From contig NZ_JAHRYQ010000001.1 in the NCBI RefSeq assembly GCF_020622065.1, positions 1,178,001 to 1,242,000 on the forward strand: DNA of 64,000 nt, written 5' to 3'. Shown here piece after piece: positions 1-64,000 of the stretch. Every line of letters starts with the position of its first letter. The first letter of the stretch is position 1. This stretch comes from Geothrix sp. (lineage in GTDB: Bacteria; Acidobacteriota; Holophagae; Holophagales; Holophagaceae). A program made the position numbers and the translations under genes. The notes beneath the pieces are model-generated. The model saw only the letters and a list, made by a program, of their open reading frames with translations. It was not told where the DNA came from and did no database searches.

Positions 1-175
1 CCACATCCTTCTCGCCGCTGTCGGGGAACATGCCCACCAGGTCGCGCCGATCCACGGCGGACCGGGACTCGATCATGCCCAGATCGCCCTCAACCTCGCG
101 GCCGTTGATGAGGTTGAAGCCGATCACGGACTTCCCGGCGCTGGCGGCGGCGGGAGCGTTGGGCTTGAGGTACAT
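1..175 (-). CDS. pruA: L-glutamate gamma-semialdehyde (P5C) dehydrogenase, N-terminal fragment
   Basis: Only the first 58 codons are in the window; the gene runs off the left edge. The translation starts MYLKPNAPAAASAGKSV and continues with an INGREVEG segment and an SRSAVDRRDLVGMFPDSG segment. This is the N-terminal pattern of NAD-dependent P5C dehydrogenases, where the 'NP' usually follows 'ING'. An AGGAG box lies 6 bases before the ATG, which fixes the start. The enzyme would oxidise glutamate semialdehyde to glutamate, the second step of proline catabolism. The first-step enzyme, proline dehydrogenase, lies 3.8 kb away at 3961-4857 on the other strand, so PutA is split here. The call rests on a short N-terminus, so another aldehyde dehydrogenase is possible. 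Confidence 0.6.
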   Translation of the reverse strand, partial: MYLKPNAPAAASAGKSVIGFNLINGREVEGDLGMIESRSAVDRRDLVGMFPDSGEKDV

Positions 176-260
176 GCCTGACTCCTGGCGTAACCCGTAA
201 GCATAACGCGGCTGCCGGCCCCTCCCACACCCGCTAGACTGGGAGATTGCCGGAGCCCGG

Positions 261-1010
261 GTGTTCGACAGCATCTCCATCCCCACCATCCTCGTCAGCT
301 ATGTGGCCCTGCTCTTCAGCCTGAGCGTGCACGAGGCCAGCCATGCCACCGCGGCCTACTGGCTGGAGGACGACACGGCGGCGCGGCTGGGCCGGATGAC
401 CCTGAATCCCCTGGCGCACATGGACCTGCTGGGCACCTTCGTGTTTCCGCTGCTGGGGATGGCCACGGGCTTCCCCTTCATCGGCTGGGCCAAGCCCGTG
501 CCGGTGGATCCCCGGAACCTCACCCGCCGCTTCACCCAGCGGGGCGGCGTGGCGATCGTCTCGGCGGCCGGGCCCGCCTCCAATGTGGCGCTGGCGGCCC
601 TCTTCCTGGGGATCCTGGTCATCCTGGTGAAGGTGGCGGCCCCGCCCCAGGCCCTGGAGATGAAGCTCTTCGCGTATGCCCTGTTCGCCCGCAAGGTCGA
701 GAGCCTGCAGGCCCTGGAACTGGGATCGGCGCTGACCCTGGGCCTGGCCCTGACGGGCCGGCTGGTGCTCATCAATCTCGGCCTGGCGCTCTTCAACCTG
801 CTGCCCCTGGGACCGCTCGACGGCTCCGGCATCCTCCGCGGCATGCTGCCCTGGCGCTGGCTGCCGAAGTACGACCGCGTCCAGCCCTGGATGGGCGGGG
901 CCCTGATCGTCCTCGCCCTCACGGGCCTGCTGGGCTATGTCATCGGGCCCGTCTTCGGCGTGATCCTGATGGGCGTCGAAGCCATCGCCCGCCTCTTTCT
1001 CGGGGCTTGA
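261..1010 (+). CDS. Site-2 protease (peptidase M50) family membrane protein
   Basis: The 249-aa, strongly hydrophobic protein has a zinc-binding HEASH motif (HExxH) at residues 24-28 in the first membrane segment. A C-terminal NLLPLGPLDG motif supplies the third metal ligand, Asp187. Together these define the compact, PDZ-less site-2 proteases that cut substrates within the membrane. The start is GTG at 261, directly before the first hydrophobic helix; no strong ribosome site is visible. The protein ends 27 bases before trpS and the two are probably cotranscribed, although no functional link is evident. The substrate cannot be inferred. Confidence 0.85.
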   Translation: MFDSISIPTILVSYVALLFSLSVHEASHATAAYWLEDDTAARLGRMTLNPLAHMDLLGTFVFPLLGMATGFPFIGWAKPVPVDPRNLTRRFTQRGGVAIVSAAGPASNVALAALFLGILVILVKVAAPPQALEMKLFAYALFARKVESLQALELGSALTLGLALTGRLVLINLGLALFNLLPLGPLDGSGILRGMLPWRWLPKYDRVQPWMGGALIVLALTGLLGYVIGPVFGVILMGVEAIARLFLGA

Positions 1011-1037
1011 TCCCTCTTCTCTCGGAGTCCCATTCCC

Positions 1038-2027
1038 ATGCACCGCATCCTGTCCGGCATCCAGCCTTCGGGTTCTCAGCACATCGGCCACCTGGTGGGC
1101 GCCCTCGACAACTTCACCCACCTCCAGGGGAAGGGCGAGGCCTTCTACATGATCGCGGACTGGCACGCGCTCACCTCGAAGTACGAATCCGTCGGGGAGA
1201 TCTGGCCCGCCACGCTGGAGCTCACCGCCACCTACCTGGCGGCGGGTCTGGATCCGAATCAGGCCACGATCTTCGTGCAGAGCCTGGTGAAGGAGCACGC
1301 CGAGCTGCACCTGCTGCTGTCCATGGTCACGCCGCTCTCCTGGTTGGAGCGGGTGCCCACCTACAAGGAGAAGATGCAGAACGCCGTGGCCGATCTGGGC
1401 AGCTACGGTTTCCTCGGCTATCCCCTGCTGATGACCGCGGACATCATCATCTACAAGGCCCACAAGGTGCCCGTGGGCGAGGATCAGCTCTTCCATGTCG
1501 AGCTCGCCCGGGAGGTGCTCCGCCGCTTCAACTTCCTCTACCAGCGAGAGGTGTTCCCCGAGCCCGAGGCCGTGCTCACCAAGACGCCCAAGGTGCCGGG
1601 CCTGGACGGCCGGAAGATGTCGAAGAGCTACGGGAACTGCATCTACCTGCGGGACAGCAACGCCGACATCCTGGAGAAGTGCACCCGGCAGATGGCCTCC
1701 GACCCCGCCCGCGTGCGCAAGACCGATCCCGGCAACCCCGACATCTGTCCCGTCTTCGAGTTCCACAAGCTCTTCAGCGATGACGCGACGGTCCAGCTGG
1801 TGAACACGGAGTGCCGCCGGGCGGGCATCGGCTGCTTCGACTGCAAGAAGCGCGTGGCCGAGGCCATCATCCGCCGCGTCGAGCCCGTGCGCGAGAAGAT
1901 CGAAGGCTACCTGGCCCGGCCGGACGACCTGCAGGAAGTGCTGCGTGACGGCAGCGCCCGGGCCCGCGCCGTGGCGGTGGAAACCATGGCGGATGTGCGC
2001 GGCGCCATGAAGATGCCGAACATCTGA
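1038..2027 (+). CDS. trpS: Tryptophan--tRNA ligase
   Basis: The 329-aa class I aminoacyl-tRNA synthetase charges tRNA-Trp in the cytoplasm. The N-terminus carries SGIQPSGSQHIGH, with the HIGH signature at residues 15-18, and GRKMSKSYGN places KMSKS near residues 193-197. The length matches bacterial TrpRS. A GGAG about 10 bases before the ATG is the likely ribosome site. The gene follows the M50 peptidase gene closely and is followed by a tRNA-Lys gene. A Cys-containing segment near the C-terminal third (GCFDCKKR) is of the kind found in some bacterial TrpRS. Confidence 0.97.
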   Translation: MHRILSGIQPSGSQHIGHLVGALDNFTHLQGKGEAFYMIADWHALTSKYESVGEIWPATLELTATYLAAGLDPNQATIFVQSLVKEHAELHLLLSMVTPLSWLERVPTYKEKMQNAVADLGSYGFLGYPLLMTADIIIYKAHKVPVGEDQLFHVELAREVLRRFNFLYQREVFPEPEAVLTKTPKVPGLDGRKMSKSYGNCIYLRDSNADILEKCTRQMASDPARVRKTDPGNPDICPVFEFHKLFSDDATVQLVNTECRRAGIGCFDCKKRVAEAIIRRVEPVREKIEGYLARPDDLQEVLRDGSARARAVAVETMADVRGAMKMPNI

Positions 2028-2087
2028 GAGGGGGGCCACAACGGGCTCTTGCGTTCCGGCCCGGCCCTGGTAAGATTTCCTTCTCGT

Positions 2088-2164
2088 GGTCCCTTAGCTC
2101 AGCTGGTTAGAGCATCTGACTCTTAATCAGAGGGTCCCCGGTTCGAGTCCGGGAGGGACCACCA
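2088..2164 (+). tRNA. tRNA-Lys (anticodon CTT), CCA encoded
   Basis: A full cloverleaf can be drawn. The acceptor stem GGTCCCT pairs with AGGGACC, and the D-arm is AGCTC..GAGC. The anticodon stem TCTGA/TCAGA encloses the loop CTCTTAA, giving anticodon CTT. The T-arm contains GGTTCGAGTCC. Discriminator A and CCA follow directly, so the CCA tail is encoded in the DNA. An intrinsic terminator starts 8 bases downstream, so this tRNA is a single-gene unit. Its promoter must lie in the short 2028-2087 gap after trpS, unless it is cotranscribed with trpS. Confidence 0.97.
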
Positions 2165-2172
2165 CTCAAGAC

Positions 2173-2208
2173 CCCCGCAGTCGCTGAGCCTGCGGGGTTT
2201 TTGTTTTT
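2173..2208 (+). terminator. Intrinsic terminator of the tRNA-Lys gene
   Basis: An eight-base stem, CCCCGCAG paired with CTGCGGGG, closes a nine-base loop. It is followed at once by TTTTTGTTTTT. Confidence 0.9.
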
Positions 2209-2509
2209 GGGGCCGGACGCAGCGTGCCGGCTGGCGGAGGCTTCGATTCCGGTCGAGGATCCACGAGGCGTAGCCGTCGATGGGGGGCGAGGACCTCTGA
2301 TCAATCCACCCGTGGGTGGTTAAAAATCGAGTGCTGGTACCGGTGGGTCTCCCATTTTCAAACCGGATCTGGGGACCTCGGAGGTCGGGCTGACATTGGG
2401 CCGGGTGGGAACGCCCACCTGGACATGCGCCCTGTCGTGATGACAGGACTTCTTCTCTTTCCATCCCCGCCCGGACCGGACCCGGCGGGCCATCCATGCA
2501 GGAGGCAAC
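2209..2509 (+). other. 301-base non-coding stretch; leader of the next gene
   Basis: No protein gene is convincing here. The + frame that is open across it continues into a different gene and has no family resemblance. Several short hairpins are visible: GACCTCGGAGGTC near 2376, GGTGGG/CCCACC near 2404-2421, and CCTGTC/GACAGG near 2431-2447. The last is followed by a pyrimidine run (CTTCTTCTCTTTCC). The stretch ends in an AGGAGG four bases before the ATG at 2510. It may be a structured 5' leader, but it matches no riboswitch class I can recognise. Confidence 0.4.
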
Positions 2510-3082
2510 ATGAATCGCATCGTGAAAACCGCTGGTCTGATCGCGGCCGGGCTCCTCGGTGGAAGCCTGTTCGCGGAGGATTTCCAGACCCTGATGGGTA
2601 CCACCCGAACCACTTGGCCCGAAAAGCGGCACATCGGGGTGATCTGCAATTACCAGAAGAACCTGGATGCCGTGTGGGATCTCGCCAAGGCTGCGGGCGT
2701 GGACAGCTTCATCACGGTGGTGGATGCGCGGAGCGACCTCAACCCCGTTGGCGTGGCCGCCGTGCTCGGAAATCAGAAGGTGGACTACCTCGTGGTGATG
2801 CCCCAGGACCTGCTCTATCACGACGGAGTCTACGCCTCCACCGTCGTCATCAAGCGGCTGGCGACCATGGGCATCCCGACGGTGGCCACCACTCCCATCG
2901 CCTTGAAGCAGGGCGCCGTGTTCAGCGTGGGGGAGGGGACCGAAGGCCAGGTCCTGGTGAACGACCGGCTGATCGGCACCATCGAGGTGCACCTTCCCGA
3001 GCGGAGCATGATCACCCAGAAGTCGAGCCTGATCCTCGGGAGGGAGGGGATGGCCACCATTCAGGTCCGTTCCGTGAAATGA
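2510..3082 (+). CDS. Exported protein resembling the C-terminal lobe of ABC substrate-binding proteins
   Basis: The 190-aa protein has a clear signal peptide (hydrophobic residues about 8-20, then a cut near FAED). The mature part alternates strands and helices. Its second half, with GIPTVATTPIALKQGAV and a G-x-x-G-QVLVNDRL-like segment, resembles the last lobe of the TrpX/PF04392-type periplasmic binding proteins. In those proteins a late 'GIP.v' strand and a final helix close the ligand cleft. At 190 aa it is well short of a whole binding protein (about 300 aa). It may bind ligand by itself or be a divergent relative. AGGAGG precedes the ATG. A strong terminator follows, so it is monocistronic. 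Function unknown. Confidence 0.7.
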   Translation: MNRIVKTAGLIAAGLLGGSLFAEDFQTLMGTTRTTWPEKRHIGVICNYQKNLDAVWDLAKAAGVDSFITVVDARSDLNPVGVAAVLGNQKVDYLVVMPQDLLYHDGVYASTVVIKRLATMGIPTVATTPIALKQGAVFSVGEGTEGQVLVNDRLIGTIEVHLPERSMITQKSSLILGREGMATIQVRSVK

Positions 3083-3098
3083 CGGGGTATCTTCCTGG

Positions 3099-3125
3099 AA
3101 AAGCCCGGCGATGCCGGGCTTTTTG
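3099..3125 (+). terminator. Intrinsic terminator
   Basis: A GCCCGGC/GCCGGGC stem with a three-base loop is flanked by AAAA on the left and TTTTT on the right. It would work on either strand and ends the unit starting at 2510. Confidence 0.9.
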
Positions 3126-3255
3126 GCGTCCGGTCCCAGAGATCGCCTCTCGCCCGGCCGGGACCCTTCCGCAGAATGTGACGCTGTTCATACAACCAAT
3201 CCTGGCCCGGGTCCCAGGGCCCAGTACCCTTGGAGGCGGAGACTTGGAGGCGCTT

Positions 3256-3756
3256 GTGCTGCGAGGCCTGCTCCCCATTCTGTCGGGTCTGGTGCTTGCG
3301 GCCTCGACCAGTCCCATCCCCGAAGCCGTGGAGATGCGGCCGGGGATCTACATCCTGAAGGGCGGCGCCACGCCGGCGATCTACTCCGCCCTGAAGCAGC
3401 AGCACATCACCCATGTCGTTGATCTGAGAAAAGATGGGGAAATAACCCCGCAGTCGGCCTTCGTGGTGACGACCCTTCAGGAAATGAAGGTGCACTACAT
3501 GCGGTACGCGACGAGCCGGGTCCCCCCCGCCGGGGATCTCGATTTCCTCCGGACCCTGCTCAAGGGGTTCCCCAAGGACGCACGGATCGTGATCACCTGC
3601 AGCAACGGCAATCGCGCCGCGGCAGCGATCTGCCCCTGGCTCATCCTCGATCAGCACCTGCCCATGGAAGAAGTCCTGGTGGCCTCGCGCCGGGCGGGGC
3701 TGGCCGTGCCGGAAACCGAGGAGGCCATCCGGGGCTACCTGAAAGCGCGGCTGTGA
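3256..3756 (+). CDS. Secreted rhodanese/DUF442-like phosphatase-fold protein, copy 1
   Basis: The 166-aa protein starts at GTG 3256, chosen because GGAGG lies 5 bases upstream and a signal peptide (MLRGLLPILSGLVLAAST) follows. The mature domain runs from a PEAVEMRPGIYILKG strand, through HVVDLRKDGE, to the catalytic-loop motif TCSNGNRAA. Spacing in that loop is C-x4-R, as in DUF442 and rhodanese-like proteins, not C-x5-R as in classical tyrosine phosphatases. A paralogue with the same layout sits at 59620-60126. A periplasmic phosphatase or sulfur-transfer role is possible, but no substrate is indicated. It is flanked by a terminator upstream and about 200 bases of non-coding DNA downstream. 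Confidence 0.75.
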   Translation: MLRGLLPILSGLVLAASTSPIPEAVEMRPGIYILKGGATPAIYSALKQQHITHVVDLRKDGEITPQSAFVVTTLQEMKVHYMRYATSRVPPAGDLDFLRTLLKGFPKDARIVITCSNGNRAAAAICPWLILDQHLPMEEVLVASRRAGLAVPETEEAIRGYLKARL

Positions 3757-3874
3757 CCTTCCGCCCATCCGGGGCCTGATCCGCTGCTGGGCAAGGGGCC
3801 GGGAAGCGCCCAGACCACAGACCGGTGCGCCTTTGCAGACCCCTGTCGGTCACATTCCACCCTCTCCATCGTCA

Positions 3875-3930
3875 ATGGAAGGGGCCGTGGAGCTATATTT
3901 GATGGTCCGCCCGATCCTGATGGAAGGGGC
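3875..3930 (+). promoter_or_regulatory. Probable promoter region of proline dehydrogenase with a direct repeat
   Basis: ATGGAAGGGGC occurs twice, at 3875-3885 and 3920-3930. The two copies are 45 bases apart and bracket a TATATT -10-like hexamer at 3894-3899. A matching -35 box is poor, which would suit an activated promoter. The repeat could be an operator, but this is only a pattern seen by eye. Confidence 0.35.
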
Positions 3931-3960
3931 GGGAAACGCAGGAACGACGGGAGGAATACC

Positions 3961-4857
3961 GTGGATTTGAAACGCACGATCCTTGACCTCATGCCGGACA
4001 TGCTGGTCCGCACCTTCGCCGCCCCCTACTGTGCGGGCAAGGGCATCTCGAGTGGCGTGGCGAAAGCCGATGAGATCCACAGCAAGCTGGGCCTCTCCAC
4101 CACCCTGGATCTCCTGGGCGAAGAGGTGTTCAAGCGCGAGGATGTGGAAGCCACGGTCCAGGTCTACTTCCGGATGATCGAGGCCGTGAAGGACCGCCCC
4201 TTCGCCACCATCAGCCTCAAGCCCACGCAGCTGGGCATCAACGAGAGCGAGGCCTACTGCCAGGAGAACCTCCGCCGCATCGTGGCGGCGGCTGCGGAGC
4301 ACAAGATCCACATCACCCTGGACATGGAGGACCGCCACTTCACCGATGTCACCCTGCGGATGTTCAAGGCCATCCGGAATGAGTTCGACAACTTCGGGAT
4401 CGTGCTGCAGAGCCGCCTCTTCCGCACCCCGGAAGACATCAAGGCTCTCCACACCAAGCCGTGCAAGGTCCGCATCTGCATCGGCATCTACAAGGAGCCG
4501 GCGGAGGTCGCCCTCCAGGACAAGCGGGACATGAAGGAGAAGCTCTTCGAGTGCGTGCAGCTCCTGCTCGAGCACGGGCACTATCCCGAGATCGCCACCC
4601 ACGATGAGCCCACGGTCCGCCGGTGCATGGCCTATCTGGACCAGCGCGGCGTGGCGAAGGATGCCTACGAATTCCAGATGCTGCTGGGCGTGCCCCGCAT
4701 GGAGCTCCAGCAGGAGATCGTGAAGCGTGGTCAGGTCATGCGGCTCTATGTCCCCTTCGCCGAGGACTGGAAGTACGCCGTGCACTACATGAAGCGCCGC
4801 CTGGGGGCCAATCCCGCCATGGCCGCCATGGTGATCAAGAATTTGTTCGGTCGTTAA
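3961..4857 (+). CDS. Proline dehydrogenase (FAD-dependent, monofunctional)
   Basis: The 298-aa protein is a single-domain PRODH that oxidises proline to pyrroline-5-carboxylate and passes electrons to the quinone pool. Visible family features along the barrel are SLKPTQLG, DMEDRHFTD, VLQSRLFRTPEDI, CIGIYKEPAEV, ATHDEPTVRR and the C-terminal RLYVPFAEDW..YMKRRLGANP segment, whose arginines bind the proline carboxylate. The start is GTG 3961 with GGAGG six bases upstream. It is shorter than bifunctional PutA. The partner P5C dehydrogenase appears to be the partial gene at the left edge, on the opposite strand. No regulator adjoins it. Confidence 0.92.
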   Translation: MDLKRTILDLMPDMLVRTFAAPYCAGKGISSGVAKADEIHSKLGLSTTLDLLGEEVFKREDVEATVQVYFRMIEAVKDRPFATISLKPTQLGINESEAYCQENLRRIVAAAAEHKIHITLDMEDRHFTDVTLRMFKAIRNEFDNFGIVLQSRLFRTPEDIKALHTKPCKVRICIGIYKEPAEVALQDKRDMKEKLFECVQLLLEHGHYPEIATHDEPTVRRCMAYLDQRGVAKDAYEFQMLLGVPRMELQQEIVKRGQVMRLYVPFAEDWKYAVHYMKRRLGANPAMAAMVIKNLFGR

Positions 4858-4959
4858 TTTCCCAAGGATTCCCAGGTTGGATTTAGGGGTTGGGAAAGCC
4901 CCTGGATGTGGCTAAGGTGCTTCCAGTGGGCCCCGTGCCCCACCTGGATGGAGGGTTTC

Positions 4960-5148
4960 ATGAAGAAGATCCTGGCGCTTGCCTTGGTGAGCTCCTTCGC
5001 GCTGGTGGCCTTCGCCGCCGAAGAGAAGAAGCCTGAAGCCAAGAAGAAGCCGGCTTGTGGCATGGCCTGCTGCGAGAAGAACAAGGTCGCGTCCTGCAAG
5101 GATTGCCCGGACTGCGGCAAGAAGAAGGAAGCTCCCAAGAAGAGCTGA
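4960..5148 (+). CDS. Small exported Cys- and Lys-rich protein
   Basis: The 62-aa protein starts at ATG 4960, after GGAGG. A signal peptide of about 19 residues (MKKILALALVSSFALVAFA) is followed by a strongly basic mature peptide. This has KKP repeats and seven cysteines arranged as C-x3-CC-x6-C-x3-C-x2-C. The Cys pattern could bind a metal ion or an Fe-S or Zn centre in the periplasm. I do not recognise a family. It lies between proline dehydrogenase and an intrinsic terminator, with about 100 bases of its own upstream DNA, so it is probably monocistronic. Confidence 0.75.
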   Translation: MKKILALALVSSFALVAFAAEEKKPEAKKKPACGMACCEKNKVASCKDCPDCGKKKEAPKKS

Positions 5149-5176
5149 CCTCCCCGCCTTCTCAGGGAGGCCCGTG

Positions 5177-5207
5177 AAAAGCCCCGGAGCCTGTCTCCGG
5201 GGCTTTT
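5177..5207 (+). terminator. Intrinsic terminator
   Basis: The stem GCCCCGGAG/CTCCGGGGC has a five-base loop. AAAA precedes it and TTTT follows it. It ends the small exported protein gene. Confidence 0.9.
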
Positions 5208-5240
5208 GCGTTCCGCCGTCATTCGTGATTGTCTGGAAGA

Positions 5241-7124
5241 ATGAATGTCCGCGCCTGGATTCCCGCCGCTGCCCTGCTGCTTCTGACCGCTGCGACCACG
5301 GCGGGGTGGGTGTGGACCCGGGATCCGCTTCCCGCGGCCCAGACCCAAGCCCAGGATGGCGGAACCCCCGTCAAGAAGCAGGGTGGGCTCCGCCGGGCCG
5401 CGCCGGTCCGGGAGCGGCTGGTGGACCAGACGCCGCTGCTGACCGCCCGCAGCCTGGTGCCCCTGGCGGTCACCCTCGAAGAACAGCAGCTGGCCCGGCA
5501 GGCCGAACGGCTGGCCAACCATGAGGTGGACCTGGCTTTCACCGACGCCCTGCGGAGGGCGTCGAGCGCCCAGGCGCCCAAGACTCCGGAGGTCAAGGAG
5601 CTGGCTGAGCTCAAGGCCAAGGCCCAGGCGACCGTGGAGGCCGACCAGCAGCTGATCGCGCGCCTGACGAAGGAGCTCGCCTCAGCCCGGGAGTCCCAGA
5701 AGGGGGCCCTGGAGGACCAGCTGGATGTCGCCAAGGCCCAGGCGGAGCTGGACAAGGACGAACTGGAGGCTGCCTCAGAGGACCTGGCAAGGGTCGGCGG
5801 TGATCCCCAGGCCCGGATCCGGCGCCTGAAGGAGGCTCACGAGGCGGCGGACAAGGAATCCTCCCAGGTCATGGCCGCCCCCCGGCCGGCCTCGGCCTTC
5901 CAGCAGGGGAGCCTGCTGGCCCGGCTGGGTGAGTGGACGGCCCAGCGCACGAAGTACCGGCGCCTGGACCAGGCCCGGCTGGATGCCCTGGGCAAGGTGC
6001 AGGTGCTCACCAAGCGCCGGGAGACCATCGAGGCCCGGGCGAAACAGGAGAAGGACGACCGGGAGGCCGCGAAGTACTGGGCGAACAACCTGGTGCAGGG
6101 GTCCGCCGCGGCGGGCGGCGGCCCCGGCCGGGAGCAGGCCCAGGAGGCCGTCTCCTACCTCCGGAAGTACGGCGATGTCCAGCGCAGGCTTTCGGACATG
6201 GGCCGCCGCATCCAGGATCAGCAGGAGCTGGCGGAAGTCTATGGGAGCTGGATGGGGCTGGTGGACGGCAACCGGAATGCGGCCCTGCATGGGCTCCTCG
6301 CCCGCCTCCTGTGGGTGCTGGGCCTGGTCTTGGGCGCCTACCTCGCGGGCCTGCTCATCGACCACCTCTTCCACCGGGCCGCCGCCGGCGACAAGAAGGG
6401 CGCCGGCACCTTGCGGACCGTCGTGAAGCTGGTGGTCCAGGTGCTGTGCGTCCTGGCCATCGGCTTCGTGATCTTCGGCATGCCGGCCCAGACCACGACG
6501 GTCCTCGGCCTGGCCGGCGCGGGCCTGACGGTGGCGCTCAAGGACTTCATCGTGGCCTTCTTCGGGTGGTTCATCCTGATGGGCCGCAATGGCATCCGCG
6601 TGGGCGACTGGGTGGAAATCCGGGGCGTGGGCGGCGAGGTGGTGGAGATCGGCCTCCTCCGTACCGTGCTGCTCGAAACTGGCAGCTGGAGCGACGCCGG
6701 GCATCCCACCGGGCGGCGCGTGGCCTTCGTGAACAGCTTTGCCATCGAGGGGCACTTCTTCAACTTCACCACCTCGGGCCAGTGGATGTGGGACGAACTG
6801 CGCGTGATGATTCCGACCGGCCAGGATCCCTATCCCATCATCGACCGGGTGCAGAGGCTGGTGGAGGAACAGACGGAGGGCAACGCCCGGCTGGCCGAGA
6901 AGGACTTGAACCGGGTCGCGGCCCGTTACCGGGTGCGCGGCTTCTCGGTGGTCCCGGATCTCAATGTGGTGCCGACAGCCAATGGCATCGAGATCCGCGC
7001 CCGCTACCTGACGCAGGCCTCGGCGCGCCATGAGGCCCGCCTGCGCCTGAACCAGGCCGTGGTGGAACTGATGCACGGCCCCCGCGGGGAAGCCGGCGAA
7101 CCTGATGTGAAAGTCGAGGCTTGA
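5241..7124 (+). CDS. MscS-family mechanosensitive channel with long N-terminal coiled coil
   Basis: The protein is about 627 aa. A signal anchor at the N-terminus is followed by roughly 300 residues of Glu/Ala/Lys-rich coiled coil (residues about 80-330). Membrane helices come next, then the MscS pore and beta domain: TVLGLAGAGLTVALKDFI is the pore-lining TM3 pattern and GDWVEIRGVGGEV starts the beta domain. This resembles the large MscK/MscM-type channels, whose periplasmic extensions sense envelope state. The start is uncertain: ATG 5241 is used, and TTG 5229 is in frame. Neither has a well-spaced ribosome site. Its stop overlaps the start of the ABC-F gene (TGATG), so the two are translationally coupled. 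Confidence 0.88.
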   Translation: MNVRAWIPAAALLLLTAATTAGWVWTRDPLPAAQTQAQDGGTPVKKQGGLRRAAPVRERLVDQTPLLTARSLVPLAVTLEEQQLARQAERLANHEVDLAFTDALRRASSAQAPKTPEVKELAELKAKAQATVEADQQLIARLTKELASARESQKGALEDQLDVAKAQAELDKDELEAASEDLARVGGDPQARIRRLKEAHEAADKESSQVMAAPRPASAFQQGSLLARLGEWTAQRTKYRRLDQARLDALGKVQVLTKRRETIEARAKQEKDDREAAKYWANNLVQGSAAAGGGPGREQAQEAVSYLRKYGDVQRRLSDMGRRIQDQQELAEVYGSWMGLVDGNRNAALHGLLARLLWVLGLVLGAYLAGLLIDHLFHRAAAGDKKGAGTLRTVVKLVVQVLCVLAIGFVIFGMPAQTTTVLGLAGAGLTVALKDFIVAFFGWFILMGRNGIRVGDWVEIRGVGGEVVEIGLLRTVLLETGSWSDAGHPTGRRVAFVNSFAIEGHFFNFTTSGQWMWDELRVMIPTGQDPYPIIDRVQRLVEEQTEGNARLAEKDLNRVAARYRVRGFSVVPDLNVVPTANGIEIRARYLTQASARHEARLRLNQAVVELMHGPRGEAGEPDVKVEA

Positions 7125-8755
7125 TGATTTCGTTTTCCAATGTAAGCAAGCAGTACGGCAAGCAGATCCTGTTCATCGAGGCGGATTTCCAGCTCAATCC
7201 CGGCGAGAAGGTGGGGCTGGTGGGCCCCAACGGGGCGGGGAAGTCCACCCTGTTCCGCATGATCATGGGCGAGGAATCGCCGGATGACGGCTCCGTCACC
7301 CTGCCGAAGAAGCTCACCCTCGGCTACTTCCGGCAGGAGGTGGACGAGATGGCGGGCCGCCCGGTGCTGGACGAGGCCATCGCGGGCAGCGGGCGCCTGG
7401 GCGACCTGCACCACGAGTTGATCGACCTCGAGCACGCCATGTCCGACCCGGAGCGCGGCGATGAGCTGGAGGCCATCCTCGAGCGCTTCGGCCATGTCCA
7501 GGAGGAATACCAGCACCTGGGCGGCTACGAACTGGAGGCCCGGGCCCGGGCCTGCCTGCACGGCCTCGGCTTCGAGGACGCGCAGATCGATGGCGATGTG
7601 GGCGCCCTGTCCGGCGGCTGGAAGATGCGCGTCTCCATGGCGAAGGTGCTGCTGGGCAACTTCGATGTGCTGCTCATGGACGAGCCCACCAACCATCTGG
7701 ACATCGAGTCCATCCTCTGGCTGGAGAACTTCCTCAAGGCCGTGCCCGCCACCCTGCTGATGACGAGCCACGATCGCGACTTCATGAACCGCGTGGTCAC
7801 CAAGGTGCTGGAAATCGACGGCGGCGACATCGTCACCTACTCCGGAAACTACGATTTCTATGTGAAGGAGCGGGAACAGCGTGACGCCAATCAGGAGGCC
7901 GCCTATGCCCGCCAGCAGGCCAAGCTGGCCAAGGAACGGCGATTCATCGAGCGGTTCTCGGCCCATGCCGCCAAGGCCGCCCAGGTGCAGAGCCGGGTGA
8001 AGGCGCTGGACAAGATCGAGCGCATCGAGCCGCCGAAGCAGCGGCGCGTGGTGAAGTGGGACTTCCGCAGCCCCGGCCGCTCCGGTGACGATGTGGTCAT
8101 GATGGAGGGCGTGAGCAAGGCCTATGGCCAGCGCCGCATCTACGACCAGTTCGCCTTCCACATCCGCCGCGGCGAACGCTGGTGCGTCATGGGCAAGAAC
8201 GGCGCCGGCAAGTCCACCCTGCTGAAGATGGTGGCCGGCGCCATCCAGCCGGACGCCGGCAATGTGAAGCTGGGCGCGAGCCTGAGCCTCGGGTATTTCT
8301 CCCAGCAGGCCCTGGACCTCCTCGACCCTGAGCTCACGGTCATCGAGCAGATGCAGAAGGATTTCCCCATGGAGGGGTTGGGCGTGCTGCGCAACCTGCT
8401 GGGCGCCTTCCAGTTCTCCGGCGACGATGTGGACAAGCGGGTGCGCGCCCTCTCAGGCGGCGAGAAATCCCGGCTGGTCATGGCCCGGATGCTCTTCAAT
8501 CCCCCGAATTTCCTGGTGCTCGACGAGCCCACCAACCACCTGGACCTGGCCACCAAGGAGATGCTCATCGAAGCCCTGAAGGACTTCGAGGGCACCATGC
8601 TCTTTGTCTCCCACGACCGCACCTTCCTGCGCGGCCTGGCGAACCGGGTGCTGGAACTGGGTGGGGAGGAACACGAGGGTCCCGTGGTGTTCGGCGGTTC
8701 CTACGCGGAATATGTCGAGCGCATGGGCCGCGAGGCCCCGGGCGTGCACAACTAG
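7124..8755 (+). CDS. ABC-F family ATPase (ribosome-associated type)
   Basis: The 543-aa soluble protein has two nucleotide-binding domains and no membrane segments. The Walker A motifs are GPNGAGKST (residues 34-42) and GKNGAGKST (about 357-365). The signatures are LSGGWKMR and LSGGEKSR, and both Walker B regions read MDEPTNHLD or LDEPTNHLD. The Lys/Arg/Gln-rich interdomain linker near residues 245-310 is typical of ABC-F proteins, which act on stalled ribosomes at the E site. ATG 7124 shares one base with the MscS stop codon. The subfamily (EttA, Uup or YheS-like) cannot be fixed by eye. The gene's last four bases overlap the end of the convergent RluA-family gene. Confidence 0.93.
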   Translation: MISFSNVSKQYGKQILFIEADFQLNPGEKVGLVGPNGAGKSTLFRMIMGEESPDDGSVTLPKKLTLGYFRQEVDEMAGRPVLDEAIAGSGRLGDLHHELIDLEHAMSDPERGDELEAILERFGHVQEEYQHLGGYELEARARACLHGLGFEDAQIDGDVGALSGGWKMRVSMAKVLLGNFDVLLMDEPTNHLDIESILWLENFLKAVPATLLMTSHDRDFMNRVVTKVLEIDGGDIVTYSGNYDFYVKEREQRDANQEAAYARQQAKLAKERRFIERFSAHAAKAAQVQSRVKALDKIERIEPPKQRRVVKWDFRSPGRSGDDVVMMEGVSKAYGQRRIYDQFAFHIRRGERWCVMGKNGAGKSTLLKMVAGAIQPDAGNVKLGASLSLGYFSQQALDLLDPELTVIEQMQKDFPMEGLGVLRNLLGAFQFSGDDVDKRVRALSGGEKSRLVMARMLFNPPNFLVLDEPTNHLDLATKEMLIEALKDFEGTMLFVSHDRTFLRGLANRVLELGGEEHEGPVVFGGSYAEYVERMGREAPGVHN

Positions 8756-9657
8756 GTTGATCGGAGCGCTGGCGGCGGCTGGCATTCGAGGGTGAGCCAC
8801 GCCCCGGTGCGGGGGTGCTCCAGCTCCAGCCGATGGGCATGCAGCAGGTAGCCCGGGTCGCCAGGCAGGGCCTGGGTCTCTGGCAGCGGGAGGCCACCCG
8901 GCCCATAGAGGGGGTCCCCCATCAGCGGATGGCCCGCCCAGGCCAGGTGGATGCGGATCTGGTGGGGGCGGCCCGTGGTGATCTCCACATCCACGAGGGT
9001 GGCCTCTGCCCGTCGCTCCAGGACCGTCACCCGGCTGAGGGAGGCCCGCCCTCCCGCATGGGCGGCGTGCAGGGCACCGAGGGGACCGTAGGGAACTTCC
9101 CCGATGGGGGCGGCCACCTCGAAGGCGTCGAGGGCGGGGTGGCCCTGGCAGAGGGCCCGGTAGATCTTGCGGGTGCGGTGATCCTGGAACGCGGCCTGGA
9201 GGGGCTTCCGCGCGGCCGTCGTCCGTGCGAACAGCACGAGGCCCGAGGTGCCCCGCCCCAGGCGATGCATGGGGCTGGCCTCGGGGGCTCGCCGCCGCAC
9301 CAGGGTCAGGAGGGTGTGCTCCTGGAACTGGCCTCCGCCGGGCAGGGTGGGCAGGCCGCTGGGTTTGGCCACGGCGAGCAGATCCTCATCCTCAAAGAGG
9401 ATGGCCGTGGCCAGGGGCACCTCGGGTTCGATCCAGGGGGGGCGGGCCCAGGCGACCCGCTGGCCCAGGCGCAGAAGGGCTTCCGGCGAAGGGTGCTCGT
9501 CGTCGTCGAGCCGCACCTGGCCACCCAGGATCCGCTCCAGCCAGTCTGCCGGGGAGGCGATGGGATACCGGGCCGAGAGGTGGGCCAGGAGGGAGAGGCC
9601 GGCGCCTCTGGGGCCAATCAGCTCCCAGTGGACGACCCCCTGGTTCTTCCGCGCCAT
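8752..9657 (-). CDS. RluA-family RNA pseudouridine synthase homologue lacking the motif II Asp
   Basis: The 301-aa protein has an N-terminal region with an S4-like part (ADWLERILGGQVRLDD) followed by the RluA catalytic fold. Visible motifs are AVAKPSGLPTLPG, HRLGRGTSGLVLFA, KIYRALCQG and TTGRPHQIRIHLAWAGHPLMGDPLYG. Active enzymes have HRLDxxTSG, in which the Asp attacks uridine; here the codon is GGG, giving Gly. All other motifs are intact, so it either uses another residue or is an RNA-binding relative. The start at 9657 is chosen for AGGAG five bases upstream, over an ATG 45 bases further out. It is convergent with ABC-F and lies 41 bases beyond the chemoreceptor stop on the same strand. 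Confidence 0.85.
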   Translation of the reverse strand: MARKNQGVVHWELIGPRGAGLSLLAHLSARYPIASPADWLERILGGQVRLDDDEHPSPEALLRLGQRVAWARPPWIEPEVPLATAILFEDEDLLAVAKPSGLPTLPGGGQFQEHTLLTLVRRRAPEASPMHRLGRGTSGLVLFARTTAARKPLQAAFQDHRTRKIYRALCQGHPALDAFEVAAPIGEVPYGPLGALHAAHAGGRASLSRVTVLERRAEATLVDVEITTGRPHQIRIHLAWAGHPLMGDPLYGPGGLPLPETQALPGDPGYLLHAHRLELEHPRTGAWLTLECQPPPALRST

Positions 9658-9698
9658 CCCGTCTCCTGAAGCCTCCGGGCCGGCCGGGGGCTCCATCA

Positions 9699-11231
9699 TC
9701 ACAGCTTGAAGCGCTGCACGGTTTCCCGCAGGCCCTCGGCCACCTTGGACAAGTCATCGGCGGTGTTCGAGATCTGCTGCACGGTGGCGGCCAGCTGCTG
9801 GGTGGCGGCGGCGTTCTGATCCAGCCGGGCGGCGGTCTGGTTCATCATCCGTCCCACATCCTGGCTGGTCCGCGCCTGGCCGCTGCTGAGGTTCCCGATC
9901 TCGTGGATGCTGCCGGACACCTGGGAGATGCGATCCCGGATGGCCTCCAGGTGCTGGAGGGTCACCTCGACGCTGCCCACGCCATCGGACACCGCCGACT
10001 GCATGGCCTGGATGATCTCCTCGATCTCCTTCGCCGACTGCCCGCTGCGCTCCGCCAGGATGCGGACCTCCTCGGCGACCACGGCGAAGCCCTTGCCCAT
10101 GGTGCCCGCCTTGGCGGCCTCGATGGCGGCGTTGAGCGAGAGCAGGTTGGTCTGCCGGGCGATGCCCTGGATGGCCTGGACCGCCTCGACGATGCGCGAG
10201 GTGGCCTGCTGGATGGCCTCCATGCCCTCGGCGGTGCCGCGGCCGGTCCTGGCCCCGCGGTCCGTGTCGTCCACGGCTTCTTCGGCCTTCGCCCCGGTGC
10301 GCCGGGTGTGCTCGGCCATGGCCTCCACATTCGCGTCCAGCCTGCGAAGCGCTTCCTGGACCTCGCGGCCTGCCTGGCGCAGATCCTCGCCGACCCGGGC
10401 GGTCTCCTGGACGGTGGCGCTCATCTGCTCGGCGCTGGCCGCCAATTCCGTGCTGCCTGAAGCCACCCGTTCAGAGGCCTCCCCCATGTTTCCGAGGGCC
10501 TGGTTCAGATCGGTCACCATCCCGTTGAAAGTCCCTGCCAGCTGGCCGATCTCGTCCCGGCTTCCCACGGCGGCCTTCACGGTCATGTCGCCTGCGGCCA
10601 CCTGGCCGATGGCCCCGGACAGGTCATCAAGGGGTCGGAGGATGGAGACCCGCACCTGCCGGACGATGATGAGGCTGATGAGAACGAGGAGGGCGAATCC
10701 CGCCGATGCCGAGAGGATGCGGGTGTTCCGCTCGCTCCGGTACAGCTCCGCCGTGGACATGGAGACTCCAAAGGAGGCCACCAGCTCGCCTGCCTTGCGA
10801 TCCTTGAAGGTGTCGATGCCGAAGGCGCCGTGGCAGTGGATGCACGAATCCTTCAAGCGGCCCGGGCTCAAGACATAGAGGCGAGGGACTCCGTTCGCGT
10901 CCTGAAGGTGCCCGACCCGCTGCTCAAGGGAGGGACTGGCCGCGAAGGCATCCATGGACTCGCGCTCGAAGGCCGCCGAGGCAGGATCCTCGGAGCGGCG
11001 GCCCTCCAGGATCCGGTGGAAGGTCATGCCCCGGCTCCGGCAATAATCCTCCGCATCGGCATGGAACATGGACCGGGAGGCCACGGCCAGGGAGGTCAGG
11101 TGCTCCTCGAAGGCCTTTTCCGCCCGGCCCGTCTGGTAGGCGCTCACCCCCCAGATCGCCAGCCCCAGGAGCGCCGCCAGGGAGAGGGCGACGGGCAGGA
11201 AGAATTTCAGGGCAAGGCCACTCCGGTTCAT
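9699..11231 (-). CDS. Methyl-accepting chemotaxis protein with periplasmic c-type haem sensor domain
   Basis: The 510-aa membrane receptor has TM1 at about residues 8-30 and a periplasmic domain of the DUF3365/Tll0287 type. TM2 lies near residues 175-200. A HAMP domain (RPLDDLSGAIGQVAAGDMT) and a long signalling coil follow, with the conserved tip AARQTNLLSLNAAIEAA-like sequence and EEVRILAERSG. In the periplasmic part SCIHCHGAFG gives a CxxCH haem c site (Cys130, Cys133, His134). Known Geobacter chemoreceptors with haem c sense redox potential or gases, so a redox or NO/O2 role is likely. The start at 11231 is chosen for AGGAG and TM1. It diverges from a secreted Cache protein gene. Confidence 0.9.
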   Translation of the reverse strand: MNRSGLALKFFLPVALSLAALLGLAIWGVSAYQTGRAEKAFEEHLTSLAVASRSMFHADAEDYCRSRGMTFHRILEGRRSEDPASAAFERESMDAFAASPSLEQRVGHLQDANGVPRLYVLSPGRLKDSCIHCHGAFGIDTFKDRKAGELVASFGVSMSTAELYRSERNTRILSASAGFALLVLISLIIVRQVRVSILRPLDDLSGAIGQVAAGDMTVKAAVGSRDEIGQLAGTFNGMVTDLNQALGNMGEASERVASGSTELAASAEQMSATVQETARVGEDLRQAGREVQEALRRLDANVEAMAEHTRRTGAKAEEAVDDTDRGARTGRGTAEGMEAIQQATSRIVEAVQAIQGIARQTNLLSLNAAIEAAKAGTMGKGFAVVAEEVRILAERSGQSAKEIEEIIQAMQSAVSDGVGSVEVTLQHLEAIRDRISQVSGSIHEIGNLSSGQARTSQDVGRMMNQTAARLDQNAAATQQLAATVQQISNTADDLSKVAEGLRETVQRFKL

Positions 11232-11373
11232 CGCCTGCGACTCCTTGGCATTCCATTGATTCTTGTCAGATATTCTATTTCGGCCATTTGCGGGGGGGAG
11301 TTGAATCGGGGCCATCTTGACCTGCGGGTGGGTTGCTTTTTCAAGATCCGGTCGAAGGAGACCGTTAGGGAAG

Positions 11374-11391
11374 GAACCCCCGTCGGGGTTC
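11374..11391 (+). promoter_or_regulatory. Hairpin in the leader of the secreted Cache protein gene
   Basis: A perfect seven-base stem, GAACCCC/GGGGTTC, closes a four-base loop. It ends five bases before the ribosome site GGAGG. Its position could limit ribosome access or stabilise the message. Confidence 0.45.
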
Positions 11392-11404
11392 AAATGGAGG
11401 AAAC

Positions 11405-11863
11405 ATGCGCAAGACATGGGCAATCCTGGCCATGGCGGTCACGATGGCGTTCCCCCTCGCCGCCCAGACTCGCGACCAGGCCAAGGCCTTCGTGAAGCAG
11501 GCCGTGGACTTCGCCAAGAAGAACCCCAGGGAGAAGTTCCTGGAGGAGGTGAGCGGGCCCAAGGGCCAGTTCCACTTCGTCAAGGGGCAGAACCATGACC
11601 TCTACATCTTCGTTTACGACCAGGAAGGCAAGGTCCTTGCGCATGGCGTGCGGCGCGAACTGGTGGGCATCAACCGCTGGGCCGCCAAGGATCCCGACGG
11701 CAAGCCCTGGATCCAGGACTGGACCAAGATGGTCAAGGAGAAGGGCAGCGGCTGGATCGAATACAAGGAATTGAACCCTGCCCAGGGCAACAAGGTCATG
11801 AAGAAGGCCTCGTGGGTGGAGCTCGTGAACGGCATGGTCATCGGCGCCGGCATCTACGAGTAG
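11405..11863 (+). CDS. Secreted single-Cache (sCache_2-like) domain protein
   Basis: The 152-aa protein has a signal peptide ending near AAQ (residues 1-20) and one small ligand-binding domain. Telling features are the helix KAFVKQAVDFAKKN, the strand DLYIFVYDQEGKVLAHG, the DPDGKPW turn, GSGWIEYKELNP and the final strand WVELVNGMVIGAGIYE. This is the order seen in the sCache_2 sensor modules of chemoreceptors, but here there is no membrane anchor or output domain. It diverges from the haem-type chemoreceptor and may act as its periplasmic partner, which is inference from position. GGAGG sits four bases before the ATG. Confidence 0.8.
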   Translation: MRKTWAILAMAVTMAFPLAAQTRDQAKAFVKQAVDFAKKNPREKFLEEVSGPKGQFHFVKGQNHDLYIFVYDQEGKVLAHGVRRELVGINRWAAKDPDGKPWIQDWTKMVKEKGSGWIEYKELNPAQGNKVMKKASWVELVNGMVIGAGIYE

Positions 11864-11886
11864 GTGCGGTTTCGAGGGCTCGACCG

Positions 11887-11904
11887 GGGGGCCGCGAGGC
11901 CCCC
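11887..11904 (+). terminator. Possible terminator hairpin without a T-tract
   Basis: A seven-base GGGGGCC/GGCCCCC stem with a GCGA-type loop lies 24 bases after the Cache gene stop. No run of T follows, so termination is uncertain. Confidence 0.3.
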
Positions 11905-11952
11905 TCGTCATGCCCGGTGTAGGCTGGATCCACCCCCTTTTGGAGAGGTTCC

Positions 11953-12636
11953 ATGCCCCTGCCCGGATCTGCTCCCCCGCGGCCGCCTTCGCTGCCCTAC
12001 CGGAAGCCCCAGGAGGGTCGGGACTACTGGATCGTGGATGGGATCCTGCCGGATGCGGAGGCCGTGGCCGGGCGCTTCCGGGCTCTGGAGGAGTGGGAGC
12101 TGGGCTTTCCCCACGCGCCTGAGACCTGGCCCGGCATGCGGTCCCGGAACGCCCTGCGCCCCGAGGAACTGGCGCCGCTGGAGGCCAGGGTGCGGGAGTT
12201 GACTGGATCGAGGCGCCTTTGGTCCGAGGTCGCCCCGGACGGTGCCTACCTCAACCACAATGTCGTGCAAGTGGTGGGCGCGAAGGAATCCGGCCCGCGA
12301 CCGCATACGGATTCGCGGAAGCTGTGCCGCTACGCGGCTGTGATCTATCTCACGCCCCGGGCGCCTTCGGCCGCGGGCACCACCTTCTATCGCCTGCGCT
12401 ACCCCAACGGCACCCTCAGCGGAAACCTCTGCCCGCCGCCCCACGCCAACCTGCGAGAGGCGCTGGGGGTCACGGGCCTGCCGCTGCAGGCCTGGCACCC
12501 CGATGTCGCCGTGCCCAATGTCTTCAACCGGCTGCTGCTCTACCGGGCGGACCTGGTGCACTCGGCCACGGGCTACTTCGGCCACGACCTCGCGACCAAG
12601 CGCATGACGGCGCTGTTTTTCTGGATGGCCGAGTAG
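11953..12636 (+). CDS. 2-oxoglutarate/Fe(II) oxygenase-like protein (DUF6445 type)
   Basis: The 227-aa soluble protein has an HTD (H-x-D) pair in GPRPHTDSRKLCRYAAVIYLT. A distal His lies in LLLYRADLVHSATGYFG, followed by an Arg in KRMTALFFW. That is the metal-binding and co-substrate order of the double-stranded beta-helix oxygenases related to prolyl hydroxylases. The substrate is unknown; related proteins modify a peptide or small molecule. The ATG follows GGAG. It is convergent with ftcD, with three bases between the stop codons, and is probably a single-gene unit. Confidence 0.7.
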   Translation: MPLPGSAPPRPPSLPYRKPQEGRDYWIVDGILPDAEAVAGRFRALEEWELGFPHAPETWPGMRSRNALRPEELAPLEARVRELTGSRRLWSEVAPDGAYLNHNVVQVVGAKESGPRPHTDSRKLCRYAAVIYLTPRAPSAAGTTFYRLRYPNGTLSGNLCPPPHANLREALGVTGLPLQAWHPDVAVPNVFNRLLLYRADLVHSATGYFGHDLATKRMTALFFWMAE

Positions 12637-12639
12637 CCG

Positions 12640-14487
12640 CTATTTCTTGGCCTTGTTCAGGCGGTCCAGGAGCTTCTGGTCCACGAACGCCGTGATCTCC
12701 CCCAGTTTTGCCGTGGACTTCTCCAGCAGGTCCGCGCACTGGGCCTGCATGTCGGTCACATACCCCGGATCCGTGATGTCCTTGAGGTTGATGACCACAT
12801 TCCAGATGCCACCGCGGACGCCTGCATGGGCCATCTGGGCCCCCACGGCCGCGTCTGTGATGGAGGCCACTTTGCCCAGGCGGGCGGCCTCGCCGGCCAG
12901 CTCCAGGGCCGCCAAGCTGGTCTGGGCCGTGTCCAGGGGGACCTCGATGGCCACCTTGAGGCCGGCCTGCATGGCCTCGTGGCGGGCCGCCTTCTGCTCG
13001 GGCGTGGCATCCGGCAGGCGGCGGGCGTCCATGAAGGCGTTGAAGGCGTTGGTGTCGGCGTCCACAGCCACCATCAGGCGGTCCTTCAGGGCCTGCGCCC
13101 GCTCGGCCAGGGCGATGAGCTTGGCGTCCTTGTCGGCATCAGGGCCGCCCTGGGCCAGGTTGGCCACCATGCTGGCCAGCGCCGCGCCCAGGCTGCCCGC
13201 CAGGGCCGCGATGGAGCCGCCGCCGGGGGCCGGCGTGTCGCGGCTGACCTCGTCCGTGAAGGCATGGACGGGCATGGACACCAGGGCCTTCGGATCGTAG
13301 GAGGGCAGGCCCAGCACCTTCTTTTCGACCTCGAAGGGGGCGACATCGCCCAGGCCCATGGAGAACACGGCCGCCTGCAGGAGATCCGAGGTGGGCACGC
13401 CGGTGGATTTGCCCATGGCCTTCAGGTAGTGGCGGCCCGAGGCCTGCAGGCATTGGAAGGGCACCAGGCCCACGATCTCGCTGCCCGTGACCACGAGGCC
13501 CCGTTCCGCGGCCAGGCGGCGCGCCTCCTCCAGCACGGTGTGGGGCGCGGTCTGCTTGTAGTCCGTGAGGTTCACGCTGATCTGGGCGCGGCGGTAGGAG
13601 TCCACATACCAGCCGATGGCCTTGCAGTGGCTGAAGGTGCCCCGGCGGCGCACCTTCTGGCCCACGGGATTCGCCGGATCCACATCGTTCAGGCGCATGA
13701 GGGCGGGCAGGTCGTAGCCGTGGGCCGAGGCGCAGTGGTCCACGGTCTCCTGGAACGAGGCGCCCGTGAAGTCGCAGTTGCCGCAGGGGAAGCTGCCCTC
13801 GGCGTAGAAGATCAGCTCCCCGGCCTGGTAGTAGGGCTTGATGCGCCCACGCCGGGCCACGCGGCCCTTCTCACGGAGTTCGAAGGCGATGTCCGTGGCG
13901 TGGGCCTTGTCGCCGGAATTGAGCGTGACATTGTAGGCCACGAGGAATTCCCGGGCCCCGATGATGGTGGCGCCAGCGCCGGCGTGGTAGGGCGCCGCGA
14001 AGTCGGGCTCCCACGCCGGATCCTGCAGCTTCTTCTCCAGGCCCTCGTATTCGCCCCGGCGGACCTCGGCGAGGTTGCGGCGCTCGGGCCGGGAGGCGGC
14101 GGCCTCGTACAGGTAGACGGGAATGGCGAGGTCCTTGGCCACCCGGGCGCCCAGGCGGCGGGCCAGCTCGGCGCAGTCCTCCATGGTCACCCCTTCGACG
14201 GGCACGAAGGGCACCACATCCGTGGCGCCCATGCGGGGATGGGCGCCGTGGTGCTGGCGCATGTCGATGACCTTGGCGGCCTCTGCAATGCAGGCGAAGG
14301 CGCCGGCCAGCACGGCCTCGGGCTGGCCCACGAAGGTGATGACCGTGCGGTGGGTGTCCGCGCCCGGATCCACATCGAGGATCCGGACCCCCGGCACCGC
14401 GGCGATGGCATCCGTCACCTGCTTGATCTTTGCGGCATCCCGGCCTTCCGAGATGTTCGGCACGCACTCCACCAGCTTGCGGGACAT
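12640..14487 (-). CDS. ftcD: Bifunctional glutamate formimidoyltransferase/formimido-THF cyclodeaminase
   Basis: The 615-aa protein fuses two enzymes. The N-terminal half (about 1-330) starts KLVECVPNISEGRD and includes HRTVITFVGQPE and HGAHPRMGATDVVPFVP, the formimidoyltransferase signature. The C-terminal part (about 400-600), with DTPAPGGGSIAALAGSLGAAL, is the cyclodeaminase. It moves the formimino group from formiminoglutamate to tetrahydrofolate and releases ammonia, giving 5,10-methenyl-THF at the end of histidine breakdown. No hut genes lie nearby, so it may serve folate C1 supply. The overall order matches the animal FTCD enzyme. The start has GGAGGA six bases upstream. Confidence 0.95.
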   Translation of the reverse strand: MSRKLVECVPNISEGRDAAKIKQVTDAIAAVPGVRILDVDPGADTHRTVITFVGQPEAVLAGAFACIAEAAKVIDMRQHHGAHPRMGATDVVPFVPVEGVTMEDCAELARRLGARVAKDLAIPVYLYEAAASRPERRNLAEVRRGEYEGLEKKLQDPAWEPDFAAPYHAGAGATIIGAREFLVAYNVTLNSGDKAHATDIAFELREKGRVARRGRIKPYYQAGELIFYAEGSFPCGNCDFTGASFQETVDHCASAHGYDLPALMRLNDVDPANPVGQKVRRRGTFSHCKAIGWYVDSYRRAQISVNLTDYKQTAPHTVLEEARRLAAERGLVVTGSEIVGLVPFQCLQASGRHYLKAMGKSTGVPTSDLLQAAVFSMGLGDVAPFEVEKKVLGLPSYDPKALVSMPVHAFTDEVSRDTPAPGGGSIAALAGSLGAALASMVANLAQGGPDADKDAKLIALAERAQALKDRLMVAVDADTNAFNAFMDARRLPDATPEQKAARHEAMQAGLKVAIEVPLDTAQTSLAALELAGEAARLGKVASITDAAVGAQMAHAGVRGGIWNVVINLKDITDPGYVTDMQAQCADLLEKSTAKLGEITAFVDQKLLDRLNKAKK

Positions 14488-14621
14488 GATTCCTCCGTTC
14501 GTTCAAGTCTAGCCGTGGCGGCTCCAGAGGCGGGCCGCGGGGCGGCCGGGCTCTGGGGGATGGTTGACAACTTGCTAAAGGAAAGGCGCTTCCTTCCCCG
14601 GGATGCACCGCCTTCCGGGCC

Positions 14622-15548
14622 CTACCGAGGCTCTGATCCCGACTCGCCCAGTTCGTTCTTCACGCCGCTCACCACATGGCCGGTCGGCCCCACGCGGGAA
14701 GCGGTGTCGCAGTAACCGGTCTGGTCGTCGAAGAAGAAGTCAGGCTCGAACTCGCGCAGGAAGTCCGCCTTCTCGAGGCCGCCCAGGAACATGGCCTCGT
14801 CCACCTGGATGTTCCAGGCCATGAGGGTGCGGATGGCACGCTCGTGCGCGGGGGCGCTGCGGGCGGTGACCAGGGCGGTCCGGATGCGCATGGGCGCGCC
14901 CGCGGCCATGTCCTGAAGGGGCTGGAGGGCCTGCAGCAGGGGCTTGAAGGGGCCCGGGGGCAGGGGGACGCCGGCCCGTTCGATCTCGTGGGCCTGAAAG
15001 GCCGCCAGGCCGCCCTGGGCGTAGACGCGCTCCGCCTCGTCGCTGAACAGCACGGCGTCGCCGTCGAAGGCGATGCGGATCTCGTCCGGGTGGCGGTCCG
15101 CGGCCAGGGCGCTATCGGGATAGACCCGGGCGGCCGCGAAGCCCGCGTTCAGGGCCGCGCGGACATCGTCCTCCTTGGCGGAGAGGAACAGGTTCGCGCC
15201 CAGGGAGGTGAGGTAGGGATAGGGGTTCCGGCCCCGGGTGAAGACGCCGCGCTCCAACTGGAGGTTCGACTCCTGGGCGCTGCGGAAGACCCGCAGGCCG
15301 CTCACAGGATCGTTGCGGGAGAGGATCACCACGGCCACGCGGCCTTCGTCATCCGTGTTGAAGGCCAGGAGCTTCTTCACCAGCGGGAAGGCCACGCCGG
15401 GCTTGGCGGGCACATCGAGCCGCGACAGCTGGAGCTCCATGTAGGCGCGGTCGTCCGATTCCTCGAACACCCGGTTCTCCTCCTCGAAATCGAACAGCGC
15501 GCGGGAGGAGATGGCGACGACGAGCTTGCCTTCCAGGGATTTGGGCAT
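14622..15548 (-). CDS. Cytosolic-type 5'-nucleotidase
   Basis: The protein is about 308 aa and matches the PF06189 5'-nucleotidase family, which hydrolyses nucleoside 5'-monophosphates. Recognisable parts are LVVAISSRALFDFEEEN near the N-terminus, VILSRNDPVSGLRVF, RIAFDGDAVLFSDEAERVY in the middle and EPDFFFDDQTGYCD near the end. The start at 15548 begins MPKSLEGKL, where the conserved part starts. An upstream in-frame ATG at 15572 would overlap the divergent desulfurase start. It ends 134 bases upstream of ftcD on the same strand. A six-base AAGGAA/TTCCTT hairpin at 14577-14594 may weaken read-through. Confidence 0.88.
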   Translation of the reverse strand: MPKSLEGKLVVAISSRALFDFEEENRVFEESDDRAYMELQLSRLDVPAKPGVAFPLVKKLLAFNTDDEGRVAVVILSRNDPVSGLRVFRSAQESNLQLERGVFTRGRNPYPYLTSLGANLFLSAKEDDVRAALNAGFAAARVYPDSALAADRHPDEIRIAFDGDAVLFSDEAERVYAQGGLAAFQAHEIERAGVPLPPGPFKPLLQALQPLQDMAAGAPMRIRTALVTARSAPAHERAIRTLMAWNIQVDEAMFLGGLEKADFLREFEPDFFFDDQTGYCDTASRVGPTGHVVSGVKNELGESGSEPR

Positions 15549-15570
15549 GGCCTCAGGGTACATTGAGGTC

Positions 15571-16605
15571 ATGCCCAGGCTCTACTTCGACGCCAACGCC
15601 AGCGCGCCGCCCCACCCGGAGGCGGTGGAGGCCGTGCGGCGGGCCATGGCCGAGGACTGGGCGAACCCCACCAGCACCCACCGGGAGGGGCAGCGGGCCC
15701 GGCACCGCCTCGAGGAGGCCCGGCGGGAGATCGCGGCCTCCCTGGGCGTGGCGCCGGGGGAGCTGGTCTTCTGCGCCAGCGCCACGGAGGCCCTGCACCT
15801 GCTCATCCGGGGGCTGCAGCCCGCCCTGGGGGACCGACCCGCGGCGGTGTTCCCGGGGGAGCACAGCGCCTGCCTGAATCCCCTGCGGGACTGGTCGCGG
15901 GTGAGCTGGCTGCCGGAGTTGCCTGCGGATTGCGCCACCGTCGTACAGATGGCCGCCAACAACGAGACGGGGATCCTCTACGGGATGCCGTCCGTGCTGG
16001 ATGCCGTGCGCATCAAGGACGGCTGCCAGGCCTGGGGGAAGGTGGCTGTGGATCTGTCGGACTGCGACGCGGCGGTGTTCAGCGGCCACAAGATGGGCGG
16101 CCCCCGCGGCGCGGCCCTGCTGTGGATGCGGCCAGGCCTGCCTTGGGAGGCCCTGATGGAGGGCCCCCAGGAGCGCCGCCGCAGGGGGGGCACGGAGGAT
16201 CTGCCCGCCATCCTGGGATTGGCGGCCGCCGCGCGGCACTTGACGGAGCGTCAAAGGGCGAACGCAGAGCTGCAGTCGCTGCGGGATGCCTTCGAGACGG
16301 AAATCACATCCTGGAACCGGGACATCGAGGTCATCGGCGGGGGCTCTCCACGCCTGCCAAATACAACCTGCGCCTTGTTCCGGGGCTGGAACGGGGAGGC
16401 CCTGCAGGCCACCCTGGACCTGGCGGGATTCGCCGTCAGCACCGGGAGCGCGTGCCACAGCGGGGCGGTGAAGCCCAGTCATGCAATCACGACCTTGGGG
16501 TATAGTTTGGACGACGCGCGATCGGTGCTTCGTTTTTCGATGCTCCCGGATGCGCAGCCCGTCGAGGTGGAAGCCCTGGTGGCGGCCATCAAGCGGTTGA
16601 CATGA
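15571..16605 (+). CDS. Cysteine desulfurase-family PLP enzyme
   Basis: The 344-aa class V aminotransferase-fold enzyme takes sulfur from cysteine as a protein persulfide. It has LYFDANASAPPHPEA at the N-terminus, MAANNETG, the PLP-binding lysine in FSGHKMGGPRG and the persulfide cysteine in STGSACHSG. It is slightly shorter than IscS/NifS (about 390 aa), and the RGGTEDL loop replaces the usual RSGT. The start at ATG 15571 lies only 22 bases from the divergent nucleotidase start, so the two promoters must lie inside each other's coding region. No isc or suf genes adjoin it, so the acceptor pathway is unknown. Confidence 0.9.
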   Translation: MPRLYFDANASAPPHPEAVEAVRRAMAEDWANPTSTHREGQRARHRLEEARREIAASLGVAPGELVFCASATEALHLLIRGLQPALGDRPAAVFPGEHSACLNPLRDWSRVSWLPELPADCATVVQMAANNETGILYGMPSVLDAVRIKDGCQAWGKVAVDLSDCDAAVFSGHKMGGPRGAALLWMRPGLPWEALMEGPQERRRRGGTEDLPAILGLAAAARHLTERQRANAELQSLRDAFETEITSWNRDIEVIGGGSPRLPNTTCALFRGWNGEALQATLDLAGFAVSTGSACHSGAVKPSHAITTLGYSLDDARSVLRFSMLPDAQPVEVEALVAAIKRLT

Positions 16606-16637
16606 GCCCCTAGAAAGCCAGCAGGCGTGGAGCGGAC

Positions 16638-18323
16638 ATGATCGAGCAGGTTCTCTTCTTCTTCGCACACAACCCGCTGTTGATGCTGTTCGCGGTGGTG
16701 GCGCTGGGCTACCCCATCAGCAAGATCCGCATCGCCGGGGCCTCCTTCGGCATCGCCAGCATCCTCTTCGCGGGGATCGCCCTGGGCGCGCTGGTGATGG
16801 CGCCAGGCCTGGATGCCGGGCTGAAGAAGGACATCTCCAAGGAGATGAAGCTGGTCTACGAACTGGGTCTGGCGGTGTTCGTCTACGCCATGGGCCTCTC
16901 CATCTCCCACAGCTTCTGGGCCGCCTTCAGCCGCGAAGGCATGAAGAAGAACGCGGTGGTCTTCCTGGTGATGCTGGCCTCCACGGGCTTCGTGGTGCTG
17001 CTCGCCCGTCTGCTGGGCTTCAACGCCCGCTACGCCGCGGGCCTGCTCACGGGCAGCTTCACCAACATGCCGGCTCTGGCGGGCGTCATCGAGCGCGTGA
17101 AGACCATGGCGGGCGTGGGACCCGTGGAACTCGCCCAGCCCACTGTGGCCTCCGCCATCGCCTACCCCATCGGCGTGCTGGTGCCCATGCTGATCATCCT
17201 CATCAGTTCAAAGGTGTTCCGCGTAAATCTGCAGGAGGAGGCCGATGGCCTCAAGGACTACCAGACCGGGCATCAGAAGCTGGAGGTCTGGACGCTGCGG
17301 GTGACGAAGCCCGAGGCCGAATCCCTGACCAAGCGCGAGATTCGCGCGGCGGGCCGCTTCCATGTGGTCTTCGGCCGGGTGCTGCGCAAAGCGGAGTTGC
17401 TGCTGCCGGGGCCCGAATTCCGGCTGAAGCTGGATGACCTGGTGACGGTCGTGGGATCGCCGGATGACCTCGTCCAGGTGGAGGCCCTCATCGGCGAGCG
17501 CAGCCATGTGGAGCTGGACCGCGACCAGAGCGCCCTCGACGCCACGCGGGTGTTCGTGTCGCGCTGGGATGTGGTGGGCGTCCCCCTCGGGAAGCTCGAC
17601 CTCGTGAACAAGCACCAGGCCATCATCACCCGCGTCCGCCGGGGCGACCTCTGGTTCGTGCCGGATGGCGACACGGTGCTGGAACTGGGTGACCGCGTGC
17701 GGGTGACCACGCGCCGGGACAACATCGAGGCCATCGAGGAGTTCTTTGGCGACAGCTACCGGGCCCTCAGCGAGGTGAGTTTCCTCACCTTCGCCATGGG
17801 GCTGGCCGCCGGTCTCGCCCTGGGCCAGCTGCCCATCCCCCTGGGCCACGGCATCGTCTTCAAGCTGGGATTCGCGGGCGGCCCCCTGGCCGTGGCGCTG
17901 ATCCTCGGCCGGTTCCATCGCATCGGGCCCCTGGTCTGGAATTTCCCCTACAGTGCCAACCACACCATCCGGCAGTTCGGCCTGGTGCTGTTCGCCGCGG
18001 GCATCGGCGTGATCTCCGGCGAGGGCTTCCGGGCCATCATGTCGAAGGACGCCTCGGTGCTCCCCCTCTTCCTGGGAGCGGCCTTCCTGGTCTGCCTCGT
18101 GGCGGATTCCCTGACGATGCTGCTGGGCTACAAGGTGTTCCGCATCCCGCTCAATATCATGTTCGGCATCGTGGCGGGCACCCACACCCAGCCGGTGGTG
18201 CTGGGCTACGCGAACCATCACACGGGCAACGACCTGCCCAATGTGGGTTTTGCGACGGTCTATCCCCTGGCCACGATCCTCAAGATCGTCCTGGCCCAGG
18301 TGCTGCTGGCGCTGATTCCCTGA
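16638..18323 (+). CDS. AspT/YidE-type (AAEx family) transporter with RCK_C domains
   Basis: The 561-aa protein has two blocks of membrane helices (about 1-190 and 375-561) separated by a soluble part. That part carries two TrkA-C-like domains (about 215-365). GFNARYAAGLLTGSFTNMPALAG in the first block and the matching MFGIVAGTHTQPVVLGYANHHTGND in the second are the paired half-repeats of aspartate:alanine exchanger-type permeases. The substrate is unknown; family members exchange dicarboxylates or amino acids. The ATG lies 32 bases after the desulfurase stop, so cotranscription is likely. It ends one base before the convergent phosphodiesterase gene. Confidence 0.88.
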   Translation: MIEQVLFFFAHNPLLMLFAVVALGYPISKIRIAGASFGIASILFAGIALGALVMAPGLDAGLKKDISKEMKLVYELGLAVFVYAMGLSISHSFWAAFSREGMKKNAVVFLVMLASTGFVVLLARLLGFNARYAAGLLTGSFTNMPALAGVIERVKTMAGVGPVELAQPTVASAIAYPIGVLVPMLIILISSKVFRVNLQEEADGLKDYQTGHQKLEVWTLRVTKPEAESLTKREIRAAGRFHVVFGRVLRKAELLLPGPEFRLKLDDLVTVVGSPDDLVQVEALIGERSHVELDRDQSALDATRVFVSRWDVVGVPLGKLDLVNKHQAIITRVRRGDLWFVPDGDTVLELGDRVRVTTRRDNIEAIEEFFGDSYRALSEVSFLTFAMGLAAGLALGQLPIPLGHGIVFKLGFAGGPLAVALILGRFHRIGPLVWNFPYSANHTIRQFGLVLFAAGIGVISGEGFRAIMSKDASVLPLFLGAAFLVCLVADSLTMLLGYKVFRIPLNIMFGIVAGTHTQPVVLGYANHHTGNDLPNVGFATVYPLATILKIVLAQVLLALIP

Positions 18324-18324
18324 T

Positions 18325-19470
18325 TCACTTCACCAGGCTGGGCACGGCCTTCCCGTCCGGCCGTCGGGCCCAGCGGATATCCAACCAGGAGGCCACGGTG
18401 GGCGCGAGGTCCCAGAGCGGCACCGGACCGAGGGAGCCGCGGCCGGCGCCGAGCACGATGAGCCAGGTGTGCATGGCCGGGGTCTCGGAGGTATAGGCGT
18501 GGGCGCCGTGGCGGCCATGGCGCTCATCCTGCTCCTCGCGGCTGGACCGGGCCTTGGAGAGCCACTGTCCCTCCTTGGCCAGCACCACCAGGTCACCCAC
18601 CCGGGGGTTTCCCGACAGGTGGTACCGGGTGGGCACGCGGTCCCGGGTCCAGGCCTGGAGCCCGGCCCGGCGCAGGCGGGCCAAGGCCCGGGGCGCATCC
18701 TTGGGATTCTGCAGGTAGATGTAGGCGCTGCCCCCATGGGTGATGAGCTCGCTGCCGATGCCGTCCAGCAGCGTGGGCAGGTGGATCCGGCGGCGCATGG
18801 GCGCCATGCCGTGGTCCGCGGCGACGATCACGCGCAGGCCAGGATGTTCGACCTGCATGCGACGGAGCCAGGGCGCCAGCTCTTCATCCATGCGCTTCAG
18901 CTTGGCCTCGGCCTCGGCACTGTGGGGGCCCTGGAGGTGGCCCTCCTCGTCGGTGCCGGAAAGGTAGGTCATGACGAGCCCGGCGCCGTCCTTGAGGGCG
19001 GCTTCGCTGAAGGCGAGGGCCTCCGAATCCGGCCGCCCCGCGCGGAAGGTCTCGAGGCGCCAGGGGCTGACGCCCTCCCAGGGACCCGTGGCGCCCACCC
19101 ACTGGAAGACGGCTGTGCGCACGCCGCTGCGGGTGGCGGCCACCCAGAGCGGCTCCCGCTGGACATCCTCGGTGCGGGAAGCCGTGGGGACCAGGGCCTT
19201 CGTGGCCGGGTCCAGGTAGCCGTTGGCGACAACGCCGTGATGCTCGGGCCAGCAGCCCGTGGCCAGGCTCACATGGCCGTTGAAGGTGGTGGCGGGGAAG
19301 GGCGGCAGGCCCTCCCCGCGCCGGCCCTGTTCCGACAGCGCCCAGAGTCCCGGCATGGTGCGGGCGCTGAACTGGTTGGCGCCCAGTCCATCCGCGCTGA
19401 GCATCAGCACGGGCGGCGCGGCCTGCAGGGCGGCGGAGAAGGCGACGGCAAGGACGGTGGAAACGCGCAT
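18325..19470 (-). CDS. Exported alkaline-phosphatase-superfamily phosphodiesterase/pyrophosphatase
   Basis: The 381-aa protein starts with a signal peptide (to about residue 18, AALQAAP). Metal and nucleophile residues of the nucleotide pyrophosphatase group are visible in order: SADGLGANQ (Asp), FPATTFNGHVSLATG (Thr nucleophile), YLSGTDEEGHLQGP (Asp, His), VAADHGMAPM (Asp-His) and RHGAHAY (His). It probably hydrolyses a phosphodiester or pyrophosphate in the periplasm. The phrase LPPFPATTFNGH is close to the usual FPTTTFPNH with one change in the tail. It diverges from the methyltransferase gene by 30 bases. Confidence 0.9.
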   Translation of the reverse strand: MRVSTVLAVAFSAALQAAPPVLMLSADGLGANQFSARTMPGLWALSEQGRRGEGLPPFPATTFNGHVSLATGCWPEHHGVVANGYLDPATKALVPTASRTEDVQREPLWVAATRSGVRTAVFQWVGATGPWEGVSPWRLETFRAGRPDSEALAFSEAALKDGAGLVMTYLSGTDEEGHLQGPHSAEAEAKLKRMDEELAPWLRRMQVEHPGLRVIVAADHGMAPMRRRIHLPTLLDGIGSELITHGGSAYIYLQNPKDAPRALARLRRAGLQAWTRDRVPTRYHLSGNPRVGDLVVLAKEGQWLSKARSSREEQDERHGRHGAHAYTSETPAMHTWLIVLGAGRGSLGPVPLWDLAPTVASWLDIRWARRPDGKAVPSLVK

Positions 19471-19500
19471 CCCATGAGGGTATCAAGCTAACCTGGATGC

Positions 19501-20691
19501 ATGAACCTGCCGCGTTGGCCCTACCCCCTGCTCCGACTGAAGCCCGGCAAAGAGGGGCTGATGTCCAAGCGCCACCCCTGGGTCTTCTCCGGGGCCGTGG
19601 CGCGGCCTTCGGAATTCCACCTCGTGCGGCTGGCCGATGATTCCGGGCAGGTGCTCGGCGTCGGCACGGCGAGCCCGGCGAACCCTCTGGCGGCCCGGAT
19701 CTTCCGCTTCGAGGACGCGCCCCTCGACGAGGCGTTTTTCCGTGCCCGCTTCGAATCAGCCCTGGCCCTGCGCAAGGAGCTGGGCCTGTGGCATCCGGAA
19801 GGCGGCTGCCGCTGGATCTTCGGCGAAGGCGACGGCCTGCCGGGGCTGGTGGTGGATCGCTACGCCCAGGCCCTGGTGCTCCAGGTGGGTACGGCAGGGT
19901 TGGAGCTCCTGCGCGAGATCTGGTGGCCCATCCTCTTCGAGATCGGCAAGCGCGAGGGCCTGACCGCCTTCGTGGAGCGCAGCCAGTCCGGCCGCCGGGA
20001 GGAAGGGCTCGATCCCGTGAACCGCCTGCTGAAAGGCAGCCTGAGCGGCCCCATCACGGTCCAGGAAGGGGGCGCGCGTCTCACCGTGGATCTCCTGCGC
20101 GGACAGAAGACGGGTTTCTTCCTGGATCAGCGGGAGCACCGGCTCCAGCTGGGCCGGGTGGCCCAGGGGCGGCGTGTCCTCAACGCCTTCGGCTATACCG
20201 GCGGCTTCAGCATCCACGCGGGTCTGGGCGGTGCTGCGGAGGTGGCCACCCTCGACATCAGCGCGGCGGCCCTGGACCAGGCGGAGCGTGATTGGGCCGC
20301 CAATGGCCTGGATCCCGCCGCGCACCTCCGCATGGAGGGCGATGCCTTCGAGCTGATGCGGCAACTGGAACCCATGGCCTGGGACCGCGTCATCGTGGAT
20401 CCTCCTGCTTTCGCCAAGCAGCGCAAGGATGTGGATAAGGCCTTCAAGGCCTACAAGGATGTCTTCCGCCTCGGCGCCCGGGCCACCGCGCCCGGTGGCA
20501 TGCTCTGGTGCTTCTCCTGCAGCCAGCACCTGGACCGGATGCGGTTCCAGGAAGCCGTGTGGACGGCCCTGCTGGAGGCCGGCCGCGAGGCCCGCGTGTT
20601 GGCCCATCTGGGCCAGCCCAGCGACCATCCCTATTCGCTCAACCATCCCGAAGGGTTCTACCTCAAGGGGCTGTGGCTGAGCGTGGACTAA
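19501..20691 (+). CDS. rlmI: RlmI-like 23S rRNA cytosine-C5 methyltransferase
   Basis: The 396-aa protein has a PUA-like RNA-binding start (RLKPGKEGLMSKRHPWVFSGAV, about 1-80) and a central EEHB-type domain with EGDGLPGLVVDRY. The SAM methyltransferase domain follows, with LNAFGYTGGFSIHAGLGGA (motif I), IVDPPAFAKQRKD (motif IV) and LWCFSCSQHL (motif VI). This is the layout of RlmI, which makes m5C1962 in 23S rRNA, and of its relatives. RlmI itself is the closest match in length, but the target base is inferred. A strong terminator follows 20 bases after the stop. Confidence 0.9.
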   Translation: MNLPRWPYPLLRLKPGKEGLMSKRHPWVFSGAVARPSEFHLVRLADDSGQVLGVGTASPANPLAARIFRFEDAPLDEAFFRARFESALALRKELGLWHPEGGCRWIFGEGDGLPGLVVDRYAQALVLQVGTAGLELLREIWWPILFEIGKREGLTAFVERSQSGRREEGLDPVNRLLKGSLSGPITVQEGGARLTVDLLRGQKTGFFLDQREHRLQLGRVAQGRRVLNAFGYTGGFSIHAGLGGAAEVATLDISAAALDQAERDWAANGLDPAAHLRMEGDAFELMRQLEPMAWDRVIVDPPAFAKQRKDVDKAFKAYKDVFRLGARATAPGGMLWCFSCSQHLDRMRFQEAVWTALLEAGREARVLAHLGQPSDHPYSLNHPEGFYLKGLWLSVD

Positions 20692-20710
20692 AGAAATGGG
20701 GCGAGGAGTT

Positions 20711-20741
20711 AAGCAGGACACCGATCGGTGTCCTGCTTTTT
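20711..20741 (+). terminator. Bidirectional intrinsic terminator between convergent genes
   Basis: A long perfect stem, GCAGGACACCG/CGGTGTCCTGC, has a two-base centre. It has AA on the left and TTTTT on the right, and lies between rlmI and the convergent minus-strand gene. Confidence 0.9.
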
Positions 20742-20748
20742 GTCGTTG

Positions 20749-21138
20749 TCAGGGGCCGGGTAGCCTCGGCACAAAGAGGATGGGCGAGGGCTTGCTCGGG
20801 TCCTGTTGCATGAAGGCCCGCAGCTCCCGGTGTTGCGCCTTGTCGGTGACTCGGTACTCATGCCGGATATTTGCGGCCATGCCCAGGCTCAAGAGTTTCA
20901 GTGCAGCCGAATCGTCATGACCGATGACTTCCACGGTCGCGCCTGGCTGCCTCCGCCGGGCCTGATCTAGGGCCGCCATGGCTCTCATCATCTCCAGGGG
21001 GCGCATCGGGACCGCCTGGAGCTTGAGGCGCCGGGGCAGAGGCACTGTCTTTGGACCGGGCTCGGCAGCCGATTCCGTGCTGGAAGCCAGGGGCCCAGCA
21101 GGAGAACCCGCAGGATTCGCATGGAAGGACCAGTGCAA
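20749..21138 (-). CDS. Hypothetical protein downstream of ttcA
   Basis: This is a 129-aa frame with no family I can recognise. The first 45 residues are Pro/Ala/Ser-rich. The rest looks foldable, with PLEMMRAMAALDQARRR, a VEVIGHDDSAALKLLSLGM segment and a final SPILFVPRLPG. It starts at TTG 21138, only 18 bases after the ttcA stop, and ends next to a strong bidirectional terminator. Both points favour a real gene at the end of a ttcA unit. There is no good ribosome site at the TTG; an AGGA further upstream would instead suit a non-standard CTG. Not certain to be translated. Confidence 0.45.
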   Translation of the reverse strand: MHWSFHANPAGSPAGPLASSTESAAEPGPKTVPLPRRLKLQAVPMRPLEMMRAMAALDQARRRQPGATVEVIGHDDSAALKLLSLGMAANIRHEYRVTDKAQHRELRAFMQQDPSKPSPILFVPRLPGP

Positions 21139-21156
21139 TAACCCAGGCAGAAGTTC

Positions 21157-22008
21157 CTAGCCCAGCCGCTCCACGGCCTCGTCCACGCCCTTGGCGTGCA
21201 GGGCGCCGAGGTTCAGGTCCAGCAGGTGGCTCAGCTTCACATTGCCCATGGCGCCGAGCATGGAGGCTTTCAGGCGGGGGATGCTCGTCTCCATGGCGGC
21301 GATGAGCTCCTTCACCTGCTTGCGGCGGCTCTCCAGGCTGGAGCAGCCGCAGAGGGGGCAGCCGCAGGGCACGATGGGGAAGCCGCGCAGCCAGGCGTAG
21401 CGCTGGAGGTCCTTCTCCTCGCAGGTGCCAAGCGGGCGGATGACGGTGTTGGCGCCGTCGTCGCTCACCAGGCGCAGGGGCATGGTGCTCAGGCGGCCCT
21501 CGAAGAACAGGTTGATGAGCAGGGTCTCGATCAGGTCGTCCAGGTGGTGGCCCAGGGCGATCTTCGAGTAGCCATGCTGCTTGGCGAAGGAGTAGAGCAC
21601 GCCGCGGCGCAGCCGCGAGCAGATGATGCAGGGCAGCTCTTCGGGCTTGGCGCGCACCATCTTGTCGATGGGGGCGGGGATGATGTGGTGGGGCACCCCC
21701 AGGCGCTCACAGGTCTCGGCGATGGGATCGGGATTGAACTGGGGGAAGCCTGGATCCACGGTGACGGCCTCGACCTGGAAGGTCACAGGGGCCCGCTTGC
21801 GCAGCCGCTCCAGGACATCCAGCAGGGCCCAGGAATCCTTGCCGCCACTGACGGCCACGAGGATGCGGTCGCCCTCTTCGATGAGCTTGTAGGCGGCATT
21901 GGTCTCGCCCACGCGGCGGGCGATCTTCTTCTCGAGTTGGGGCAGGGCCTTGAGCTCGGCTTCGGTGGGCGGCAGGGCCAGGCTGGGGAGGGCGCAGGGA
22001 TTGCTCAT
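21157..22008 (-). CDS. ttcA: TtcA-like tRNA 2-thiocytidine synthetase (PP-loop ATPase)
   Basis: The 283-aa protein has the PP-loop SGGKDSWALLDVL. It also has the Cys pair LPCIICSRLRRGVLYSFA and the HHLDDLIETLL segment, all in TtcA order. TtcA adenylates C32 of several tRNAs and adds sulfur using a [4Fe-4S] cluster bound by such cysteines. An extra Cys cluster, CGCPLCGCSS, comes later. The start at ATG 22008 (MSNPCAL) is preferred over an in-frame TTG 15 bases upstream. It diverges from the TPR gene over a 128-base AT-rich gap. A cysteine desulfurase at 15571 could donate the sulfur. Confidence 0.9.
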   Translation of the reverse strand: MSNPCALPSLALPPTEAELKALPQLEKKIARRVGETNAAYKLIEEGDRILVAVSGGKDSWALLDVLERLRKRAPVTFQVEAVTVDPGFPQFNPDPIAETCERLGVPHHIIPAPIDKMVRAKPEELPCIICSRLRRGVLYSFAKQHGYSKIALGHHLDDLIETLLINLFFEGRLSTMPLRLVSDDGANTVIRPLGTCEEKDLQRYAWLRGFPIVPCGCPLCGCSSLESRRKQVKELIAAMETSIPRLKASMLGAMGNVKLSHLLDLNLGALHAKGVDEAVERLG

Positions 22009-22136
22009 GCGGCGTGCATCCAAAAGGAAACGATAGCACCGCGGCAGCTCTGCATGATTGATTGCTAGAATGATGACATTGCCTTTTTTATCTTATTCAA
22101 CTATTGTTGGCGCCGGCATGATCAAAGAGGTGATGC

Positions 22137-23786
22137 ATGGGTTTCCCCCTTCTTCCGGCCTTCCTCGTCTGCACCCTGGCCTTGGCCGCCCTGCCGGAAT
22201 CCGGGACGGCTCCCACCTCCTGGCGACCCTACGACCTGGGACGGCATCAGCGCCGCGTCGCCACCCGAGTCTCCGGGGCCCAGGCGGCCTTCGACCAGGG
22301 GCTGGTCTGGGCCTACGCCTTCAACCATGAGGCCGCCGCCCGGGCCTTCCAGGAGGCGCTGCGCCTGGATCCCGACTGCGCCATGGCCTGGTGGGGGCTG
22401 GCTCTGGTGAACGGCCCCCACATCAACAATTCCGTCATGGATGAAGCCCAGGCCAAGGCGGCCTGGGAGGCCCTCGGACAGGCCCAGAAGCGGGCCGCCG
22501 GGGCGCCACCCGTGGAGCGGGCCCTCATCGAGGCCCTCGGGGCCCGCTATGCCCTGCCCAACCCGGCGGACCGCAGCGCCCTGGACGCGGCCTACGCCCA
22601 GGCCATGGGCCGGGTAGCGACCCGCTTTCCCAAGGATGCCGATGTGGCGGCCCTCCATGCGGAAGCCCTCATGGACACCCGGCCCTGGGACCAGTGGACC
22701 CGGGAGGGCGAACCCCAGCCCGGCACCACGGAGATCCTGGGCGCCCTCCGACGGGCGCTGGCTCTGGCTCCAAACCATCCCTTGGCCCTCCATCTCACCA
22801 TCCATGCCTACGAAGGCTCGCCCCATCCCGAGCGGGCCAAGGCCGCCGCCGACCGCCTGCGCCGGCTGGTGCCCGACGCGGGGCACCTGATCCACATGCC
22901 CGGCCACATCTACGCCCGGATCGGCGACTGGGGCGGGGCCGCCGAGGCCAACGAGCGGGCCATGGAGGCCGACGGCCGCTACCGGGCCCGACAGACTGAG
23001 ATCGGCTTCTATGGGCTCTACATGGTGCACAACGCGGACTTCCTGGCCTACACGGCCCTCATGGAAGGCCGCAAAGAGGTGGCCCTGGCCCAGACCCAGT
23101 CCGTGGTGACAACCTTCCCGCTGGACTGGGTGGTGGCCAACGCCACCTTCGCCGAAGCTTTCACCACCCGGCATTGGGAGGCCCTGAAGCGGTTCGGCCT
23201 CTGGGACGAGCTGCTGGCGGAGCCCGCGCCGGACGCCCGGCTGCCCCTGGCCACGGCCAGCTGGCACGCCCTGCGGGGCACGGCCTTCGCCGCCACGGGA
23301 CGGAACGAGGAGGCCCTGAAGGCGCAGGCGGCCTTCGAAGCGGTCCTGCCGCTCATTCCAGAGGCCCACCTCTGGGGCTCCAACAACGCCCGTCAGGTGA
23401 TGCAGGTGTCCCGCGCCTTCCTGGCCGGCGAGATTGCCTTCGGCCAGGGCCGGGTGAACACGGCGATTGAGCGCCTTCAGGAGGCGGTGCGCCTGGAGGA
23501 CGCCCTCAAGTACGACGAGCCCCCCGCCTGTGTCGTCCCCGCTCGCCATGCCCTGGGGGCCGTGCTCCTGTCCGCCGGTCGGGCCAAGGAAGCCGAAGCC
23601 GTCTACCGCGCGGATCTCCGGGCCTACCCCGCCAACTACTGGTCCCTCCTGGGCCTCCAGAAGGCGCTGGCTGCCCAGGGACGCAAGCCCGAGGCCGCGG
23701 CCGCGGAGAAGGACCTCCGACGCGCCCAGGCCCGGGCCCAGGTGAGAGCCGAGACCTCGTGCCTGTGCGTCAAGGAGAAAGGGTAG
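22137..23786 (+). CDS. Exported TPR-repeat protein
   Basis: The 549-aa protein has a signal peptide (about 1-19) followed by alpha-helical TPR-type repeats. An early repeat is AFNHEAAARAFQEALRLDPDCAMAW and a late one spans AGRAKEAEAVYRADLRAYPANYW. Trp- and His-rich elements such as AMAWWGLALVNGPHIN, GHLIHMPGHIYARIGDW and GLYMVHNADFLAY give it the look of a conserved tetratricopeptide family of unknown role. It ends in a CLC motif near the C-terminus. AGAGG precedes the ATG. The upstream gap is the most AT-rich stretch of the region and probably holds promoters for both this gene and ttcA. Confidence 0.82.
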   Translation: MGFPLLPAFLVCTLALAALPESGTAPTSWRPYDLGRHQRRVATRVSGAQAAFDQGLVWAYAFNHEAAARAFQEALRLDPDCAMAWWGLALVNGPHINNSVMDEAQAKAAWEALGQAQKRAAGAPPVERALIEALGARYALPNPADRSALDAAYAQAMGRVATRFPKDADVAALHAEALMDTRPWDQWTREGEPQPGTTEILGALRRALALAPNHPLALHLTIHAYEGSPHPERAKAAADRLRRLVPDAGHLIHMPGHIYARIGDWGGAAEANERAMEADGRYRARQTEIGFYGLYMVHNADFLAYTALMEGRKEVALAQTQSVVTTFPLDWVVANATFAEAFTTRHWEALKRFGLWDELLAEPAPDARLPLATASWHALRGTAFAATGRNEEALKAQAAFEAVLPLIPEAHLWGSNNARQVMQVSRAFLAGEIAFGQGRVNTAIERLQEAVRLEDALKYDEPPACVVPARHALGAVLLSAGRAKEAEAVYRADLRAYPANYWSLLGLQKALAAQGRKPEAAAAEKDLRRAQARAQVRAETSCLCVKEKG

Positions 23787-23804
23787 GACCCTTTCGCCGC
23801 CAGG

Positions 23805-24311
23805 TCAGATCACGCCGCAGGCCTTGCGTTCGCCCCGGCTGATCTGGCCCTGGACATCCTTGACATAGTCAGGGCAGGTGCAGTCCGGGCAGGAGTTGCT
23901 GGAGGTCTCCGAACACAGGTCGGCGAAGGTCACCTTCTCCATGAAAGCGGAGATGTGGTCGGAGAGGCGGTTCCAGAGCATGAGGCTCATGCGCTCATCG
24001 GCCATGAGCGCCTGGTTGGCGGCCCTGGGATCCTCCTTCGCCACGGCGTAGAAGCTGCTGTCCGTGAGGCGCAGAATCTCGCCCACGCTCACCTGGTTGC
24101 AGGGCCGGGTGAGGATGTAGCCGCCCTTGGGACCGCGCACGCTGGCGACGACGCCGGCTTTCTTGAGCTTGTTGAAGATCTGCTCCAGGAAGGGCAGGGA
24201 GAGCTTCTGGCGCTCGGCGATCACATGCAGGGGCACCGGCTGGCCATGGCTGTGGTGAGCCAGGTCGAACAGGGCCTGCATGCTGTACCTGCCTCGGGCC
24301 GAGATCTTCAC
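23805..24311 (-). CDS. Rrf2-family transcriptional regulator with Cys-rich C-terminus
   Basis: The 168-aa protein starts at GTG 24311 with GGAG eight bases upstream. The winged-helix DNA-binding part (about 1-75) is clear: ARGRYSMQALFDLAHH, FLEQIFNKLKKAGVVASVRGPKGGYIL. Rrf2 proteins such as IscR and NsrR hold an Fe-S cluster through three cysteines near residues 90-110. Here the cysteines lie near the end, as CSETSSNSCPDCTCPDY, with one more in the last residues (ACGVI). The spacing is C-x7-C-x2-C-x-C. It diverges from a thioredoxin-like gene and probably represses itself through the palindrome at 24342-24360. Confidence 0.88.
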   Translation of the reverse strand: MKISARGRYSMQALFDLAHHSHGQPVPLHVIAERQKLSLPFLEQIFNKLKKAGVVASVRGPKGGYILTRPCNQVSVGEILRLTDSSFYAVAKEDPRAANQALMADERMSLMLWNRLSDHISAFMEKVTFADLCSETSSNSCPDCTCPDYVKDVQGQISRGERKACGVI

Positions 24312-24341
24312 GAAAGGTTCTCCAGCCTCCAGGCTAGTATT

Positions 24342-24360
24342 CTTGAGTGAATGGGTCAAG
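24342..24360. promoter_or_regulatory. Palindrome, likely Rrf2 operator
   Basis: CTTGA and TCAAG form a five-base inverted repeat around a nine-base centre in the gap between the divergent Rrf2 and thioredoxin-like genes. On the minus strand, TTGACC within it could be the -35 box of the rrf2 promoter, with TAGCCT 17 bases further on. Binding there would block transcription. Confidence 0.5.
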
Positions 24361-24395
24361 TTTATGAAATCGCTACACTGGATCCGGAGATTCCC

Positions 24396-24971
24396 ATGAA
24401 ACCTGCCCTTCTGGCTCTCGGAACCCTGGGACTGTTGGCCCAGCCGCCCGGTCCGGTCCCCGTCTCCCTGCCGGCGGCCCTCCCCGGCGGACCGCAGGTG
24501 GACGCCAAGGACCACCTCCCCCTGCTGCTGGGCGAGACGACGCCCAAGGCCATCCTGGCCCATCGCGCCATCTTCCGGGACACGCTGGCCAAAGTGCAGC
24601 TCTCGCCGGCCCTGAAGGCCCGCTGGAAGGGCGTGAGCCGGCCCCTGACCCTCGTGGCGGTCTTCGGCTCCTGGTGCGGCGACAGCCACTACCAGCTGCC
24701 GGACCTGCTGGCGCTCGAGGCGGATCCCAACCCGTTCATCGAAGTCCACTACCTGGGGGTCAACCGGGACAAGGCCATCGAGGCGACCGCGTGGCCCAAG
24801 GGCTGCGCCCCCCAGAAAGCGGTTCGGGTGCCGACCTTCTACCTGTTCTCCACCCAGCCCGGCGGCGAGCAGAAGCTGGTGGGGTCCGTGGTGGAGAATC
24901 CCCCGCGGGCCGGGCAGCGCATGGCCGAAGCCCTGGTGGAGCTGGTCGAGACGGCCGCCGCCCAGCCCTGA
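24396..24971 (+). CDS. Exported thioredoxin-fold protein with a single-Cys active site
   Basis: The 191-aa protein starts at ATG 24396 (GGAG six bases upstream) and has a signal peptide ending near LLAQPP. The fold is marked by LTLVAVFGSWCGDSHYQLPDLLAL, where WCGDS replaces the usual WCxxC so that no resolving cysteine is present. The cis-proline segment VRVPTFYLFS and HYLGVNRDKAIE also fit. It resembles the thioredoxin_9 group. With one Cys it may act in disulfide isomerisation or thiol-dependent binding rather than in reduction. It diverges from the Rrf2 gene and sits 49 bases before the substrate-binding protein gene. Confidence 0.8.
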   Translation: MKPALLALGTLGLLAQPPGPVPVSLPAALPGGPQVDAKDHLPLLLGETTPKAILAHRAIFRDTLAKVQLSPALKARWKGVSRPLTLVAVFGSWCGDSHYQLPDLLALEADPNPFIEVHYLGVNRDKAIEATAWPKGCAPQKAVRVPTFYLFSTQPGGEQKLVGSVVENPPRAGQRMAEALVELVETAAAQP

Positions 24972-25020
24972 ACCGCCAGGATTTCAGGATGGCCCCTCCC
25001 GCCGCCGATGAGGGAGAACC

Positions 25021-26586
25021 ATGTACTGGCGCCGCCTGATCCTGCTGACCTGCCTGCTCTGCGGCCTGGGCGCCGCCGAGCCGATCCGCGTGGCCGTGGA
25101 TGAATGGACCACGGTAAACCCCCTGCTCATGTCCCGCGATACGGATGGGGAGGCGGTGGATCTCCTCTTCGACCGCCTGGTGACCCTGGACGCCGACGGG
25201 AACTTCATTCCTGAGCTGCTGCAGAGCTGGACCATCCTCAAGGGTGGGCGCGAAGTCGTCCTGGAGCTGCGGCCGGGCATGACCTGGCATGACGGCACGC
25301 CCATCGAGGCGGAGGATCTGGTCTTCACCTGGCGGACCTTGAGGCTCCCCCAGGTCCGCGCCATCGCGGACACGGTCGGAGGCGTGGCCAGTCTGGACAG
25401 CCTGATGGCCGAGGGGCCGCTCCGGGTGCGGATCCGACTCTCCCGGCCGCGGGGAACCCTCCTCTCGGACCTCTACAACTTCATCCCGGTCCCCCGGCGC
25501 CACTACCAGATGGGGGCGAAGCCCATGGCCGCACCGGTGAACTTCCAGCCCGTTGGGTCGGGGCCCTACCGGGTCGTGGAGCGGGCCACCACCAAGCACC
25601 TGAAGCTCGAACGCTGGGAGGGGTACCGCGGAGCCCACCCGGGCTCGTGGCCCGCCTTCGAGTTCAGCGATCCCACCGCCGAGAAATCCACGGCCAAGGC
25701 GATCCTGGAGGGGCGGTTCCACTTTGCGGCCACCAGTGCCCTATCCCACTACCTGGTGCGGAAGGGCGCCCTGGGGGCGGGGCATCTCCAGGTCTATTCC
25801 GTGCCCCAGGCCGCCTTCGGAGCCTTTTTCCTGAACTGTGATCCGAAGCGCAGTCTGCTGGGCGAGCTGGCCCTTCGAGAGGCCCTGGCGGAACTGACCC
25901 CCTGGCAGGAGTTTGCACGGGCCCGCCAGTTCTTCCCCGCTCGTCTGGCCTCGTCGTTCTGGCCACCGGAGAACTGGGCCCATGACCCTGAACCGAGGCC
26001 GCTGCCCCAGGCCGAGCGTGCGGAATCAATCCTGGAATCAGCCGGATGGCACCTGGGGTCCGGTGGCGTCCGGCGGGATGCGAAAGGGCGCACCCTCTCC
26101 CTCGTGGCCTATGAGCAGGTCAATTCTGCGACCCGCAGCATGGCTCGACTCCTGGCGGAACGGGCCGCCAAAGTAGGCATCCGCATCGAGGTGCGGAAGC
26201 TGACTTTCCAGGCCCTGACCGAGAAGTCCGCCGAACACGAGGGCGACATCTGGTCCTACGGGTGGACCACCTCTCTGGATCCCGATGTGGACGCCCCGCT
26301 CTTCACCCGGGACGGCTACCGCACCAAGGCCAATGTCAGCGGCTATCTGAACCCGGAGGTGGATCGGCTCTTCGATGAAGGGCGGCACACGCTGGATCCA
26401 GAGGCCCGCCGGAAGATCTACCTGAAGCTCTCCGAAATCATCTGGCGGGACAAGCCGGTGATCCCCCTCAACTACAACCTGGCGAGGATCCTGGCGACCC
26501 GGCGGCTGCAGGGCGTGTCCTTCAATGTGCTGGGGCAGGCCTACGGCTTCTGGCCCGGCAAGCGGGGCTGGACGCTGGTGGACTGA
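25021..26586 (+). CDS. Peptide/nickel-type ABC transporter substrate-binding protein
   Basis: The 521-aa protein has a signal peptide (MYWRRLILLTCLLCGLGAAE). The SBP_bac_5 layout follows: a TVNPLLMSRDTDGEAVDLLFDRLVTLD opening, the LRPGMTWHDGTPIEAEDLVFTWR element, and a C-terminal SEIIWRDKPVIPLNYNLARIL. Such proteins bind oligopeptides, opines or Ni in the periplasm. No cognate permease or ATPase gene lies in this window, so it may be an orphan used with a distant transporter. It has no lipobox. The ATG follows GGAG within a short gap after the thioredoxin-like gene. Confidence 0.9.
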   Translation: MYWRRLILLTCLLCGLGAAEPIRVAVDEWTTVNPLLMSRDTDGEAVDLLFDRLVTLDADGNFIPELLQSWTILKGGREVVLELRPGMTWHDGTPIEAEDLVFTWRTLRLPQVRAIADTVGGVASLDSLMAEGPLRVRIRLSRPRGTLLSDLYNFIPVPRRHYQMGAKPMAAPVNFQPVGSGPYRVVERATTKHLKLERWEGYRGAHPGSWPAFEFSDPTAEKSTAKAILEGRFHFAATSALSHYLVRKGALGAGHLQVYSVPQAAFGAFFLNCDPKRSLLGELALREALAELTPWQEFARARQFFPARLASSFWPPENWAHDPEPRPLPQAERAESILESAGWHLGSGGVRRDAKGRTLSLVAYEQVNSATRSMARLLAERAAKVGIRIEVRKLTFQALTEKSAEHEGDIWSYGWTTSLDPDVDAPLFTRDGYRTKANVSGYLNPEVDRLFDEGRHTLDPEARRKIYLKLSEIIWRDKPVIPLNYNLARILATRRLQGVSFNVLGQAYGFWPGKRGWTLVD

Positions 26587-26592
26587 GCCCGA

Positions 26593-27639
26593 TCAGAGGC
26601 GGTCGAAGCGGATGACCTCGACCTTGCCGGCCTTCCCCTTGGGGGCAGACTCCTCGCGCTCCCGCTCGGGACGGGGCTCGCGGTGGGGCCGCGGCTCGGG
26701 CTTGGTGTCGGGCCTCGCCTCGTGCTTCACCTCGTGCGGAGGACGGGCCTCAGCGCGGCGGGGCTCAGAGGAGGGTTCCGGACGCTGAGCCGGCCTGGGG
26801 GCCGGCGCACTGGGCTGCCGTTCCCGGCCCGCCCAGACGGCGCCCACCTGCTTGATGCGATCCACCAGCCGGGCGGGTTCCAGCACCTGGATGCCGTCGC
26901 CGAACTGCATGGCCCAGCGGGCAATGGCCCGCAGGTCCGTGGCCGAGAAGGTGACCTGCGCCTGGCCGTCACCCAGCTCCTCGAGCTTGAAGTGGGGGAA
27001 GGCCGGCGGAGCCTGCTTCACGGCAAAGACCCACTGCTTGAGCAGCGTGGCCTTCACGGCGATGGCATCGCCGCCCAGCCAGCCACCGATCTGGTTGGCG
27101 GGGGTTCCCTCGGGATAGGGGCCCTGGGCCGCCCGGCCCACACCCTCCACCTCGTTCACCTCGGCCAGCAGATCCAGGCGGTGGTGGCGCTCGGCGTTGT
27201 AGCGACGGTCCCAGCCCCAGGCATACCAGGCCTGGCTGAGGGCATCGAAGGTGAGATGGCGGGGCTCGAAGGTGCGGGGGGCGTTGGCGTCTGCATCGGC
27301 GAAAATGAACTCGACGGCGCGGCCCTCCTGGATGGCGGCGAGGATGGACGCGGCCAGGGGCGGCAGGGTCGGCATGGCCGAAAGCTTTTTGGGGGTGCCC
27401 GCTGCCGGCTCCGGAAGAGGCGCTGGAATGGCGGGAGCGGCGATTTCGGCTGCAGGTTCCACGGCCTTGGCGGTCTTGGTCCTGGCGGGCGCCTTGGGGG
27501 CGGCCTTGGCCTTGGGTTCCGCGGCCTCGACTTTCTTCGGGGCGGCCTTCTTCAGCGGCGCCTTGGCCTTGGCGGCAGGTTTCTTCTCATCGGCGGGGGC
27601 GGTCACGGGCTTCTTGCGGGGGGTCTTGGTCACGGCCAT
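26593..27639 (-). CDS. WYL-domain protein with low-complexity tails and no HTH
   Basis: The protein is about 348 aa. Residues 1-85 are Lys/Ala/Pro-rich, like a histone-H1 tail, with many KAK and KKAAP repeats. Residues about 105-270 form a WYL-type sensor domain (AIQEGRAVEFIFADADA, RTFEPRHLTFDALSQAWYAWGWDRRYNAERHHRLDLLAEV). The last 80 residues are Pro/Arg/Glu-rich. Typical WYL regulators start with a winged helix, which is absent. The basic tails may bind DNA or RNA without a helix-turn-helix. The start is uncertain: ATG 27639 has AGGAG 11 bases upstream and an in-frame ATG lies at 27672. It diverges from an EamA gene. Confidence 0.78.
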   Translation of the reverse strand: MAVTKTPRKKPVTAPADEKKPAAKAKAPLKKAAPKKVEAAEPKAKAAPKAPARTKTAKAVEPAAEIAAPAIPAPLPEPAAGTPKKLSAMPTLPPLAASILAAIQEGRAVEFIFADADANAPRTFEPRHLTFDALSQAWYAWGWDRRYNAERHHRLDLLAEVNEVEGVGRAAQGPYPEGTPANQIGGWLGGDAIAVKATLLKQWVFAVKQAPPAFPHFKLEELGDGQAQVTFSATDLRAIARWAMQFGDGIQVLEPARLVDRIKQVGAVWAGRERQPSAPAPRPAQRPEPSSEPRRAEARPPHEVKHEARPDTKPEPRPHREPRPEREREESAPKGKAGKVEVIRFDRL

Positions 27640-27739
27640 AGGGTTTGCGGCTCCTGGCTCATCATCGCTCATTCCGTCGGGGGCGGTCCATGCCCATTTC
27701 GACGGCCCGGGCCGGCCCCGCTTTGGCCATGCTGGAGGG

Positions 27740-28618
27740 ATGGGCCATCGCAATGTTCGCTTTGCCGCCGTCATGGGGCTTCACACCTTCATCTCCGCCG
27801 GGACCTTCCTGCTCGGGAAGACTGCGGCGGACACGATGCCGACCCTGGCTCTGGGTCTGCTCCGCTTCCTTATCGCCGGTGCAGGCTTTCTTCTGCTGGC
27901 TCGAATCCGGCACCTGGATCTGTGGACGGTGGTCCGCAGCGATTGGCGGACCTATCTCTGGGCCGGGTTCCTGGGCGTGACGCTCAACCAGCTCGCCTTC
28001 CTCGGCGGATTGGCCCTCACGCTGCCCTCCCACGCCGCGCTGCTCTACGCGCTGACACCCACCGTGGTGCTGCTGCTGGCCTGGGCCCGCGGGCAGGAGC
28101 GGCCCGGCCCGCGCAAGCTGGGGGGCCTCGCGTTGGCCTTTTCGGGCGTGCTGGTGCTGTTTTCGGGAAAGGCCGGTCGGGTGTTGCCGCCCCGGTGGAT
28201 TCTGGGCGATCTCATGGTGCTGGTGGCGGTCGTGGCCTGGGCGGGGTACACGGTGATGAGTCGGCCCCTGGTGCAGAAACACGGCGCCCAGCGGGCCACC
28301 ACGCTGTCCATCCTTTTCGGTCTGGCGATCTTCGCACCCCTCGGCGCCCTGGGTCTGCCCAGGCTGATGGTGGCCGCCGTTCCGCCCATGGCCTGGGTGG
28401 GTCTGATCTACCTGGGCTTGATGACGAGCGTGGTGTCCTACCTGCTCTGGTTCCACGCCCTGTCCATGAAGGAACCCAGCCGGGTGGCCATCGCCACCAA
28501 CGGGCAGCCCGTCGCCACGGCCCTGTTGGCCTGGATCTTCTACGGGCAGGCCATCACGCCGGCTTTTGCGGTGGGCGCGGCCCTGGTGCTGGGCGGCGTC
28601 CTCCTCACGCAGCTGTAA
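27740..28618 (+). CDS. EamA/DMT-family transporter
   Basis: The 292-aa membrane protein has ten predicted hydrophobic segments in two EamA repeats (about 5-135 and 150-290). The first repeat includes FISAGTFLLGKTAADTMPTLALGLLRFLIAG and the second includes GDLMVLVAVVAWAGYTVMSRPL. Family members export metabolites, including amino acids or nucleotide precursors. The start at ATG 27740 sits directly behind GGAGGG; a second ATG at 27773 is possible. It diverges from the WYL gene with 100 bases between and ends 12 bases before the convergent xerD. Confidence 0.88.
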   Translation: MGHRNVRFAAVMGLHTFISAGTFLLGKTAADTMPTLALGLLRFLIAGAGFLLLARIRHLDLWTVVRSDWRTYLWAGFLGVTLNQLAFLGGLALTLPSHAALLYALTPTVVLLLAWARGQERPGPRKLGGLALAFSGVLVLFSGKAGRVLPPRWILGDLMVLVAVVAWAGYTVMSRPLVQKHGAQRATTLSILFGLAIFAPLGALGLPRLMVAAVPPMAWVGLIYLGLMTSVVSYLLWFHALSMKEPSRVAIATNGQPVATALLAWIFYGQAITPAFAVGAALVLGGVLLTQL

Positions 28619-28630
28619 AGCCGCCGGCCA

Positions 28631-29578
28631 TCAATCGCCCATCGGCGAACCGCTCCGGGGGTGCATCTGATCGTACAGGGCGCGGAGTCTCGCCTGATGG
28701 ACATGGGTGTAGATCTGGGTCGTGCTGATGTCGGCGTGGCCGAGCATGGCCTGGACGGCGCGGAGGTCGGCGCCGTGGTCCAGGAGGTGCGTGGCGAAGG
28801 CGTGGCGCAGCACATGGGGGCTCACGGCCTCGACGCGGAGGCCGGCCTTGAGGGCGTAGGCCTTGAGGAGCCGCCACAGGTGCTGGCGCGTGATCCCCTC
28901 TCCGCGCTGGCCCACGAAGAGTTCGCCGCCCCTGGGCTTGAATCCGGGGCGCAGGGTGAGCCAGGCGCGGATCCACCGCTCGGCGCTGGAGCCGAAGGGG
29001 ATGAGCCGTTCCTTGCGGCCCTTGCCCGTGACCTTGAGGAAGCCTTCGTCCAGGAACACCGAAAGGGCCGGGAGCCCCGCCAGTTCGGAGACGCGGAGGC
29101 CCGAGGCGTAGAGGAGCTCCAGCCAGGCACGATCCCGCACGCCCAGGGGCGTGGCCGTGTCCGGTGCATTCAGCAGGGCTTCCACCTGGCTTTCGCCCAG
29201 GGTGCGGGGCAGGATGCGGGGTGGGCGGGGTGGCTTCACCACGGCCTCGGGGCCCGCACCCTCGCCGCCCTCCATGCGGAGGAAGGTGAGGAAGGCACGC
29301 AGGCTGGAGCTCATCCGCGCCAGGCTGCGGGGAGCCTTCCCTTCGGCATGCTGGGAGACGAGGAAGGCGGTGAGGTGGTCCCGCATCAGGTCGGTGGCGG
29401 AGATGCCCCGATCACAGGCCCAGACGACCAGGTGGTTCAGATCGGAGAGGTAGCCCGAAGCCGTGTGGACCGAGAGTCCCCGCTCCACCGCCAGGAAGGT
29501 GCGGAACTCGCGGAGGCTGGTCCCCCAACCCAGCGGCCAGCCGTTCTCGGGTTCTTCATGCGTTCGGGCGCGGGGCAT
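28631..29578 (-). CDS. xerD: XerD-like site-specific tyrosine recombinase
   Basis: The 315-aa recombinase has an SAM-like DNA-binding domain at about 30-115 (LREFRTFLAVERGLSVHTASGYLSDL). The catalytic domain has the Arg in ASGLRVSELAGL, the Lys in VTGKGRKERLIPFG, HVLRHAFATHLLDHG (His-xx-Arg), the second His in LGHADISTTQIYTHV and the Tyr nucleophile in that last segment. XerC/XerD resolve chromosome dimers at dif. No integron or phage genes adjoin it, so it is the housekeeping type. XerD is chosen over XerC on overall look and is not certain. The start at 29578 is set by AGGA seven bases upstream. Confidence 0.87.
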   Translation of the reverse strand: MPRARTHEEPENGWPLGWGTSLREFRTFLAVERGLSVHTASGYLSDLNHLVVWACDRGISATDLMRDHLTAFLVSQHAEGKAPRSLARMSSSLRAFLTFLRMEGGEGAGPEAVVKPPRPPRILPRTLGESQVEALLNAPDTATPLGVRDRAWLELLYASGLRVSELAGLPALSVFLDEGFLKVTGKGRKERLIPFGSSAERWIRAWLTLRPGFKPRGGELFVGQRGEGITRQHLWRLLKAYALKAGLRVEAVSPHVLRHAFATHLLDHGADLRAVQAMLGHADISTTQIYTHVHQARLRALYDQMHPRSGSPMGD

Positions 29579-29619
29579 GGGGCATTCCTGAACTGACACT
29601 TAGCCAACCTACCCGGGGT

Positions 29620-29648
29620 TTGGCAATCGGGCGGAGAGTGTGTTAGGG
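29620..29648 (+). promoter_or_regulatory. Candidate acpP promoter
   Basis: TTGGCA at 29620-29625 and TTAGGG at 29643-29648 are separated by 17 bases. The ACP start codon lies about 30 bases after the -10. The -10 is a weak match, so this is a guess by eye. Confidence 0.4.
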
Positions 29649-29676
29649 TTTCCGGGTTCGTTTGGAGGAGCCCACG

Positions 29677-29916
29677 ATGGCTGATGTGCGTAAGAAGGTC
29701 ATTGCGATTATTGCCGAGCAGTTGGCCAAGCCCGAGGATTCCATTTCCGAATCCAGCCACTTTGTGGACGACCTCGGTGCGGACAGCCTCGATACCGTCG
29801 AGATCATCATGGCCATCGAAGAGGCCTTCAGCCTCGAGATCCCTGAGAGCGAGCAGGAGAAGATCCGCACGGTGGGCGATGCGATCGCCTACATCGAGAA
29901 GCACGCGAAGGCCTAG
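29677..29916 (+). CDS. acpP: Acyl carrier protein
   Basis: The 79-aa acidic protein carries the phosphopantetheine serine in GADSLDTVEIIMAIEE (Ser37). It carries growing acyl chains during fatty-acid synthesis. The sequence is canonical throughout, including the acidic helix II that docks partner enzymes. The start is ATG 29677, with GGAGGAG in front. It comes directly before fabF, as in many bacteria, but a strong stem-loop with a T-rich tail separates the two. fabD and fabG are not in this window. Confidence 0.97.
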   Translation: MADVRKKVIAIIAEQLAKPEDSISESSHFVDDLGADSLDTVEIIMAIEEAFSLEIPESEQEKIRTVGDAIAYIEKHAKA

Positions 29917-29933
29917 TCCTGCGTGGATCGTTA

Positions 29934-29976
29934 CATGCCGCAGCGCCCCCACGGCCCTGCGGCATGTTTATTTTCC
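29934..29976 (+). terminator. Intrinsic terminator/attenuator between acpP and fabF
   Basis: A perfect ten-base stem, CATGCCGCAG/CTGCGGCATG, has a 13-base loop and then TTTATTTT. Partial read-through would give much more ACP than FabF, the usual ratio. Confidence 0.85.
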
Positions 29977-30006
29977 CGTCCGTCCAACGATAAGTGAGGT
30001 GAAGCC

Positions 30007-31260
30007 ATGAGCAGGACTGTCCAGCGCCGTCGCGTCGTCATCACGGGCATGGGAACGGTCAATCCCTGCGGCCTTACCGTTCCCGAGACCTGGGCCAACC
30101 TCCTGGCCGGGAAGAGCGGCATCGGCACCATCGACCGTTTCGATGTCACCGACTTCGCCTGCAAGATCGCGGGGCAGGTCAAGGGCTTCAACCCCGACCT
30201 GTTCATCGAGAAGAAAGAGCAGAAGAAGATGGACATCTTCATCCACTACGCCCTGGGCGCGGCCCACGAGGCCTGGGTGGATGCGGGCTTCGATCAGGTG
30301 GAACTCACCAAGGCCGAGCGCGAGGTGTTCGGCACCTACATCGGCAGCGGCATCGGCGGCCTCAGCACCATCTGGGACGAGGCCAACGGCTACCGCGGCC
30401 CCCGCCGCACCAGCCCCTTCTTCATCCCCAGCCTCATCGTGAACCTGGCCAGCGGCCAGGCCAGCATCAAGTACGGCCTGCAGGGCCCGTGCAGCGCCGT
30501 GGCCACCGCCTGCGCCACCGGCGCCCACGCCATCGGGGACGCCGCGCGCCTCATCGCCTTCGGCTATGCGGACCGCATGATGGCCGGCGGCAGCGACTCG
30601 GTGGTGAACCAGCTGGGCGTGGGCGGCTTCGCGGCCATGCGTGCCCTCAGCACCCGCAACGACGAGCCCGAGCGCGCCTCCCGGCCCTTTGATGTGGACC
30701 GGGACGGCTTCGTGATGGCCGAGGGCGCCGGCATCGTCATCCTCGAGGAGTACGAGCTGGCCAAGGCCCGGGGCGCCAAGATCTATGCCGAGGTCGCTGG
30801 GTACGGCATGAGCGGCGACGCCAACCACATCACGACCCCGGCCCCCGAGGGCGAGGGCGGCCAGCGCGTCATGCGGGCGGCCATCAAGGACGCCGACATC
30901 GCGGCCGAGGAAGTGGGCTATGTGAACATGCACGGCACCAGCACGCCCGTGGGCGACAAGCTGGAGTGTCAGGCCATCCAGAAGGTCTTCGGCGAGCACT
31001 CGAAGAAGATCAAGGTGAGCAGCTCCAAGTCCATGCATGGCCACCTGCTGGGCGCCGCCGGCGGCCTGGAAACCATCGTGGCCGTCATGGCCGTCAAGAC
31101 CGGGAAGATCCCGCCCACCATCAATGTGGACCGTCAGGACCCCGAGTGCGATCTGGATGTGACGCCCAATGTGGCCGGCACCTTCGACGCCGAATACGCC
31201 ATGAACAATGGCTTCGGCTTCGGCGGCACCAATGGCTGCCTGGTTCTGCGGAAAATCTAG
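30007..31260 (+). CDS. fabF: 3-oxoacyl-ACP synthase II
   Basis: The 417-aa condensing enzyme elongates acyl-ACP with malonyl-ACP. The catalytic Cys169 lies in the GPCSAVATACATGAH segment. The two histidines are in MHGTSTPVGDK and in SKSMHGHLLGAAGGLE, and the C-terminus ends GFGFGGTNG as in FabF. The start is ATG 30007 with a GAGGTGA-type ribosome site. The gene follows acpP through the terminator described above. FabB was considered, but the length and the SMHGHLLGA block fit FabF better. Confidence 0.97.
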   Translation: MSRTVQRRRVVITGMGTVNPCGLTVPETWANLLAGKSGIGTIDRFDVTDFACKIAGQVKGFNPDLFIEKKEQKKMDIFIHYALGAAHEAWVDAGFDQVELTKAEREVFGTYIGSGIGGLSTIWDEANGYRGPRRTSPFFIPSLIVNLASGQASIKYGLQGPCSAVATACATGAHAIGDAARLIAFGYADRMMAGGSDSVVNQLGVGGFAAMRALSTRNDEPERASRPFDVDRDGFVMAEGAGIVILEEYELAKARGAKIYAEVAGYGMSGDANHITTPAPEGEGGQRVMRAAIKDADIAAEEVGYVNMHGTSTPVGDKLECQAIQKVFGEHSKKIKVSSSKSMHGHLLGAAGGLETIVAVMAVKTGKIPPTINVDRQDPECDLDVTPNVAGTFDAEYAMNNGFGFGGTNGCLVLRKI

Positions 31261-31293
31261 GTTTCCCGGGAGCTTCCGGACAAGCCAGGATGC

Positions 31294-31348
31294 AGGGGAT
31301 GAAAGGGATGTCTCGAAGCCACGCTTCGCATCCCATCCCCTTCATCCC
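31294..31348. repeat. Imperfect inverted repeat between fabF and uvrB
   Basis: GGGATG at 31305-31310 pairs with CATCCC at 31329-31334. An inner CGAAG/CTTCG stem and an outer GGGATGAA/TTCATCCC pairing complete a three-part hairpin. No T-tract follows, so it may be a repeat element or an RNA stabiliser instead of a terminator. Confidence 0.5.
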
Positions 31349-31485
31349 GGCTGAATTCATCCAAAAGAGCCTGACAGGGCGGTTCGCCTCGCCCGGGGAA
31401 CGGGCGTTGTCGGCGTCGCGAAAACGCGAATGAAAGGCGAATAATTCTTCGCGTCATCCCTGCTTTGTGGTTTGCTTTTGGTTCT

Positions 31486-33537
31486 ATGGCCAAGGCAATT
31501 CCCTTCAAGCTCGTGTCGCCGTACTCCCCCGCCGGGGACCAGCCGGAGGCCATCGCGCAGCTGGTGGAAGGGCTCCAGCGAGGGGACCGTGCCCAGACCC
31601 TGCTGGGGGTGACGGGTTCGGGAAAGACCTACACCATGGCCAGCACCATCGCCCGGGCCGGCCGTCCGGCGCTCATTTTCGCGCCGAACAAGACCCTCGC
31701 CGCGCAGCTGTTCAGCGAGTTCAAGCAGTTCTTCCCCGAGAACGCCGTCGAGTACTTCGTCAGCTACTACGACTACTACCAGCCCGAGGCCTATGTGCCC
31801 GAGCGGGACCTGTTCATCGACAAGGACGCGAAGATCAACGAGGAGCTGGAGAAGCTGCGCCTCAGTGCCACCCGCTGCCTGCTGGAGCGGCGCGACACCA
31901 TCGTGGTGGCCTCTGTGAGCTGCATCTACGGCCTGGGTGATCCCAGCTCATACCTGAACCTCTCGGTGAATCTGAAGACCGGGCAGACCATCGACCGGGC
32001 CATGCTGCTGCGGGATCTGGTGGCCATCCAGTACCAGCGCAACCACCTGAGCTTCGAGCCCGGCATCTTCCGCGTGCGGGGCGATGTGGTGGAGGTCTAT
32101 CCGGCCTACGAGGATGTGGCCTACCGCATCGAGCTCTGGGGCGACGAAGTGGAGCGCCTCTCGAAGATCGACCCCCTGCGGGGCGTGGTGACCGAGAAGC
32201 TGGACGACCTCACCATCTGGCCCAAGACGCACTATGTGACCCCCGAGGACAAGCTCAAGGCCGCCATCCACGACATCAAGGTGGAGCTGGAGGCGCGGGA
32301 GAACGAGTTCAGGGCCGCGGGCAAGATCGTCGAGCTGCAACGGCTGCACCAGCGCGTCATCTACGATGTGGAGATGATGAAGGAGATGGGCCACTGCAGC
32401 GGCATCGAGAACTACAGCCGCTTCCTGGACGGCCGCCAGCCGGGCCAGCCGCCCCACACGCTGCTGGACTACTTCCCTGAGGACTTCATCGTCTTCATGG
32501 ACGAAAGCCATGTGGCCACAGGCCAGCTCCACGGCATGTACAACGGCGACCGCTCCCGCAAGACCACGCTCGTGGACTACGGCTTCCGCCTCCCTTCCGC
32601 CCTGGATAACCGCCCTCTCAAATTCGAAGAATTCGAGAGCCGGGTGAAGCAGGTGGTGTATGTCTCCGCCACCCCCGGCGACTACGAGCTGCAGCAGAGC
32701 GGCGGCGCCTTCGTGGAGCAGGTGGTGCGGCCCACGGGCCTGGTGGATCCCCTCGTGGAGGTGCGCCCCGTGGGCACCCAGGTGGATGACCTGCTGGAGG
32801 AGATCCGCAAGACCGTGGCCCGGGACGAGCGCGTGCTGGTGACGGTCCTCACCAAGAAGCTGGCGGAGCAGCTCACGGCCTACTACCAGGAGCTGGGCAT
32901 CAAGGCCGAGTACCTGCACAGCGAGATCGACACGCTGGAGCGGGTGGAGCTGCTGAAGAACCTGCGTCGGGGTGTCTTCGATGTGCTGGTGGGCATCAAC
33001 CTGCTGCGCGAGGGCCTGGACCTTCCGGAAGTGAGCCTAGTGGCCATTCTGGATGCGGACAAGGAGGGCTTCCTCCGCAACAACCGCAGCCTCATCCAGA
33101 CCATCGGCCGGGCCGCTCGCCATGTGAACGGCCGGGCCATCCTCTATGCCGATGTGATGACGGGTTCCATGAAGCAGGCCATCGGCGAGACCGAGCGGCG
33201 CCGCAACAAGCAGCTGGCGCACAACCTGGAGCACGGCATCACACCCGAGACCGTCAAGCGCAACCTGGACGATGTCATGGGTGAGGCTCTGGCCCGGGAG
33301 TTCATCAATGTCTCCAGAGAGGATCAGGCCGCCGAAGAGCCGCTGCTCTACCTCGAGGACAAGGCCTTCGAGCGGGAAGTGGCCAAGCTCGAGAAGCGCA
33401 TGAAGGAGCTGGCCTCCCACATGAAGTTCGAGGAGGCTGCGGAATTGCGCGACCGCATCCTCCACGCCCGCCGCGATCGGCTCCTGTCCGCCGGGGATTC
33501 GCCCCTCGCCATGGCCTCCGGGCCCGTGCCGGGCTGA
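31486..33537 (+). CDS. uvrB: UvrABC excinuclease subunit B
   Basis: The 683-aa DNA-repair helicase-like protein has [12 protein letters not shown] (Walker A) near residues 39-50. The beta-hairpin region [22 protein letters not shown], which separates damaged strands, follows. Next come the MDESHV box, [30 protein letters not shown] and the [12 protein letters not shown] helicase motif VI. A C-terminal UVR motif, [24 protein letters not shown], binds UvrC. The start is ATG 31486 ([22 protein letters not shown]), with no clear Shine-Dalgarno. The protein is complete; its last 20 residues are a variable tail. Confidence 0.98.
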
Positions 33538-33547
33538 GGCCGACCCG

Positions 33548-33913
33548 ATGAAGCCTTCGTGGTTCTGGTTTGCCGCGGCCTTGCTTGCCGCAGGGATCCC
33601 CTGGTGGGTGGCCCCCTACAACCGGTTCACCTTCTCCCATCCCGTCTCGATGATCGGCTTCCTGGCGTTCGTCGTCATTGCCGCCTGGGCCGGGGGGTGG
33701 ACACCTTTCGGGGTGGGGCGGGCCACCCTCATCACGGGTTCCGCTGTGCCCAGCGCTGTGATGGCCCGGGTGGTGGTGGAGGGTATGAAGGATCCCACCT
33801 CCCACAATTTGTGGCCCTTCGAGGTGGTCATGGCGGCGGCGTTCGGGTTTGGGCTGGCCTTCAGCTGCGTTCTGGCCGGGCGCCTTCTGCGGCGGATGCT
33901 GGGGCCGGAATGA
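33548..33913 (+). CDS. Small hypothetical membrane protein
   Basis: The 121-aa protein has about four hydrophobic segments (FWFAAALLAAGIPWWVAP, SMIGFLAFVVIAAWAGG, ATLITGSAVPSAVMARVV and the FEVVMAAAFGFGLAFSCVLAG stretch). No family is recognised. It starts ten bases after uvrB and ends ten bases before the convergent M64 peptidase gene, so it is probably cotranscribed with uvrB. The composition and membrane pattern support it as a real gene. Confidence 0.7.
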   Translation: MKPSWFWFAAALLAAGIPWWVAPYNRFTFSHPVSMIGFLAFVVIAAWAGGWTPFGVGRATLITGSAVPSAVMARVVVEGMKDPTSHNLWPFEVVMAAAFGFGLAFSCVLAGRLLRRMLGPE

Positions 33914-33922
33914 CCCGCGGCC

Positions 33923-35305
33923 TCACTTCGCGTACTGCCGGATCACCTTCTCGATGGCAGCTCTACAGGCGGCGCAGAAGCCCACTTCGTCGCGGGTGAA
34001 CATCAGGCAGTCCTCCTGGCTGCGGAAGTAGCCCTTGGCCTCGTAGTTGGCCCCCTCGAAGGCGCCCACCTTCCCGCTGTGGGCGTCGGTGCCCAGCAGC
34101 TTTGTCTCGAAGACCTTCTCCCGGGCGAAGAGGGCGTCCATCTCGGACTCGGGCCGGTTGGCGGCGCGGATGGCGCGGCGCTCCTTCTGGTAGGCGTGGC
34201 TGTGGGCTTCGAACTCGTCCTTCTTCCAGGGGGTGGGCAGAGGCACGCCGGCGGTCAGAAGATTCCCCCACTTGGGGTGCTTCGGGTCGGCGGTGGCGTT
34301 GGGCTCCCAGGGCTCGGGGCGGGAGGGGCTGTTGGTGACGGCCACATCGGAGGTGTAGTACTCGTCGGCCAGGCCCGCGAAGTGGTGGCCGAACTCGTGC
34401 ACGAAGAGGTAGCCGATGGTGCTGTTGCCCGCGGAGGCGGTGCTGTAGAGGTTGTGGATTCCGCCGCCGCCGTAGGTCTCGGCGTTCACCAGGATCTCCA
34501 CGAACTCGTAGGGGGCCTGGGCGGCGATGTCACGCCAGGCGCGGTTGTCGAAGGTGAGCACATAGCGTTCGCTGCCGAAGGCGTCGTAGGTGGTGCCCAG
34601 GGGCGTGCGCTTGTGAACGCCCGTGGAGGGCCGGGAGATGCCGCTCTCCTTGGACTCGGGGCAGAGGGCCCACACATTGAAGTCCTTCCGGTGCTCCTTG
34701 AAGGGGGTCTGCTGGAAGAGCAGCTCCATGACCTTGCGCGCCTGCTGCTCGAACTTGCCGCGGTCGGCGGCCGTGTAGCCATCGCCCAGGATGAGGAAGT
34801 CCACCTTGTCCGCGGGATCGCCGGCCTTCTGGAGGGCAATGAGATCACCCGCGGCCGGGGCGGGGGTCCGCTCGATGAGGGGATCTTTGGGATCGAGCTC
34901 GAAGGTCCAGAGGGTCTGGAAGGCGTTCTTGGCGTCTCGCTTCTTCACCTGGATGCGGACGGGCGCCTCGGGCTGCGGGAAGCGCAGGGACTCGGCGAAG
35001 GAGCGGCCCAGGGTCTTGGCCTCGTCGGTGGTCTCCCATTCGCCGTAGATGCTGGCGAAACCCCTGGAATAAAGCAGTTTCCCGGTGGCCTGGTCAGTCA
35101 CTTCGAAGCAGTACTTCCCGAGGTTGCTGGTGTCCACGGCCTTGGCGGGATCGCCGGGCCAGGGCAGGGGTTCCAGCACCACCCGGTCCACGCCGAAGCG
35201 CTCGGAGGTGGCATCTCCCGTGTGGCCGTAGTCCACCCGCAGGGTGCGGGGCGGGGCGGCCAAGCAGGCCAGGGCGGCGAGGGAGAGCAGCAGAGGACGG
35301 AGCAT
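33923..35305 (-). CDS. Exported M64-family (IgA-peptidase-like) metallopeptidase
   Basis: The 460-aa protein starts at 35305 (GAGG six bases upstream) with a signal peptide (MLRPLLLSLAALACLAAP). An N-terminal beta-rich prodomain precedes the zinc-peptidase domain. The active site is HEFGHHFAGLADEYY, with His303, Glu304 and His307, followed by the acidic LADE pair. The family also shows DFLILGDGYT and NVWALCPES, both present here. A CAAC pair lies close to the C-terminus. M64 enzymes were first found as IgA proteases, but most bacterial members digest other extracellular proteins. It diverges from yhbY by 44 bases. Confidence 0.9.
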   Translation of the reverse strand: MLRPLLLSLAALACLAAPPRTLRVDYGHTGDATSERFGVDRVVLEPLPWPGDPAKAVDTSNLGKYCFEVTDQATGKLLYSRGFASIYGEWETTDEAKTLGRSFAESLRFPQPEAPVRIQVKKRDAKNAFQTLWTFELDPKDPLIERTPAPAAGDLIALQKAGDPADKVDFLILGDGYTAADRGKFEQQARKVMELLFQQTPFKEHRKDFNVWALCPESKESGISRPSTGVHKRTPLGTTYDAFGSERYVLTFDNRAWRDIAAQAPYEFVEILVNAETYGGGGIHNLYSTASAGNSTIGYLFVHEFGHHFAGLADEYYTSDVAVTNSPSRPEPWEPNATADPKHPKWGNLLTAGVPLPTPWKKDEFEAHSHAYQKERRAIRAANRPESEMDALFAREKVFETKLLGTDAHSGKVGAFEGANYEAKGYFRSQEDCLMFTRDEVGFCAACRAAIEKVIRQYAK

Positions 35306-35349
35306 GGGACACCTCGCCATCGAGGATAGACTGGAAGGCCGGAGACCCG

Positions 35350-35649
35350 ATGCTTACGCCCAAACAACGCCAGTTCCTCAAGGCCCAGGCCCACAAGCTC
35401 AAGCCCGTCATGCATGTGGGCAAGGGGGGCGTCACGCCCGCCCAGGCCGCCGAACTCGATGTGATGGTCGACAGCCTGGAACTTGTCAAAGTCAAGATCA
35501 ACCCCAACAGCTTCGAGGATGAAGGCACTGCCGCCAAGGCCCTCTGCGCTGCGGTTTCGGGCCTGGAGCATGTCTGGACCATCGGCCACACCATGCTCTT
35601 CTTCCGTCCCAGCCGCACCCACGACACGCGGTATCCTTTGCCTTCCTGA
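35350..35649 (+). CDS. yhbY: YhbY/CRS1-type RNA-binding protein
   Basis: The 99-aa CRM-domain protein has LTPKQRQFLKAQAHKLKPVMHVGKGGVT, the conserved GKGG loop that contacts RNA. The hydrophobic core segment ELDVMVDSLELVKVKI follows. YhbY is linked to assembly of the large ribosomal subunit. The ATG lies at 35350. It lies 47 bases upstream of the FHA protein gene and is divergent from the M64 gene. Confidence 0.92.
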   Translation: MLTPKQRQFLKAQAHKLKPVMHVGKGGVTPAQAAELDVMVDSLELVKVKINPNSFEDEGTAAKALCAAVSGLEHVWTIGHTMLFFRPSRTHDTRYPLPS

Positions 35650-35696
35650 TTCAGGATTGGCCGGCATCCGCCGAAAGGGGACAGTGGGGGGGCTGG

Positions 35697-37805
35697 ATGC
35701 CGTATCTGTCCTGGATGGAGGGAAGCCAGCGCTTCCGACATGCGATCACGGAAGATCCCTGCATCCTGGGCCGCGATCCCATGGCCTGCGCCGTGGCCCA
35801 GCCCGCCTTGGGCAGCCTGTCCCGGACCCACGCCGAACTGAGGCGCATCGGCGGGGTCTGGTGGGTCAAGGACCTCGATTCGGCCAACGGCACCACCCTG
35901 AACGGCCTGCCCCTCAACCGCCCCCAGGGCAACACCCTCCAGGACGGGGATGAGCTGTCGCTGGGCGGGTGGCATGTGACCTTCACCGCTGGTTTTCCGG
36001 GGCTGGACGGCACGACCTTCGCCGAGCGGGTGGGGGACCTCTTCCAGGAGGTCCAGCCCGAGCCGGCTCAGGCGATGGTGCTCATCCGGGGGGTCGAGCT
36101 GCTGTACCGATCCACCGAGCGGCTCCTGCGCGAGATGGATTCTGACGCCCAGGTGCGGGGCCTCCTGGAGGAGTCCCTCCGCCTGCTGGCCGGTGACCGG
36201 GGTTTCCTGGTGATGCGGCTGAAAGAGGGTGGCTGGCGCACGGTCCACCGCGTCGGGGATGTGCAGGAGGGCATCGGGCTGTCCCGCTCTGTGCTCGATT
36301 ATGTGGCCCAGGAGCACACGGCCGTGCTGTCCAACCGGCCCCTGGCCGATCCCCGGTTCGGTGGATTGAGCCTGGTGGAGCTGCACCGCGGGTCGCTGCT
36401 CTGCGCCCCCATGATCGATGAAGGGGACATCCTCGGCGCGCTCTACCTGGACCGTGAATCGGCCGGTAGGCCCTTCAGCCGCTTCGACCTGGCCATCTTC
36501 CAGGCCTTCGTGCGCCAGGGCTCTCTGGCCCTCCGCCAGGCCATGCTTCAGCGGAGGGCCCTCAGCCAGGCGGAACAGCAGGGCGAGCTGCTGCGCCTGC
36601 GGAACGAGCGCCAGCGCGAGATGGACCGCCATGGCGAGCTTCTCGCGGCCATGGCCGTTCCCCTGCGGCGCATCCAGGGGTGGGCGGAGGAGTTGCCGGC
36701 GGCGGCGGGTGAAGCCATCCGGGGCCAGCTGGACCAGCTCACCACCCTGTTGGATCACGGGCACCGCGAGGGGCTGCCCGAGGCGGCCGCCTCGACCACG
36801 GGCCATCCTTTTCCGCTTTCGTCCCTCCAGGAGGATCTGGCCCGCCGCTGGGAGGCCCTCCTCGCCCTCCGCCGGGTGACGATGCGCTGGTCGGATCCGC
36901 CCCAGGGGTTCGTCTGGATGCCCGGGGGCCCTCTCATCCCGGCTCTGGCCGGACTCGTCGAGCTCATGCTCATGCAGCTGTCTCCCGGCATGGAGATTTC
37001 CGCCCGGTGGGACCAGGAACGGGGCTTCCACATCCTGCGGCTGGGGCTGCCCCCGGGGCTGCACGCCCCCACCCCCGATCCCTGGACCCAGCGGGTACTG
37101 CAGGATGCGGGGCTCCGCTGGCAGTGGGCGGACCAGGCCCTGGATCTCTACCTGCCCGAGGGACCCGACGCCATGCCCGAGGAGCCCAGCCGGCCGTTGC
37201 TGGGCCTCGTCAGCGATGAACTTGGCCTGCTGGGGCTGTTCCAGACCGTGGCCGAGGCCGGGGATCTGCTGCTGCATCCTCTCGAAACCCAGCCGCCCCC
37301 GCCGCCCCTGCCCAAGTTCCGTTTCCTGGTGATCGACGCCAAAGGCAACCCGGAGCTGGAATCGACGATCCGGGCCTACCGGCAGCATCCCTCCTTCGCC
37401 ACCACGCCCATCCTGGTGGTGCGCTCCAGCGAGGACGAGACCTCGCGGCTCATCGAGGCCGGGGCGACGGATTGGCTGGCCGAGGGATTCCGCTGGGAAG
37501 CGCTGTACCACCGCCTCCAGGTGCTCCGGGGGCACACGGAACTGCAGCAGCGGGCCCTGGCTGCCGAGCGGCTGGAGTCCTTCCGCCAGATGGCGGGCAC
37601 CCTCAAGCACGAGATCAACAATCCGCTGGCGATCATCTCCATGCAGGTGGAGATGCTCCAGCGCAAATACCCCGAAGAGGCCAAGCTGGCCAAGATCGGG
37701 GACATGGTCGACCGCATCCGCGCCCTGGTGCAGGTGCTCCAGAAAATGCGGGAGACGCCCACGGAGGATTACGCGGACGGCTCGAGCATCCTGAAACTGG
37801 GGTAG
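35697..37805 (+). CDS. FHA-GAF-receiver-histidine-box protein without a kinase ATPase domain
   Basis: The 702-aa cytoplasmic protein starts with an FHA domain (about 20-95; CILGRDPMACAV, SLSRTHAELRRI, DLDSANGTTLNG), which binds phosphothreonine. A GAF sensor follows (about 140-285). A degenerate histidine-kinase-like stretch (about 290-500) lacks recognisable N and G boxes. Next is a receiver-like domain (about 540-620; FRFLVIDAKGN) and a C-terminal H-box dimerisation region, AGTLKHEINNPLAIISMQVEML. Ordinary kinases place an ATP-binding domain after the H-box, but only about 60 residues remain. It may therefore be phosphorylated by another kinase or act as a scaffold. The ATG lies at 35697. 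Confidence 0.8.
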   Translation: MPYLSWMEGSQRFRHAITEDPCILGRDPMACAVAQPALGSLSRTHAELRRIGGVWWVKDLDSANGTTLNGLPLNRPQGNTLQDGDELSLGGWHVTFTAGFPGLDGTTFAERVGDLFQEVQPEPAQAMVLIRGVELLYRSTERLLREMDSDAQVRGLLEESLRLLAGDRGFLVMRLKEGGWRTVHRVGDVQEGIGLSRSVLDYVAQEHTAVLSNRPLADPRFGGLSLVELHRGSLLCAPMIDEGDILGALYLDRESAGRPFSRFDLAIFQAFVRQGSLALRQAMLQRRALSQAEQQGELLRLRNERQREMDRHGELLAAMAVPLRRIQGWAEELPAAAGEAIRGQLDQLTTLLDHGHREGLPEAAASTTGHPFPLSSLQEDLARRWEALLALRRVTMRWSDPPQGFVWMPGGPLIPALAGLVELMLMQLSPGMEISARWDQERGFHILRLGLPPGLHAPTPDPWTQRVLQDAGLRWQWADQALDLYLPEGPDAMPEEPSRPLLGLVSDELGLLGLFQTVAEAGDLLLHPLETQPPPPPLPKFRFLVIDAKGNPELESTIRAYRQHPSFATTPILVVRSSEDETSRLIEAGATDWLAEGFRWEALYHRLQVLRGHTELQQRALAAERLESFRQMAGTLKHEINNPLAIISMQVEMLQRKYPEEAKLAKIGDMVDRIRALVQVLQKMRETPTEDYADGSSILKLG

Positions 37806-37814
37806 GGGGAGCCT

Positions 37815-38372
37815 TCAGTCTTCGGTATTCAGAAGACGCAGGCCGCGCTCGCTCAGGAGCGCCTGCACGGGCCAGTCATGGGGATCCACGGGGACGGGAA
37901 GGTGCATCTGTGCTTCGAAGCCCACGCCCACGGTGAGCATCTCCTCCGGCAGTTTGGCCAGCAGCGCATCGTAGAACCCCCGGCCATAGCCGATGCGGTA
38001 GCCCTCGTCGTCGAACGCGAGGCCCGGCACCAGCAGCAGCTGCACCGGCGGGAGGAAGTGTTGGGCCAGGGCCGGCTCCAGGAGACCCCAATGCCCCTTT
38101 TCCAGGGGTTCCGTGCCCCAGGCCAACCGGGGGGGGTGGGTGGAGGCCACGCGCGGGAAGAACCACAGCCAGTCCGGGTGCGCGGCCACGGCGGGGCGGA
38201 GGTCGATCTCCGAGCCGAAGGGCCAGAAGGCGCCGATGCGGGTGACGCGCCGCTGGCGGCAGAGCGTATCCAGGTGCCCGGCGATGGCTTTGGACCAGGC
38301 CGCGCGCGCCTCTGCGGGCAGCGCGTTCCGGCGGGCCTTCAGGTGGGTGCGGAACTCGGCCTTGGTGTCCAT
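37815..38372 (-). CDS. 5-formyltetrahydrofolate cyclo-ligase
   Basis: The 185-aa protein belongs to the cyclo-ligase family, which converts 5-formyl-THF to 5,10-methenyl-THF with ATP. Family features are RRNALPAEARAAWSKAIAGHL in the N-terminus, AFWPFGSEID and the PGLAFDDEGYRIGYGRGFYDALLA block holding the phosphate-binding GYGRGFYD loop. It lies convergent to the FHA protein gene, ten bases past its stop, and divergent from the PLD gene. With ftcD at 12640-14487 it is the second folate C1 gene in the window, though not linked. Confidence 0.93.
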   Translation of the reverse strand: MDTKAEFRTHLKARRNALPAEARAAWSKAIAGHLDTLCRQRRVTRIGAFWPFGSEIDLRPAVAAHPDWLWFFPRVASTHPPRLAWGTEPLEKGHWGLLEPALAQHFLPPVQLLLVPGLAFDDEGYRIGYGRGFYDALLAKLPEEMLTVGVGFEAQMHLPVPVDPHDWPVQALLSERGLRLLNTED

Positions 38373-38437
38373 GCCCTCACCTCAGCAGGGGCGAAGGGCC
38401 CGCGTCAACGGAGTATCCTCGCAGCTGGAGTGATGCC

Positions 38438-39640
38438 ATGACCTTCCGTTCCCTGCTTCTGACTCTCGCTGCCGCCGGGTGCCTTGGCGCCTCCCAGTCT
38501 GCGCTGGCGCAGCCCGGGAGCGAGCCTTCCGTGCCCGCGACCCGCCTGGTGCAGTCGATCCCCGCGGAGACGGACCTGGCGGACCCGGCGCTGCCTTTCG
38601 CCAAGGATGTGTGGGTGGACCTGATCCGCGGTGCCCGGACGAGCGTCGACGCCGCGGAGTTCTATGTCACCAGCCGCCCGGGCAGCGCCCTCGAACCTGC
38701 GCTGGCCGAACTGGAGAAGGCGGGGGCCCGCGGCGTGAAGGTGCGCTTCCTGCTCTCCTCGAAGATGCTGGATCAGGATCCGGCCTCGGTGGCGCGCCTT
38801 CGCCGCATTCCCGGCGCCCAGGTGCGCAGCTTCGATCTGGCGGGGGTCTCCAGGGGAATCCTCCACGCCAAGTATTTCGTGGTGGATGGCCGGGAGGCCT
38901 TCCTGGGCAGCCAGAACTTCGACTGGCGGGCCCTGGAGCACATCCACGAGCTGGGCGTGCGGACCTCCGACGCCCGGATCGTCACCCGGCTCACCGAGCT
39001 GTTCGCCGTCGACTGGACCTTCGCCGGAACCGGGAAGCTCCCGGAGCTTCCCGCCCGGCCGCCGATGTCGGCCCGCCCGCAGGTGGAGCTGGTGGCCAGC
39101 CCCCCCTTCCTCACGCCGAAGGACATCCGTCCGTCCGTCGAGGCCCTGGTGGAGCTCATCGCCCAGGCGAAGCAGACCGTGCGGGTGCAGCTGCTGACCT
39201 ATTCGCCGGTGGCGGGCCAGGACCGCTTCTGGCCGGTGCTGGATGACGCCCTTCGGGCCGCGGCCGTGCGGGGCGTGAAGGTGCGTCTGCTGGTCTCGGA
39301 CTGGGTGCTGGGCGGCCGGGCCCTCCCGCATCTGAAGGCCCTCGCGTTGATCCCGAATCTGGAGGTGAGGGTCGCGCCCATCCCGGAGGCGAAGGAGGGC
39401 CACATTCCCTATGCCCGCACCATCCACAGCAAGTACCTCGTGGTGGATGAAGCGCAGCTGGTCCTGGGCACCAGCAACTGGGAGGAGAGCTACTTCACCG
39501 ACTCCCGCAACATCGAGCTGATCTTCCGTGACTCGCCCCTGGCTGCCCAGGCAGCCCGCATCCACGACCGTCTCTGGACCAGCCGGTACGCCTTCGTCCT
39601 GGATCCAGCGAAGGTCTATGAAAAGCGAAAGGTCGACTAG
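38438..39640 (+). CDS. Exported phospholipase D-family protein (two HKD motifs)
   Basis: The 400-aa protein has a signal peptide (cut near SQSALAQP, residues about 18-25). Two PLD domains follow, each with an HxKxxxxD motif: HAKYFVVDGREAFLGSQNFDW in the first half and HSKYLVVDEAQLVLGTSNWEES in the second. The paired HKD sites form one active site that cleaves phosphodiester bonds in phospholipids or nucleic acids. The N/S in the trailing GSxN pattern is also kept. Cardiolipin synthase-like activity is possible, but the signal peptide suggests an extracytoplasmic role. The last four bases overlap the convergent mqnE gene. Confidence 0.88.
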   Translation: MTFRSLLLTLAAAGCLGASQSALAQPGSEPSVPATRLVQSIPAETDLADPALPFAKDVWVDLIRGARTSVDAAEFYVTSRPGSALEPALAELEKAGARGVKVRFLLSSKMLDQDPASVARLRRIPGAQVRSFDLAGVSRGILHAKYFVVDGREAFLGSQNFDWRALEHIHELGVRTSDARIVTRLTELFAVDWTFAGTGKLPELPARPPMSARPQVELVASPPFLTPKDIRPSVEALVELIAQAKQTVRVQLLTYSPVAGQDRFWPVLDDALRAAAVRGVKVRLLVSDWVLGGRALPHLKALALIPNLEVRVAPIPEAKEGHIPYARTIHSKYLVVDEAQLVLGTSNWEESYFTDSRNIELIFRDSPLAAQAARIHDRLWTSRYAFVLDPAKVYEKRKVD

Positions 39641-40764
39641 ACCGTGGCGTAGGTGTTGTAGAGGTTGTCACGCTCCAGGGCCTCGAAGCCGGCCTCCTCG
39701 ATGAGCCGCACCAGTTCGGCCCGCTGCAGGCCCTGGGGCGTCTTGGCGCCAGCGTCGTGGGCGATCTCCTCGGCGATGACAGTGCCGTCCACATCATCGG
39801 CACCGTAGCTGAGCCCCGCCTGGGCCAGCCCCGGCGAGATCATCACCCAGTAGGCCTTGATGTGCGGGATGTTGTCGAGGAGCAACCGGGCCACGGCGAT
39901 CTCGCGGAGATCCTGCGTGCCCGTGGTCTCGTGGATGACATGGGTGGCGCTCAGCTCGTTGTCCTCGTTCTGGTAGGCCAGGGGGATGAAGGCCAGGAAG
40001 CCCTGGTAGCCCGCGGCCTGGGAGCGGTCCTGCAGGTCCCGCAGGCGGAGCAGGTGATCCACCCGATGGCGGGCCTCCTCGATGTGGCCGTAGAGCATGG
40101 TGCAATTGGTGGGTAGGCCCTTGCGGTGGCAGAGCTCGGCCGTGTCGAGCCACACCTGGGCGTCCTTCTTGCCGATGCAGATCTGCTCGCGCAGAGCTTC
40201 GTCGAAGATCTCCGCGCCGCCGCCGGGGCAGCTCTCCAGGCCCGCGGCCATGCAGCGGTCCAGGAAGGCCTCGGTGCTGAGGCCCGAGATGCGGGCGTAG
40301 TAGTCCATCTCGATCATGGTGAAGACCTTGAGATGGATGGACGGGAAGCGGGCCTTGATCTTCGTGAAGAGATCCTCGAAGTAGTCGATCTTCAGCTTCG
40401 GGTTGTGGCCCGAGGTCATGTGCAGCTCGCGGACACCCGCGTTCTCGGGCTTCTCCAGCTCCGCGATGATCTGCTCCGCCGAGAGGGCGTAGGCCCTGGG
40501 GTCGCCGGGCTTGGCCTGGAAGGCGCAGAACTGGCAGTGGGTGAAGCAGACATTGGTGTAGGACAGCCGGCGGCTCATGACATAGTAGGCAGCCCGGCCG
40601 TTCTTCTGGAGGCGCACATGGTGGGCCATGGCGCCGATGCCCGTCAGGTCGGGGCTCTCGTAGAGCAGCAGGCCGTCGTCAAAGCTCAGGCGCTCGCCGC
40701 GCAGCACCTTGTCCGCCAGGGGCAGCAGGCGCGGGTCACGAATTTTCGATTGCAGTGACAACAT
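39637..40764 (-). CDS. mqnE: Aminofutalosine synthase (menaquinone biosynthesis)
   Basis: The 375-aa radical SAM enzyme has the cluster motif CFTHCQFC (Cys73, Cys77, Cys80). Further matching blocks are AGLESCPGGGAEIFD, TMLYGHIEEARHRVDHLLRLRDLQD and VARLLLDNIPHIKAYWVMISPGLAQ. The C-terminal YGADDVDGTV is also typical of MqnE. MqnE joins adenosine to 3-enolpyruvyl-benzoate to give aminofutalosine, so this organism makes menaquinone by the futalosine route. MqnC was considered, but the DNIPHIKAYW and YGADDVDG pattern fits MqnE better. It is the last gene of a long minus-strand run. Confidence 0.93.
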   Translation of the reverse strand: MLSLQSKIRDPRLLPLADKVLRGERLSFDDGLLLYESPDLTGIGAMAHHVRLQKNGRAAYYVMSRRLSYTNVCFTHCQFCAFQAKPGDPRAYALSAEQIIAELEKPENAGVRELHMTSGHNPKLKIDYFEDLFTKIKARFPSIHLKVFTMIEMDYYARISGLSTEAFLDRCMAAGLESCPGGGAEIFDEALREQICIGKKDAQVWLDTAELCHRKGLPTNCTMLYGHIEEARHRVDHLLRLRDLQDRSQAAGYQGFLAFIPLAYQNEDNELSATHVIHETTGTQDLREIAVARLLLDNIPHIKAYWVMISPGLAQAGLSYGADDVDGTVIAEEIAHDAGAKTPQGLQRAELVRLIEEAGFEALERDNLYNTYATV

Positions 40765-40817
40765 CGATACCTCGGCCTTCCAGTGTAGCGCCCCCTGGCG
40801 GGCCCTCCGAGCCCCGC

Positions 40818-41846
40818 TCAGGTTCTGGGCGATCCCAACCCCTCATGGATCTGCGAGATGAGCCGGGGACCTTCAAAAATCAGGGCGCTGTAGATCTGAG
40901 CCAGGGCAGCCCCGTCATCCAGAGCCCCCTGCACATCTTCGGCCGAACCCAGGCCGCCGCAGGCCACCAGGGGCAGGCGGCCCCCGAGGGCATCCAGGAT
41001 GCGGCGCCGGACCTTCCGGGCCTTGGCTTTGAGGGGCGCTCCGCTGAGGCCGCCGGCCCCCTTGGCCTCAACGAGGGCCCGCAGGGGCTCTGGCACGACG
41101 CCCCGGTCCAGGGTGGTGTTGGTGGCGATGAGTCCGGAGATGCCTGAGGTCACAGCCACTTCGACGATGGCATCCAGGTCCTCGGGAGCCAGATCCGGCG
41201 CGAGCTTGAGCAGGAGCGGCTGGCGCTCGAGGCCCATCTCCTTCCGCAGCCGGAGCATCCCTTCCAGCAGGGGCTTCAGGGCCTCGGGGGCCTGGAGGTT
41301 CCGGAGGCCCGGTGTGTTGGGGCTGCTCACATTGAGGGCGGTGTAGTCCACCTGCGGCGCGATGAGGCGATAGGCGGCGCGGTAGTCGTCCAGGGCCAGC
41401 GCCTCGGGCGTCTCTTTGTTCTTACCGAGGTTGCCCCCCACGATGAGCCCCGCTGGACGCCGGCGTAGGCGGGCGCTCACCACCTCGGCGCCCTCGCTGT
41501 TGAAGCCCATGCGGTTGAGGATCAATCCCGCCTCGGGGAAGCGGAACAGGCGGGGCCTGGAGTTTCCGGGCTGGGGTCGGGGCGTGACCGTGCCGATCTC
41601 CACATGGCCGAAGCCCATGGCTTTCCAGAGGGGGAGGAGGGTGGCGCCCTTGTCGAGCCCCGCGGCGAGGCCCAGGGGCGAGGGGAAGTCCAGGCCGAAG
41701 GCGGGGCGTCGCAGGGCGGGAGCATGCGCCGGCTCCGGCAGGCGGGGCCAGGCGCAGACGCGCTCCCCCAGCCAGAAGGCGAGGTTGTGGGCAGTTTCAG
41801 GATCGAGGCGGAAGATCAGTGGGCGCAGGGCGCCGTACAGATCCAT
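40818..41846 (-). CDS. pyrD: Dihydroorotate dehydrogenase (quinone, class 2)
   Basis: The 342-aa flavoprotein oxidises dihydroorotate with quinone as acceptor, the fourth step of pyrimidine synthesis. The N-terminal membrane-associating region (LYGALRPLIFRLDPETAHNLAFWLGERV) marks class 2. Catalytic and FMN segments are FGHVEIGTVTPRPQPGN, NVSSPNTPGLRNLQ (catalytic Ser region) and TNTTLDRGV. The ACGGLGSAEDV phosphate-binding stretch lies near the end. Its ATG shares one base with the stop of the upstream lipoprotein gene (TGATG). Quinone dependence fits its neighbour mqnE. Confidence 0.96.
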   Translation of the reverse strand: MDLYGALRPLIFRLDPETAHNLAFWLGERVCAWPRLPEPAHAPALRRPAFGLDFPSPLGLAAGLDKGATLLPLWKAMGFGHVEIGTVTPRPQPGNSRPRLFRFPEAGLILNRMGFNSEGAEVVSARLRRRPAGLIVGGNLGKNKETPEALALDDYRAAYRLIAPQVDYTALNVSSPNTPGLRNLQAPEALKPLLEGMLRLRKEMGLERQPLLLKLAPDLAPEDLDAIVEVAVTSGISGLIATNTTLDRGVVPEPLRALVEAKGAGGLSGAPLKAKARKVRRRILDALGGRLPLVACGGLGSAEDVQGALDDGAALAQIYSALIFEGPRLISQIHEGLGSPRT

Positions 41847-42196
41847 CAGTTCACCGTCACCGTGGCGGTGGCCGTGAGCTCCGGGAAGTCCTCGCGCGTG
41901 ACCCGCACATGGAAGGTGCCGGGCGTGGCGGGGGCGGTGTAGTGGCCCGCGGCCGTGATGGTGCCGCCTTCGGGTTCCACCACCGTCCAGGCCACGGGTT
42001 GCCGGAGGGGGCGCTGACCTTCGGGGTAGTTGACCTCTGCCTGGAAGATCTGGGTGGCTCCCTTGGCGAGGCTGATGGCGACGGGGCGCAGGCTGATGGA
42101 TGGCTTGAAGGGCTCGGCGGGCACGGTGGTTCCCGGGGCATTGCAGGCGAAGGCCAGCAGGAGGGAGAGGACGGGGGGGAGGGCGCGGATCAGCAT
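41846..42196 (-). CDS. Small Ig-like-domain lipoprotein
   Basis: The 116-aa protein has an N-terminal signal ending in a lipobox (LLLAFAC at residues 12-18). The acylated Cys is followed by a short Thr/Pro linker. The remaining 85 residues are beta-rich: SISLRPVAISLAKGATQIFQAEV, VAWTVVEPEGGTITAAGHYTAPAT and FHVRVTR. This is the layout of bacterial Ig-like (BIG2-type) domains that act in surface contacts. It sits between scoB and pyrD, starting seven bases after scoB, and its stop overlaps the pyrD start. Confidence 0.75.
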   Translation of the reverse strand: MLIRALPPVLSLLLAFACNAPGTTVPAEPFKPSISLRPVAISLAKGATQIFQAEVNYPEGQRPLRQPVAWTVVEPEGGTITAAGHYTAPATPGTFHVRVTREDFPELTATATVTVN

Positions 42197-42203
42197 GGGA
42201 ACC

Positions 42204-42866
42204 TCAGAGGCCAGTCATTTCGGTGACGCGGTCCATCACCAGCGGAGGTTCGGTCCGGGCCTGGACTTCCTCGCGAGTGACGCCGGGGGCGGTCTCCACC
42301 AGCCGCAGCCCCTCGCGGCCCGGCACCACATCGATGACGGCCAGATCGGTGATGATGCGGTGCACGCAGCGCTGTCCGGTGAGGGGCAGGTTGCACTTGC
42401 GGAGGATCTTGAACTCGCCGTCCTTGTTGGTGTGCTCCATGACCACGACCACGCGTTTCGCGGCGGCGACAAGGTCCATCGCACCCCCCATCCCCTTCAC
42501 CATCTTTCCCGGGATCATCCAGTTGGCGAGGTTGCCCTCCATATCCACCTGCATGGCGCCCAGGATGCTGAGGTCGATCTTGCCGCCCCGGATCATGGCG
42601 AAGCTGTCAGCGCTGCTGAAGAAGCTGGCGCCCGGTGCCGCCGTCACAGTCTGCTTGCCCGCATTGATGAGATCCGCATCGACCTCGTCGGGAACCGGGA
42701 AGGGGCCGATGCCCAGGAGGCCGTTCTCGCTCTGGAGGACGACCTCCATGCCCGGGGGGATCACGCTGGCGATGAGGGTGGGGATGCCGATACCCAGGTT
42801 CACATAGTAGCCATCACGGAGTTCCTGCGCCGCGCGGCGGACGAGTTGATCGCGGGACAACGCCAT
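42204..42866 (-). CDS. 3-oxoacid CoA-transferase, subunit B
   Basis: The 220-aa protein is the beta subunit of a succinyl-CoA:3-ketoacid (or acetoacetate) CoA-transferase. It has [17 protein letters not shown] near the start and the catalytic Glu47 in [13 protein letters not shown]. The second half carries [40 protein letters not shown]. Active enzymes need subunit A, normally the adjacent gene, but neither neighbour encodes one. The A subunit must lie elsewhere or the protein works in another complex. It is 48 bases from the Wzi-like gene on the same strand. Confidence 0.92.
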
Positions 42867-42914
42867 TCGGACCTCGAGGTGGAGCCATCAGGATACCGCA
42901 GGCCGGAGCGGGTC

Positions 42915-44588
42915 TCAGAAGACCCGGAACGACTGGAAGACGCTGAAGGCCCAGCCCCAGCGGGGTGAGGCCCCGGCGACGAACTGGAGGTTGCGGTCGC
43001 GCTCGGAGGAGATGGAGGCCCCCACGCGGCCGTTGGGGGTGCGCCACTGCGCGTCCGCCTGCAGGAACCAGAAGCGGTCCAGCTCGGGGGTCTGGCCAGG
43101 GTGGGCGGCCGTCCAGAGGGCCAGGTTGTCCCGGAAGGCCCGGATCCCGCTCACGACCTTGAGGCGGCCCTTGCCTTCCCAGATCAGCGGAAAGCCCAGA
43201 TCCACGGTGCGGGTGATGGCATCGCCGCCAAAGGGCAGGCCGAGGGAGTCCCCGTACCGGGAATAACCGGCCAGATAGGTGCTGTGGGAGTAGACCCGGT
43301 AGCCATTCCCATCGGCGGGGATGTTCACGGTGTCGGCGTATTCGAGGCCCAGGTCCCAGCGTTCCCAGACCAGCTGAAGCCCGAGCATGTCATTGGCGTG
43401 TTCGAGGGTGGGCACCGCTTCACGGGTGCCCCGTCCCCAGATGCTGTCCATGTAGTCGCCGCCCCGGACCCGGCCGCGCTTGATGAGCTCCCAGTCCTTG
43501 CTGAGGTCCCGGCGGATGGCCGCGCCCGGGTGCCGCAGGAAGTCCTTCCACTGCCAGTTGACATTCTTCGACCCGCGGCTCAGGTAGACGGAGGCGCCCT
43601 TGGCGCCCATGTAGTCCGCCAGCGCGGGAATCCGCACCCGGGCCTCGGCCATGGCGTGGCCCATGGAGATCTGCTTGAAGCCGCTGAGGTCGAAATGCCC
43701 CTGGCCACCGCTGGCCTCGCTGCGACCGATGTTCTCGGCGCCGAAGAAGCCCAGCAGGTAGTCATCCCAGGTGTAACCCCGCTGGCGATTGCGGCCCGAA
43801 GGGTCCACCCCGCCCCACATGGAAGTCCCGGCGAGATTCAGCTCCACATGGGGACCGAAACGCCCCGTGAACCTCGCACCGGACAAGTCCGGCCGGCGGA
43901 TGTCGCCGGCGGACGCCTTGGCGGAGAGCTGTGTCTGCCGGTTGCTCATCCACTCCGGGATGTCGCGGTTCCATTCCAGGCGCCCGTAGAAGAATTCCGC
44001 GGACCAGCGGCCGAGGGGGATGCTCCACAGATGCAAGGCCGCTTCGGGTGTGGATACGGAGGCGCGCGGGAAGGGGCGGGCCGAGTCGCCCATGAGATAG
44101 CCGCCGTTGAGCCCGAAACCCCACTGGAAGGGATTCTGCTCCAGGGCGAAGCGCCAGCCGCCCTGGGTCTGGTAGGCGAGGGTGCCGCGCTGCAAGATGC
44201 CCCGGGTGATCGCGCCATCGCGGAAGGTCACGGCGGTGGCGGATAGGGACCAGCCGCCCCGGAAATACTTCCCCTGGAGGCCGGCGCCCCAGCCTTGCAT
44301 CCCGTGGCCAAAACCCTCGCCGCCGATGAGCGGTGCGTAGAGGCCTTCGGACCCTGCTGCGCCCAGGCCCACCTCTAGAGAGGGAACGCGGAATGGAGGG
44401 GGCACCGGCTCGCCCACCGTCCAGGCGAGCCGCGCCTGACGGAGGTCTTCGGCACCGTCTTGGAGCACGGGCGCCTGGGCCAGGGTGGGCGAGGCGACGA
44501 GACCCAGAAGGGCGGCGGCGCGGAAGGTGGTGCGGGACTCAAACAGGATGGACTCCAGGGTCGGAAAGGGTGTCAAGGCGGGACTCAT
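42915..44588 (-). CDS. Wzi-like capsule-assembly outer-membrane beta-barrel
   Basis: The 557-aa protein has a long N-terminus followed by a signal-like stretch (FRAAALLGLVASPTLAQAP). Alternating amphipathic strands then run to a terminal Phe (QSFRVF), as needed for outer-membrane insertion by BAM. Motifs such as GWRFALEQNPFQWGFGLNGGYL and the RGSKNVNWQWKDFLRHPG region fit the Wzi-type family that anchors capsular polysaccharide. It ends a sugar and polysaccharide set in the same operon (gmd, rmd and the cyclophilin fusion). The ATG overlaps the previous stop by four bases (ATGA). No close motif can prove Wzi identity by eye. Confidence 0.62.
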   Translation of the reverse strand: MSPALTPFPTLESILFESRTTFRAAALLGLVASPTLAQAPVLQDGAEDLRQARLAWTVGEPVPPPFRVPSLEVGLGAAGSEGLYAPLIGGEGFGHGMQGWGAGLQGKYFRGGWSLSATAVTFRDGAITRGILQRGTLAYQTQGGWRFALEQNPFQWGFGLNGGYLMGDSARPFPRASVSTPEAALHLWSIPLGRWSAEFFYGRLEWNRDIPEWMSNRQTQLSAKASAGDIRRPDLSGARFTGRFGPHVELNLAGTSMWGGVDPSGRNRQRGYTWDDYLLGFFGAENIGRSEASGGQGHFDLSGFKQISMGHAMAEARVRIPALADYMGAKGASVYLSRGSKNVNWQWKDFLRHPGAAIRRDLSKDWELIKRGRVRGGDYMDSIWGRGTREAVPTLEHANDMLGLQLVWERWDLGLEYADTVNIPADGNGYRVYSHSTYLAGYSRYGDSLGLPFGGDAITRTVDLGFPLIWEGKGRLKVVSGIRAFRDNLALWTAAHPGQTPELDRFWFLQADAQWRTPNGRVGASISSERDRNLQFVAGASPRWGWAFSVFQSFRVF

Positions 44589-46372
44589 GGCTCGAGGACG
44601 GTCATGGACAGGATCTTCGCGCCCAGCTCCAGGTCATCGAGGATCTTCAGGGCCCGGTCGGGATCCTCCACCTCGCCGAGGCGCGTGTACCGGCCCGTGA
44701 GGTGCGGCGTGGCATTGGTGGTGATGAAGAACTGGCTGCCCCCGGTATCCTTCCCGGACAGGGCCATGCCCACGCTACCGGGACCGTACCAGGCGAGCGA
44801 GTTTTCGCAGCGCACCGTATGACCGGGTCCGCCATCCATGGTGTCGACGGGGCTACCCATCTGCACGACGAAGTCCGGCACCACGCGGGGCACCAGGCGG
44901 CCGTTGAAATAGCCCTTCCGGGCCAGCAGCACCAGGTTGGCAATGTTCATGGGCGCCACCCGGGGGTCGAATCGGAGTGTCAAGCGACGCCTTCCGCTGA
45001 GGGAGAGGCGAAGGCGGACGGGCTTTCCCCGTTCGGCAAGGCGAATGGCTTCGTCCTGGATGGCGCGGTCGGCCGCGGTGGGGCTCGGCGCGCCCGGCCA
45101 CGGCGTTCGCGGATCCAGCTTCAGCAGGGCCTGGTAGGCCTCCCAGCGGCAGGTCCAGTTGGGGTGCTGGAGCCAGGGCTGAAGCTGCGCCTTCTGATCC
45201 TCCGGCGCCATCTTCCAGCGGGCGTAGCTGTGGATGAGGGTCTGCTGGGTCTCGAACTGGTCATCGCGCCAGGTGCGTCGAGTGAGGGCCGCGAGGTCTT
45301 CGGGGGGGGTGGGGAGATCCTCGATGGCCGCGGCACGGGGGATGGCTTCGGGTCCCTCCAGCAGCTGGGCCCGGACCCGGTCCGCCTGCTGGGGATCCTG
45401 TCGCCGGAGAGCTGGAAGCAAGACACCCAGCAACAGCGGGTTGGAGGCGCCGAGAGGCAGAACTTTGGCCAGCGCCGGGTGAAGGCCGGGAAGGGGGACC
45501 TCCGCCTTGGCCAGCGCCTGGAATCCATACCACAGGGCCAATGGATGGGCCGAGCAGGGCCAGGGTGCGCCGCTGACCTGGAAGGCTTCGGTTGGGGCGG
45601 GGCTGGGAATGCCTTCGGCCAGCCGGGACAGGATGCCCACGCAGCTGCGGTCCAGGACCTCTTGGCTGGGCTGGATGAGGCCCAGCCTTGGCCAGGCCGG
45701 GGCCTGAGGCGAGAAGGTGGAGAAAGCACTCAGCGCCAAGTCCCGGCGCTGGGACCAGGGTGCCCGGTTCCAGGCATCCATCAGGGCCAGGAGGCTTCCG
45801 GGCGTGGCTTTCACCGGGGGGAGCAGTCCGGCTTCCTTCCCGGCCATCATCAGCCGCAGACGAGCGGCCTGGGTCCGCACGGGATCGACCTTGCCCGCCT
45901 TCCGCATGGCATCGAGGAAGGCCAGGAGTTCGGGGGAGGGTTCCGAGCCATTCAGGCGTGCCGTAGCGATGGCGGCTTCGAGGTGCAGGTGCCTCGGCCA
46001 GGTCCGGGCCTCGGTGGGGGAGATGCCCGCCAGAGCCATCAGGGCCTTCGGGCTCTTCAGGCGATTCAGGAAGAAGAGTGCCGTGAACCGCTGCTGGGGT
46101 GTCCGGGCGGCGGCAGCCTTGGCCTCCCAGACGCCGAGCGTGGGCTTGTCCAGCTCTGGGGGCAGCAGGGTGGGTCCGCCGGGTGCGCCGATGCGCTGCA
46201 GGGTCCGCTCGAGCCGGGCGCGGTCCGCCGGGGGCAGAGCCTTCACCTGTGCCTCGGTGAACGGCAGGGGCTGGCGCATCCACTCGGCCTGGATGGCGTC
46301 ACGCACGGTGAACCGCGGAGCCTGGGCGAGCAGGGAGACTGATAGGAGCAGGATCGGGGCCGGGGAGCTCAT
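44585..46372 (-). CDS. HEAT-like repeat/cyclophilin peptidyl-prolyl isomerase fusion
   Basis: The 595-aa exported protein starts at 46372 (ATGA overlap with the upstream stop) with a short signal peptide. About 440 residues of helical, Leu/Ala/Pro-rich repeats with HEAT-like pattern follow. The C-terminal 150 residues are a cyclophilin domain: VAPMNIANLVLLARKGYFNG, VPDFVVQMGSP, GPGSVGMALSGKDTGGSQFFI. Active-site residues of cyclophilins (Arg/Phe/Gln pattern) are partly seen in the RVVPDFVVQMGS and SQFFITTN segments. It lies between a methyltransferase-like gene and the Wzi-like barrel, so it may fold outer-membrane or secreted proteins of the polysaccharide system. Confidence 0.85.
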   Translation of the reverse strand: MSSPAPILLLSVSLLAQAPRFTVRDAIQAEWMRQPLPFTEAQVKALPPADRARLERTLQRIGAPGGPTLLPPELDKPTLGVWEAKAAAARTPQQRFTALFFLNRLKSPKALMALAGISPTEARTWPRHLHLEAAIATARLNGSEPSPELLAFLDAMRKAGKVDPVRTQAARLRLMMAGKEAGLLPPVKATPGSLLALMDAWNRAPWSQRRDLALSAFSTFSPQAPAWPRLGLIQPSQEVLDRSCVGILSRLAEGIPSPAPTEAFQVSGAPWPCSAHPLALWYGFQALAKAEVPLPGLHPALAKVLPLGASNPLLLGVLLPALRRQDPQQADRVRAQLLEGPEAIPRAAAIEDLPTPPEDLAALTRRTWRDDQFETQQTLIHSYARWKMAPEDQKAQLQPWLQHPNWTCRWEAYQALLKLDPRTPWPGAPSPTAADRAIQDEAIRLAERGKPVRLRLSLSGRRRLTLRFDPRVAPMNIANLVLLARKGYFNGRLVPRVVPDFVVQMGSPVDTMDGGPGHTVRCENSLAWYGPGSVGMALSGKDTGGSQFFITTNATPHLTGRYTRLGEVEDPDRALKILDDLELGAKILSMTVLEP

Positions 46373-47337
46373 CGGGACCGCAGATCTCGCAAAGGGAGGG
46401 TCTGGCCGGATTCCAGGTCCACCACGGGCAGATGGGCGATGGCTTCCAGCCGGGCAGGTCCGGCCAACCGGTTCATGTGGCCCTGGGTGTCGCGGGATTC
46501 CCGGAACCGGCTGTCCATGAAGCCCGCTTCGGGTGACACGACCAGGAAGGGATCCGACAGATCCTTGCGGACGAAGTAGGCGTTGTTGCCGGCTTCGTTG
46601 CAGCCCACGAACGCGTATCCCTTCTCTTCGGCGAGCTGGCAGAGCGCGCGGAGGGAGGCTCCGAAATAAAGGTAGGAGTGGTGGGCCTGACGGCGGTCGA
46701 AGGCCGGCGAGTAGGGGACGGTGACCGCCCGGTCCGGCCCGAACACCGCGTTGTACTCGGCGACGACGATCTGGGGCTGGATGCAGGTGATGGCTTTCCA
46801 TACCCAGTAGTCGTTGCCGTCGATGTCGACGCTCAGAAGTCCGATCTCCCCGGAAAAGCCGGCTCCGAGAATCAGGTCGTTGATGTTCTCGGCAGTGATG
46901 AAGGCGCTGCGCACCTGGAGGTCGTACAGCATCGGAAGGCCCTGGGCCGCCACCACGGCATCCAGGTCGGGCCGGCCATCCAGGATCAACCCCCGCCACT
47001 GGCTGTGGGCCAGAAGGAAGCGGGTGTTGGCCTCGGTGTAGTCCTCCACGCCGAACTCCACGAAGGTCGGAATGACAGGGAGGTGGGCGATGAGGTACTG
47101 GATGATGCCGTCATCCCCGAACTGGGAATAGACCTTGAACTCCGTCTCCGAAAGCGGCGTTCGGGGCGGCAGGGCGGCCACGCGCCGCGCCTCGGTCCCA
47201 CCGGCCAGTTCCAGGGTGGCGGCCACTTGGCGGCGAAGGGCGACCATCTCGGCCTTGATGTAGTGGATCCTGCGTTTGTGGCGGCTGGACCCGAAGCGGC
47301 TCAGGCGCTGGAAAAAACCTTTGAATCCTCCGCCCAT
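46369..47337 (-). CDS. Methyltransferase-like protein of a surface-sugar locus
   Basis: The 322-aa protein starts with a basic stretch. It has a Rossmann-type core: FVEFGVEDYTEANTRFLL (glycine-rich motif I), GLILDGRPDLDAVV, LLSVDIDGNDYWVWKAI and PQIVVAEYNAVFGPDRAVTVPY. These resemble the FkbM-like SAM methyltransferases that act on polysaccharides, but I cannot assign it firmly. It lies four bases after gmd and overlaps the cyclophilin fusion gene by four bases, so all three are cotranscribed. Possible role: methylation of a rhamnose-containing glycan (inferred from context). Confidence 0.6.
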   Translation of the reverse strand: MGGGFKGFFQRLSRFGSSRHKRRIHYIKAEMVALRRQVAATLELAGGTEARRVAALPPRTPLSETEFKVYSQFGDDGIIQYLIAHLPVIPTFVEFGVEDYTEANTRFLLAHSQWRGLILDGRPDLDAVVAAQGLPMLYDLQVRSAFITAENINDLILGAGFSGEIGLLSVDIDGNDYWVWKAITCIQPQIVVAEYNAVFGPDRAVTVPYSPAFDRRQAHHSYLYFGASLRALCQLAEEKGYAFVGCNEAGNNAYFVRKDLSDPFLVVSPEAGFMDSRFRESRDTQGHMNRLAGPARLEAIAHLPVVDLESGQTLPLRDLRSR

Positions 47338-47341
47338 GGGA

Positions 47342-48385
<1,044 letters not shown>

Positions 48386-48460
48386 GGGTTCCTCGGATCG
48401 AATGGAAACCTTCACTTTACCGGCCAGGCGGGGTGTAAGGAAGGGCACGCCGGGGCCGCT

Positions 48461-49330
48461 TCACCGGGCGGCGGCGATGGCTTCGGCGGTGTCCAGCAGG
48501 CTGCGGGAAGGGGCCCATCCCGTCGCCGCCATGAGGTGGGAAGGGTCACCCACCATGGATTCCACGGCCGGGTCGGCGAACACGATCGGGTACTCCCGGC
48601 CACAGGCCAGGAGCAAGGCGCGGACCAGCTCGGACACCCGGGTGGCGCGTCCTGAACAGAGGTTCCAGATGGACCCACTGGGTGCATCGACTTCCAGGAG
48701 CCGCAGGTAGGCGTCCATGGCGTCCCGCCAGTCGAGGAAGTCGCGGATGTCATCCCGGCCCCGCATCTGGATGGGGTCCTCGCCGCCCCGGATGCGCTCC
48801 ATCAACTCCGGCACGAGCAGGCCGGCGGCCATGCCGGGGCCGACCTGATTGAAGGGGCGCACGATGAACACCTTCAGGGTCCGCTGGTGGCTCAAGGCCC
48901 AGGTTTCCCCCAGGTGCTTGGAGAGGGCGTAGGGATGGACGGCTCCGAGGGGATCTGTCTCCTGGATCCGATGGGAGGCCGGAGCATAGACGAAGGCGCT
49001 GGAGGTGAAGATGGCCCGGCATCCGGGCGCCACTTCCGCCAAGTGATCGAAGACCCGGGCCGTCATGCGGAGGTTGGCCATGACCAAATCCTGGGTCCAC
49101 GCCATGCCGGGAACCGAATAGGCCGCAAGGTGAAAGGCCGCGTCCCAGGGGTGACCGGCGGGACGGGGCAGGTCCTCCTCTCCGAGCAGGTCCACGGCGT
49201 GGGATCGCAACCGCGGACCTTCGTCACCCATGGCCCGATCCCAGATGTCGACCTCGTGGCCCGCTTCCAGGAGCCGGGCCACCAGGGCCCTGCCGATGAA
49301 ACCGGAACCTCCTACCACCAGGACTTTCAT
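48461..49330 (-). CDS. rmd: NAD-dependent epimerase/reductase, probably GDP-6-deoxy-D-mannose reductase
   Basis: The 289-aa SDR protein starts at ATG 49330 (GGAG seven bases upstream). Motifs are LVVGGSGFIGRALVARLL (NAD-binding), FHLAAYSVPG, IFTSSAFVYAP and HPYALSKHLGE (catalytic Tyr and Lys). The adjacent gmd suggests that it reduces GDP-4-keto-6-deoxymannose to GDP-D-rhamnose. It is about the length of RMD enzymes. A general UDP-sugar epimerase cannot be excluded from sequence alone. It is the first gene of a long minus-strand run and diverges from the glycosyltransferase gene. Confidence 0.78.
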   Translation of the reverse strand: MKVLVVGGSGFIGRALVARLLEAGHEVDIWDRAMGDEGPRLRSHAVDLLGEEDLPRPAGHPWDAAFHLAAYSVPGMAWTQDLVMANLRMTARVFDHLAEVAPGCRAIFTSSAFVYAPASHRIQETDPLGAVHPYALSKHLGETWALSHQRTLKVFIVRPFNQVGPGMAAGLLVPELMERIRGGEDPIQMRGRDDIRDFLDWRDAMDAYLRLLEVDAPSGSIWNLCSGRATRVSELVRALLLACGREYPIVFADPAVESMVGDPSHLMAATGWAPSRSLLDTAEAIAAAR

Positions 49331-49473
49331 GCATTTTCTCCAGTGTTCATCGGGTGGCGGCTCCACCTTCGCCGGGGTCGGCCTTGGGCATCGCCAGGCG
49401 AGGCTTCGCGAAATGCTAGCATCTAGCCTTTCCCGGGCAGAGCGGTGTGGGCGCGGTATGTGGAGGGGACCTG

Positions 49474-50700
49474 ATGCGCCTTGGCATCTTTCATCCAGCT
49501 TTCGAGGCCGTGGGCGGCGCGGAACTCCTGGTGGCGGCGCAGGCGCAGCATTTCCGGGCCCAGGGGGCCGGTCCGGAGATCGTGACCCTCGGGTTCGATG
49601 AGGTCCGCTGGTCCGAACGGCTGGCCGGGATCCCCGTGCGCACGGTGCTGAAGCGGCACTGGTCCGATCCCCTGTTCGGCCTGGGTCGCCTGGCCAAGCT
49701 CCGGCGGCGCGGGCTCCGCGCCGCCGAGGCGTTGAAGCCGTACGACCTGGTGATCGCCCACAACTTCCCGGCCAGCGCCATGCTCGGGGCCGCCCCCATC
49801 CGGGGCCGCAAGGTCTGGCAGTGCAATGAACCGCCGCGGAGCATCCACATGAGGAATGCGAACCCAGCTTTGACGGCGCGCCTGGCCGCCACCCTCGGCG
49901 CAGGTCCGGAGGAGGCCACCCGCGCCTTTTCACTCGCCCTCGCGGGCCACGACCAGGGGATGAGGCGCAACACGAGCCTCAGGGCCCGCCACACCTACGA
50001 TCTGGAAGTCACCCGGGGGCTCGACCTCATCTACGCCATCAGCGAGTTCAGCCGGGACAATGCGCGGCGGATCTATGGCCGCTGCCGGGATGAGGTGATC
50101 TATCCCATCGTGCGCTTCCCCGAAGGGGGGCGGAACCGCAGCGGACTGGAGCGGTCCGTGCGGCGGGTGCTGGTCCACTCGCGGCTCGAGGTGCTGAAGA
50201 ACATCGATACGGTCCTCCGCGGCTTCCAGCAGTTCCAGGCGGCGAGTCCCGTGCCCTGCGAACTCCATGTGGTGGGGACGGGGCCGTTCAGGGCGCGCCT
50301 GGAAGCCCTGGCCGCGGACCTCTGCCCTGCGGGCTCCATCCGCTTCCACGGCTATCTCCCCGACGAGGAACTCCTCCGGGTCTACGAGGCCTGTGATGTC
50401 TTCGCCCTGCTGACACTCGACGAACCGTTCGGCATGGTCTACCCGGAAGCGGCGGCCAAGGGCCTGCTCCTGGTGGGGCCGGACCACGGCGGTCCTCTGG
50501 AGATCCTGGATGGTGGCCGCCTCGGATGGGCGGTGGACGCCTTCTCGCCCGAAGCGTTGGCCGGGGCCCTCCATGAGGTATGGAGCCTGGATGACGCGGA
50601 GGTGGACCGTCGCCGGGCCGTGGCGGATCGGGCCTGCCGCAGCCGGTACGGTGTCGACACGGTGGGCCCCCAGTTGATGGCGCTGCTGCAGGAAGCCTGA
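49474..50700 (+). CDS. Glycosyltransferase family 4 (GT-B) protein
   Basis: The 408-aa protein starts at ATG 49474 with GGAGG upstream. The N-terminal lobe has the GT4 opening HPAFEAVGGAELLVAAQ. The C-terminal lobe carries RVLVHSRLEVLKNIDTVLRGF, CELHVVGTGPFRARLEAL, IRFHGYLPDEELLRVYEACDVFALLTLDEPFGMVYPEA and the E-x7-E-type segment EPFGMVYPEAAAKGLLLV. This builds a polysaccharide from a nucleotide sugar; with gmd and rmd nearby, GDP-rhamnose or GDP-mannose is the likely donor (inference). It is 15 bases upstream of aroC. Confidence 0.88.
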   Translation: MRLGIFHPAFEAVGGAELLVAAQAQHFRAQGAGPEIVTLGFDEVRWSERLAGIPVRTVLKRHWSDPLFGLGRLAKLRRRGLRAAEALKPYDLVIAHNFPASAMLGAAPIRGRKVWQCNEPPRSIHMRNANPALTARLAATLGAGPEEATRAFSLALAGHDQGMRRNTSLRARHTYDLEVTRGLDLIYAISEFSRDNARRIYGRCRDEVIYPIVRFPEGGRNRSGLERSVRRVLVHSRLEVLKNIDTVLRGFQQFQAASPVPCELHVVGTGPFRARLEALAADLCPAGSIRFHGYLPDEELLRVYEACDVFALLTLDEPFGMVYPEAAAKGLLLVGPDHGGPLEILDGGRLGWAVDAFSPEALAGALHEVWSLDDAEVDRRRAVADRACRSRYGVDTVGPQLMALLQEA

Positions 50701-50715
50701 AGGTAGACTGGTTCG

Positions 50716-51846
50716 ATGCTCTTCGACTCCCCCTCCACCTTCGGCCGGGCCTTCCGCATCCTCACTTTCGGGGAGAGCCACGGGGCCGCGGTCGGCGTGG
50801 TGATGGACGGGGTGAAGCCCGGGTTGCCCTTCGATGTGGAGGCCATCCAGAGGGAGCTGGACCGGCGCAGGCCCGGCCAGTCGGATCTGGTGACGCCCCG
50901 GAGCGAGGCGGACCGGGTGCAGGTGTTGAGCGGCGTGTTCGAAGGACGGACCACCGGCCACCCCATCGCGCTGGCGGTGTTCAACGAGAACCAGAAGAGC
51001 AGCGATTACAAGGTCATTGCAGACCTCTTCCGGCCGGGTCACGCGGACCTCACCTACGATCGCAAGTACGGCCTCCGCGATCCGCGAGGCGGCGGGCGGA
51101 GCAGTGGCCGCGAGACCCTGGCCCGAGTGGCCGCGGGAGCCTGGGCCAAACAGCAGCTGGCGGCGCTGGGCGTGACGGTGCGCGGCTTCAACCGGGAGAT
51201 AGCTGGGATCGGCGGAGCGGCCGTGGACTGGGATTTCGTGGAATCCAATCCGCTTCGGGTGGCGGATGCTGGGGCCTTTCCCTCCCAGCGGGCCGCCGTG
51301 GAGGCCGCCCGGGCGGAGGGCGACAGCGTGGGGGGCGTGTGCGAGGTCTGGATCGAGGGGCTGCCGGTCGGCCTCGGGGACCCGGCCTTCGGCAAGCTGG
51401 ATGGCCTGTTGGCCCTGGCCTGCATGTCCATCGGGGCCGTGAAGGGCGTGGAATTGGGCGCGGGCTTCGAGGGCGCCCGGCGGCGGGGCAGCGAGAACAA
51501 TGATCCCCTGGGCCCCGGGGGCCCCCTGAAGAACGATGCTGGCGGCACCCTGGGCGGCATCAGCACAGGCGCCCCCGTGGTAGTACGGCTGGCAGTGAAG
51601 CCCACCAGTTCCATCTCCAAGATCCAGAAAACCATCGACCGCGCCGGCCACCCGGCGGACATCTCCACGAAGGGGCGTCATGATCCCTGCATCGCGCCCC
51701 GCATCGTGCCGGTGGCGGAGGCCATGTGCGCCCTGGTGATCTACGACGCCTGGCTGACGCAGCAGTCGCTCCGCGAGGGATCCGTGGCCGCCCTCGGCGA
51801 ATGGGACTGGGCCGCGGTGGACGCGCTTCTGGCGCGTCCGTTGTGA
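50716..51846 (+). CDS. aroC: Chorismate synthase
   Basis: The 376-aa FMN-dependent enzyme makes chorismate from EPSP, the last common step to aromatic amino acids. It is canonical: AFRILTFGESHGAAVGVVMDG at the start, QSDLVTPRSEADRVQVLSGV and GHADLTYDRKYGLRDPRGGGRSSGRETLARVA. The SENNDPLGPGG and GGISTGAPVVVRLAVKPTSSI blocks also match. Chorismate also feeds the futalosine menaquinone pathway (see mqnE). It starts 15 bases after the glycosyltransferase gene and is 33 bases upstream of the hemA start used here. Confidence 0.97.
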   Translation: MLFDSPSTFGRAFRILTFGESHGAAVGVVMDGVKPGLPFDVEAIQRELDRRRPGQSDLVTPRSEADRVQVLSGVFEGRTTGHPIALAVFNENQKSSDYKVIADLFRPGHADLTYDRKYGLRDPRGGGRSSGRETLARVAAGAWAKQQLAALGVTVRGFNREIAGIGGAAVDWDFVESNPLRVADAGAFPSQRAAVEAARAEGDSVGGVCEVWIEGLPVGLGDPAFGKLDGLLALACMSIGAVKGVELGAGFEGARRRGSENNDPLGPGGPLKNDAGGTLGGISTGAPVVVRLAVKPTSSISKIQKTIDRAGHPADISTKGRHDPCIAPRIVPVAEAMCALVIYDAWLTQQSLREGSVAALGEWDWAAVDALLARPL

Positions 51847-51879
51847 TGATGGCCACTTTTGAAAGGGTGTGACGAAGCG

Positions 51880-53085
51880 ATGACGGAGCCCCGTTCGCCT
51901 GAATTGATCATGGGGTCCGATATGGAACCCGTGCTGATCAGCTTCCACGCTCCCATCCACGATCTGGACGTGGTGGCGCAGCATGTGGTCCGGGACGGCG
52001 TGCCGGCCCGGCTCCGGGAATGGCAGAAGCAGACCGGCGCCCGTGAGCTGGTCTATCTGGCCACCTGCCAGCGGGTGCTGTGGCTGGTCTGGGGCGGGAA
52101 TCCCGCGGCCCTGGATCCGGGGCCCGGGGTGCGGCGCTACGAGGGTGAGCAGGCATGGGTCCACCTGCTGGCGATGTCGGCTGGGCTGGAGTCCGCCAAC
52201 CTCGGCGACCGTGAAATCCCCGGCCAGATGAAGGATTCCCTTGAGCAGGCGCGCCAGGTGGGCGTGGCCGGTGAAGAGGCTCACGCCGTGTTCGAGGATG
52301 TGATCCGCGAAGGTCAGCGCCTCCGGTCCCGCCTGGGCCTGGCGGACGGCAATGTCAGCGTCGCCACTGTGGCTCTGAAGCATCTCTGCGAGGGCCTCCC
52401 CGCAGGGGCCTCCATCGCCTTGGTCGGCGTGGGCCCCATGACGCAGTACCTCGCCCAGCGCCTGCCGGAGCGGGGATTCAAGGTCGTCGTGGCCAACCGG
52501 ACTCGGAGCAAAGCCCATGAACTGGCGGAGCCCCTGGGCCTGCCCGTTGTGGAGCTGGCCCAGCTCCAGCGGGATCCCCTGGGCTTCGACGCCATCGTCA
52601 GCGCCACGGCCGCCCCTGAACCGATCTTCACCCTGGATGCCTGGCAGACCCTCAAGCGCCCGATCCTGCGCATCCTCGACCTGGCCCTGCCGCCGGACTC
52701 TGAACCGGGCCTGGAGCAGCTGCCCTGGGTCCATCGGGTGGATCTCTCGGCCTTCCTCGCGCAGACCACCACGGCGCGAGCCCAGCGGGCGGAGGCCGCC
52801 CTCAAGGCGGAATCCTTCCTCGTGGGCGCCGCGGGCCGCCTGCGACACCGGGCCCACGGGCGGGCCCACAAACGGCACCTGGCTTCGGCCCAGGAGCGCC
52901 TGGATTCGGCCTGGGGCGCCCTGGAGGCCGAGGTGAAGGCGCTCGAGGACTCCATGCAGGGGCTCGACGAAGCCCAGCGCGAAGCCCTCAAGGAGATCCT
53001 GTCCCGGGGCCGCACCCTCGCGTTCCGCGCCCTGATCCAGACCCAACCGAAGCCCACTGCAGACGGAGAGGCGGTCAAGCCATGA
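51880..53085 (+). CDS. hemA: Glutamyl-tRNA reductase
   Basis: The protein (about 401 aa) takes glutamyl-tRNA to glutamate-1-semialdehyde, the first step of tetrapyrrole synthesis. The catalytic cysteine is in YLATCQRVLW, where CQR replaces the common CNR. ANLGDREIPGQMKDSLEQA corresponds to LGExQIxGQVK, and ALVGVGPMTQYLAQRL is the NADPH-binding fold. ATG 51880 is used; an in-frame ATG at 51922 would place the catalytic Cys at residue 49, as in other family members, so the true start may be 51922. It overlaps the next open frame by an ATGA at 53082-53085. Confidence 0.9.
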   Translation: MTEPRSPELIMGSDMEPVLISFHAPIHDLDVVAQHVVRDGVPARLREWQKQTGARELVYLATCQRVLWLVWGGNPAALDPGPGVRRYEGEQAWVHLLAMSAGLESANLGDREIPGQMKDSLEQARQVGVAGEEAHAVFEDVIREGQRLRSRLGLADGNVSVATVALKHLCEGLPAGASIALVGVGPMTQYLAQRLPERGFKVVVANRTRSKAHELAEPLGLPVVELAQLQRDPLGFDAIVSATAAPEPIFTLDAWQTLKRPILRILDLALPPDSEPGLEQLPWVHRVDLSAFLAQTTTARAQRAEAALKAESFLVGAAGRLRHRAHGRAHKRHLASAQERLDSAWGALEAEVKALEDSMQGLDEAQREALKEILSRGRTLAFRALIQTQPKPTADGEAVKP

Positions 53086-53216
53086 GAACGGAGCAGGAGC
53101 GAAGTTCCACCTTCGCAAAGCCGAAGCCCGAAGGGTGCGGCACAGGGAGGCTCCGCCTCGGCGAGTGGAACGAGCCGGAGCACGCCTCGCGTGCGATAGG
53201 CGGAGGTGTCGCATGA
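53082..53216 (+). CDS. Small open frame filling the hemA-hemC gap, possibly not a gene
   Basis: A 44-codon frame begins with ATGA overlapping the hemA stop and ends with ATGA overlapping the hemC start, so it is coupled at both ends. The predicted product is rich in Arg, Glu and Gly with no recognised family. The same DNA is packed with short inverted repeats (see the repeat entry), so the frame may be incidental to a palindromic element. hemC has its own GGAGG six bases before its ATG. Treat as unproven. Confidence 0.3.
   Translation: MRTEQERSSTFAKPKPEGCGTGRLRLGEWNEPEHASRAIGGGVA
53099..53171. repeat. Cluster of short palindromes between hemA and hemC
   Basis: GCGAAG/CTTCGC (53099-53104, 53111-53116) makes a six-base hairpin with a six-base loop. 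GAGGC/GCCTC (53147-53151, 53155-53159) makes a second. GTTCCAC/GTGGAAC (53104-53110, 53165-53171) would enclose the middle part. This looks like a folded RNA or a dispersed repeat unit. Confidence 0.6.
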
Positions 53217-54091
53217 AACATGTCACGGTCGCCACCCGAGGATCCGCCCTGGCCGTGGGCCAGGCCGAGCCCATGGTGAGGTTTCTTGAATCGAAGGGCT
53301 ACGAGGTGTCGTGGCGCAAATTCTCCACTTCCGGCGACCAGTGGCTGCAGGGGCCCCTCGACAAGCAGGTGGGCGGCGGCTTCTTTACCAAGGAGCTGGA
53401 GGACGCCATGGCCGGCGGCCATGCGGACCTGCTGATCCACAGCCTCAAGGATGTATCGCTGGAGCGGCCGGCCGGCATCGTGCCCGCCTGCATCCCCCTT
53501 CGCGAGGATCCTTCGGACTGGCTGGTGATGCGGCCGGACGCGCCGGAGGATCTGGTCATCGGCACCAGCGCCGTGCGCCGGGAGCGCGTGCTGAGCCAGC
53601 TGTTCCCCAAGGCCCGCTTCACCTGGATCCGGGGCAATGTCCAGACGCGCCTCCAGCGCGTGCGCGATGGCATCCTCCGGGATGAGCCAGTGCATGCCAC
53701 CATGCTCGCCGCGGCGGGGCTGAAGCGCCTGGGCCTGGACCTCGCGGGGCTGACGGTCCGGCCGCTCACGGCGGCGGAGCTGCCTTCGGCGCCCGGGCAG
53801 GGCGCCCTGCTGGCGGAAGCCCGCGCCGACCGTCCCGACCTGATCGAGGCCCTGGCCGAAATCCATGACGCCATGACCGCCCGCTGCGTTGCCCTGGAGC
53901 GCCAGGTGCTGGCCGGCATCGGCGGCGGCTGCCAACAGCCGCTGGGGGCGCTGGCCACCCCCCAGGCCGATGGGTCGCTGCTGCTCCAGGCCGCCTACGC
54001 GCCGGATGGCGAGCTCCGCCGGGCCGAGGCCCAGGGGACGGATGACGGGACCCTGCTGGCACGCGTCCTGAAGGGCATCGGCCTCTCATGA
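53213..54091 (+). CDS. hemC: Hydroxymethylbilane synthase (porphobilinogen deaminase)
   Basis: The 292-aa enzyme joins four porphobilinogens into the linear tetrapyrrole. It has VTVATRGSALAVGQAEPMV, HSLKDVSLE, LVIGTSAVRRERVL and the dipyrromethane-binding Cys in GIGGGCQQPLGA near residue 240. The start is ATG 53213 with GGAGG six bases upstream. The start sits 1 base before the TGA of the small frame, and the end overlaps hemD by ATGA. It is part of a compact haem-synthesis operon. Confidence 0.96.
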   Translation: MKHVTVATRGSALAVGQAEPMVRFLESKGYEVSWRKFSTSGDQWLQGPLDKQVGGGFFTKELEDAMAGGHADLLIHSLKDVSLERPAGIVPACIPLREDPSDWLVMRPDAPEDLVIGTSAVRRERVLSQLFPKARFTWIRGNVQTRLQRVRDGILRDEPVHATMLAAAGLKRLGLDLAGLTVRPLTAAELPSAPGQGALLAEARADRPDLIEALAEIHDAMTARCVALERQVLAGIGGGCQQPLGALATPQADGSLLLQAAYAPDGELRRAEAQGTDDGTLLARVLKGIGLS

Positions 54092-54780
54092 CGCCTTCGG
54101 CCCACCACCCGCGCCTGGCGCTGGCCCGGCCCGCCCAGCATCCGCTGGCGGACACGGTGCGCAAGGCCGGCTGGCGGCCGGTTCCCTATTCGTTCACCTG
54201 CCTGAAAGTCACGGCGGGCGCCCCCCCCCTGCCGCTGGATGAGGTCCGGGCGCTGCTGGTCCTGAGCCCGTCGGGGGCCAAGGTGGCCGCCACGGCCCTG
54301 CCTTCTGGGATGACCTGCCTGGTCCAGGGCGCGGGCACCGCGGATGCCCTGGGGCGCGACGACCTGGATGTCCAACTGCCTTCCGAGGCGCGGGCCGAGG
54401 CCCTGTGGGACCTGCTGCAGACCCGGTTTCCCCAGGGTGGAGACTTCATCCTCGCCCGGGGAGAGCGGAGCCGCGAGTATCTGGAAGTCGCCGCGCGGGA
54501 TTCGGTCTGGCGCATCCATCCCTGGATCACCCACCGCGAGGCTCCCCGGGAGCCGTTCCCGCCCCTGCCCAAGGTTGAAGGCGTGTTGGCCCTGAGCCCG
54601 CTTCAGGCCGAGATCCTCGCGCCCCTGGCCGGGGATGTGCAGCGCTTCGCCTGGGGCGAGGCCACCGCCGAGGCCTTCGCCAAGGCCGGTGCCCCCGCCC
54701 ACGCCCACTGCGAGCCGAAGCCCAGCCTGTTATGGGCCATGCTCGCGCAGCATCTCAAGAAGGAGGAGTCCCCATGCTGA
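54088..54780 (+). CDS. hemD: Uroporphyrinogen-III synthase-like protein
   Basis: The 230-aa protein is weakly similar to HemD. Matching parts are the N-terminal LALARPAQHPLADTVRKAGW, a LVLSPSGAKVAATAL stretch, FILARGERSREYLEVAA and the C-terminal VLALSPLQAEILAPLAGDVQRFAWGEATAEAF. This last block corresponds to the F(T/S)SPsAv...IG..TA pattern. The call rests largely on its place between hemC and hemB with overlaps on both sides (ATGA to hemC and a seven-base overlap to hemB). HemD is among the most divergent enzymes of the pathway, so the weak match is expected. Confidence 0.78.
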   Translation: MTPSAHHPRLALARPAQHPLADTVRKAGWRPVPYSFTCLKVTAGAPPLPLDEVRALLVLSPSGAKVAATALPSGMTCLVQGAGTADALGRDDLDVQLPSEARAEALWDLLQTRFPQGGDFILARGERSREYLEVAARDSVWRIHPWITHREAPREPFPPLPKVEGVLALSPLQAEILAPLAGDVQRFAWGEATAEAFAKAGAPAHAHCEPKPSLLWAMLAQHLKKEESPC

Positions 54781-55751
54781 ACCGCTCCCGCCGCCTTCGC
54801 ACCAGCGCCGCCATGCGCAACCTGGTGGCCGAGACCGACCTTCGCGCCCGCCACCTGATCCAGGGGCACTTCGTCCAGCCCCAGGCCGGCAGCAGCGAGA
54901 TCTCCAGCATGCCGGGCATCTTCAATGCCGGCGTGGAGGACACGGTCCGCCAGGTGGAGAAGGACCTCAAGAAGGGGCTCTCCAGCGTGCTGCTCTTCGG
55001 CGTGCCGGAGGAAGGCTCCAAGACGCCCGATGCGGCCTATGTCCGCGACCGCCAGGGCATCGTCCCCAAGGCGGTGACGGCCCTGAAGAAGGCGTTCGGC
55101 TCGGACCTCATCGTGATCACGGATGTCTGCCTCTGCGGCGCCACCAGCCACGGCCACTGCGGCCTCGTGGACGAGGAGGGCGTCGTCCGGAACGACGAGA
55201 CGCTGCCGATCCTGGCGGAAATGGCCCTGCGGCACGCCGAGGCGGGCGCCGATGTGGTCTCGCCCAGCGACATGATGGATGGCCGCGTGGCCGCGATCCG
55301 CGCCCTGCTCGACCAGAACGGCTTCACCCAGACCAGCATCCTCAGCTACGCCATCAAGCATGCGGGCGCCTACTACGGCCCCTTCCGCGAAGCCGCCCAC
55401 AGCAGCCCCAAGTTCGGCGACCGGAAGACCTACCAGATGGATCCCCGCAATGCCCGCGAGGGCCTGCGGGACGCGCTCCTGGATGTGGAGGAGGGGGCGG
55501 ACATGCTCATGGTCAAGCCGGCCCTGCCGAACCTCGACCTCATCTGGCGCCTGCGCGAAGCCCAGCTGGCACCCATCTGCGCCTACCATGTGTCCAGCGA
55601 ATTCAGCAGCGTCAAGGCGGCCGATCGGCTGGGCTGGGTGAACGGTGACCAGCTGATGTACGAGCACCTCCTCGCCATCCGGCGCGCCGGCGCGGACATG
55701 ATCGTCACCTACGCCGGCCGCGAGGCCGTGGAAAAGGGATGGGTCTCCTGA
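54774..55751 (+). CDS. hemB: Delta-aminolevulinic acid dehydratase (porphobilinogen synthase)
   Basis: The 325-aa enzyme joins two ALA molecules. The start is ATG 54774 (GGAGG seven bases upstream), overlapping the hemD end by seven bases. Zinc-type metal ligands are seen in TDVCLCGATSHGHCG (Cys-x-Cys ... His-x-Cys). The Schiff-base lysine regions are SILSYAIKHAGAYYGPFREA and DMLMVKPALPNLDL. PSDMMDGRVAAIR and YQMDPRNAREGL also match the family. The Cys pattern indicates a Zn-dependent rather than a Mg-only enzyme. Confidence 0.97.
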   Translation: MLNRSRRLRTSAAMRNLVAETDLRARHLIQGHFVQPQAGSSEISSMPGIFNAGVEDTVRQVEKDLKKGLSSVLLFGVPEEGSKTPDAAYVRDRQGIVPKAVTALKKAFGSDLIVITDVCLCGATSHGHCGLVDEEGVVRNDETLPILAEMALRHAEAGADVVSPSDMMDGRVAAIRALLDQNGFTQTSILSYAIKHAGAYYGPFREAAHSSPKFGDRKTYQMDPRNAREGLRDALLDVEEGADMLMVKPALPNLDLIWRLREAQLAPICAYHVSSEFSSVKAADRLGWVNGDQLMYEHLLAIRRAGADMIVTYAGREAVEKGWVS

Positions 55752-55794
55752 GTCGAAGGAAAACCGTCAACCGCAGAGCATCTAAGAGGCATTC

Positions 55795-57051
55795 ATGAGC
55801 AACGAGACCCTGTTCCAGGAAGCGCTCACCCATTTTCCCGGCGGCGTCTCCAGCCCCGTGCGGGCCTTCCGCGCCGTGGGCGGCACGCCCAAGTTCTTCA
55901 AGAAGGCTTCGGGCGCCTGGTTCGAGGACGAGGATGGCCAGCGCTTCCTCGATCTCTGCATGTCCTGGGGCCCGCTGATCCTGGGCCACGCCCACCCTGA
56001 CATCCTGGCCGCCGTGAACGAGGCCATGCAGGAGGGCCTCACCTTCGGTGCCCCCAGCCGCCGCGAGTTGAGCCTGGCCCGCAAGATCAAGGAGATGGTG
56101 CCCTTCATCGAGAAGATGCGCTTCGTGTCCTCGGGTACCGAGGCCGTCATGTCCGCCCTGCGCGCCGCGCGCGGCTTCACGGGCCGGGAGCGCATCCTGA
56201 AGTTCGAGGGCTGCTACCACGGCCACAGCGACGGCCTGCTGGTGAAGGCCGGCTCCGGCCTCGTGACCTTCGGCGCCCCCACGAGCGCCGGCGTGCCCAA
56301 GGCCATCGCCGAGCTGACCTCGGTGGTCACGCTCGATGACCTGGAGACCCTGGAGTGCACCTTCGCCGAGATCGGTAACGAGCTGGCCGCGGCCATCATC
56401 GAGCCCATTCCGGCCAACAACGGCCTGCTGCTCCAGCGTCCCGAGTTCCTCAAGCGCCTGCGCGAGCTGTGCACCCAGCACGGCGTGGTCCTCATCTTCG
56501 ACGAGGTCATCAGCGGCTTCCGCGTGGCTCCGGGCGGCGCGGCCGAGCGCCTGGGTATCACCCCGGACATGGCGACCTACGGCAAGATCATCGGCGGCGG
56601 CATGCCCGTGGGCCTCTACGGCGGCCGCAAGGACATCATGGGCGTGGTCGCGCCGGACGGCCCGGTCTATCAGGCGGGCACGCTGTCCGGCAATCCCGTG
56701 GCCATGGCCGCCGGCCTGGCCACCATGGAGAAGCTCACCCCGGCCTTCTACGCCGGCTTGGAGGCCAATGCCGAGAAGTGGGCCGCAGCCTTCGAGACCA
56801 TCCCCGGCCTCCACTGCCCCCGCTACGGCAGCCTGCTCTGGCCGCTGTTCCAGGACGGCGTGCGCCGCAGCGACGCGGTGAAGGGCGAGGCCATCAGCGT
56901 CTTCAACCGTCTGCACAAGGCCCTGCTGGGTCAGGGCGTCTACCTCCCGCCCAGCGGCTACGAGGTGGCCTTCCTCAGCGCCGCCCACGGCGAAGCCGAG
57001 CTGGCCCGCTTCAAGCAGGCCGCGGCCGTCGTAGCCAAGGACTTCGCCTGA
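55795..57051 (+). CDS. hemL: Glutamate-1-semialdehyde 2,1-aminomutase
   Basis: The 418-aa PLP enzyme turns GSA into 5-aminolevulinate. It has FPGGVSSPVRAFRAVGG at the start, LRAARGFTGRERILKFEGCYHGHSD, LIFDEVISGFRVAPGGAAERLG and the PLP lysine in YGKIIGGGMPVGLYGG. Gly-rich LSGNPVAMAAGLATMEKL also matches. The gap upstream is 43 bases with AAGAGG before the ATG. Together with hemA it makes ALA by the C5 route. The gene is flanked by short CGCAGAG-type sequences on both sides (see findings). Confidence 0.97.
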   Translation: MSNETLFQEALTHFPGGVSSPVRAFRAVGGTPKFFKKASGAWFEDEDGQRFLDLCMSWGPLILGHAHPDILAAVNEAMQEGLTFGAPSRRELSLARKIKEMVPFIEKMRFVSSGTEAVMSALRAARGFTGRERILKFEGCYHGHSDGLLVKAGSGLVTFGAPTSAGVPKAIAELTSVVTLDDLETLECTFAEIGNELAAAIIEPIPANNGLLLQRPEFLKRLRELCTQHGVVLIFDEVISGFRVAPGGAAERLGITPDMATYGKIIGGGMPVGLYGGRKDIMGVVAPDGPVYQAGTLSGNPVAMAAGLATMEKLTPAFYAGLEANAEKWAAAFETIPGLHCPRYGSLLWPLFQDGVRRSDAVKGEAISVFNRLHKALLGQGVYLPPSGYEVAFLSAAHGEAELARFKQAAAVVAKDFA

Positions 57052-57118
57052 TCTTTCGCAAGCCTCTTCCTTTTCGTTCTCTGCCTCCTCTGCGGTGAAT
57101 GGTTTTTTCGGTGATGTG

Positions 57119-58108
57119 ATGCCCCAGTCCCTGCTGCGTGTTCTCAACGGTGAAGTCCTCGACAAGCCCCCGGTCTGGTTCATGCGCCAGGCGGGGCGCT
57201 TCCTGCCGGAGTACCGCGAGGTGCGGGCCAAGGTCACCTTCGAGCAGCTGCTCAATGATTCGGATCTGGCGGCGGAAGTCACCCTGCAGCCCATCCGCCG
57301 CTTCCCCCAGATCGACGGCGCCATCATCTTCAGCGACATCCTGGTGATTCTCGATGCGCTGGGCTGCGAGGTCACCATCCCCGAGGGCGGCCCCCGCATC
57401 GGCAAGACGCTGGACCAGATCGACATCAACCGTCCCCTGGACGAGAAGGTCTTCGAGCCGGTCTGCAACGCCATCCGCAAGGTGAAGGCCAACCTGCCCG
57501 AGAAGGTCACGATGCTCGGTTTCGCAGGCGCTCCCTGGACCCTGCTGGCCTACGGCATCGAAGGGAAGGGCAGCAAGGGCTGGGCGAAGGCCAAGGCCTT
57601 CATCCACCAGAACCCCGTGCTGGCCCAGAAGTGGATGGACAAACTGGCAGACGCCGCCGCGCGGCTGCTGAACCTGCACATCGAGGCCGGTGCCCAGGGC
57701 GTGCAGCTCTTCGACACCTGGGCCGGTGAGCTCGACGCCGACGACTACGCGACCTTCGCGCTGCCCTCCGTGGAACGCACGCTCTCCCAGGTGACGGCCG
57801 CGCCGACCCTCTTCTTCGCCCGCACCGGCTATCTGCCGGATGCCCTGAACCAGCTGCCCTGCAAGGGCCTGGCCGTGCCATGGCAGGTGCCCATCAGCGA
57901 GGCCCGCCGCCGCTTCCCGAAGATGGTGCTGCAGGGCAACCTGGATCCCACCGCGTTGCTGGCGGGCGCCGACACCGCCAAGCGGAAGGCCCGGGCCATC
58001 GTGGACGCCATGAAGGGGCACCCCCATGTTTTCAATCTGGGTCACGGGCTCGTGCCCGAGACCGACCCCGCCGTGGTGGCGGCCGTTCTTGACGAGGTGA
58101 AGGCATGA
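57119..58108 (+). CDS. hemE: Uroporphyrinogen decarboxylase
   Basis: The 329-aa enzyme removes four carboxyl groups from uroporphyrinogen III. Recognisable are PPVWFMRQAGRFLPEYREVRAK (catalytic Arg and Asp region), IIFSDILVILDALGCEV, MLGFAGAPWTLLAYGIEGKGSK, LFDTWAGELDADDYA and HVFNLGHGLVPETDP. The start is ATG 57119; the frame also opens 24 bases earlier but lacks a ribosome site there. It overlaps hemN by four bases (ATGA), which couples the two decarboxylating steps. Confidence 0.97.
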   Translation: MPQSLLRVLNGEVLDKPPVWFMRQAGRFLPEYREVRAKVTFEQLLNDSDLAAEVTLQPIRRFPQIDGAIIFSDILVILDALGCEVTIPEGGPRIGKTLDQIDINRPLDEKVFEPVCNAIRKVKANLPEKVTMLGFAGAPWTLLAYGIEGKGSKGWAKAKAFIHQNPVLAQKWMDKLADAAARLLNLHIEAGAQGVQLFDTWAGELDADDYATFALPSVERTLSQVTAAPTLFFARTGYLPDALNQLPCKGLAVPWQVPISEARRRFPKMVLQGNLDPTALLAGADTAKRKARAIVDAMKGHPHVFNLGHGLVPETDPAVVAAVLDEVKA

Positions 58109-59475
58109 ACCAGCTCGCCGATCTCATCCGTCGGTACGACCGGCCCGGGCCGCGCTACACGGGGTACCCCATGCCCCCGGTCTGGTCCGACGACTTTCCG
58201 GAGCCCGAGGTGCTGGCGGCGCTCGACCGCGCCAACGCCCGCCCGGACGAGGCCCTGTCGCTCTACCTGCACATCCCCTTCTGCCCCCGGCGCTGCGCCT
58301 ACTGCGGCTGCAATGTGGTGGTGAGCCCCCAGTACGATCCTGTGGAGGCCTACCTGGCGGCGGTGACGAAGGAACTCGACCTTGTCTGCTCGCGCCTGAA
58401 GGACCGTCGCAAGGCCCTGCAGCTGCACTGGGGCGGCGGCACACCCACCTACCTGAAGGCGGCGGACCTCAAGCGCACCTTCCAGCTCTTCAAGGACCGC
58501 TTCGAGTTCCTGCCGGGCGCCGAGATCGCCATCGAAGTGGACCCCACCTTCCTGGAGCCGGATCAGCTGCCGGCGCTGCGGGAGATGGGCTTCAACCGGG
58601 TCTCCTTCGGGGTGCAGGATCTGGACGAGAATGTGCAGGCCCTCATCACCCGCGGCCAGACCTGGGACCACACCCTCACGGCCATGCGGCAGTGCCGGGA
58701 GCTGGGCTTTGACGGCGTGAACCTGGATCTGGTCTACGGCCTGCCGGGCCAGACCATGGATACCTTCCGCCGTACCCTGGAATCCACCCTGGAATTGTCG
58801 CCGGACCGCATGGCCATCTACGGCTTCGCCTACCTGCCCAGCATCATGCCTTTCCAGCGGAGCATCCCCGAGGAGACCCTGCCCACGCCGGAGCTGCGCC
58901 TGGATCTGCTGCTGCTGGCCTCGGACATCCTGGAGAAGGCGGGCTATGTCGCCATCGGCATGGACCACTTCGCCCACCCGGACGATCCCATGGCCAAGGC
59001 CGTCCAGGAGGGCAAGCTCATCCGCAACTTCATGGGCTACGCGGTGAAGGCGGGCTCGGATCTGGTGGGCTTCGGGCCCAGCGCCATCTCCAATGTGGCC
59101 GGCGTGTACTCCCAGAACGAGAAGATCCTCGCCAAGTGGGAACGGAGCATCACGGAAGGGCATCTTGCCGTCCACAAGGGTCATCGCCTGACCGAGGACG
59201 ACGAGCTGCGCCGCTGGGTGATCCACCACCTCATGGGCCACTTCGAGCTGCGCTGGGAGGATCTCAAGCAGCGGTTCGGCGTGGACGGGCCGGTACTCTT
59301 CGCCGATGCCGTGACGCAGCTGAAAGAGGAGGTGCCCCAGGGCACGGTGGAGGTCCGCCCGGAGGGGATCTTCATCACGGATCTGGGCCGGCGCTTCGTC
59401 CGGAACCTGGTGCAGCCCTTCGATGCCTACCTGGCGAAACTCAGCGCCAAGACGGCTTTTTCCAGAACCGTCTGA
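58105..59475 (+). CDS. hemN: Oxygen-independent coproporphyrinogen III oxidase
   Basis: The 456-aa radical SAM enzyme makes protoporphyrinogen IX without oxygen. The cluster motif is HIPFCPRRCAYCGCNVV (CxxxCxxC plus an extra Cys). RRYDRPGPRYTGYPMPPVW is the conserved N-terminus, and LHWGGGTPTYLKA, NRVSFGVQDLDENVQ, NLDLVYGLPGQTMDTFRRTL and YAFAYLPSIM-like IYGFAYLPSIMPFQRSI are further blocks. This suits anaerobic growth. It is the last hem gene of the cluster. Confidence 0.96.
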   Translation: MNQLADLIRRYDRPGPRYTGYPMPPVWSDDFPEPEVLAALDRANARPDEALSLYLHIPFCPRRCAYCGCNVVVSPQYDPVEAYLAAVTKELDLVCSRLKDRRKALQLHWGGGTPTYLKAADLKRTFQLFKDRFEFLPGAEIAIEVDPTFLEPDQLPALREMGFNRVSFGVQDLDENVQALITRGQTWDHTLTAMRQCRELGFDGVNLDLVYGLPGQTMDTFRRTLESTLELSPDRMAIYGFAYLPSIMPFQRSIPEETLPTPELRLDLLLLASDILEKAGYVAIGMDHFAHPDDPMAKAVQEGKLIRNFMGYAVKAGSDLVGFGPSAISNVAGVYSQNEKILAKWERSITEGHLAVHKGHRLTEDDELRRWVIHHLMGHFELRWEDLKQRFGVDGPVLFADAVTQLKEEVPQGTVEVRPEGIFITDLGRRFVRNLVQPFDAYLAKLSAKTAFSRTV

Positions 59476-59484
59476 CCAGGTCCA

Positions 59485-59512
59485 TTGAATAGCTGACCCA
59501 AAGGCCTACATT
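59485..59512 (+). promoter_or_regulatory. Candidate promoter of the second secreted rhodanese-like gene
   Basis: TTGAAT (59485-59490) and TACATT (59507-59512) are separated by 16 bases. Between this promoter and the ATG at 59620, GGAGACC (59522-59528) can pair with GGTCTCC (59572-59578), making a leader hairpin. Confidence 0.45.
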
Positions 59513-59619
59513 GGGAAGTGTGGAGACCCGCCCGCTGGGACCCGGGCTCCAAAGCCTTCGGCCCCTCCGGTGGTCTCCGCGAACCTGCCTGGTATCCAGG
59601 CGATGTCGCGGAGGGTTCC

Positions 59620-60126
59620 ATGTTGAAACTGTCGCTCCTCCTTCTCCCGGCCCTGGTGCTCCAGGCCCAGGACTCGGTGATTCCAGGCGCCGTGGAGGTG
59701 CGCACCGGCGTCTTTGTGCTCAAGGGCACGCCCAACGAGACCACCTGCCAGGCGCTGAAGAAGCACCACTTCACCCATGTGATAGACCTGCGCCGGGATG
59801 ACGAGCCGAACCTCAATTGCGAGTCCGAGTCGGCGAAGATGTCCGATCTGGGAATCCACTACCAGCGCTACGCGCTGGCCAAGGCGCCTCCGGATGCGGA
59901 CTTCGACTTCCTGAGAACCCTGTTGCGCGACCTTCCCAAGGGCTCCCGGGTGCTGCTCCACTGCAGCAACGGCAACCGGGCCGCGGCCATCGTCTGCCCG
60001 TGGCTGGTGCTGGACAAGGGGATGCCCATGTCGGAGGCGCTCCGGATCTCCATGGAAGCAGGTCTCCAACTGCCTGAAACCCAGGCGGCCGTCCGGCGCT
60101 ACCTCGGCCGCCACGGCATGACCTAG
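59620..60126 (+). CDS. Secreted rhodanese/DUF442-like phosphatase-fold protein, copy 2
   Basis: The 168-aa protein starts at ATG 59620 (GGAGG five bases upstream) with a signal peptide (MLKLSLLLLPALVLQAQ). It shares the layout of the protein at 3256-3756: IPGAVEVRTGVFVLKG, THVIDLRRDDEP, DFDFLRTLLRDLPKGS and the loop HCSNGNRAA, again C-x4-R. Here His precedes the loop Cys, as in many phosphatases, whereas copy 1 has Thr. The gene stands alone between hemN and the palindromic element; its TAG stop lies inside that element's outer edge. Role unknown, with periplasmic phosphatase or sulfur transfer as options. Confidence 0.75.
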   Translation: MLKLSLLLLPALVLQAQDSVIPGAVEVRTGVFVLKGTPNETTCQALKKHHFTHVIDLRRDDEPNLNCESESAKMSDLGIHYQRYALAKAPPDADFDFLRTLLRDLPKGSRVLLHCSNGNRAAAIVCPWLVLDKGMPMSEALRISMEAGLQLPETQAAVRRYLGRHGMT

Positions 60127-60129
60127 AGC

Positions 60130-60391
60130 GCCGAACAAAACCCCGACGGGGCCGCGAGCAAGCCAGGTGGGATGCACCGCCAGGAAGGGCCCGCAGGGCG
60201 ATGCGGGACATCGTTCAAGGGCCGTGACGCCGCGGGGCGCCCACCTGGCTTGCTCCCTCCGGGCGAGGGCCGGCGAGCGTCGCGATGCAGCGTCACGCTC
60301 GTCACGCGTATTACCCGCTACGCGTCTCCTCGCGTTCCTCGCCTCACTCGCCCGGCGGCCCTCGCGCGATCCCGTGGGGGTTTTGTTCGGC
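60130..60391. repeat. Large multi-armed inverted-repeat element between convergent genes
   Basis: The outer arms GCCGAACAAAACCCC (60130-60144) and its complement (60377-60391) are perfect over 15 bases, and the pairing continues imperfectly inward. Two inner arms follow. One is a 16-base perfect repeat, GAGCAAGCCAGGTGGG, at 60156-60171 with its complement at 60240-60255. The other is CCGGGCGAG at 60259-60267 with its complement at 60347-60355. Together they would fold into a three-armed cruciform or RNA. The two flanking stop codons lie within CCTAGAG-type copies on each side. It holds no convincing gene and may be a dispersed repeat or a structured RNA. Confidence 0.8.
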
Positions 60392-60395
60392 ACTC

Positions 60396-61388
60396 CTAGA
60401 GTTTTAAGGGCGACAGCACCATCCATGCGCCCACGATGAGGGTGAAGAGCAGGGCCAGGGTCAGCGCGGTCCAGGTGAGCTTCCGCTGGATCCCGGGCAG
60501 GGCGAGCGCCAGGCTGGGGCGCCCTTGAAAGGGCGCCAAGGCGCCGACGCCCAGGCCCGAGATGGCTCCCCCCAGCAAGGCTCCGTAGAGCGGATAGCCG
60601 ACGAAGCCGTACTCCCGGTGCAGCAGGCAGAAGGGGCAGTGGTGGGTAGGCAGGGCGTAGATGTAGAGGCCGATGAAGGAGATCAGTGAGGCGGTGGCCA
60701 CCGCCAGGAAGGCCAGGCTGAGGATTGCGAACGGGATCGTGCCTTGGCGCCTCCGGAGAACGAGGCCGCCTGTGACCAGCAGGGCCGCCAGGACGGACCA
60801 GAAGGCGGGGCGCATGAGCCGTGGGGGCAGCCCGGCCAGGCTGGCTCCGAGGCTCTGGCGGCCCTGCCCGAAGAGGCTGCCGCAGCAGCTCGTCATCACA
60901 TCGGCTTTCAGGCCGGCGACATAGCGCCACAGCAGGTAGGTTTCCAGCAGCACCAGGGGGACGAGCAGCAGCAGCAGGGCGTGCTTCGCACGGATCAGCG
61001 GGTAGTCGTGGCCCCGGGTATCCGCGTGATGGAGGACCAGCCACAGCCCTGCCAGCAAGCAGGTGCCGAGCTTCACCAGGAGGGTGGGGTAGCCGAACCC
61101 GTTGGCGGCGAGGGAGCCTGCGGCGCACATGGCGCCCACGAACTGATCGTGCAGGCCATCCGCCGTGAAGACGAACAGGAACAGGGACAGGATCTGGATG
61201 ACGAGGGCGTTGGCGACGAGGGTGGAGACCAGGTAGGTGCGCCGTTCCAGATCGAGCTGCCGCTCGCTGCCGCTCCGGAGGTTCCACCGGAGCATGATCT
61301 CGACGGCATGCCAGCCCGCGAAGCCCAGCATGAGCGAGACGAGGCCCGAGGCGAGCAGGAGGGCGAGGACTCCCGGGTGCTGAATCAT
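60396..61388 (-). CDS. Multi-Cys membrane protein of the nosL-ABC operon
   Basis: The 330-aa protein has about nine hydrophobic segments. Cysteines occur in soluble or boundary positions: FVGAMCAAGSLAANGFGY, LKADVMTSCCGSLFGQG and ALPTHHCPFCLLHREYGFVGY. The last has paired CxxC and nearby His, apt for binding a metal or for a disulfide relay. I do not recognise a named family. It overlaps the ATPase gene by four bases (ATGA) and ends the five-gene operon. It likely works with the NosL-like protein and the permease. Confidence 0.72.
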   Translation of the reverse strand: MIQHPGVLALLLASGLVSLMLGFAGWHAVEIMLRWNLRSGSERQLDLERRTYLVSTLVANALVIQILSLFLFVFTADGLHDQFVGAMCAAGSLAANGFGYPTLLVKLGTCLLAGLWLVLHHADTRGHDYPLIRAKHALLLLLVPLVLLETYLLWRYVAGLKADVMTSCCGSLFGQGRQSLGASLAGLPPRLMRPAFWSVLAALLVTGGLVLRRRQGTIPFAILSLAFLAVATASLISFIGLYIYALPTHHCPFCLLHREYGFVGYPLYGALLGGAISGLGVGALAPFQGRPSLALALPGIQRKLTWTALTLALLFTLIVGAWMVLSPLKL

Positions 61389-62107
61389 GGCGTGGTCGCG
61401 GTGATGCGGCCGTCGCGCAAGGTCACCACCCGGTCCGCGAGGGGCGACTCGTAGACGATGGGGTCATGGCTGGCGATGAGGAGGGTTCGGCCGGTGGCCT
61501 TGAAGGTCCCCATCAGCTCCATGAACTCCGTGGAGAGCCGGCTGTCCAGGTGGGCCGTCGGCTCATCGGCGATGATCACGGCGGGATCGTTGATGAGGGC
61601 CCGGGCCACGGCCACGCGCTGGGCTTCGCCGCCAGACAGCCGGCCCACGGCGGCTGTGGCCTGTCTCGAAAGGCCGAAGCGGTCCAGCAGCTCCAGGGCG
61701 CGGCGGCGGACGGCAGCGGCGTCCTCCCCCGTGGGGCAGGCCGGGAGCATCACATTCTCCAGGGCCGAGATGCCCTGGATCAGGTTGAACTGCTGGAAGA
61801 TGAAGCCGAAGGTCCGGCGCCGGATGCCTGTGAGGAAACGCTCGGGGAGGCTGGTGATCTCGAGGCCGTCCCCCGCGGGGAGGCCGGGCAGGGCCACCGC
61901 GGGGAGACCGTGGAGGTGGATGCGGCCCGAGGTGGGGCGGGCCATGCAGCCGATGAGGGTCAGCAGGGTCGTCTTGCCGGAGCCACTGGGGCCCTTGAGG
62001 ATCGTGAGCTGGCCGAACGGAATCTGGAGGCTCACGCCGTCCACCGCGGTGAACGGCGTGGCGAGGCCGGCATGGTAGGTCTTCACCACCTGGGTGAGCT
62101 CGATCAT
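61385..62107 (-). CDS. ABC transporter ATP-binding protein (LolD/MacB type)
   Basis: The 240-aa ATPase has Walker A LKGPSGSGKTTLLTLIG, Q-loop FGFIFQQFNLIQGISALENVMLPA, signature GRLSGGEAQRVAVARALI, Walker B VIIADEPTAHLD and the H-loop HDPIV. These fit the LolD/MacB/FtsE class that powers FtsX-type permeases. The start is at 62107. It sits two bases after the permease stop and overlaps the Cys-rich membrane protein gene downstream. Its cargo is unknown. Confidence 0.9.
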   Translation of the reverse strand: MIELTQVVKTYHAGLATPFTAVDGVSLQIPFGQLTILKGPSGSGKTTLLTLIGCMARPTSGRIHLHGLPAVALPGLPAGDGLEITSLPERFLTGIRRRTFGFIFQQFNLIQGISALENVMLPACPTGEDAAAVRRRALELLDRFGLSRQATAAVGRLSGGEAQRVAVARALINDPAVIIADEPTAHLDSRLSTEFMELMGTFKATGRTLLIASHDPIVYESPLADRVVTLRDGRITATTP

Positions 62108-62109
62108 GG

Positions 62110-63246
62110 TCAGGACCTCATCGCGGCATCGGGGTCCACCGTGGCGGCCCGCCAACACGGCACGAGGGTGGCGGCCGTGTAGGGCAGGACCGTGAGGAAG
62201 AACAGCACCCCGAGCTGATAGGCGTCCACCGTGGGGATGAGGCGGTAGCGCGGGAAGAGCACCGACCAGCCCTTGAGGGCGTGCTCGAAGAGGGAGGCGG
62301 AGAAGAAGAAGACATGGCCGTAGGCGAGCAGGACGCCGGAGAGGAAGGCCGTGAGGGAGATGACGGTGCCTTCCCAGAACTTCAGCAGCAGCACATCCGA
62401 GGTCTCCCAGCCGATGGATTTCAGGATGCCGATCTCTTTGCGCTCCTCGGCGGAGAGGCCCGTGGCCTTGTCCCAGGCGAAGATGACGAAGGAGAGCATG
62501 GCCGAGGCCAGCACTGCCACCAGCAAGCCACCGCGCCAGTCGAAAATGGCGTCGTAAGTTCGGAGGATCTCGGATTTCAGGATGGGCCGGGCATCGGGGA
62601 ACCGCTCCACGATCTTGGCGGCGATGGTGGGCAGCTCGCGGGGGTTTCCGGCGCGGACCATCAGGTCCGTGGCTTGGCCCTCGGGCAGGTTGAAGAGGGT
62701 GCGGATGTCCGGCAGGGACATGATGACGAGATCCGACGACACCAGCTCGGATTCGGCGGGCAGCACCTTCTGGATGGCGAACAGCATGGGTAGGCCGGAG
62801 TAGCCGCGGAGGGAGATCATGTCCCCCTCCCTCACGCGCATGCTGCGGGCCACACCCTGGCCGATGAGGACAGAATCCGCCGCCAGGCCGCCGCCCTCCT
62901 GGCCCATGACGGTGAGGTTCCCCCCATAGACGGGGTCGTAGTAGTAACCCCAGACCCGCGGCGTGACCTCCCGCACCCCCCGGATGGCGCGGATGGCCTC
63001 GGCTTGGGCCGTGGGGATCGGATCGTGGCGCCCAGCCACCATGCGCTGGACCACCATCTCCGGGGCCTGGCCGAGCACCAGCCGGGCCTCGCGTTTCAAA
63101 GCTTGGACGAAGAAGATCAGTGAGGCGAGCACGGCCACCACCAGCGTGTAGACCAGGAGCAGCGACAGGTTCCGCCCCCTTCGCCTCAGCAGCGACGACA
63201 GCGCGAAATCAAGGATGTTCCGGGTGCGGCGCAGGGACGGGGGCAT
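62110..63246 (-). CDS. FtsX-like ABC transporter permease
   Basis: The 378-aa protein has a short cytoplasmic N-terminus, TM1 (LLLVYTLVVAVLASLIFFV), a large periplasmic domain (about 60-240) and three more helices (GLLVAVLASAMLSFVIFAW, TAFLSGVLLAYGHVFFF, LGVLFFLTVLPYTAATLV), as in MacB/LolC-type mechanotransmission permeases. The conserved ERKEIGILKSIGWETSDVLLLKFWEG coupling loop is clear. The start at 63246 lies within the end of the previous gene, overlapping by 38 bases. Confidence 0.88.
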   Translation of the reverse strand: MPPSLRRTRNILDFALSSLLRRRGRNLSLLLVYTLVVAVLASLIFFVQALKREARLVLGQAPEMVVQRMVAGRHDPIPTAQAEAIRAIRGVREVTPRVWGYYYDPVYGGNLTVMGQEGGGLAADSVLIGQGVARSMRVREGDMISLRGYSGLPMLFAIQKVLPAESELVSSDLVIMSLPDIRTLFNLPEGQATDLMVRAGNPRELPTIAAKIVERFPDARPILKSEILRTYDAIFDWRGGLLVAVLASAMLSFVIFAWDKATGLSAEERKEIGILKSIGWETSDVLLLKFWEGTVISLTAFLSGVLLAYGHVFFFSASLFEHALKGWSVLFPRYRLIPTVDAYQLGVLFFLTVLPYTAATLVPCWRAATVDPDAAMRS

Positions 63247-63538
63247 GAGATCTCGTGGGAAAGGCGGGCGGCGGCACCAGGGAACCGGAGGGGAAGTGCT
63301 CCAGGCCCAGGGGGTGATCCTGGAAAGCGGCGTGGCGGTCGGCCATGGCTGGGTGGCGGGTGTAGCGGGCTTCGGTGAAGAGGCAGAGGTCCGTGAGGCC
63401 CAGTTCCTGAACAAGGATCTGGCTGGGCTGGCGCTGGAGGAGGGCAGGCCCTTCCTGCACCCGCGCATGGAGGAGGGCCGCCGCGAGCAGGCCGACCTGG
63501 GCGCCCGTCAGGATCAGGAAGAGGGTGGATTTGCGCAC
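63209..63538 (-). CDS. Small membrane-anchored protein of the nosL-ABC operon
   Basis: The 109-aa protein begins at GTG 63538 with a membrane segment (FLILTGAQVGLLAAALLHA). The soluble remainder contains ELGLTDLCLFTEARYTRHPAM, DHPLGLEHFPSGSLVPP and a Pro-rich tail. The DLCLFTEARYTRHP block looks conserved rather than random, with one Cys and many His. It starts 10 bases after the nosL stop and its 3' end overlaps the permease gene by 38 bases. No named family is known to me. A periplasmic metal-delivery adapter is one possibility, inferred from its partner NosL. Confidence 0.65.
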   Translation of the reverse strand: MRKSTLFLILTGAQVGLLAAALLHARVQEGPALLQRQPSQILVQELGLTDLCLFTEARYTRHPAMADRHAAFQDHPLGLEHFPSGSLVPPPAFPTRSHAPVPAPHPEHP

Positions 63539-63548
63539 GGCGGGGAGC

Positions 63549-64000
63549 CTACTCCAGGGCTTTGAGGACAGCGGGCGTGACCTCCTGGAATCCCAGGATC
63601 CGCTGCCCCTTGTGATCCTTGAGGAAGTCGCGTGCATCGGCTTCGGATGCGAAGGGCACGAGCTCCCTTCCCATGGGGCCCATGACATCGCTGCCCATCG
63701 CGTAGAAGGCCTTCCGGCCATCGATGGGGGCGAGGCCGTAGTAGTCCTTCACCCGGATCGAAACGATGTCGGCCGCTTTCCGGCGCGGGGCGTAGCGGCC
63801 CAGGTCCAGCAGGCAGGTGAAGAGATCCTTCGGCCCGTCGAACCAGGCCGTGGTGCCGTCCTTGAAGCTGATGACCGAGGCCCAGTCGGGGAAATTCGCC
63901 ACGAACATGCCGCACACGGCGCAGTTGCCCTGGGGCTCGGGGGGGGGCGCGGGGGCCGCCGCGAGACCGGCCGCCAGGGCCGCGGCGAGAGCGAGGGCGC
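63549..64000 (-). CDS. nosL: NosL-family protein (5' end outside the window)
   Basis: About 150 codons are visible; the start lies beyond the right edge. An Ala/Leu-rich signal sequence (ALALAAALAAGLAAAP) precedes a Pro-rich linker and then the CAVCGMFV motif. This Cys-x2-Cys-Gly-Met start is the mark of NosL copper-binding proteins. The domain continues with FPDWASVISFKDGTTAWFDGPKDLF and ends ILGFQEVTPAVLKALE, typical NosL. NosL binds Cu(I) and helps mature nitrous oxide reductase, but NosL-like proteins also occur away from nos genes, as here. It heads the operon with the 109-aa protein, permease, ATPase and membrane protein. Confidence 0.88.
   Translation of the reverse strand, partial: ALALAAALAAGLAAAPAPPPEPQGNCAVCGMFVANFPDWASVISFKDGTTAWFDGPKDLFTCLLDLGRYAPRRKAADIVSIRVKDYYGLAPIDGRKAFYAMGSDVMGPMGRELVPFASEADARDFLKDHKGQRILGFQEVTPAVLKALE

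Follow-up and report, generated by a model that had tools for sequence, protein, structure and literature searches.

The window analysed here, a 64,000-nucleotide stretch of DNA from Geothrix sp. (genome 3.35 Mb, in two contigs), contains a 270 bp element at positions 60126–60395 (plus strand). Its boundaries were obtained by comparing copies end to end and from an empty site in the sister genome G072. The element lies between two convergent genes. The left-hand gene (59518–60126, plus strand) encodes a dual-specificity-phosphatase-like protein (Pfam DSPc, E = 1.4e-6, under the curated cut-off), and its TAG stop borrows the first base of the element. The right-hand gene (60396–61388, minus strand) encodes a product that appears hydrophobic by eye and had no match in Pfam or NCBIfam. 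The minus strand between 60396 and 63917 encodes a hydrophobic protein, a NosL-family protein, an ABC transporter ATPase and, as judged by eye, a permease-like protein; these genes resemble part of a nos-type cluster.

The trinucleotide CTA borders the element on both sides. In the left copy (60123–60125), TA provides the first two bases of the left gene's TAG stop, and the right copy (60396–60398), read on the minus strand, forms the TAG that ends the right-hand gene. The original prediction had described matching CCTAGAG-like edges and extended the symmetry of the element into the gene ends. Both TAG stops are present, but the edges are better read as a 3-bp CTA target duplication, because G072 aligns with the joined window flanks, one CTA removed, at 144 of 160 positions without gaps. 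At this empty site in G072, the convergent genes have overlapping stop codons. For the window copy, the target duplication and the empty site are thus both observed. Thirty orthologous loci were fetched, and BLAST detected the element only at the window's own locus.

The outer stem (P1) is formed by a left half at 60126–60156 and a right half at 60365–60395, which are 87% complementary over 31 nt and include a perfect 15-mer (60130–60144/60377–60391). The outer ~18 bp of this stem constitute the terminal inverted repeat (TIR). It encloses a first inner repeat (60156–60171/60240–60255), matched at 16 of 16 positions, and a second (60260–60279/60349–60368; 20 nt, 85%), so that the one outer and two inner inverted repeats predicted for this region were all found in place. 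The predicted folding energy was –179.4 kcal/mol, compared with –132.2 ± 5.6 kcal/mol for 200 shuffled sequences (z = –8.43), none of which equalled it. The palindrome is confirmed; the three-armed fold that had been proposed did not hold as a unique structure and is replaced here by an outer TIR with two inverted arms. A chance palindrome is excluded by the z-score of the fold and the existence of further copies. Window positions 59900–60600 gave no match in Rfam even at E ≤ 1, and the five matches in four loci with copies were all under the gathering score; the one that overlaps an element is Archaea_SRP on locus L223 (22.6 bits versus a gathering score of 96.5). The element is not a known Rfam family, since none reaches its gathering score.

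Copies of the element are dispersed across the genus. BLAST relatives were present in 24 of 25 Geothrix genomes and in none of 16 other genomes of the same class (41 genomes), and the lack of a second copy, which would have counted against the original prediction, was not met. In the window genome, BLAST recovered the full window copy, two diverged copies with end repeats of their own (L002 and L003) and a fragment (L004); the arm model R1, described below, gave at least 5 matches, possibly with second arms among them. A core-pattern scan of named genomes returned, among the matches listed, mostly Geothrix and Holophagaceae (Acidobacteriota). We examined 109 candidate copies in Geothrix and kept 91 after filtering on end repeat and length; the remaining 18 had a weak end repeat, were cut by a contig end or were of the wrong length. 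The retained copies are mostly uniform in size, with 81 at 266–275 bp, 7 longer (363–406 bp) and 3 shorter. Extra hairpin modules occur in one or both arms of the longer copies inspected.

Hairpin insertions identify L071, L074, L075, L087, L088, L091, L096, L097, L101, L105 and L113 as modular variants. Some of these have gained ~42 nt directly before the AGGAA motif in arm 1, others ~95–120 nt in arm 2, and a few carry both insertions; L101 lacks most of arm 2. At L027 (positions 1507–1556, genome G002), a 50-bp remnant without a core consists of two end repeats with TTA on either side, and is probably an internal deletion product. Genome G018 harbours an IS110-family RNA-guided transposase gene (L112, 1679–3031) inside an element copy, in the 3′ half of the outer stem. 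The same genome contains 49 matches to the end repeat GGAGCTGGAACGGAATAAT (≤2 mismatches), equivalent to roughly two dozen copies of a subfamily whose spread appears to be recent.

The outer repeats of the 91 copies, which match within each copy by condition of the filter, form 20 clusters by sequence, of which the largest comprises 61 copies. A perfect 16-bp end repeat is found in 40 of the 91, a good end repeat likewise having been a filter condition. Perfect 3-bp duplications, mostly TAA, TTA, TGA or TCA, flank 25 of the 91 copies (shuffled mean 8.2, maximum 20) and are absent from 66 of the 90 copies with unique flanks. The boundary refinement scored a 3-bp duplication as a minor term, which introduces a slight bias towards finding duplications.

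Three of the end families match the ends of IS5 transposons (NF033580, transpos_IS5_3). The right end of the Geothrix IS5_3 transposon L115, GAGTGCCTAACAATAC, equals the 3′ end of element L009 at 16 of 16 positions; this IS is bordered by TTA on both sides, and the similarity between its two ends is only partial. The TIR of element L094 is identical to the end beside the IS5_3 gene of L131 (16/16; 18 by eye). In Thalassospira profundimaris, element L317 agrees with one end of an IS5_3 IS of the same genome (L405, 857 bp) at 14 of 14 positions, and with the other end at all but one. No inverted repeat of ≥14 was found within L115, L118 or L132. The IS that matches the end family of the window copy, L115, is from a different genome, and the window copy's own end departs from it (GAGCGCCGAAC versus GAGTGCCTAAC). 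A partner IS could not be assigned to most of the 20 end clusters, and neither the window genome nor G018, with its two dozen or so copies, now contains an IS5_3 or DDE_Tnp_1 transposase. DDE_Tnp_1 was rejected as a partner, being missing from 18 of 31 genus genomes searched, G018 included, and the GGAGCTGGAACGG end family is therefore left without an identified partner.

The element meets the criteria for a miniature inverted-repeat transposable element (MITE) in that it is short (270 bp, <500 bp) and transposase-free, being too small to encode one and with no examined open frame resembling a transposase, and has TIRs, a target-site duplication, an empty site and a TIR match to an autonomous IS. 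A MITE-like dispersed repeat had been among the original suggestions, alongside a binding or topology element and a structured RNA, and the dispersed copies, TIRs, target duplication, empty site and matching IS5 ends bear the MITE reading out. Together they support the classification of the element as a non-autonomous MITE with IS5-type ends; its mobilisation in trans is inferred, without a transposition assay.

Inside the TIRs lie two copies of a single hairpin motif. Arm 1 (P2; 60156–60255, plus strand) is the conserved hairpin and scored 104.5 bits with R1, a covariance model built on 19 diverse arms, the window copy among them. It contains the motifs AGGAA (60182–60186), CAAG (60216–60219) and TGAC (60225–60228), and the arm 1 motifs AAGGA, CGC.GG.C, CAAG and TGAC surround paired segments. 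Arm 2 (P3; 60265–60363, minus strand) is a diverged copy of the arm motif, which R1 did not recover with default filters and detected with filters off at 34.5 bits (E = 2.9e-7). With filters off, 23 of 23 Geothrix loci tested, including the window copy, showed the motif twice, once on each strand; under default filters, both arms were recovered from 10 of the 21 non-window loci. Arm 2 scored 23–55 bits in the Geothrix loci. As a baseline, arm 1 reached up to 25 bits on the wrong strand, and the three weakest arm 2 scores overlap this range; on its own wrong strand, arm 2 scored at most 12.7 bits among the values listed. The dyad architecture is observed, with the weakest second arms least secure.

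Compensatory base changes, whose absence would also have weakened the original prediction, are abundant in the arms. Among the 19 diverse arms, 28 of 36 pairs showed double compensatory changes, with a covariation score of 0.538 versus 0.159 for shuffled alignments (none of 500 reached the observed value) and 0.10–0.16 for slid pairings. Beyond the genus, 33 of 34 predicted pairs were doubly compensated in 103 arms (89 of them distinct) from 81 loci; because this alignment had been fitted to the model, its pair counts lean towards the model, although the pairs themselves were predicted afresh by RNAalifold. One non-Watson–Crick pair switches between A.G (64 arms) and C.A (22), with 3 exceptions among the 89 distinct arms. 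Next to it are a G-C pair that never varies and a G.A that almost never does; by our own interpretation the group looks like a tandem sheared-pair motif. A structured RNA had been one of the original suggestions: the strong covariation supports a structured nucleic acid, but does not by itself establish that it is RNA.

The arm is not confined to Geothrix. Its pattern also occurs in Thalassospira, Pelagibius, Dongia, an alphaproteobacterial metagenome-assembled genome and the bacterium MnTg02. Among sampled genomes, R1 matched 33 of 297 from Acidobacteriota (Geothrix included; 11 of 167 genera), 40 of 385 from Alphaproteobacteria, to which T. profundimaris belongs, and 27 of 398 from the phylum of that species. 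The samples have genomes in common, and sequences from a few of them had gone into the model. Match counts per genome are limited by how many candidates were scored and are therefore lower bounds; they refer to arms, not elements, so that both arms of one copy may count. In the alphaproteobacterial genomes, many matches are paired on opposite strands, a few bases apart. An outer repeat spanning 256–279 bp was present in 31 of 40 loci outside the genus, with none seen in 7 and another size in 2; the elements there are mostly similar in size to those of Geothrix, and their ends are unrelated. No plasmid relatives were found with a MnTg02 copy as the only query, and the exact core pattern was found in no viral contigs. 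Three points had escaped the original prediction, namely that the arms are inverted copies of one motif, that the ends vary by copy and that the core spans phyla. The conservation of the hairpin middle between two phyla suggests a real function.

The balance of G.U and A.C mispairs differs between the parts of the element. Outside the genus, G.U outnumbers A.C in the arm stems by 120 to 51. In Geothrix the ratio is 40:31 in arm 1 (p = 0.07 against the 20:31 of the TIRs) and 10:11 in arm 2 (12 rows), and the terminal repeats of 27 loci outside the genus gave 6:8. These counts fit selection on the arms in folded-strand form, with the TIR being recognised as double-stranded DNA; the Geothrix arms alone are no proof. 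We do not take the G.U excess as proof of RNA, as it is clear outside Geothrix and weak within, and folded single-stranded DNA is not excluded for the arms. The hairpin pair probably acts as RNA, a function that is inferred in the absence of transcript data.

We found no description of this element family in the openly licensed literature. Bacterial MITEs such as Correia/NEMIS, RUP, ERIC and QMITE are short and mostly intergenic, with TIRs and a target duplication; stable hairpin transcripts are predicted for them, and related IS are thought to mobilise them (PMC10969869, PMC2229807). A table in PMC2229807 assigns each MITE family a single genus or group and a single TIR size, whereas the Geothrix element combines one conserved, covarying interior with many unrelated TIRs in two phyla. 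The CIR elements of Caulobacter, ~110 bp long with GANTC motifs, are listed without TIRs (PMC2229807). In layout they resemble the present element, having two inverted-repeat arms with a linker and an intergenic location in Alphaproteobacteria; they differ from it in that TIRs enclose the arms of the Geothrix-type element. With the IS5 family (NF033580) the element shares the ends of three families and, in part of the copies, TNA duplications. Unlike IS5, it has no transposase gene, and its arm was not found in the 12 IS5 loci searched with filters off, save for 3 weak matches at 16–18 bits.

Several other explanations were considered. If the element were an ordinary MITE with a leftover interior, its hairpins could persist without selection through template-switch correction between the arms of the palindrome. 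The outer stem fits this, as both ends change together, a perfect 16-bp repeat is present in 40 of 91 copies and the stem shows no preference for G.U (20:31). Stems that change are what template switching would produce, but it does not predict near-invariant unpaired motifs across phyla, a covarying non-Watson–Crick pair or a similar size with unrelated ends; nor was the arm found in the searched IS5 loci, beyond the weak matches above. We regard this explanation as unlikely, without dismissing it. A little less probable still, in our judgement, is that the two-arm core is a mobile unit of its own, which inserts into the middle of IS-derived palindromes already in place, with wholesale exchange of ends as the result. 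The arm does occur in two phyla with unrelated ends, and some pairs of cores are 95% identical with ends that agree only at chance level (7–8 of 18 bases; random mean 6.8), for example L052/L064 and L066/L070. Such pairs are a minority, however: the 95 core pairs with ≥95% identity share on average 15.7 of 18 end bases. The ends GAGTGCCTAAC, GAGCTCATAAC, GAGCTCATATC and GAGGTCGTATC are intermediate and fit a fast concerted change of both ends, and the sole core-less palindrome inspected, L027, looks like a deletion product.

A host-maintained role as a bidirectional terminator or 3′-end stabiliser between convergent genes would be consistent with the 55 of 90 Geothrix copies that abut the stop codon of an open frame of ≥100 codons, 11 of them on both sides. 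Yet the same criterion is satisfied by 76 of the 160 non-coding TNA/CTA sites in the window, and much of the stop adjacency therefore reflects target choice and selection against gene disruption. There is also no T-run directly after the stem, and by BLAST the element is missing from the other orthologous loci fetched; we give this role very little credence. The subset with perfect duplications abuts a stop codon more often (21 of 24) than the control sites, but the gene calls are crude, and we therefore do not claim stop-codon targeting for these or for the copies as a whole. REP, BIME and REPIN sequences, associated with RAYT, comprise hairpin pairs in opposite orientation and occur in many copies per genome, and the present element, with its two inverted hairpin units, is like them in both respects. 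Mobilisation of the element, as a palindrome pair of REPIN or BIME type, by a Y1 (RAYT) transposase is nevertheless scarcely credible, as Y1_Tnp is present in only 5 of 27 carrier genomes (35 genomes searched). With no consistent Y1 transposase, identity with RAYT/REPIN was rejected. The element moreover has the TIRs and duplication of an IS5-type element, neither of which is expected from Y1 transposition. Another genome of the genus, G118, has five identical-scoring Y1_Tnp (IS200/RAYT-like) genes, one of them at C1:1121467–1121823.

The explanation we consider probable is that of a non-autonomous IS5-type MITE in which several transposases move one interior in trans, with a two-arm single-strand motif inside. 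The dispersal, the TIRs and their matches to IS5 ends in three end families, the dyad, its covariation and its occurrence in two phyla are observed, and the mechanism is put forward to account for them. A transposase would recognise the TIRs; copies bearing the ends of different IS5 relatives would be mobilised in trans by whichever IS5 transposase fits their current ends, so that one kind of interior could be carried by several transposases. With arms on opposite strands, each strand would present one correctly oriented arm, which would make a correct arm available in either insertion orientation, whichever flanking gene reads into the element. The arm may work as a folded single strand, most likely as RNA at the 3′ termini of transcripts from adjacent genes, and might be bound by a host factor or by a transposase. 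Movement in trans as an event, expression as RNA, the binding partner and any benefit to element or host are inferences. More tentatively, and with more doubt than conviction, the family could be a new class of structured nucleic-acid parasite, whose dyad hairpins (RNA or folded single-stranded DNA) have spread between Acidobacteriota and Alphaproteobacteria by repeatedly acquiring the ends of active IS5 elements; selection would then act on the hairpins and not on the ends, with recognition by a conserved surface on a host component or a transposase.

The interiors of MITEs are commonly regarded as passive filler. In this family, across two phyla, it is the interior that is conserved and the ends that change. 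The 91 Geothrix copies and the arms from 81 loci elsewhere provide a family in which to find the protein or process that the arm engages, and a test case for the concerted evolution of palindrome ends. Should the arm prove functional, as RNA or as a single-stranded DNA motif, the element would be a selfish structured element that exploits several transposases.
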